Below are positions 1 through 22,346 of a stretch of 22,346 nt of DNA, piece after piece (the stretch's first letter is position 1; each line of letters starts with the position of its first letter). Made by a program: the position numbers and the translations under genes. The notes beneath the pieces were generated by a model. That model worked only from the letters and a program-made list of their open reading frames with translations, ran no database searches and was not told the DNA's origin. The DNA is from a virus, in the IMG/VR virus record IMGVR_UViG_3300030450_002758, positions 1 through 22,346 of that record; one strand, given 5' to 3'.

Positions 1-1
1 A

Positions 2-484
2 CTCACTTGGGAAGATTATTACCGATACTTAGATATTCCTGATGAATGGGAAAATGTATCTTATGGCAATGATGAGTTACCAAGTTTCTCTCACAATGGT
101 TATCAGATATGGATTAATCACCCAACACTAGAAGGTAGACAACAAGGATATCTTGGTATTGGTTTTAAAGATTTATCTAAATTTGAAGATTGGAAATTTG
201 CTGTTACTTATGAATTTGATTATGGAGAGGTAACAAATAATTTACTCTATACCATGTATTTTGATGAGGTAGTCAATTTTGTAAAAAAAATTGATATGTA
301 TGCGATTAAGCAATTATTGGAATATCACACGAATTACCATTTAAAAGTAAAAGAATGGCAAGACTACGAAGTCAGAAATTTCATCAAAGATCTACTCAAT
401 GGTAAAACTGAATATTATCTTGATGATAAATTCCCAAAACAAACATTTATAGATTTCATTAATAACTTAGGAGAAAAAGCATGA
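2..484 (+). CDS. Hypothetical protein, 5' end outside window
   Basis: The frame is open from base 2 with no stop, so this is the C-terminal 160 residues of a longer protein. The ATG at 254 is an internal Met, not the start. The visible part begins LTWEDYYRYLDIPDEW and is rich in aromatic and acidic residues, with no membrane segment and no motif I recognise. The stop overlaps the next start as ATGA (481-484), the first of a chain of coupled small plus-strand genes. Function unknown. The reading frame is secure; the true start lies upstream of the window. Confidence 0.75.
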   Translation, partial: LTWEDYYRYLDIPDEWENVSYGNDELPSFSHNGYQIWINHPTLEGRQQGYLGIGFKDLSKFEDWKFAVTYEFDYGEVTNNLLYTMYFDEVVNFVKKIDMYAIKQLLEYHTNYHLKVKEWQDYEVRNFIKDLLNGKTEYYLDDKFPKQTFIDFINNLGEKA

Positions 485-681
485 AAAAATCTATTCAATT
501 TCAAGATGTGTGTGATTGGTTTGATACATTTGACGCTGATTCTGAGTGTGGAATATTAACCGACATTCTAAACAATGAAATAAAAACAGAAGTTTTTGTT
601 GACTCTATTTTATTACACAAGGTTGGTAACATTGATTTAGCCAACACTACCAGAAAAAATATGTATAGGAGAAAAAAGTAA
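481..681 (+). CDS. Hypothetical small protein (66 aa)
   Basis: Starts MKKSIQFQDVCDWFDTFD and ends in a basic tail (TRKNMYRRKK). GGAG lies about ten bases before the ATG. The start overlaps the previous stop (ATGA) and the stop overlaps the next start (TAATG at 679-683), so it is very likely translated as part of the operon. No family is recognised. The acidic N-terminal part and basic C-terminus suggest a small soluble protein, possibly a host-takeover accessory; that is only inference from its position among tiny phage genes. Confidence 0.7.
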   Translation: MKKSIQFQDVCDWFDTFDADSECGILTDILNNEIKTEVFVDSILLHKVGNIDLANTTRKNMYRRKK

Positions 682-965
682 TGAGTGATTTAGATTATCA
701 TATAAGTGATTTTGACCCAGTAGAATCCAAAAGAAAATATGATTTGGAAATTAAAAAAAGAAGGAAACAATACCCAATTCCGTTATCTGAGCAAATCAGA
801 AGCGAGATATTAAGGAGATGTGAAATTCTAAAATATTGGGGAGATGATGGCATCATGTCTGATTACTATGAATCTACAGACCAAGAGTTAGTAGATGAGT
901 ACAGTTGGGTATTAGATAAAGAACATGATGAATACCTAGCCAAACCATTTACCATTACTATCTAA
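681..965 (+). CDS. Hypothetical protein (94 aa)
   Basis: Starts MSDLDYHISDFDPVESKRKYD. A strong AGGAG sits ten bases upstream, inside the end of the preceding gene, and the ATG overlaps that gene's TAA by one base. The protein is highly charged, with a Lys/Arg-rich stretch at residues 18-30 and acidic segments after residue 50, and is predicted helical by composition. No catalytic motif or membrane segment is visible. Function unknown. It is followed by a 68-base gap holding a small hairpin before the next gene. Confidence 0.7.
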   Translation: MSDLDYHISDFDPVESKRKYDLEIKKRRKQYPIPLSEQIRSEILRRCEILKYWGDDGIMSDYYESTDQELVDEYSWVLDKEHDEYLAKPFTITI

Positions 966-979
966 GGAGTGAATATATC

Positions 980-1003
980 GAATCCATCAGAAATGGTGGA
1001 TTC
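980..1003 (+). terminator. Small hairpin between two gene groups (possible attenuator)
   Basis: GAATCCA (980-986) pairs with TGGATTC (997-1003) around a 10-base loop, followed by an AT-rich run (TATTATATTTATT). It is the only sizeable non-coding gap in the left plus-strand block. The tail is not a pure T-run, so an intrinsic terminator is possible but weak; it could be an mRNA-processing or pausing hairpin. Confidence 0.3.
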
Positions 1004-1033
1004 TATTATATTTATTAAACTAGGAGAAAGAAG

Positions 1034-1198
1034 ATGACAGTTGAAGAATTGATACAACGACTTTCAAAAGTAGATCAAGATGCAGAGATAATTCTTTATC
1101 ATCTAAAAGATAATAACTTAGAGGAATGTCAGTTAGAAACGATTATAGAGTGTGATGATAGAGTTGAAATGACAATAGAGGAGATTTCTGATGAGTAA
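1034..1198 (+). CDS. Small phage protein, MTVxELIxxL family (54 aa)
   Basis: The 54-residue frame starts MTVEELIQRLSKVDQDAEII with GGAGAAAG eight bases upstream. The N-terminal pattern (M-T-V-x-E-L-I-x-x-L-x-x-[LV]-x-x-D-A-E) is one I associate with a common family of tiny phage proteins of unknown function, recalled rather than searched. The C-terminus ends EEISDE, encoded by the first copy of a repeated junction (1180-1194) that also supplies the Shine-Dalgarno and ATG of the next gene, so the two overlap by eight bases. Acidic, soluble, function unknown. Confidence 0.65.
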   Translation: MTVEELIQRLSKVDQDAEIILYHLKDNNLEECQLETIIECDDRVEMTIEEISDE

Positions 1199-1394
1199 AA
1201 TTATTGTTCCAGATGAAAAGTGGGTAGAGCTATATGCAATGTTATCTGAATACATACTTGAGTATGCTTCACTTGATCCAATTTATGATGATGAAGGGAA
1301 TAGGACAGAAGAAAAGCAAGATGAATTTATAGATATAGTAGACTCAGTAGAATCAATTATGAGAAGTATACTAACGAAAGAAGGAGATTTCTGA
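1191..1394 (+). CDS. Hypothetical acidic protein (67 aa)
   Basis: Starts MSKIIVPDEKWVELYAMLSE, with the GGAG of the repeated junction seven bases upstream. It is mostly helical by appearance, with a strongly acidic middle (DPIYDDEGNRTEEKQDE). It ends EGDF-stop, where these last codons are again the repeated junction but read in a different frame from the preceding gene. The TGA overlaps the next ATG (TGATG). No family is recognised and no function can be assigned. Confidence 0.68.
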   Translation: MSKIIVPDEKWVELYAMLSEYILEYASLDPIYDDEGNRTEEKQDEFIDIVDSVESIMRSILTKEGDF

Positions 1395-1585
1395 TGAAGT
1401 TTAAAGTAAAAGGTAGATACAGTTATAAAGTAGAAAAAACAGTTAAAGCTAACAATAAAGAAGAAGCAATGGAAATTGCTCTAAATAATTCTGTACCTAT
1501 GTGTAATTGGGACTCTCAAGACCAAGATACTTATAGTGAGGAATTTGAATCAGTAAAGGAGATTTCTGATGACGAAAGCATTTAA
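1394..1585 (+). CDS. Small protein resembling DpnD/PcfM-like domains (63 aa)
   Basis: Starts MKFKVKGRYSYKVEKTVKAN, followed by NKEEAMEIALNN. The layout is a beta strand, a second strand ending V-x-A, a short [ND]-K-E-E-A helix start, then a C-terminal [VE]-x-I-S-D strand. This resembles the small beta-beta-alpha DpnD/PcfM-type proteins, but by pattern only. The next gene (1569-1793) has the same layout, so the pair looks like a tandem duplication. The gene starts and ends on copies of the repeated junction and overlaps its neighbours by 1 and 17 bases. Confidence 0.65.
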   Translation: MKFKVKGRYSYKVEKTVKANNKEEAMEIALNNSVPMCNWDSQDQDTYSEEFESVKEISDDESI

Positions 1586-1793
1586 AGTTTATACAAAATG
1601 GACTGGCTATTCTGAAATTATCGTAGATGCAAAAGATAAAAAGAAAGCTAGAGAATTGGTAAGTAAAGGAGATTATAACCCTAGTGATGAAATACATACA
1701 GGGAATGGTCTTGAATATGGTTATGATAATGAAGAAATATTAGAGGTAGAGGTAATTTCTGATGATAGTGGAATCCAGGAAAATCTAAGATGA
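1569..1793 (+). CDS. Paralogue of the preceding small protein (74 aa)
   Basis: Starts MTKAFKVYTKWTGYSEIIVD, then AKDKKKARELVSKGD, matching the FKV...Y...V-x-A-x-[ND]-K-[EK]-[EK]-A pattern of the gene before it. The C-terminal segment VEVISDDSGI also matches that gene's VKEISDDESI. Start: GGAG of the repeated junction seven bases before the ATG. A fourth, degenerate junction copy (1751-1765) lies inside its end and would start only an 8-codon stub, as if another cassette had been lost. Its last nine bases overlap the end of a minus-strand gene. Confidence 0.65.
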   Translation: MTKAFKVYTKWTGYSEIIVDAKDKKKARELVSKGDYNPSDEIHTGNGLEYGYDNEEILEVEVISDDSGIQENLR

Positions 1794-1949
1794 TCTGTAT
1801 TCTACTTCCAGACTGGCGACTATCGGGATTATTTCCCGATATTCGCTGTCTGTATATTCCCCGAAAATCTGAAAACCTAAATCGTCAATCACATACTCAA
1901 CAACGATACCCGACTCTGTTTTTAATACACTTCTACCAGTGTTTTTCAT
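1785..1949 (-). CDS. Small protein downstream of terminase small subunit (54 aa)
   Basis: Starts MKNTGRSVLKTESGIVVEYV and ends EYRSS. The ATG overlaps the terminase stop as ATGA (1946-1949), strong support for coupled translation. The composition suggests beta strands (GIVVEYVIDDLGFQIFGEYT). It contains one copy of the GTCGGG motif and a long hairpin within its second half. It converges on, and overlaps by nine bases, the plus-strand gene ending at 1793, and it is the last gene of the minus-strand operon. No family is recognised. Confidence 0.6.
   Translation of the reverse strand: MKNTGRSVLKTESGIVVEYVIDDLGFQIFGEYTDSEYREIIPIVASLEVEYRSS
1809..1852. other. Long imperfect hairpin at convergent transcript ends
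   Basis: CAGAC-GCGA-ATCGGGA (1809-1828) pairs with TCCCGAT-TCGC-GTCTG (1834-1852): 16 pairs with two small internal interruptions and a 5-base loop. No T-run follows on either strand, so it is not a textbook intrinsic terminator. Its place where two opposed transcripts end suggests termination or 3'-end protection. Confidence 0.45.
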
Positions 1950-2305
1950 TTTCTTTCCAATACTTTAGTTCCCGACTTATTCTCAATAATCCCGACCGAC
2001 TTCTCTCCGAGTAATTCTTGAAGTCTTCTTTCTACTTCGGGCCGACTCATTTGATCGATCTTCCCATGCAATACTTCCCGACGATCAACGATTAATCCCC
2101 CGACCTTCAATAACAATCCCTGGGCTTGAATCGCAGCGTTAAATGCACCTTTACCCCAAGCATCATCACGCAGTTTATATAGATCCTCAACCGCACGTTC
2201 ATGCGTTAATTCAAACTTCTTCTTTGCCTCGACCATCAAACGCTCATATTCCCGACGAACGTGTGCATATTTACTGGTTGTATTCTTACGCATATATCGC
2301 CCGAC
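1909..2305 (-). repeat. Seven same-orientation GTCGGG motifs in and after terS
   Basis: The plus-strand complement CCCGAC occurs at 1909, 1971, 1991, 2077, 2099, 2251 and 2300 (first base), never in the opposite orientation here. Three copies are GTCGGGAA on the minus strand. They fall in all three codon phases (R-R-E, S-G, V-G). Near matches lie at 1995, 2041, 2228 and 2557. By eye I found no other copy in the window. Confidence 0.7.
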
Positions 2306-2509
2306 TACGATAGGATTTTTATATCCTGCCTTCTTAGCAGCTTCGGCATACGTTAATTGTGGATCGTTGACTAAATTCCAAACTAATAGTCGTTGTCGTT
2401 TGGTTAAATGCTTTTCATCTTGATTTAGATATTCGATAGGCATTTCATCTGTTTCTTCAAGTGTCGGTTCTACTTTTACACTTTTTCTTATGTTTAAGTC
2501 TTTCGGCAT
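1946..2509 (-). CDS. terS: Terminase small subunit (Terminase_2-like)
   Basis: At 187 residues this has the usual size for a small terminase, the DNA-recognition subunit that marks phage DNA for packaging and hands it to the large ATPase/nuclease subunit. After an acidic 30-residue lead, residues 35-80 read HLTKRQRLLVWNLVNDPQLT then YAEAAKKAGYKNP, the helix-turn-helix pattern of the Terminase_2 family. Helical oligomerisation segments follow (AVEDLYKL, AFNAAIQAQGLLLKVGGLIVD). Start: ATG with GGAG 12 bases upstream. No large subunit is adjacent in the window, which is unusual. The gene carries six GTCGGG motifs. The family call is by pattern only. Confidence 0.75.
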   Translation of the reverse strand: MPKDLNIRKSVKVEPTLEETDEMPIEYLNQDEKHLTKRQRLLVWNLVNDPQLTYAEAAKKAGYKNPIVVGRYMRKNTTSKYAHVRREYERLMVEAKKKFELTHERAVEDLYKLRDDAWGKGAFNAAIQAQGLLLKVGGLIVDRREVLHGKIDQMSRPEVERRLQELLGEKSVGIIENKSGTKVLERK

Positions 2510-2627
2510 ATACTACTCTTGCTCCAGGAAATGTAGTAGCAATATTAACAATCATTTCCGACTCTAACAACTCCCGAATGTCTGGGTGTAATGATTCTCT
2601 TATCTTTTTATTTTGTAATATCTTCAT
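2457..2627 (-). CDS. Hypothetical small protein upstream of terS (56 aa)
   Basis: Reads MKILQNKKIRESLHPDIREL, then LLESEMIVNIATTFPGARVV, ending in a basic tail. It overlaps the terminase start by 53 bases, which is long for this genome, and its own ATG has no clear Shine-Dalgarno. The protein-like composition and its place just downstream of a promoter (2661-2690) argue that it is real. The basic tail may simply be the price of overlapping terS. A shorter leader role in terS translation is also possible. Function unknown. Confidence 0.45.
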   Translation of the reverse strand: MKILQNKKIRESLHPDIRELLESEMIVNIATTFPGARVVYAERLKHKKKCKSRTDT

Positions 2628-2649
2628 TTATACAAATACTATAGCAAAT

Positions 2650-2947
2650 AGTTTTGTCAGATTATATGAGTTTTGTCAGAGTTTTGTCAGAATGTGTGTG
2701 ACAAAACTAATTCCGCTTAAACAAAGGGATACAATATATATTTAAATAAAAAAGGGGGGTTTTGTCTTATATTATCTTATATACCCTTTTCTTTTCTTCA
2801 TGTGAGAGGGATTATTTTACATTTTGTATACGGATTCTTATAGGAAGGGTATATATCTGACAAAACTGACAAAACTCGTAAATACTATGAATAAAGGGCT
2901 ACAAGCTAAATAGTTTTGTCATCGTCATCGTCGTTTCTGACAAAACT
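2650..2947. repeat. AGTTTTGTCAGA repeat array (nine copies, both orientations)
   Basis: Exact 12-mers lie at 2650-2661, 2669-2680 and 2680-2691 (plus), and 2856-2867 and 2936-2947 (inverted). Near copies are at 2699-2708 (inverted, 10-base core), 2759-2769 (partial), 2865-2876 (inverted) and 2912-2921. Most of the array fills the 278-base gap 2628-2905, which also holds an AT-rich tract (2731-2753) and six consecutive Gs (2754-2759). Candidate operators, iterons or packaging site. Confidence 0.75.
2661..2690 (-). promoter_or_regulatory. Promoter for the terS transcript, inside the repeat array
   Basis: On the minus strand the -35 is CTGACA (2690-2685) and the -10 is TATAAT (2666-2661), 18 bases apart, near the sigma-70 consensus. 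The three direct AGTTTTGTCAGA copies cover the -35, the spacer and the -10/start region, so a protein bound there would control this promoter. Confidence 0.55.
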
Positions 2948-3235
2948 CCGACTTTGAGAAGGGTGAGTGTATTCTTGTTCCATATTTAGATTAAATGAGT
3001 CAGTTAAGAGCCTACTGATTGATTCAAATCCAGTTTCAGGACGCGCTGAGTGATTCAATACTTCGCATATTCCGTATGCCAGTATCATTTCTGCGACCAT
3101 TTCAGGTCTTGCACCGCGCTTTACAAAATCCTCAAAAAGGATATCCAGGCGGTCTTTGCCCTCGATATGATTCGGTTTAGGTCGCTTATCTTCAAATGAA
3201 ACCACATTTAAATTAGGCGATATGTCTTTTTCCAT
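2906..3235 (-). CDS. Hypothetical protein (109 aa)
   Basis: Starts MEKDISPNLNVVSFEDKRPK. The middle (residues 28-75: DRLDILFEDFVKRGARPEMV and AEMILAYGICEVLNHSARPE) looks helical and conserved-protein-like. The C-terminus is low complexity, ending RSFVRNDDDDDKTI, and two copies of the AGTTTTGTCAGA repeat encode part of it (SFVRN and DKT), so the array has run into the gene's 3' end. No Shine-Dalgarno is evident before the ATG. It sits between the methyltransferases and the repeat array. No family is recognised; a link to DNA modification or to the array is speculation. Confidence 0.65.
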   Translation of the reverse strand: MEKDISPNLNVVSFEDKRPKPNHIEGKDRLDILFEDFVKRGARPEMVAEMILAYGICEVLNHSARPETGFESISRLLTDSFNLNMEQEYTHPSQSRSFVRNDDDDDKTI

Positions 3236-3258
3236 ATGAGGAGTATATCATTTTTTTG

Positions 3259-4104
3259 TTACAACTCTAAAACTTGTTGCGCAGTTCTATTTTTTTGCAT
3301 ACTGATATACTCGGCATTTAACTCGCAACCAATCCATTTTCTACCTAATTGCTGCGCTACCATTCCTGTTGTTCCGCTACCCATAAAAGGATCAAGTACC
3401 ACGCCATCTTTAGGACAACCAGCCAAAATACATGGCTCGATTAAATCAGGTGGAAATACAGCAAAGTGTGCGCCTTTAAATGGTTTTGTGGTTACTGTCC
3501 AAACTGATCGTTTATTTTTCTTTTCTGACTCAGCATCTTCCTTAATCGCTTCATTATCAAAATAATACTTAGGGTTTTTACTTAACAAGAAAATATATTC
3601 ATGTGCCTTTGTGCAACGATCTTGCACACTCTCTGGCATCGGGTTCGGCTTATTCCAGATAATATCTTGGCGTAAATACCAACCATCAGCTTGTAAAGCA
3701 AACGCCACGCGCCAAGGGATTCCAACTAAGTCTTTTTCTTTTAATCCGTCAATCTTATTGGCTCGCCTTGCCACTTCTTGAGGTAAATCTTGATTCGTGT
3801 TACTGACAGTTTGTTTTATCAATGATTGCCCTTTGCCTGGTCTGTAATTGTAATAACTGTCACCCAAGTTAAGCCAAACAGTTCCATCATCTCGCAACAC
3901 TCGTTTTACTTCTCTGAATACCTTAACTAAGTTTTCAACAAATTCTTCTGGCGTATCTTCCAAACCTAATTGTTCTTCTTCTTGATAATTTCTGAGGCCC
4001 CAATAAGGTGGAGAAGTAATACAGGTATTAATAGATTGCTCTGGCAATTCTTTTAATGTTTCTCGGCAATCGCCATACAAAGTTCTGTTAGTTTTAAAAT
4101 TCAA
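3259..4104 (-). CDS. Site-specific DNA amino-methyltransferase (N4-cytosine or N6-adenine, beta class)
   Basis: Transfers methyl from S-adenosylmethionine to an exocyclic amino group of a DNA base. The catalytic motif TSPPYW is near the N-terminus (residues 30-35) and the SAM-binding motif DPFMGSGTTG near the C-terminus (238-247), followed by WIGCELNAEY. This order defines the beta class, and 281 residues is normal. SPPY is common in N4-cytosine enzymes but also occurs in adenine enzymes, so the base is undecided. The only possible start is TTG at 4104: a TAG lies upstream in frame and no Met precedes SPPY. It overlaps the C5-cytosine methyltransferase by 11 bases. No restriction partner is seen, so it probably shields phage DNA. 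Confidence 0.85.
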   Translation of the reverse strand: MNFKTNRTLYGDCRETLKELPEQSINTCITSPPYWGLRNYQEEEQLGLEDTPEEFVENLVKVFREVKRVLRDDGTVWLNLGDSYYNYRPGKGQSLIKQTVSNTNQDLPQEVARRANKIDGLKEKDLVGIPWRVAFALQADGWYLRQDIIWNKPNPMPESVQDRCTKAHEYIFLLSKNPKYYFDNEAIKEDAESEKKNKRSVWTVTTKPFKGAHFAVFPPDLIEPCILAGCPKDGVVLDPFMGSGTTGMVAQQLGRKWIGCELNAEYISMQKNRTAQQVLEL

Positions 4105-5452
4105 ACCCGATTTGTCCTTTTCTCTCCTCTACCTCGCCACCTTGCTCGACAATGACCATATTTTTCAATATGTGACAAATAATATCTATCGTCCAGCCAT
4201 TCCCCAACATGTGGTAACGACGACTGTTACTAACGTGCGCGGTATAATTGTCATCAACTGTTTGTAGGCGTTCAGCTTCTATCGGGGTCAGTTTACGCCA
4301 ACGCATCTCGCTGTCTTTTTGTATTTGTATTATATGTTGCTTACTGGTATTTGCTGTCAGAGTGTTTGTTTTATCGTCATCTCGTTCAACCAAATGCCTC
4401 ATGTGTCTAGGCGACCAGTCTTTTCCTGTTCTTTTCTTATGTTCGGCTCTTATTTTGTTTGCTTCGGGTGTTCTTACTTCAGTCATACACTTAACCAATA
4501 AATTATTCTCTTGCCAAGAACTTGATGTAAGTGAAGGGGTTTTTCCGTCTTTTGCTCGAATACCACCTTTGTTCGTGCCACGCGGTTTCTGATAGATTGC
4601 AACCTTCGGTTCTCGGTTTCCACCCGAACAACTGTTCAAAGTAGGCGATTTTCCGTCAGGAGAGTACACTCGTTTCAAAATATCGTGACCATTTATCTCA
4701 GCAGCCACTCCTACTTGCTTGGGTTTATGTAATCTGCTCGTATCATCTTTAAAATAATTGTATGGCACTCCTTTGTGCCAATTAGCTGTCAAAGTGAAAG
4801 ATTTTTCAGTATCAGGCGTTTGTTCATATCTATCGGCTCGTCTTGAACCTTCTTGTTGCCACTTATCGTTACCTCTTTCCATGTAATCAATAGATTTTTG
4901 TTTGTAAAAGTGTTCTTGTCCTATCTCTGTTTCCAATATATCCCTGAGAACTATACCTCTATCTTCGGGTTCGTTAATCCCAGGTATATTAGTCCAATAG
5001 TATCTCCATCTGTTTTGTGCGCTGACTAACGCGCTATTCAATAGAATCGGTTCAACACCCACATGTTCTGTAATCACATTTAGATACTCTTTTTTCATTT
5101 TGACGTTCTCCAGGAGAAACCATTCAGGTTCGATCTCTTTCAGTAAACGGACAAACTCAAAAAACAATACCGATTGCGGATCATCAAAGGCCAATCTTTT
5201 ACCTGCAAAACTAAATCCAGTACAAGGCGAACCTGCCAGTATTATGTCTGGCTTTTCGGGTAATGATTCCAAAGATATATCCCTAACATCACCCAACTGT
5301 ACTGTATTTGGGTAGTTTGCTTGGGTGACTTTAATTGGATAAGGGTCTATTTCTGATGCGTAATATGTTTTGATTGGTATGCCTAAACGATTCAGAGCAA
5401 TCTGACCGCAAGACATACCATCAAATAAACTTAATACAACTTTAGGTTTCAT
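4094..5452 (-). CDS. DNA (cytosine-5-)-methyltransferase
   Basis: Methylates carbon 5 of cytosine in DNA using SAM. Motif I is LSLFDGMSCGQ (7-17); the catalytic loop GSPCTGFS has Cys77 and reads PCT where the family usually has PCQ. Motif VI ENV is at 115-117 and motif VIII QNRWR at 146-150. The C-terminal RKLTPIEAERLQ (386-397) and MLGNGW (415-420) are motifs IX and X. The target-recognition region (about 190-380) contains four repeats of a K-[ST]-x-[TS]-L-[TN]-[AS] element. The start overlaps the preceding stop (ATGA, 5449-5452). At 452 residues it is a full-length enzyme. With the neighbouring amino-methyltransferase it probably defends phage DNA against host restriction. Confidence 0.9.
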   Translation of the reverse strand: MKPKVVLSLFDGMSCGQIALNRLGIPIKTYYASEIDPYPIKVTQANYPNTVQLGDVRDISLESLPEKPDIILAGSPCTGFSFAGKRLAFDDPQSVLFFEFVRLLKEIEPEWFLLENVKMKKEYLNVITEHVGVEPILLNSALVSAQNRWRYYWTNIPGINEPEDRGIVLRDILETEIGQEHFYKQKSIDYMERGNDKWQQEGSRRADRYEQTPDTEKSFTLTANWHKGVPYNYFKDDTSRLHKPKQVGVAAEINGHDILKRVYSPDGKSPTLNSCSGGNREPKVAIYQKPRGTNKGGIRAKDGKTPSLTSSSWQENNLLVKCMTEVRTPEANKIRAEHKKRTGKDWSPRHMRHLVERDDDKTNTLTANTSKQHIIQIQKDSEMRWRKLTPIEAERLQTVDDNYTAHVSNSRRYHMLGNGWTIDIICHILKNMVIVEQGGEVEERKGQIGFEF

Positions 5453-5697
5453 TTATATAAACCTGATTTCTCTTCCAAATCAGACAATGCTTGCATCATT
5501 TCATGTTGCTGTTGCAATAAATGCTCCTGTTCTTCCAAAGACTCACGCTCCATTTGACTGATATTGTGCTGTCTTTCAATGGTTTGTGCCAATGTTTTGA
5601 CAGTAGTTATTTGAGTTTCTAAATCAAGTTTTGCGAACAATCCAATGATTTTCATAATCATTTCGTTATAAATTGTATTACTTGTAAATCTAGCCAT
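5449..5697 (-). CDS. Hypothetical coiled-coil protein (82 aa)
   Basis: The frame opens at a TTG at 5718, but the better start is the ATG at 5697 (MARFTSNTIYNEM), with GGAGG eight bases upstream. Residues 45-75 are dense in Gln and Glu (MERESLEEQEHLLQQQHEMM) and look like a coiled coil. No motif is recognised. It is coupled to the cytosine methyltransferase by an ATGA overlap, so a partner or chaperone role is conceivable but unsupported by sequence. Confidence 0.65.
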   Translation of the reverse strand: MARFTSNTIYNEMIMKIIGLFAKLDLETQITTVKTLAQTIERQHNISQMERESLEEQEHLLQQQHEMMQALSDLEEKSGLYK

Positions 5698-5698
5698 A

Positions 5699-5866
5699 TT
5701 ATCCCTCCAATTCGACAATAGGTTCGTTTTTTTGAAGAAGCTCTAGTTTTGAAATAATACTGTCCTTCTGCATTTCGTCTAGTGGCTCTTTGTTAATGAT
5801 ATCTTTTACTATGTTCAAAAGAGTGTATTGATATATCTTGGGACTTTTTACGATCATTTTACTCAT
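5699..5866 (-). CDS. Hypothetical small protein (55 aa)
   Basis: Starts MSKMIVKSPKIYQYTLLNIV, then KDIINKEPLDEMQKDSIISK, a mostly helical small protein. The ATG overlaps the zinc-ribbon stop (ATGA, 5863-5866), and its own stop is one base before the next ATG, with that gene's GGAGG inside its last codons. The tight spacing on both sides is the main evidence. Function unknown. Confidence 0.6.
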   Translation of the reverse strand: MSKMIVKSPKIYQYTLLNIVKDIINKEPLDEMQKDSIISKLELLQKNEPIVELEG

Positions 5867-6006
5867 AAATCATACCTCATCTCTTCAATTTCATATTCAT
5901 CAAACTGTTCATCACACTCGTCGCAGTAATGTACTTTTGCAATACCTACATCTGGCTCGGCTTCTTGCGTAACAATAGTGCCATCATCACACTTAGGACA
6001 AAACAT
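5863..6006 (-). CDS. Tiny zinc-ribbon protein (47 aa)
   Basis: Starts MFCPKCDDGTIVTQEAEPDV. It has two Cys pairs, C-P-K-C (3-6) and C-D-E-C (28-31), the four ligands of a zinc ribbon, followed by an acidic tail (EYEIEEMRYDL). AGGAG is eight bases before the ATG. The stop overlaps the next start (ATGA). Such ribbons bind nucleic acid or RNA polymerase subunits; which applies here cannot be told. It is complete, and would be missed by most length cut-offs. Confidence 0.65.
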   Translation of the reverse strand: MFCPKCDDGTIVTQEAEPDVGIAKVHYCDECDEQFDEYEIEEMRYDL

Positions 6007-6154
6007 TTTTACGCTCCTGATATTTTTTTTTGAGGTAATCTTCGTTTTTTTCTAAGTATTCATTCCAGTCAAAGTAAGGTTTTTCTCCACACTCTCTGCG
6101 TTCTGCGCAATTTCGATAATACATGCGACGTACAAATATTTGAAAGTTATTCAT
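5993..6154 (-). CDS. Hypothetical small protein (53 aa)
   Basis: Starts MNNFQIFVRRMYYRNCAERR, then ECGEKPYFDWNEYLEKNEDY, ending in a Lys-rich stretch. It overlaps the preceding gene by eight bases and the zinc-ribbon start by 14, and the zinc ribbon's AGGAG lies in its last codons. A Cys pair (16 and 22) and many aromatic residues suggest a folded mini-protein. Not recognised. Confidence 0.55.
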   Translation of the reverse strand: MNNFQIFVRRMYYRNCAERRECGEKPYFDWNEYLEKNEDYLKKKYQERKNVLS

Positions 6155-6503
6155 CAGTAGCCACTTTTTTTGGACGACCTACATTTACTTTCTTCGGGCG
6201 ATCAGCGTCATCGTGGTAATACGCTTTTGGATCGTTGCCTGCAATCAAAGGGCCGTGATATTCATTATCTTTAGGTCTTCTAAAATTAAAATTCCATTTA
6301 ATGTCGTCAACGAAACTTTTTAATGCAAAAAACTCTGACATATACATATCACCATTATATTCCAAAGCACCATCTAAAGCGTTTATTGCTTTACTGCACC
6401 TACGTCTAAACTTAGCTAATTCGTCGTTATCAAAATCAATAACAGTTCGATCTTTTTTATATGTAATTATTATTTCATCGTTACCTATGTTGTGTCTTTC
6501 CAT
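6147..6503 (-). CDS. AT-hook-tailed hypothetical protein (118 aa)
   Basis: First gene of the minus-strand operon, with GGAG ten bases before the ATG (MERHNIGNDEIIITYKKDRT). The body (residues 1-75) is of unknown fold. The C-terminus carries RPKKV (102-106) and GRPKKV (109-114), a doubled AT-hook-like motif, which in other proteins inserts into the minor groove of AT-rich DNA. In this AT-rich genome it could be a DNA-binding regulator or a nucleoid-like protein. That is inference from the short motif alone; the body gives no support either way. Confidence 0.65.
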   Translation of the reverse strand: MERHNIGNDEIIITYKKDRTVIDFDNDELAKFRRRCSKAINALDGALEYNGDMYMSEFFALKSFVDDIKWNFNFRRPKDNEYHGPLIAGNDPKAYYHDDADRPKKVNVGRPKKVATDE

Positions 6504-6531
6504 CTTCTTTCTCCATATTGATTTAAGGGAA

Positions 6532-6584
6532 GGGCAAGACAGGGGGTATGTGTGTTTTTATGGTATGTAGTTCCTGTCTTACCC
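6532..6584 (-). promoter_or_regulatory. 5'-leader stem-loop of the minus-strand operon
   Basis: GGGCAAGACAGG (6532-6543) and CCTGTCTTACCC (6573-6584) form 12-base arms around a 29-base loop. On the minus-strand RNA all 12 positions pair (one G-U wobble), while a plus-strand RNA would have an A-C mismatch. It begins about three bases after the predicted transcript start. As DNA it could also be an operator dyad. Confidence 0.5.
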
Positions 6585-6593
6585 TATACCCCA

Positions 6594-6623
6594 ATTATAA
6601 CCATATATTAAACAATAGGTCAA
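6594..6623 (-). promoter_or_regulatory. Strong sigma-70-like promoter for the minus-strand operon
   Basis: On the minus strand the -35 is TTGACC (6623-6618) and the -10 is TATAAT (6599-6594), with an 18-base spacer. Transcription would start near 6587 and run through a leader stem-loop into the AT-hook, small-gene and methyltransferase operon. A CAATA/TATTG dyad overlaps the -35. Confidence 0.7.
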
Positions 6624-6660
6624 CATATTGTTTCTTTATATAGTTGTGCAAACTGTTGCT

Positions 6661-6677
6661 TATAATCATGCTATACA
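6661..6677 (+). promoter_or_regulatory. Possible plus-strand promoter for the block starting at 6717
   Basis: A perfect TATAAT (6661-6666) and, just after it, TGC-TATACA (6669-6677, extended -10 form) lie upstream of the first plus-strand gene, but neither has a convincing -35 at the right distance. The divergent layout demands a rightward promoter here. The exact element is uncertain. Confidence 0.35.
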
Positions 6678-6716
6678 GTAGAATGATCTGACATACATAA
6701 ATTATTGGAGAATAAA

Positions 6717-6941
6717 ATGTCTGAACTAAACAAAACCCTACAAGATATTGCCACGCCTGGCAAAATAACTGTAACACCTTTTGAACCTGTTGATCTTGAA
6801 TCTACAGAATTGTTTTGCAGCGATCTAAAATCAATGAATAGAATGTCATACGCTTTGACTGTATTAAGAGAACGATACCCTATCGTGTTTGATGATATTT
6901 ATAAAGAAGCAGAGGAGAGGCTTGCTAATGACGATAGGTAA
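6717..6941 (+). CDS. Hypothetical protein (74 aa)
   Basis: A TTG at 6705 opens the frame, but GGAG at 6707-6710 correctly spaces the ATG at 6717 (MSELNKTLQDIATPGKITVT), so that is taken as the start. The C-terminal half (SMNRMSYALTVLRERYPIVF, then DDIYKEAEERLANDDR) looks helical and acidic. No family is recognised. It leads the rightward block that contains the RecE-like nuclease, and its end overlaps the next gene by 14 bases. Confidence 0.65.
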   Translation: MSELNKTLQDIATPGKITVTPFEPVDLESTELFCSDLKSMNRMSYALTVLRERYPIVFDDIYKEAEERLANDDR

Positions 6942-7338
6942 ACCCATCAAATGTTATGTCTTCAATCGAACTAAAGGCGGTTATATATACTTGCCATACG
7001 AGAAGACAGAGTATGAGATCATCTTCCAGGGCGATAAATCAGAACTGAGAGATATAAGAAACTATTGGGTATCTATCGGTAAGCCAATGTATGACAATAA
7101 AAAGTCATTCCAAGAAAATATGCAAACTATATATAACAGGCTCGGCTTCTGGCCAGAGCCTTTTTATAGCGAAAACCTCATACAAACTATGTTATTAGAT
7201 TTTGTTGAAGATGAAGATATGAAAGATTACTTTGAGTTTGAAAAGAAATTAAACATGTTCCCACCTGATGACAAAAAGAATAAGAAAAAAGTCTATCATT
7301 TTGATGAAGACGAATTTGACGACGAGATTCCATTTTAA
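6928..7338 (+). CDS. Protein with an SSB-type acidic C-terminal tip (136 aa)
   Basis: Start chosen at the ATG at 6928 (MTIGKPIKCYVFNRTKGGYI) with GGAGAGG eight bases upstream; the frame opens earlier, at 6889. The body (1-110) shows no OB-fold pattern I can recognise. It ends with a basic linker (DDKKNKKK) and an acidic tail, HFDEDEFDDEIPF (124-136). The last residues match the bacterial SSB tip (...DFDDDIPF), which binds RecO, PriA, exonuclease I and other partners. So it is either a diverged ssDNA-binding protein or a non-SSB protein that recruits or diverts host SSB partners. It sits two genes upstream of the RecE-like exonuclease. Confidence 0.7.
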   Translation: MTIGKPIKCYVFNRTKGGYIYLPYEKTEYEIIFQGDKSELRDIRNYWVSIGKPMYDNKKSFQENMQTIYNRLGFWPEPFYSENLIQTMLLDFVEDEDMKDYFEFEKKLNMFPPDDKKNKKKVYHFDEDEFDDEIPF

Positions 7339-7347
7339 GGAGTTTAT

Positions 7348-7593
7348 ATGAGTATTGAATCAACAATTAATCAAATAAAATACAAGAAAGACATTAAATA
7401 TTTAGAAAAAAAATATGGTATCCCTTTAAATACAATAGCTGAAGGTATGGGTATTGCTCAATCTGTCATTCACAATTGGATGAACAAAGAAAACTTAATT
7501 CTCAGAAAAGAAAACGCAATTAAGTTAGAACAAGGATTAATAAAAATCAAAAATTTAATAAAAGAAAATGAAGAATACGAACCAGATTTCTAG
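7348..7593 (+). CDS. Helix-turn-helix DNA-binding protein (Cro/XRE-like, 81 aa)
   Basis: Start ATG with AAGGAG eight bases upstream (MSIESTINQIKYKKDIKYLE). Residues 24-46 read GIPLNTIAEGMGIAQSVIHN then WMN, a helix-turn-helix in the Cro/XRE style (turn at GIAQ, recognition helix SVIHNWM). The Lys-rich helical C-terminus could dimerise. A small regulator of the divergent 6504-6716 region is plausible, where dyads are present, but the binding site is not shown. It lies ten bases before the RecE-like gene. Confidence 0.7.
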   Translation: MSIESTINQIKYKKDIKYLEKKYGIPLNTIAEGMGIAQSVIHNWMNKENLILRKENAIKLEQGLIKIKNLIKENEEYEPDF

Positions 7594-7602
7594 GAGAACC
7601 AA

Positions 7603-8442
7603 ATGAAACACCCATTAGATCAATACGAATGTGAGAAACGCGGTGATGCGTTTATCTATACTGCGATATCAAATGAGGATTACCACTCAGATATAGGTAT
7701 CAGTTCATCTTACGTGCGTAAATTCGGTGAGAGCCAGTTACATGCGTTAGAAGTACAACAAGAAACGACATCTGCAATGAACTTTGGTACTGCAGCCCAC
7801 TCTTTGCTTGTTGAAGGTGAAGATGCGTTCACCAGGGACGTTGGAGTAATTGTTGGATCTCCATACACCAAAGTAAATAAGGAACTCAAACAAGACATAC
7901 TGGATCGAGGTATGTGTTGTATCAAAGAAAACGAATACAAAGATATTATGGCGATGCGTGACCATATGATCCCAGAAGGTGATATGTTTTTGAATGGTGA
8001 TGGCAAAATAGCCGAACCTTCATTCTATTGGTATGAAGATAAAATATTATGTAAATGCCGTCCAGATGTAATTTGCCAACCAAGAGGGCCACATAAACCG
8101 CATGAAATTGTAGTCGTAGATTATAAAACCACTTACAGTTGCTCTCCTGAGTATTTCAAAGAATCTGTATTGAAGTATGGCTATGCAGAACAAGCTGCTT
8201 GGTATAGAAGAGGAATGGAAGCTGCAGGCTATAGTGTTAAACAGTTTGTGTTTGTGGCTCAAGAAAAGAAACCACCATACGCAAGTAAAGTATTTATAAT
8301 TACAGATAAGCAAATGGATGTTGCTTGGGAAACAATGAACACGCACCTGGAAAACATCAAAAGATGTATGAAGGGTAACAAACCAACTATATATAACAGT
8401 CCGAATATCGTGACTCTGGATTTAGAAAATGAGATTACCTGA
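7603..8442 (+). CDS. RecE-like 5'-3' exonuclease (DUF3799/PDDEXK_1 type)
   Basis: Resects double-stranded DNA ends to make 3' single strands for annealing or strand exchange. Family features in order: MNFGTAAHSLLVEG with His66, EPSFYW (138-143), CRPDVI with Asp155, VVDYKTT with Asp173 and Lys175 (the D-x-K of the PD-(D/E)XK core), and YAEQAAWYRRG (194-204) with Gln197 and Tyr201. At 279 residues it matches the nuclease domain of RecE without the long N-terminal part of E. coli RecE. GGAG is eight bases before the ATG. It is expected to work with the Sak4-like ATPase and DUF669 protein encoded divergently at 10694-11922. Confidence 0.85.
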   Translation: MKHPLDQYECEKRGDAFIYTAISNEDYHSDIGISSSYVRKFGESQLHALEVQQETTSAMNFGTAAHSLLVEGEDAFTRDVGVIVGSPYTKVNKELKQDILDRGMCCIKENEYKDIMAMRDHMIPEGDMFLNGDGKIAEPSFYWYEDKILCKCRPDVICQPRGPHKPHEIVVVDYKTTYSCSPEYFKESVLKYGYAEQAAWYRRGMEAAGYSVKQFVFVAQEKKPPYASKVFIITDKQMDVAWETMNTHLENIKRCMKGNKPTIYNSPNIVTLDLENEIT

Positions 8443-8653
8443 GAAAATGAAAGACAATATAAACCCTGACCATTACAAAGGTAGCATACAATGTATTGAT
8501 GCCATTAAAGCCAGTATGAGTGCAGTACAATTTAAAGGCCATCTAAAAGCCTGTTGCATCAAATACTTATGGCGGTATGAGGATAAAAATGGCGTAGAAG
8601 ATTTACGTAAAGCCAGGTGGTACTTACAAAAATTGATTGAAGAAAACCGCTAG
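8429..8653 (+). CDS. DUF3310 family protein (74 aa)
   Basis: The core NPDHYKGSIQCIDAIKAS, CIKYLWRYEDKNGVEDL and KARWYLQKLIEE is the DUF3310 pattern, a common small phage protein family that often sits near nucleotide-metabolism or replication genes; its molecular role is not established. The start could be 8429 (weak GGA eight bases upstream, overlapping the nuclease end by 14 bases) or the ATG at 8447 directly before the conserved core. The stop TAG shares the palindrome CTAG (8650-8653) with the stop of the convergent gene. Confidence 0.85.
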   Translation: MRLPEKMKDNINPDHYKGSIQCIDAIKASMSAVQFKGHLKACCIKYLWRYEDKNGVEDLRKARWYLQKLIEENR

Positions 8654-9582
8654 TCGTGACAGAAACAACTTCTGCCATCATCCCCAAACATTTCTATTTG
8701 TTTGGCATCAAGTTTGGCTAACTCAACTAACTCTACGTAGCTGCTGTCTTTTCTAAATTTTGCTGTAGAATCATCTCTACCTAATTCTTTTTGTGCAGAT
8801 GTTTGTAATTTCCTCTCTTGTTCTATCCACCAATCAGCAAGTTCTGGTTTCTCTTTTATAATTTTAATCAATGTTTTTTGACCTTTGAGATAACAAAGAT
8901 CGCAATTTCCAGCTAAAGTCTTGCCGTTATGATTTGGTAAATTCAAATCAAAATCGTTGTTTCTCCAAAAATCACCTACATCTTTAACCATTACTTTATT
9001 ATCAAACAATGGTACTAATGACTCGTATTTGTTCTTTCCTGATTCATTTTGTTTTACAGATTTAGATACTCTTCTTGGTTCGTCATATCTTAATCCAATC
9101 ACATTCGCCCATCTCTTGTATCCATGTGATCTCATAAAACGATTCATCACACCAATTTTTAATTCCATTGTGCATAACCTGGCAACTGGATTTGGCAGCA
9201 TCTTTTTTCTATTAATTAATGCTTCAAACGGCTCACCATTACGACTGGCTGTTTCGTATGTTACTTCTTTGGTTCGATAAATCGGCCTTTCTTCATGTAT
9301 GTCTAACTCCAACCATCTAACATTTACATCCCAATTTTTTGAACAATCATTTATAAAATCCAATGTTTGTACCATTTCTTTACCTGTATTGGCGAACACA
9401 ACATGAACATCTTCAGGCAAGACACCATCGTATGATTCTAAAATTTTATAGAGTAAATAGCCTGATGTTCTGCCACCGCTAAAACTAATCAATGCAGGAC
9501 AATCAAACTTTTTTGGGAGAAACATTTTTTCTTCTTGATGATCCCAATAATTTTCAATTAGTTTATTATCCATTTTTGTCAT
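8650..9582 (-). CDS. PP-loop ATPase, PAPS reductase / sulfurtransferase-like
   Basis: At 310 residues, it has the N-type ATP-pyrophosphatase loop SFSGGRTSG (33-41), as in PAPS reductases, DndC and tRNA-thiolation enzymes. These adenylate a substrate and then reduce it or insert sulfur. Cysteines suited to an Fe-S cluster are present: CTMELK near the middle, CDLCYLKG, and SCFCHD at the end. That argues for a DndC/TtcA-like nucleic-acid enzyme rather than sulfate assimilation, but the substrate is unknown. Just before the last Cys pair is QIEMF (295-299), resembling sliding-clamp-binding peptides. It overlaps the nuclease gene by 17 bases; the ATG at 9573 is an alternative start, and neither has a clear Shine-Dalgarno. 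Confidence 0.8.
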   Translation of the reverse strand: MTKMDNKLIENYWDHQEEKMFLPKKFDCPALISFSGGRTSGYLLYKILESYDGVLPEDVHVVFANTGKEMVQTLDFINDCSKNWDVNVRWLELDIHEERPIYRTKEVTYETASRNGEPFEALINRKKMLPNPVARLCTMELKIGVMNRFMRSHGYKRWANVIGLRYDEPRRVSKSVKQNESGKNKYESLVPLFDNKVMVKDVGDFWRNNDFDLNLPNHNGKTLAGNCDLCYLKGQKTLIKIIKEKPELADWWIEQERKLQTSAQKELGRDDSTAKFRKDSSYVELVELAKLDAKQIEMFGDDGRSCFCHD

Positions 9583-9907
9583 TATGCAGTTTTACAAAAT
9601 ACTCTGCATCTAAAAGAACCAATACTTTACTTCGATTCCTTTTAAGAACGACTAAAGGCTCATACCCTTTACAGTTTTTTGATGCCTGATCGTAGGACTT
9701 CCAGAGATTGATGGCCTCTTGGTTTTTGCACTCGATGCTATAGGGAAACTTGTCCCTGGATTGCTTGCCCATTATGATGTCTTCCCCAGCAGACCCCATC
9801 GGGCGACTTTCGAGATCATCTTCATCAAGTCCAAGAAGATCTACTAACATATTTCTGAACTTCTGTTGTAGTAATCTTCCTTTTGCTTTTGCTGAACTTG
9901 GTTTCAT
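9566..9907 (-). CDS. Small PD-(D/E)XK nuclease, resolvase-like (113 aa)
   Basis: The active-site pattern is RPMGSAGEDI (35-44, Glu42 and Asp43) followed by FPYSIECKN with Glu59 and Lys61 (E-x-K). This is the PD-(D/E)XK layout of small phage endonucleases and Holliday-junction resolvase-like proteins. The Lys-rich N-terminus (KPSSAKAKGRLLQQKF) suits DNA contact. It lies between the GNAT and PP-loop genes, overlapping them by 4 (ATGA) and 17 bases, so the three are one translational unit. It could cleave recombination intermediates, or discriminate modified from unmodified DNA; the sequence cannot separate these. Confidence 0.7.
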   Translation of the reverse strand: MKPSSAKAKGRLLQQKFRNMLVDLLGLDEDDLESRPMGSAGEDIIMGKQSRDKFPYSIECKNQEAINLWKSYDQASKNCKGYEPLVVLKRNRSKVLVLLDAEYFVKLHNDKNG

Positions 9908-10524
9908 TCTATTTCCTCTAATATTTCTTTTCTATACTGTAATAACGCTTTGCCTCGTAACATCATGTTAGATTTTTTTCCTTTTTTTCTTTTTCTGTAA
10001 AAACTAGAGTCTCTTTTTTTTGTACTTGGTTCTATTTGTTTTTCTTGGTTTTTGAACATTTCTATTTGTTTTTCTGCTTCTATGTTTTTTTTCCAAACAT
10101 TTATATCTCTCATTCTTCTAATTCCACCTTCTTGTATATCTATACATTTATAATCCATCATTTTCCAAAAACTATTTGCTTCTATGTCAGAACCACATCT
10201 CAGGGATATTGATTTTACATTTTTGATTTTTGCTAAATCTTCTAATGTTTTTACTAATCCAGCACCATACCATTTACCTCTTAAATCATACTCTATACAT
10301 GCCTGGAATATTTTTAAGATATTATCTCTGGGTGATTTGATACTTCCATGAAATAGATAACCTGCGTGTTGATTATTTACGAGTGCTAAGAGTATTCTTT
10401 GATTATTTGTTTCTCTTTCTAAGATTGATAGAGGATAAAAAGAAAGATCCCTTGCGTTTTTCTTTTGTAAGAAATCAACAAATTTTAAATCTTTCTTTTC
10501 TGCGTATTTAATTTCTAAATTCAT
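9904..10524 (-). CDS. GNAT-fold acyltransferase-like protein with basic C-terminal tail (206 aa)
   Basis: Residues 1-145 follow the GNAT order: N-terminal strand IKYAEKKDL, central strands ILLALVNNQHAGYLF, the acyl-CoA loop region LRGKWYGAGLVKTLED (81-96), SISLRCGSDIEANSFWKMMDYKCI (105-128), and a final strand INVWKK. A linker with EKQIEMFKNQEKQIEP (151-166) follows, then a very basic tail (RKRKKGKK) suited to nucleic acid. Phage Mom, which modifies adenine in DNA, also has a GNAT fold, so DNA modification is one option, but ordinary acetylation of a protein is equally open. The ATG lacks a clear Shine-Dalgarno. The stop overlaps the nuclease start (ATGA). Confidence 0.7.
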   Translation of the reverse strand: MNLEIKYAEKKDLKFVDFLQKKNARDLSFYPLSILERETNNQRILLALVNNQHAGYLFHGSIKSPRDNILKIFQACIEYDLRGKWYGAGLVKTLEDLAKIKNVKSISLRCGSDIEANSFWKMMDYKCIDIQEGGIRRMRDINVWKKNIEAEKQIEMFKNQEKQIEPSTKKRDSSFYRKRKKGKKSNMMLRGKALLQYRKEILEEIE

Positions 10525-10693
10525 AATTTTAAATGAGGTGCGTCTTGCTAGACAACTGCACCAAAGTTGCTCAATAAAGGCTATAGGAGTTGCCTTTTCT
10601 AGCTATAAGGTACATCTTGCTAGGTTGAGATAGTGTGATGATTTAGGGTATGGAGAACACGTATCTCTTTCGACTCCTAGCAGCCGTGTGGAT
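10525..10693. other. Non-coding spacer with repeats and dyads
   Basis: This 169-base gap interrupts an otherwise overlapping minus-strand operon. It contains an imperfect direct repeat (AGGTGCGTCTTGCTAG, 10536-10551, and AGGTACATCTTGCTAG, 10608-10623), a GGTGC/GCACC hairpin (10537-10562) and a TGCTAGG/CCTAGCA dyad (10618-10624, 10676-10682). No credible gene or tRNA fits. It may be an RNA element or regulatory leader for the GNAT-nuclease-PP-loop genes. Confidence 0.4.
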
Positions 10694-11209
10694 TTATAAT
10701 GAAGGTGGTTTTGCCCCTTTATCATCTTCCTTCTCTTCTTTGTCCTCTGACATGCTTGGTGGCAAACTAGATGCTTTCGGAGGTGTCGATCTTTCTATTT
10801 TACTAAAAGATTTTACCTCGTTACTTGCGCCATATTCAGATCCTTCATCTGCATCTTGAACTATTAATTTGCACATCACTTCTTTACCTAATAATTCAAT
10901 AGTTTTTTTTGGTACTTCTGACATGCCACATGCTCTTATCAATCTTGCAAAATCATTTTTAGCGTAACCTCTGATTTCACTTTCTTTTTGTGGATCAGCA
11001 TGTTGATACCAAAGAGAAAAGATTTTTCTTACTTGCCAACCTGCGTATTTCTCACCAGTTACTGATAGTTCTACATTTATGTAATCGTTACCTGTTTTAG
11101 AAGTCTTTCTTTCAGCAACTTTTATAATACAAGGGTAATCTCCCTCTGGTATAAATGAACCGCTTTCTGTTTCTTCCAAGTTTATATCTAATCCTTCAAA
11201 ATCGCTCAT
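10694..11209 (-). CDS. DUF669 family single-stranded DNA-binding protein
   Basis: At 171 residues, its core shows the DUF669 pattern: GSFIPEGDYPCIIKVAE, TSKTGNDYINVELSVTG, a WQVRKIFSLWYQHADPQK segment, then ARLIRACGM and LLGKEVMCKLIVQD. Phage members of this family coat single-stranded DNA during recombination and are typically encoded beside Sak4-type ATPases, as here. The C-terminal 40 residues are Ser/Pro-rich and acidic (SMSEDKEEKEDDKGAKPPSL), the kind of flexible acidic tail seen on SSB proteins, but with no terminal Phe. The start overlaps the Sak4-like stop (ATGA, 11206-11209), so the two are coupled. Confidence 0.8.
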   Translation of the reverse strand: MSDFEGLDINLEETESGSFIPEGDYPCIIKVAERKTSKTGNDYINVELSVTGEKYAGWQVRKIFSLWYQHADPQKESEIRGYAKNDFARLIRACGMSEVPKKTIELLGKEVMCKLIVQDADEGSEYGASNEVKSFSKIERSTPPKASSLPPSMSEDKEEKEDDKGAKPPSL

Positions 11210-11922
11210 ACTGCACCCCCTGATGCAAATCCTAGTTTATTAATAATATTGGTCAAGTTAGTTGCTTCAAACTCTTCTAACTTCCCACTCCGATCCTTTG
11301 CTGTGTAGTTTTGTCCAACTCTTGTTTGAAACCAACGACTGACAATTTTTTTGCCTTCTTCGTTTTCGTCATCAAAAGTTCTTAAACATAACACTTCATC
11401 AAAAAAGTAAGGTATTTGAGTTGGCAACTTAGCACCTACCATCATCGGCTGATAATGGAACATACCAGTAGCTTCATCACGCTCCCTTGCTTGTTTAGCG
11501 ATGAATATAACGTGAATTGGCAAATCTCTAAACCGACGCATCGTTTTAATCATCACTTCGATGACCTCACCATATGCTCTACGTGGATCTTTTGATTTTG
11601 CCTTTTCTTGAGATAACAAAATCTCTGACATCTCGGTAATACTATCCAGACAAACTGTGTCGTAATCAAGTGTGCCATTTTCTAGCATTTGTGCTATCTC
11701 TTCTATCTCAGATGCTTCTTTGACTTCAATCGCTGTCAAATTATCAGCATCTTTAATAGATAATAAACCACTCTCCATACTTACAACCAAAGTTTTACCA
11801 GGTGCAGTTTTGAGAGAAGTCGTTTTACCTGCTCCAGACTCACCGTAGATTAACAATTTAGCACCCTGTTGTTCCACAAGTTCGTTTGGAGTTTTTATAC
11901 GTGATAATATACTATCGTTCAT
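11206..11922 (-). CDS. Sak4-like RecA-fold ATPase (AAA_24 family)
   Basis: Single-strand annealing or strand-exchange ATPase of phage recombination. Walker A is GESGAGKTT (27-35 from this start) and the Walker B-like segment is YDTVCLDSITE with Asp93. The segment IHVIFIAKQARERDE (about 140-155) and the C-terminal FFDEVLCLRTF are also typical of this family. Start: the frame opens at the ATG at 11934, but GGAG is placed for the ATG at 11922 (MNDSILSRIK), and the -10 TATAAT at 11944-11939 puts the transcript start near 11932, after the first ATG. At 238 residues it has the usual length. It is followed by its partner DUF669 gene, with the RecE-like nuclease at 7603. Confidence 0.82.
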   Translation of the reverse strand: MNDSILSRIKTPNELVEQQGAKLLIYGESGAGKTTSLKTAPGKTLVVSMESGLLSIKDADNLTAIEVKEASEIEEIAQMLENGTLDYDTVCLDSITEMSEILLSQEKAKSKDPRRAYGEVIEVMIKTMRRFRDLPIHVIFIAKQARERDEATGMFHYQPMMVGAKLPTQIPYFFDEVLCLRTFDDENEEGKKIVSRWFQTRVGQNYTAKDRSGKLEEFEATNLTNIINKLGFASGGAV

Positions 11923-11938
11923 ATCTTTCTCCATGAAA

Positions 11939-12002
11939 ATTATATTAAAGTTTAACTTTTATTTCATAACAAATTGAGCTACACTTAGTTTTTCACTCAA
12001 TT
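11939..12002. promoter_or_regulatory. Divergent control region between Sak4-like and HTH genes
   Basis: A minus-strand -10, TATAAT (11944-11939), serves the recombination operon; its -35 is not clear. A dyad AATTGAG (11972-11978) / CTCAATT (11996-12002), centred 21 bases upstream of the divergent HTH gene's last spacer, is a candidate operator for that HTH protein. The plus-strand promoter itself is not obvious. Confidence 0.4.
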
Positions 12003-12017
12003 GGGACTTATTGTAGC

Positions 12018-12356
12018 ATGAACAAAACAAAAAACAAGCAATGGATTACAAATTATTATTTTAGACAAAAAGAATTATCAACTGAAATACTCAAGACCCT
12101 TTACCAAGAGGGATTTGAACCTGAATATAAGGAGAGAGAGGTGCAAAGATACACGTTGAGACAATACATAGAATTTATGGGTACGGAGGCAGCCGCAAAA
12201 CTTTTTGAATGTACTCCTGGAACTGCAAAAGCATATAGGTATGGCAGAAGACAACCCTCCATCAAGCAAGCAAAAATCATAATAAAGAATACTGGCGGTA
12301 AATTAGATTTTGAATCTATCTACGGGCCAATAGACGAAACTAAGAAAGAAAGCTAG
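12018..12356 (+). CDS. Helix-turn-helix protein, Cro-like C-terminal half (112 aa)
   Basis: The N-terminal half is basic and polar (MNKTKNKQWITNYYFRQKEL). The C-terminal half (residues 47-105) reads LRQYIEFMGTEAAAKLFECT, then PGTAKAYRYGRRQPSIKQAK, then IIKNTGGKLDFESIYGP. This is a helix-turn-helix (AAAKLFECTPGTAKAYRYG) in the Cro style, with the ending (TGGKLDFESIYGP) seen in phage HTH proteins. The ATG has no Shine-Dalgarno. Being first in the replication block and next to a dyad (11972-12002), it is probably an autoregulator or replication-control protein. Its TAG overlaps the GTG start of the primase-helicase. Confidence 0.72.
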   Translation: MNKTKNKQWITNYYFRQKELSTEILKTLYQEGFEPEYKEREVQRYTLRQYIEFMGTEAAAKLFECTPGTAKAYRYGRRQPSIKQAKIIIKNTGGKLDFESIYGPIDETKKES

Positions 12357-14476
12357 TGCTTAACATAGAGGTAACTGCGCAGGATACTGCGTTGGATCTT
12401 GCTCTCGCTTATCTGGAACATGGCTATAAGCCTGTACCTTTATTGAGACATAACAAAGTACCGCCAAAAGAATTAGGCGGTTGGCAACAATTTAAAGAGC
12501 AACCTCCAAGTGAAGAACAAATAACGAAATGGTTTAAAGGTCGTGACGATCTCGTTGTTGCTTTGATATGCGGTAAATTTATCGTTGTAGATGCTGACAC
12601 ACCAGAGGCTGTCAATTGGGCAGAAGAAAACTTACCTAACACTCCATGTAAGGTTGTTACTGGTAAGGGTATGCACTATTACTATAATAATCCTGAGAAC
12701 TATACGACTTATGTAGCTAGAAGAACCAACACGTCTGACCCTGCAAAGTTAATTGATATAAGAGGAACAGGCGGTCTTATAATTGCACCATACAACATAC
12801 ATGCGACTGGTGCGATATACGAACCAAAATTTATCCCTGGGTGGGATTGGCATAACACTAGCGACTTACCTGACTTTACAAAAGAAAACTGGATACAGAT
12901 AACTGGTGCTGAAAAGATAAATGGCAAACCAATAGCTACTCCATTCTCAATGGATGGTGTGGTTCAAGGGAGTCGTAATGACAATGCAGCCAGATTAGCA
13001 GGTAACTTGATTGCTAAAGGTGTCAGTATAGAAATGGTTGAGTTTTTTGTTCAACAATGGAACTTGCAAAACAAACCACCATTATCAAAGAATGAAATAT
13101 CAACAACTGTCAATTCCATACTAAAAACCCATCAAAGAAAAAACCAACAAGCACCATTATTTAAGAAAAGCCAATACTCAATAAAAGAACCGAAAGACTT
13201 GTATGATCCACCAGGTATTCTTAAAAAAGTATTTGAGTATTCAAAAAAGATTGCACACATACAGCAACCTGCACTATCAATGCAAACTGCATTAGCTTTT
13301 GGCTCTGTCGCACTTGGTCGTATATATAGAACAGATATGAATAACTTTTCATCTTTGTTTTTTATGTGTATTGCAAAATCAGGACAAGGTAAAGAGAACG
13401 TAAAAACTACAATAGAATCAATATTAGACGCATCAGGACACGCTGACATTATGGCAGGTGATGGATACACCAGTTCGGGTGCTGTTTATAGTTTACTTAG
13501 ACATAAACCAACACATATAACTGTGATGGATGAATTTGGTAAAAGATTAGAAAGTATTGCAAAAGCATCCAACTCAAACAAAGAAGACGCTCTACAAGTG
13601 CTTATGGAGTCGTGGGGTCGCTGTCACGGCACTTTAAGACCTGACAACTACTCTTTGATGACTTTGACCGCAAAACAGCAACAGGAGGCTATGGATCGCT
13701 CTACAATCAAACCTGCAATTACTTTGATAGGTATGTCAGTACCACGTAACTTTTATGGTGCTTTATCTACTGGTCGTATCGTAGATGGTTTTTTGAATAG
13801 ATTTATCGTTGTTGAATCTAAGCTACCAAGATCAGTAGGTAGACTCGTATCTTACAGCGAACCTGATTACGATGTTTGTGAATGGATAAGACGAATTAGA
13901 CAACCAATGAATGAAATGGAGCAAATGGCAATAAACAATTCAGAATTGGATATGAAACAAAGAGTCGTGAAGTTCGACCAAAGTTCGTTAGACTTATTGA
14001 ATGTACTTGCTCACGATCTTATCAAACAACAAGACAAACTAGAGAAAGACGGATTAGAAGTTCTTTTATCCAGGACAAAAGAAAAATCCATGCGGTTAGC
14101 TTTGATATGCCAACTTGCAGACAATCCAAACGCTAAGACCATATCAAGTGAAATGACAGAGTGGGCAATAAATTATGTCAACTATTACGATCAGATAATG
14201 ATTGATACATGTGAAGATAAAGTTGCAGGCTCAGAGATGGAAAGCAGAATAAAACAAGTCTTGAGTTTCATCAGAACGCAAGGCGAAATAGGTATCAGTA
14301 GAAGGGATATTGATAGAAGAGAAATATTTAGATCAATGAAGTCGTTTGAGGTCAAAGAGATTATAAATAGATTGATGAACGCAGGAGAGATACAAGAAAA
14401 GAGTGTGCGTACAAAATCTACAGGTAGGCCAATGAAACGGATAGTCGCAATCGACCCTGACTTCTTTGAAGACTAG
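12356..14476 (+). CDS. Primase-helicase: prim-pol domain fused to DUF3987 ATPase
   Basis: Replication protein of 706 residues that should prime and unwind DNA. The N-terminal bifunctional primase/polymerase domain has IVVDADTP with the metal-binding Asp79 and Asp81, GKGMHYY with His107, and LIDIRGTGG with Asp134. A linker (200-285) follows. The DUF3987-type ATPase domain has the P-loop AKSGQGKEN (340-348, Lys346) and Walker B HITVMDEFGK (Asp392, Glu393). The C-terminal 100 residues look like a winged helix (ISRRDIDRREIFRSMKSFEV). The GTG start at 12356 shares a base with the previous TAG. Such fusions replace separate DnaG- and DnaB-like proteins in many phages. No phage DNA polymerase gene is in the window. 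Confidence 0.88.
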   Translation: MLNIEVTAQDTALDLALAYLEHGYKPVPLLRHNKVPPKELGGWQQFKEQPPSEEQITKWFKGRDDLVVALICGKFIVVDADTPEAVNWAEENLPNTPCKVVTGKGMHYYYNNPENYTTYVARRTNTSDPAKLIDIRGTGGLIIAPYNIHATGAIYEPKFIPGWDWHNTSDLPDFTKENWIQITGAEKINGKPIATPFSMDGVVQGSRNDNAARLAGNLIAKGVSIEMVEFFVQQWNLQNKPPLSKNEISTTVNSILKTHQRKNQQAPLFKKSQYSIKEPKDLYDPPGILKKVFEYSKKIAHIQQPALSMQTALAFGSVALGRIYRTDMNNFSSLFFMCIAKSGQGKENVKTTIESILDASGHADIMAGDGYTSSGAVYSLLRHKPTHITVMDEFGKRLESIAKASNSNKEDALQVLMESWGRCHGTLRPDNYSLMTLTAKQQQEAMDRSTIKPAITLIGMSVPRNFYGALSTGRIVDGFLNRFIVVESKLPRSVGRLVSYSEPDYDVCEWIRRIRQPMNEMEQMAINNSELDMKQRVVKFDQSSLDLLNVLAHDLIKQQDKLEKDGLEVLLSRTKEKSMRLALICQLADNPNAKTISSEMTEWAINYVNYYDQIMIDTCEDKVAGSEMESRIKQVLSFIRTQGEIGISRRDIDRREIFRSMKSFEVKEIINRLMNAGEIQEKSVRTKSTGRPMKRIVAIDPDFFED

Positions 14477-14484
14477 GAGGAACA

Positions 14485-14958
14485 ATGAACGCAAAACCAA
14501 AGATGGAAACGATTAACGATCAGAAAAGAGAAGAAAGAGTGGCTGGCTTTATAGAGGGATTATGGGGAGTCAGTTGCAACAAACTACCAGTATCATACGG
14601 ATTGGACTACTGGTGTGAAAGTAAACAGTCATCATTCTGGTTAGAAGTTAAGTGTCGCAGCTTCGGTATAGATAGATACGATACGCTGTTACTGAGTGCG
14701 TCTAAACTCAGGATGGGCGGTGCTTTATCTCTATCCACCAATCATCCATTCGTGATTGTATTTGCTATGACTGATAGCGTGTATTCACACACCTGGGATA
14801 GAAACAAAGTATATGATGTTAGATTTGGTACGATAGCTGAACCCATACTTCCAGAGGATTCCGAGCCATACATACACTTCTCCAGAAACGAATTAGACTG
14901 TTTATCAGATAAACCTTTAGGATTCGATAGAGAAGAACTTGGGATTAACTATAACTAA
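14485..14958 (+). CDS. PD-(D/E)XK endonuclease, Holliday-junction resolvase-like (157 aa)
   Basis: GGAGG is four bases before the ATG (MNAKPKMETINDQKREERVA). Active-site pattern: an early Glu in EERVAGFIEGLWG (17-28), Asp41 in SYGLDYW, then SFWLEVKCRS with Glu54 and Lys56, the D...E-x-K signature. This resembles small phage resolvases or nucleases that process branched DNA, and the position directly after the primase-helicase fits. It is not similar in wording to the other nuclease at 9566-9907, so the two are distinct enzymes. The stop TAA shares bases CTAA (14955-14958) with the stop of the convergent virion gene. Confidence 0.75.
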   Translation: MNAKPKMETINDQKREERVAGFIEGLWGVSCNKLPVSYGLDYWCESKQSSFWLEVKCRSFGIDRYDTLLLSASKLRMGGALSLSTNHPFVIVFAMTDSVYSHTWDRNKVYDVRFGTIAEPILPEDSEPYIHFSRNELDCLSDKPLGFDREELGINYN

Positions 14959-17900
14959 ACTCGTCTGAGTAACTCAGCGATTTCCTGATCTCTTGGGTTT
15001 GGTAATAATGTTGGGCCGATAGGTGCTGTATTGATTTGATCGGAAGTGTATGCCACATCTGGCAATCTCAAATCTAATGATGGTGCTTGAGTTGGAAGCA
15101 TATCAACAACATCTTTAAATTGTTCAGTTGCTGCATCCGTAATACCAGTTCTTTCGCCCTCTTTCTTAATAGCTTCAATACCTGCATCTGTACCTTCACG
15201 TAATTCAGTAACACCTGCGATTCTCAATGCTTTTGAAGCAGCACTCATAACTGTCAATATTGAACCTTTGTCTGATTTAGAAAGTGCTGCTATTACTTTT
15301 GGACTACTAAAGAAAGATTTATATACAGTCAAACCAATTGCAAGTGGCAACACATTTAAGTTAAAAAAGTTCGCAGCTATCGTACCTGCGACGATAGTAC
15401 CAGCCCCTGCTTTTTCTGTCGCTCCAACCGTAGTTTGTAAACTTCTAGCTAAACCCCTTAATGCAGTTGACATTTCTTTACCAAACATCGCTTCTAGTGT
15501 TTCATCGCCATACGAGTCTAAAGCTCTTTGAAAAACACCAGGTTTGAATATTTCTGATATTTCTGATGATCCAGGTCTTACACCTTTGTAAATCATTTTT
15601 TCGAGAGCCTCTTCTCTTACCGCAGCAAAAGCCTCTGGCGATAAAATTTGTTTTGCTTGATTTATTTCTCTTGCGCTTTGTGGTCTAAATATTGCACCTA
15701 CTATTGTTTCAGGATTTGAGTTTTCTATATTTGTCATCAATCGAGATTTTTCGGCAGTCAATCTAGCGTTACTGGCTTCGGCTCTGTCTTCGATTGAATC
15801 TAAAAATTTACCAAAAGTTGTACCTTGTGCATCTTTAGATGTTCTTATCTCATTTACTAATCTCAGTACATCTCTTTGTTGTAGTTTTGGATCAAACTTA
15901 CGCATATTTTGGAGTGTAGTAACCATTTTAGAATAATTTGCACCCAATAATGGCTCAAGAGTTGCTTGATATTTCAAGATGTTATTAGAATAAGTTTGTA
16001 AATTGACGATACCAGTAGCAGGGTCTGTCGCTGAATCAAGAGAATCTTTGAATAATCTTCTGGTCAAATCTGTTCTAAGTTGATTCGCAACTGCTGGATC
16101 TCTTCTAGCCATCGCATTTATGATGTCTTCCATGTCACCGCCTCTATTGGCTTTCATAACATACTCGTATACATCTTTTGAATTTATTGCATGTCTTTCG
16201 TTATCTGTTTTTATTTTTTGTACTCTGGCGTTATTGAAAGGTTTTATTGCCTCTCGATATAATTGTTGTTCTTCTCTAAGTCTTCCTACTAAAGATGCAA
16301 CTTCCTTTTTGTTGCCAAGTTTTGCCCTATCTGCTGCTGATAATCCTTCACCGAGTGGGACTTTTGGAGGTGGCCCGAATTTACCAGCCACAGCTTCTGC
16401 TGAATATATAAATGTTTCATCTGCTTCATCAATGATTTTTGTTATTTTGTCCTTTACTTGATCAAAAAAATGTCCAGCAGAACCTGCGTTACCTAATTTT
16501 TGTGCAGCTTGCACACCTTTGATTGCTTCTTCTATTTTTCGTAATTTAGTAAGATTTACAACACCACTATAAGGGCCATCTTTTTTTCCTATCTGTTCTG
16601 AAAGACCTTTTATAATATTCAGTCCACCTAAATCATCTGCGTATTGTAAAAGTACATTTTCATCAGCAAGTTCATCATCTATAAATTTCTTTACCTCGTC
16701 CAGTTTCGCTCCTAACCTGGTAACATATTCTTCGTGAACTATGCCACCTTGAAAGGCTCTCATATCATCGTCAATAGCTTTGTATATTTTTTGATGATGG
16801 TTCATTGTGTCTTTGTATGCTTTTCTTATTGTGTTTTGCACATTAAAGCCAAGGTCGGATCTGTTGGTGGCTTGCATTATTGGCCCGAATCCCCCTGTCT
16901 GCGCAGATAGATCATCTATCATTTTACTTAGTTGATTGTTGGCTTTTCTTTCGGCAGCTTTCAATTTGTCTTTTGCAATTTTTATTTCTGCGGCTGGTGC
17001 ATCTAAATCAACGAGTCTTTGTAACTCTTTGGAAGCACCATCTGCATCAGCCAAGTCTCCTCTTAATTTACCGACTAACGCTTGATTATAATTTTTAAAA
17101 CCTGTCTCTCTCGCTTGTCTACCTGCAATAGCTTCACCCATCGCTTGTGATCTACCAGGTATAGCAGCTCCTAGATAAGAAAGACTGACAGCTGCTCTTT
17201 CGCCTAAGTCAGCTATGTTTCCTTTTTTAAATTCTGCATCAATTTCTTTGGTTGTTAATACTCTGCCTTTTTTTTCCTCTAAACGTAGATAATCATCCAT
17301 TGCATACCCTTTTGACATAACATGCGCACTCGCAATGTCCTTTGGGTTTGCTTTTTTACCAAAAAATGCAGTATATCCAACACCTCCTATCTCTCCTAAA
17401 GTTTGCGCACCTGCACCAAATACAAATTCAGATGTTAGTAACTCTGCTATTTCTTCTTTTGATTGTTTTTGAAAGCCACTAGCAGATTCGTATGCTTCTT
17501 CTACACCTTTACCACCAGCAGTACCAAATCCACCTAGAAAAATATTAGCTAATCTTTGATTACCAACGAGAGTTTTTATAAATTTTGCTACTCTCATGTG
17601 TGGTGATAACGCAGCTATTGCACCAAATACAGGGCCTGCAATACCAGAAAAATCAGCAAAGTCGCCAGATGAAAATCCTCTTTCATCAATAACAATATTT
17701 TTATCTGAGAATAATTTTTCGTCAAATAGATTTTTTTCTGAGAGTGTTCTTTGTCCTTCGGGTGTAATAGCAAGATTGCCTCTGCTGTCATACGTAAAAC
17801 CTTCATCGCCTGCGTATGTTGTAAGAATACCCTCTTTTTCTATCTCTCTGCCAGCTTGATCTCTACCTTCAGCTATACCCAAAAGAGAACGTAACTTGGT

Positions 17901-18059
17901 GCTTTTAACGCCAGTATCGTAATCAAAAAACGCCTTGTCGTAAACTTTAGAGCCTTCAGTTTTTTCAAGTTCGGCAAACGCTTTCTGAGTAGCTTGATCT
18001 TCATTATCAGCCTCTACTCTTATTACTATATCTGGCCTAACTTTGACATCGTAAATCAT
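14955..18059 (-). CDS. Large virion protein, probable internal/ejection protein (1034 aa)
   Basis: The largest gene and the last of the structural operon. It is mainly Ala/Glu/Lys-rich helical sequence, with hydrophobic stretches at about 134-180 (FSGIAGPVFGAIAALSP; NIFLGGFGTAGG) and 887-917 (VAGTIAANFFNLNVLPLAIG). These could enter a membrane, as expected of proteins ejected with phage DNA. The C-terminus ends LLPNPRDQEIAELLRRV. No enzyme motif (for example transglycosylase) is recognised. It is coupled by an ATGA overlap to the 641-residue gene upstream. The ejection role is inferred from size, helical content, hydrophobic segments and position. Confidence 0.65.
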   Translation of the reverse strand: MIYDVKVRPDIVIRVEADNEDQATQKAFAELEKTEGSKVYDKAFFDYDTGVKSTKLRSLLGIAEGRDQAGREIEKEGILTTYAGDEGFTYDSRGNLAITPEGQRTLSEKNLFDEKLFSDKNIVIDERGFSSGDFADFSGIAGPVFGAIAALSPHMRVAKFIKTLVGNQRLANIFLGGFGTAGGKGVEEAYESASGFQKQSKEEIAELLTSEFVFGAGAQTLGEIGGVGYTAFFGKKANPKDIASAHVMSKGYAMDDYLRLEEKKGRVLTTKEIDAEFKKGNIADLGERAAVSLSYLGAAIPGRSQAMGEAIAGRQARETGFKNYNQALVGKLRGDLADADGASKELQRLVDLDAPAAEIKIAKDKLKAAERKANNQLSKMIDDLSAQTGGFGPIMQATNRSDLGFNVQNTIRKAYKDTMNHHQKIYKAIDDDMRAFQGGIVHEEYVTRLGAKLDEVKKFIDDELADENVLLQYADDLGGLNIIKGLSEQIGKKDGPYSGVVNLTKLRKIEEAIKGVQAAQKLGNAGSAGHFFDQVKDKITKIIDEADETFIYSAEAVAGKFGPPPKVPLGEGLSAADRAKLGNKKEVASLVGRLREEQQLYREAIKPFNNARVQKIKTDNERHAINSKDVYEYVMKANRGGDMEDIINAMARRDPAVANQLRTDLTRRLFKDSLDSATDPATGIVNLQTYSNNILKYQATLEPLLGANYSKMVTTLQNMRKFDPKLQQRDVLRLVNEIRTSKDAQGTTFGKFLDSIEDRAEASNARLTAEKSRLMTNIENSNPETIVGAIFRPQSAREINQAKQILSPEAFAAVREEALEKMIYKGVRPGSSEISEIFKPGVFQRALDSYGDETLEAMFGKEMSTALRGLARSLQTTVGATEKAGAGTIVAGTIAANFFNLNVLPLAIGLTVYKSFFSSPKVIAALSKSDKGSILTVMSAASKALRIAGVTELREGTDAGIEAIKKEGERTGITDAATEQFKDVVDMLPTQAPSLDLRLPDVAYTSDQINTAPIGPTLLPNPRDQEIAELLRRV

Positions 18060-19981
18060 TTTGATCTGTCTAAAAATATAATATTACTTGGATAAAGACT
18101 ACTTGATGTAGGCGTGAGAGAATAATTATCTCCTGGTTTTGCAGCTAGAATCTTATCTATTGTATCTTTGAAAGGTAGAATTAAATTCATACCTCTGTTC
18201 CCATATATTGGATCCATTACAGTACGATATGTGACAGATATTTTTCTTTGTTTGTCTGCATTATTCTTTTGTAAATCTGCTCTGCCCTTTCTTAGCTTCT
18301 TAACTATTTCGGAAGGAACAGATGTTAAATCTATCCCACCAAATATTTTTTCTACGATTTGTCTGTCTAAATCAGAAATAGTCCTACCAGATTCGTTAAG
18401 TATTTCTCGTATACTTCTTTGTTTTACTTGTTCAATAGCGTTTGTTATTTGTGTTGCATCGGATGGATCAAAATCCATACCAGATAATGCTTTCAATTTG
18501 TCTGCATATATGTCGAATTGACCGAACACACCCGATACTCTACCGCCTGATAATCTTGCATTTTCAAAAATGCCAATTAAGTCATCCATAATCTGGATAG
18601 ATGCTTCAGTACCTTCAAAAAATTGTATGTTTTCACTCATTTCAGAAACATTTTTATTGAGAGCTTGTAACTCAGTCGGTTTCAGACCACCTTCAGCTTT
18701 TTGTTTGATTTCTTCTTTTAGTAATTCATTAAAAGCCTCTCTACCAGCCACTTCTTCTGCGTATTTCTCTTCAGCAGCCCCAGCAGCTCCTAATGCAATT
18801 CCTTGTCCAATCTGTCCAGTAGTTGCTAAACCTTTACCAAGGTTTCTTGCAAATCGAATAAAGTCAGGACTTTGTATAAACTCGCCAAAGTTTCTTTTAG
18901 TTGCTTCACCATCTGTTATATCTGGTTTTGCATCATCACCTGTTCCTAGAGTCTCATCTTGATCTTCGCCTTCACCTTCGCCTTCAGTTCCAGCTTCGCC
19001 TTCACCTTCACCTTCTTTAACTTCGGTGACAGGAACTTCTGAAGTGTCAACATCTGGCTGTCCTGCATCTTCTGCTTCATCTGATACAGGTTCGTCGTTT
19101 ATGTTTTCTAAATCTCTACTTATTGGATCTAAATTAGCTTCTTCTCTAAGTTGATCTACAGTTGCATCTAAATTTGGTGTTGACATATCTAAAGAACCAA
19201 AAAGATCAGTTATAGTATCCTTCGCACCTTTGAACATACTTTGGTCTGGATCGTTTAAATCAGATACCATATCTCTGAAAGCAGGTTCTGTTCTGCCACC
19301 ACGTCTTATAAACGCATCAGGATCGCCATCATATTTTTCTGCTCTAAAAATATCTCCGATAGTTTCGCTACCAAAAAAATCTGCTAAAGTTTCTATTCCT
19401 TCCCTGGCTTCTTCTGCTCCAACACCAGCAGTTATTCTTGCAAGAGAACGTAAATTGAATGGCATTTTTGCCTGTTTTTCTTTGTCTAACGAGCCAATAC
19501 CAAATTTACGTTGATCTGTAAATTCACCAGGTTCACCTACAATTAAATCTGAATATCCAGGTAAATTTCTATTAAGATAAGAAACAACTTCTTGCTGAAG
19601 ATTACTACCTAGTTTTGCATTTGGAGCGTTCAAAAGTGCGAGAACTTTTTCTGCACTTACGTTATCTCGTTTAATATTTGAAATAAGACCAGACATATTG
19701 ATACTAGAGCCATCATCAAATACAACAGAATTAGGGTCTATTCTTCTTATATCGTCCATCGTGCCTGATGGAGGCATTGTTTGTGCATCTACTGGAAACA
19801 GTTCTCTGTATTCTCGCATTTTATCCAAAACAGTTGCTGTTTCAATTGCAGGAAACTCACCTTTTATAAATTTTGTTACCTCTGCTGGAGCGTATCCTTG
19901 AGCAGTATAGTATTGGATGAGTCTGTCTACATTTACAACTTCATCGCCATTTGCAAACATTTGTCTTTGAAATACATTCAT
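18056..19981 (-). CDS. Virion-associated protein with acidic Glu-Gly linker (641 aa)
   Basis: Starts MNVFQRQMFANGDEVVNVDR, an N-terminus I associate with structural proteins of uncultured marine phages. The N-terminal 290 residues are mixed helical. Residues 295-355 are acidic and low complexity with EGEGEGEAGTEGEGEGED (323-340), encoded by a hexanucleotide repeat. The C-terminal 280 residues are helical (FGEFIQSPDFIRFARNLGKG; ALNKNVSEMSENIQFFEG). The linker probably separates two domains. Overlaps the next gene by ATGA; two bases separate it from the gene before. It may be a second internal or tail-hub protein; no enzymatic motif is seen. Confidence 0.65.
   Translation of the reverse strand: MNVFQRQMFANGDEVVNVDRLIQYYTAQGYAPAEVTKFIKGEFPAIETATVLDKMREYRELFPVDAQTMPPSGTMDDIRRIDPNSVVFDDGSSINMSGLISNIKRDNVSAEKVLALLNAPNAKLGSNLQQEVVSYLNRNLPGYSDLIVGEPGEFTDQRKFGIGSLDKEKQAKMPFNLRSLARITAGVGAEEAREGIETLADFFGSETIGDIFRAEKYDGDPDAFIRRGGRTEPAFRDMVSDLNDPDQSMFKGAKDTITDLFGSLDMSTPNLDATVDQLREEANLDPISRDLENINDEPVSDEAEDAGQPDVDTSEVPVTEVKEGEGEGEAGTEGEGEGEDQDETLGTGDDAKPDITDGEATKRNFGEFIQSPDFIRFARNLGKGLATTGQIGQGIALGAAGAAEEKYAEEVAGREAFNELLKEEIKQKAEGGLKPTELQALNKNVSEMSENIQFFEGTEASIQIMDDLIGIFENARLSGGRVSGVFGQFDIYADKLKALSGMDFDPSDATQITNAIEQVKQRSIREILNESGRTISDLDRQIVEKIFGGIDLTSVPSEIVKKLRKGRADLQKNNADKQRKISVTYRTVMDPIYGNRGMNLILPFKDTIDKILAAKPGDNYSLTPTSSSLYPSNIIFLDRSK
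18964..19015 (-). repeat. Hexanucleotide repeat encoding the Glu-Gly linker
   Basis: On the plus strand, units of CTTCGC/CTTCAC/CTTCAG repeat about eight times with one variant unit (TTCCAG, 18988-18993). The unit keeps the reading frame, so copy-number slippage would lengthen or shorten the acidic linker of the 641-residue virion protein without a frameshift. Confidence 0.7.
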
Positions 19982-19983
19982 AA

Positions 19984-21003
19984 TTATGACATCGGTTTTC
20001 TTGCGCCGTAAGGATTAGCAAAGTTGGCGTATGTGCTAAACATCGAACCGATACCTGCTGCTGTAGGGTCTGCTGGTATTCCGTATGTTGGTGTTACTTG
20101 AGTCATTCCTGATTCGTAACTTGGCAAGAAACCTTTAACAAATGTCGCAGCAGTCGCTGGTGCAAATCTATCTGCGGTCTGAGCTGCAAATGCTCTGCCA
20201 AGTCCTGTTTCTTTAAGATCTCTAGCAGTACCACCTAATCTTGCTAATTCTGCTCGTTGTTTTTCTCCGAGTGTAACAGCTTCTCTACCTAAACCTCCAA
20301 GTGATGCACCTAATCCAGCTATACCTCTACCTGCACCAGCAAGCGTTGATCCGAATCTTTCTTGCGCACTTCTTTCTCTACCAAACTCACCCATCGCTGC
20401 GCCTCTGGCATCTCTGAATCCACCAGATCGTATACCAGCTAATGCCTCACCAAGTCCTCTGCCGAGTGCTGCTCTTCTTTCGTCTGCTGTTAATCTTGCT
20501 CTTGATCCAAATGCTGACTCGCCACCAGTTTGTATATCTCTAGCACGTTGTCCTACATCTGCTATTTCACCAGCTTTAAATACATCATCTATTGTTTGTT
20601 GTACTACTCTGTCTTCGTATGGATCAAAATAGTCTTGTATCATCGTAGAAGGATCAAACTGCATTTCAGCAGCTTGTCTAGCAACACCAGTAGCGTCTCT
20701 AGTAAGACCAATACCTTCTAGTATTGCTCTTTGGTTTGCATCTAAAAACGGTTGAAATGAACCAACACCACCGTAAGCACCACGCATCGCTTCCATTTCT
20801 AATGGTGATAAACCTGCTGTTTGTTGAACAGGAGTAGGTGATCCGTATACTCTGTTTGCTGCATCTATTGCTTGAGATATAATTCCTGGAGTATCTGGAG
20901 AACCAAAATACGCTTCTCTAACGAAAGGATCAGATAAAATTTCTTTTCTTTCAACACCAAGCATTACAGGGTTCATTCCAACTGGTACTTCTGACATTGC
21001 CAT
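19984..21003 (-). CDS. Gly/Ala/Arg-rich virion protein (339 aa)
   Basis: Starts MAMSEVPVGMNPVMLGVERK; the ATG overlaps the previous TAA (TAATG at 21001-21005). The first 130 residues are mixed, with a repeated aromatic-Pro style (YFGSPDTPGI, DYFDPYEDRV). Residues 140-270 are strikingly Gly/Ala/Arg-rich with small-residue helices (GRGLGEALAGIRSGGFRDAR; LAGAGRGIAGLGASLGGLG). Such composition is typical of small internal/ejection or tail-tube-interior proteins. No enzyme motif is found. It lies between two other structural genes in the same operon, so a virion role is probable; the exact role is not determined. Confidence 0.65.
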   Translation of the reverse strand: MAMSEVPVGMNPVMLGVERKEILSDPFVREAYFGSPDTPGIISQAIDAANRVYGSPTPVQQTAGLSPLEMEAMRGAYGGVGSFQPFLDANQRAILEGIGLTRDATGVARQAAEMQFDPSTMIQDYFDPYEDRVVQQTIDDVFKAGEIADVGQRARDIQTGGESAFGSRARLTADERRAALGRGLGEALAGIRSGGFRDARGAAMGEFGRERSAQERFGSTLAGAGRGIAGLGASLGGLGREAVTLGEKQRAELARLGGTARDLKETGLGRAFAAQTADRFAPATAATFVKGFLPSYESGMTQVTPTYGIPADPTAAGIGSMFSTYANFANPYGARKPMS

Positions 21004-22007
21004 TATATTTCCTCGAATATATTCATTAACTCACGCATGTTTGCTACACCGCGTTCTCTGTCTGGGTTATCTGTTTTTACTAGAGTAATGCCTGAATCTG
21101 ATTTTGATAGATCAAATGCACCTGCACCTCTCGTTGCTTTTGCAGTCATCACATATTCACCATCGCTTAACATCGCTGGTATATCATCTGATGTGCCAGT
21201 TCCAGAGCCTGCTGATTCGCCACCATCTCTCATATCAATTTCGGCTATACCGCCTTGATTAAAATATTGTCTGTTAATTTCACCGCCACCAGCTACATTT
21301 AGGACTGATGGTTTTGGTGCTAATCCGAATTCTGCTCTAGTACCGCCAGTTCCCATATCACTTGCTAGTTGGTATCTGCCTAGAGAATCCATCATCACTT
21401 GAGGTGTTGCAGCTATACCGCCTTCTCTACGCTTGTAATCGTCATATACAGTCTTACCTAAGATACCCATCGCTGCTAAACCGCCTATACCGCCTGGGAA
21501 CTTATCAAAAATACTATCTTTGCCGTATTTTTCCTCTAAGCCACTTTTACCGCCAAAACCTAAGTAGTCGCCAATATTTTTAATCCAATCTGGTGTTCCA
21601 CTTTTACTTGTATTTGCAATACCGCCTTCTGGATATTTTTCTAATTCTTTTTGCAAAAGAGCTATATGATTTTCCATTTCGTCATATAAACCAATATCGC
21701 CCATCGCAATACCCTCTTGACCTTTTATTTTTGCAGCTTCTATTGCTTTTTCTATACTGGTTCTTGCGGTTGCAACATTTGGATCAGGAATGATACCTAC
21801 GGATGGATTTATAGTTGAAACTGATCCAGTCCCAGGTATTCCAGGTATTCCATATTCTTGAGAGGCGAACGTGCCTAGTCCTGAAGCTAATACTTGTTTA
21901 TCAGAACCGCCTGCAACTTTGGTAATCGCTGCATTTATAATTGCGTCTTTTGCTGCTTTGTTCTTGAAAACAGATGTTATTGCGTTTGTAATAAATTCTA
22001 TTGCCAT
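21003..22007 (-). CDS. Virion protein with 'IPAMLSDGEYVMTAKA' motif (334 aa)
   Basis: Starts MAIEFITNAITSVFKNKAAK, with an AGG-type weak Shine-Dalgarno. The N-terminal 45 residues could form an amphipathic helix. Gly-rich loops follow (FGGKSGLEEKYGKD; FPGGIGGLAAMGILGKTVYD). Residues 262-297 read GGESAGSGTGTSDD, then IPAMLSDGEYVMTAKATRGA. I recall this last motif from many marine phage structural proteins; I cannot verify that here and its function is not known to me. One-base overlap with the next gene. Probably tail- or portal-associated, judging by operon position. Confidence 0.65.
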   Translation of the reverse strand: MAIEFITNAITSVFKNKAAKDAIINAAITKVAGGSDKQVLASGLGTFASQEYGIPGIPGTGSVSTINPSVGIIPDPNVATARTSIEKAIEAAKIKGQEGIAMGDIGLYDEMENHIALLQKELEKYPEGGIANTSKSGTPDWIKNIGDYLGFGGKSGLEEKYGKDSIFDKFPGGIGGLAAMGILGKTVYDDYKRREGGIAATPQVMMDSLGRYQLASDMGTGGTRAEFGLAPKPSVLNVAGGGEINRQYFNQGGIAEIDMRDGGESAGSGTGTSDDIPAMLSDGEYVMTAKATRGAGAFDLSKSDSGITLVKTDNPDRERGVANMRELMNIFEEI

Positions 22008-22040
22008 TTTTTGACTGCCTACATAATATTATTAGGAATA

Positions 22041-22346
22041 TCACACATTTACAGAAATATTTCCATTAGTTTTGACAGAAACACTCCCTAATGTTGCTTG
22101 CAGTTCATATCCTTGTGGATTAACTGGATTATGAAGCTGTATCCATTTGTTGCCTGTATATACTTGTAACACGCCAATAGATGTGTTCCATATTACATCA
22201 CCTTGTTTAAAAGCTAAAGTGCTTATTTGTTGATCGTTGAATTGCGGAGTTGAATTTGGATCAAAACTACCTAAGTTAATTTCTAATATTCTGACTAAAC
22301 GATTGAAAATTTCTTTTCTTGCAAATTCATTAGACTCAACTGGCAA
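22041..22346 (-). CDS. Virion/tail-associated protein, 5' end outside window
   Basis: The frame is open to the window edge; the first complete codon at the edge is TTG (LPVESNEFARKEIFNRLVRI), so the true start is probably outside and these 102 codons are the C-terminal part. The segment FKQGDVIWNTSIGVLQVYTG then NKWIQL resembles the 'value-label' strand pattern common in phage tail and fibre-associated proteins, recalled rather than searched. The end (LGSVSVKTNGNISVNV) is beta-rich. It is first in the visible part of the structural operon, 33 bases upstream of the next gene. An AT-rich palindrome (ATAATATTAT) lies in that gap. Confidence 0.55.
   Translation of the reverse strand: MPVESNEFARKEIFNRLVRILEINLGSFDPNSTPQFNDQQISTLAFKQGDVIWNTSIGVLQVYTGNKWIQLHNPVNPQGYELQATLGSVSVKTNGNISVNV

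Follow-up and report, generated by a model that had tools for sequence, protein, structure and literature searches.

How does a small terminase find its own genome, and could a short word repeated in and around its gene take part in this? The question is raised by a 22,346-base fragment of an uncultured phage (GC 36.7%), referred to here as the window, in which the hexamer GTCGGG is concentrated at terS, the gene of the terminase small subunit. An earlier note, made from the letters of the window, had described seven copies of this hexamer on the minus strand and had proposed them as a candidate array for packaging recognition. Counting on both strands confirmed that there are exactly 7 copies, that all of them lie on the minus strand between 1909 and 2305, and that the rest of the window contains none on either strand. 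Six of the seven are inside the terS ORF and one is in a small ORF after terS (Table 1). As had also been noted, the sites occupy every codon phase (0, 1 and 2), the residues encoded differ (in terS, three VG, two RRE and one KSG; in the small ORF, one SG), and three of the seven sites are GTCGGGAA. The related word TCGGGA is restricted, within the window, to 1823-2577. The raw count of GTCGGG in the window is only moderately unusual, and 7 copies were also reached in 1 of 100 dinucleotide shuffles of the whole window; the exceptional features of the array are its clustering, its confinement to a single strand and its codon independence.

Table 1. Positions of the hexamers, genes and upstream elements in the window.
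Feature	Position	Strand	Codon phase	Residues	Location	Word kept in relatives	Remarks
GTCGGG	2300..2305	minus	0	Val-Gly	terS		
GTCGGG (GTCGGGAA)	2251..2256	minus	1	Arg-Arg-Glu	terS		
GTCGGG	2099..2104	minus	0	Val-Gly	terS	74/79 with same residues	
GTCGGG (GTCGGGAA)	2077..2082	minus	1	Arg-Arg-Glu	terS	69/81	
GTCGGG	1991..1996	minus	0	Val-Gly	terS		
GTCGGG (GTCGGGAA)	1971..1976	minus	2	Lys-Ser-Gly	terS	38/39	
GTCGGG	1909..1914	minus	2	Ser-Gly	small ORF after terS		
Small ORF after terS	1785..1949	minus					54 aa; holds the seventh hexamer; from the ORF list
terS, terminase small subunit	1946..2509	minus					187 aa; carries 6/7 hexamers; from profile and model matches
TTTTGTCA repeats (x8)	2640-2950	four per orientation			AT-rich DNA upstream of terS		candidate replication origin or operator
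Two adjacent DNA methyltransferase genes	3259-5452	minus			just upstream of terS		N6/N4 type and C5-cytosine type

The gene that carries six of the hexamers encodes the small subunit of the terminase, whose DNA-binding domain (helix-turn-helix) is SF6/SPP1-like. The protein of the window matched phrog_1595 in PHROG with an E-value (0.00065) that is weak on its own; members of its family matched more strongly (phrog_51 down to 7e-12, and Pfam Terminase_2), and the family profile matched the solved small terminases of SF6 (3zqp, 4zc3; E about 4e-4) and Pam5. The AlphaFold model of TerS was of moderate confidence (pLDDT 65.6). A plain Foldseek search with this model returned nothing at E 0.001 or better, and VIA realignment of the Foldseek candidates recovered the small terminases of SF6, PaP3 and NV1. 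The model fitted the SF6 DNA-binding domain over 54-55 residues with an rmsd of 1.7-1.8 and a VIA Z of 6.8, which, as a Z below 8, is weak if taken alone and agrees with the sequence profile. The 54-aa ORF after terS had no match in family searches.

Protein constraint does not explain the array of the window, as the earlier note had argued. In 5,000 synonymous shuffles of the window terS, 6 copies were never reached (mean 0.72, maximum 4). A scan of IMG/VR yielded 261 encoded relatives, and the analysis went on with the best 80 of them, with 73-97% identity. These contigs come from metagenomes and are mostly fragmentary; counts from related sequences are not independent of one another, and the main figures were taken from non-redundant sets. 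All 80 of these best 80 of 261 relatives have 4-9 sense copies of GTCGGG in and just after terS, and no antisense copy there. Over a set of 21 non-redundant terS genes, sense copies number 114 and antisense copies 0, compared with a mean of 15.8 (sd 3.4) in synonymous shuffles, and the 18 one-letter variants of GTCGGG were near expectation in the same genes. The earlier note had expected the word to persist in relatives where the amino acids are kept, and this was borne out: the same residues were encoded with the same GTCGGG for VG in 74 of 79 cases, for RRE in 69/81, for SRE in 34/34 and for KSG in 38/39 and 20/20. The preference is local, as VG is encoded as GTCGGG in 7 of 8 cases in terS and in 0 of 202 in the remaining long ORFs of the window and of three long relatives, where the word is likewise used for none of 22 KSG, 8 RRE and 9 SRE. 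The positions of the sites are partly common among relatives and partly shifted, which suggests that single sites come and go while their number is kept. These comparisons strongly support the view that GTCGGG in the terS region is a polar DNA signal under selection. This makes terS an example of a protein-coding sequence shaped to fit a DNA signal, with codon choice following the word at these sites.

In the longer relatives, the zone of GTCGGG extends from terS to the vicinity of the terL-portal operon, for which TerL and portal were assigned in G002, and dense arrays (GTCGGGTGTCGGG, GTCGGGTCGGG) run through the next 3-8 kb as far as that operon. In the closest relative, L101, whose TerS is 97% identical and whose DNA is 98% identical to the left end of the window, dense arrays are located 3.4-4.7 kb after terS. 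Six genomes (G002, G003, G005, G006, G012 and G013) have GTCGGG packed at 5, 7, 8 and 11-12 bp in inter-operon gaps, in the leaders of minus-strand genes and downstream of terminator-like T-runs; ORFs in relatives were called by a simple longest-ORF rule, and the noncoding status of a given downstream array may be off in places. The rarity of the word elsewhere, on which the earlier proposal depended, extends to these genomes. G003 has 26 plus and no minus copies in the zone and 1 of each in its other 43.6 kb, and the plus/minus counts inside and outside the zone are 18/1 and 0/5 in G002, 28/0 and 0/2 in G012, and 23/0 and 0/1 in G013. The orientation of the arrays is unchanged over genes of either strand, which means that the signal is read from the DNA itself rather than from a single transcript. 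At the level of sequence comparison, these results demonstrate a strictly one-directional hexamer kept by DNA-level selection in terS and in clusters up to the terL-portal operon.

A gene-blind scan for GTCGGGTGTCGGGT was used to follow the word beyond the close relatives. The matches listed included many GC-rich chance ones, and among them most of the AT-rich ones with arrays carry the TerL or TerS of the clade, including TerS of 46-54% identity. One member of 42.8 kb, with a TerS of 48% and a primase-polymerase (Prim-Pol) of 59% identity, carries 13 copies; they begin in terS, reach about 5 kb past it and are all on its strand. In the diverged L118 and L127, one or two copies are left in terS, and the downstream arrays persist. 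The nearest named phages, HTVC023P, HTVC027P and DSL-LC04 (TerL 58-61%, TerS 31-34%), also have several kb between terS and terL. However, the HTVC023P and HTVC027P families, sisters with about 31% TerS identity, are without the GTCGGG array, although their TerL is 58-61% alike. The presence of the word in members with diverged TerS and its absence from the sister families indicate that it is a property of one clade. No prophage relatives were found in bacterial genomes, and the literature matches for GTCGGG with phage and packaging were all unrelated, by title.

What might read this signal? On balance, GTCGGG is probably an asymmetric recognition element for DNA packaging, forming a pac-type array, as judged from its placement and by analogy with known systems. 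First, the sites occupy terS and the stretch leading to the terL-portal operon and are rare elsewhere. Second, the array is kept down to 46-54% TerS identity and is absent from the sister TerS families at about 31%. Third, the known pac sites of P1, P22 and SPP1 are in or at terS. One part of the earlier proposal, a polar selected signal tied to the terS region, stands with strong support, and the other part, the terminase as its reader, is the best reading and one that we infer. A TerS oligomer would bind many weak, same-facing GTCGGG sites together, and this binding would mark viral concatemers as the packaging substrate; TerS would then recruit TerL, and the first cut would be made within the terS-to-terL zone. 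The orientation of the sites would set the direction of translocation, which would be toward the late genes if translocation follows the sites. Where coding constraint is relaxed, in inter-operon gaps and leaders, the sites are packed at 5-8 and 11-12 bp; inside terS they are placed wherever codons allow, with single positions turning over and their number kept. We also suggest, more tentatively and at somewhat less than even confidence, a kilobase one-directional packaging "runway" of about 20-28 hexamers from terS to the terL-portal operon, read jointly by a TerS oligomer, in which the code would be local site density and orientation, not a single pac sequence.

Among the known systems, the nearest precedent appears to be the pac site of phage P1, which consists of seven hexamers (TGATCA/G) inside pacA within 161 bp (PMC10028697). 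In both cases an irregular array, removable by synonymous changes, places about seven hexamers in a terminase gene, with 7 in and just after terS in the window and 4-9 in the best 80 of the 261 relatives. However, the P1 hexamers contain GATC and are under Dam methylation control, whereas GTCGGG is without GATC; and P1 pac is confined to its 161 bp, whereas GTCGGG is asymmetric, keeps one orientation over about 400 bp and forms dense arrays again kilobases away. The pac site of SPP1 comprises direct repeats at and in gene 1, its small-terminase gene (PMC4737164, PMC6316719). It resembles the present array in having direct repeats at or in the small-terminase gene and the same type of TerS DNA-binding domain, to which both profile and model point here, but it consists of three sets of longer boxes, at the gene 1 promoters and start, around one cut site, whereas here one strict 6-mer occurs in many copies through terS and kilobases downstream. 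Phage P22 likewise has an asymmetric signal within terS, but as one 22-bp site (PMC9611059) and not as an array. Like pac sites in general, the array lies in or near the small-terminase gene, which holds 6/7 copies in the window. Because it has no GATC, it is not P1-type, and because its layout differs, it is not SPP1-type; it would be a pac-like signal outside both classes.

Several observations count against packaging. A zone of 5-8 kb is far longer than the pac sites of P1 or SPP1, only one or two copies are inside terS of L118 and L127, and the SF6 TerS DNA-binding domain bound pac repeats with no clear sequence preference in vitro (PMC4737164). In the sister families, a k-mer approach, which is blind to a degenerate motif, revealed no clear counterpart of the array. 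The contigs had no physical end in common at the arrays; this absence is what headful packaging predicts, but it is weak evidence either way. If the packaging reading is correct, it would bear on how small terminases find their own genome, and the word could serve as a sequence-only marker of the likely packaging zone and its direction in uncultured phages of the clade. A strict polar hexamer that can be scrambled without protein change, and that comes with dozens of natural variants, is a clean substrate for binding and structural work.

The main rival, and the strongest alternative to packaging, is a signal linked to replication. GTCGGG would then be a strand-specific start or loading site for the phage Prim-Pol or its helicase, beside an origin just upstream of terS, with one-way priming through the adjoining kilobases; we regard this as unlikely. 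Priming sites would be polar, the phage encodes its own Prim-Pol, which is co-inherited with the arrays in every relative checked, and the Prim-Pol of phage NrS-1 requires an 8-nt template word (PMC7102993). In addition, a conserved TTTTGTCA cluster with repeats in both orientations, origin- or operator-like, spans 2652-2945 of the window, just upstream of terS. Each sub-clade inspected has it at comparable distances from the terS start (about -436 to -105), and it is a candidate replication origin or operator; in comparison with iterons, it is a more origin-like element than GTCGGG. However, the GTCGGG sites gather in terS and ahead of the late operon rather than around Prim-Pol, which is about 10 kb from terS in the window. 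Lagging-strand sites would be expected genome-wide, but GTCGGG is rare outside its zone, and the NrS-1 word is present only twice, once per strand (PMC7102993). Mosaic genomes separating TerS from Prim-Pol were not found among the relatives checked; Prim-Pol and an exonuclease were co-inherited in every one, so that the contributions of TerS and the replication module could not be told apart by this comparison. The two methyltransferase genes upstream of terS in the window are present in some relatives, not all.

The remaining explanations, namely transcription control, Chi-like activity and effects of composition, suit the data less well than a replication signal does. Under transcription control, a regulator of the phage, which might be a self-repressing TerS, would bind the sites to switch expression between the late operon and the early minus-strand genes; this is quite improbable. 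Such a role would suit the dense arrays, which are placed in gene leaders, downstream of terminator-like T-runs and in the intergenic DNA preceding the late operon, and SPP1 TerS represses its own synthesis according to a title cited in PMC6316719. In contrast, six sites with irregular spacing are inside the terS coding sequence, the orientation is constant over genes of both strands, the distance to promoters is not fixed, and the spacing is not in step with the helical turn. A Chi-like hotspot word of host RecBCD/AddAB, which would protect or recombine phage DNA in one direction, would be polar, short and G-rich as GTCGGG is, and more copies would work better; yet Chi helps anywhere on a chromosome, whereas GTCGGG occupies one zone, is rare over the rest of the phage genomes and is absent from sister families, making this explanation very unlikely. 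An effect of chance, codons or composition, including G-richness or the G-quadruplexes that clustered GGG runs of the intergenic arrays could form, is largely refuted, and has hardly any probability left, by the synonymous shuffles, the finding that the GTC half is strictly required, the 0 antisense copies and the conservation to 46% TerS identity, the single whole-window shuffle in 100 with 7 copies notwithstanding.

Two words of the HTVC023P family were considered as counterparts of the array and rejected. The first, CTAGGAAA (the CTAGGAA cluster), is of mixed orientation, with 82 sense and 29 antisense copies in the 400 bases before terS; farther upstream, there are 4 of each in 92 kb of HTVC023P relatives. 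Its position (for example, L276 11680-11764) is that of the TTTTGTCA cluster in the clade of the window. The second, CTAACAA, in the terS-terL zone (for example, L283 and L296), is polar in noncoding DNA (79 sense, 1 antisense), yet it is not arrayed, and it recurs at many small genes, just 5' of the ribosome-binding site and start codon. In the HTVC027P family (L359-L438), AGAAGA occurs 168 times in terS, compared with 99 in synonymous shuffles, and the protein is K/E-rich; the longer CAGAAGA, with 70 sense and 0 antisense copies in these terS genes, is possibly a weak coding-embedded signal.
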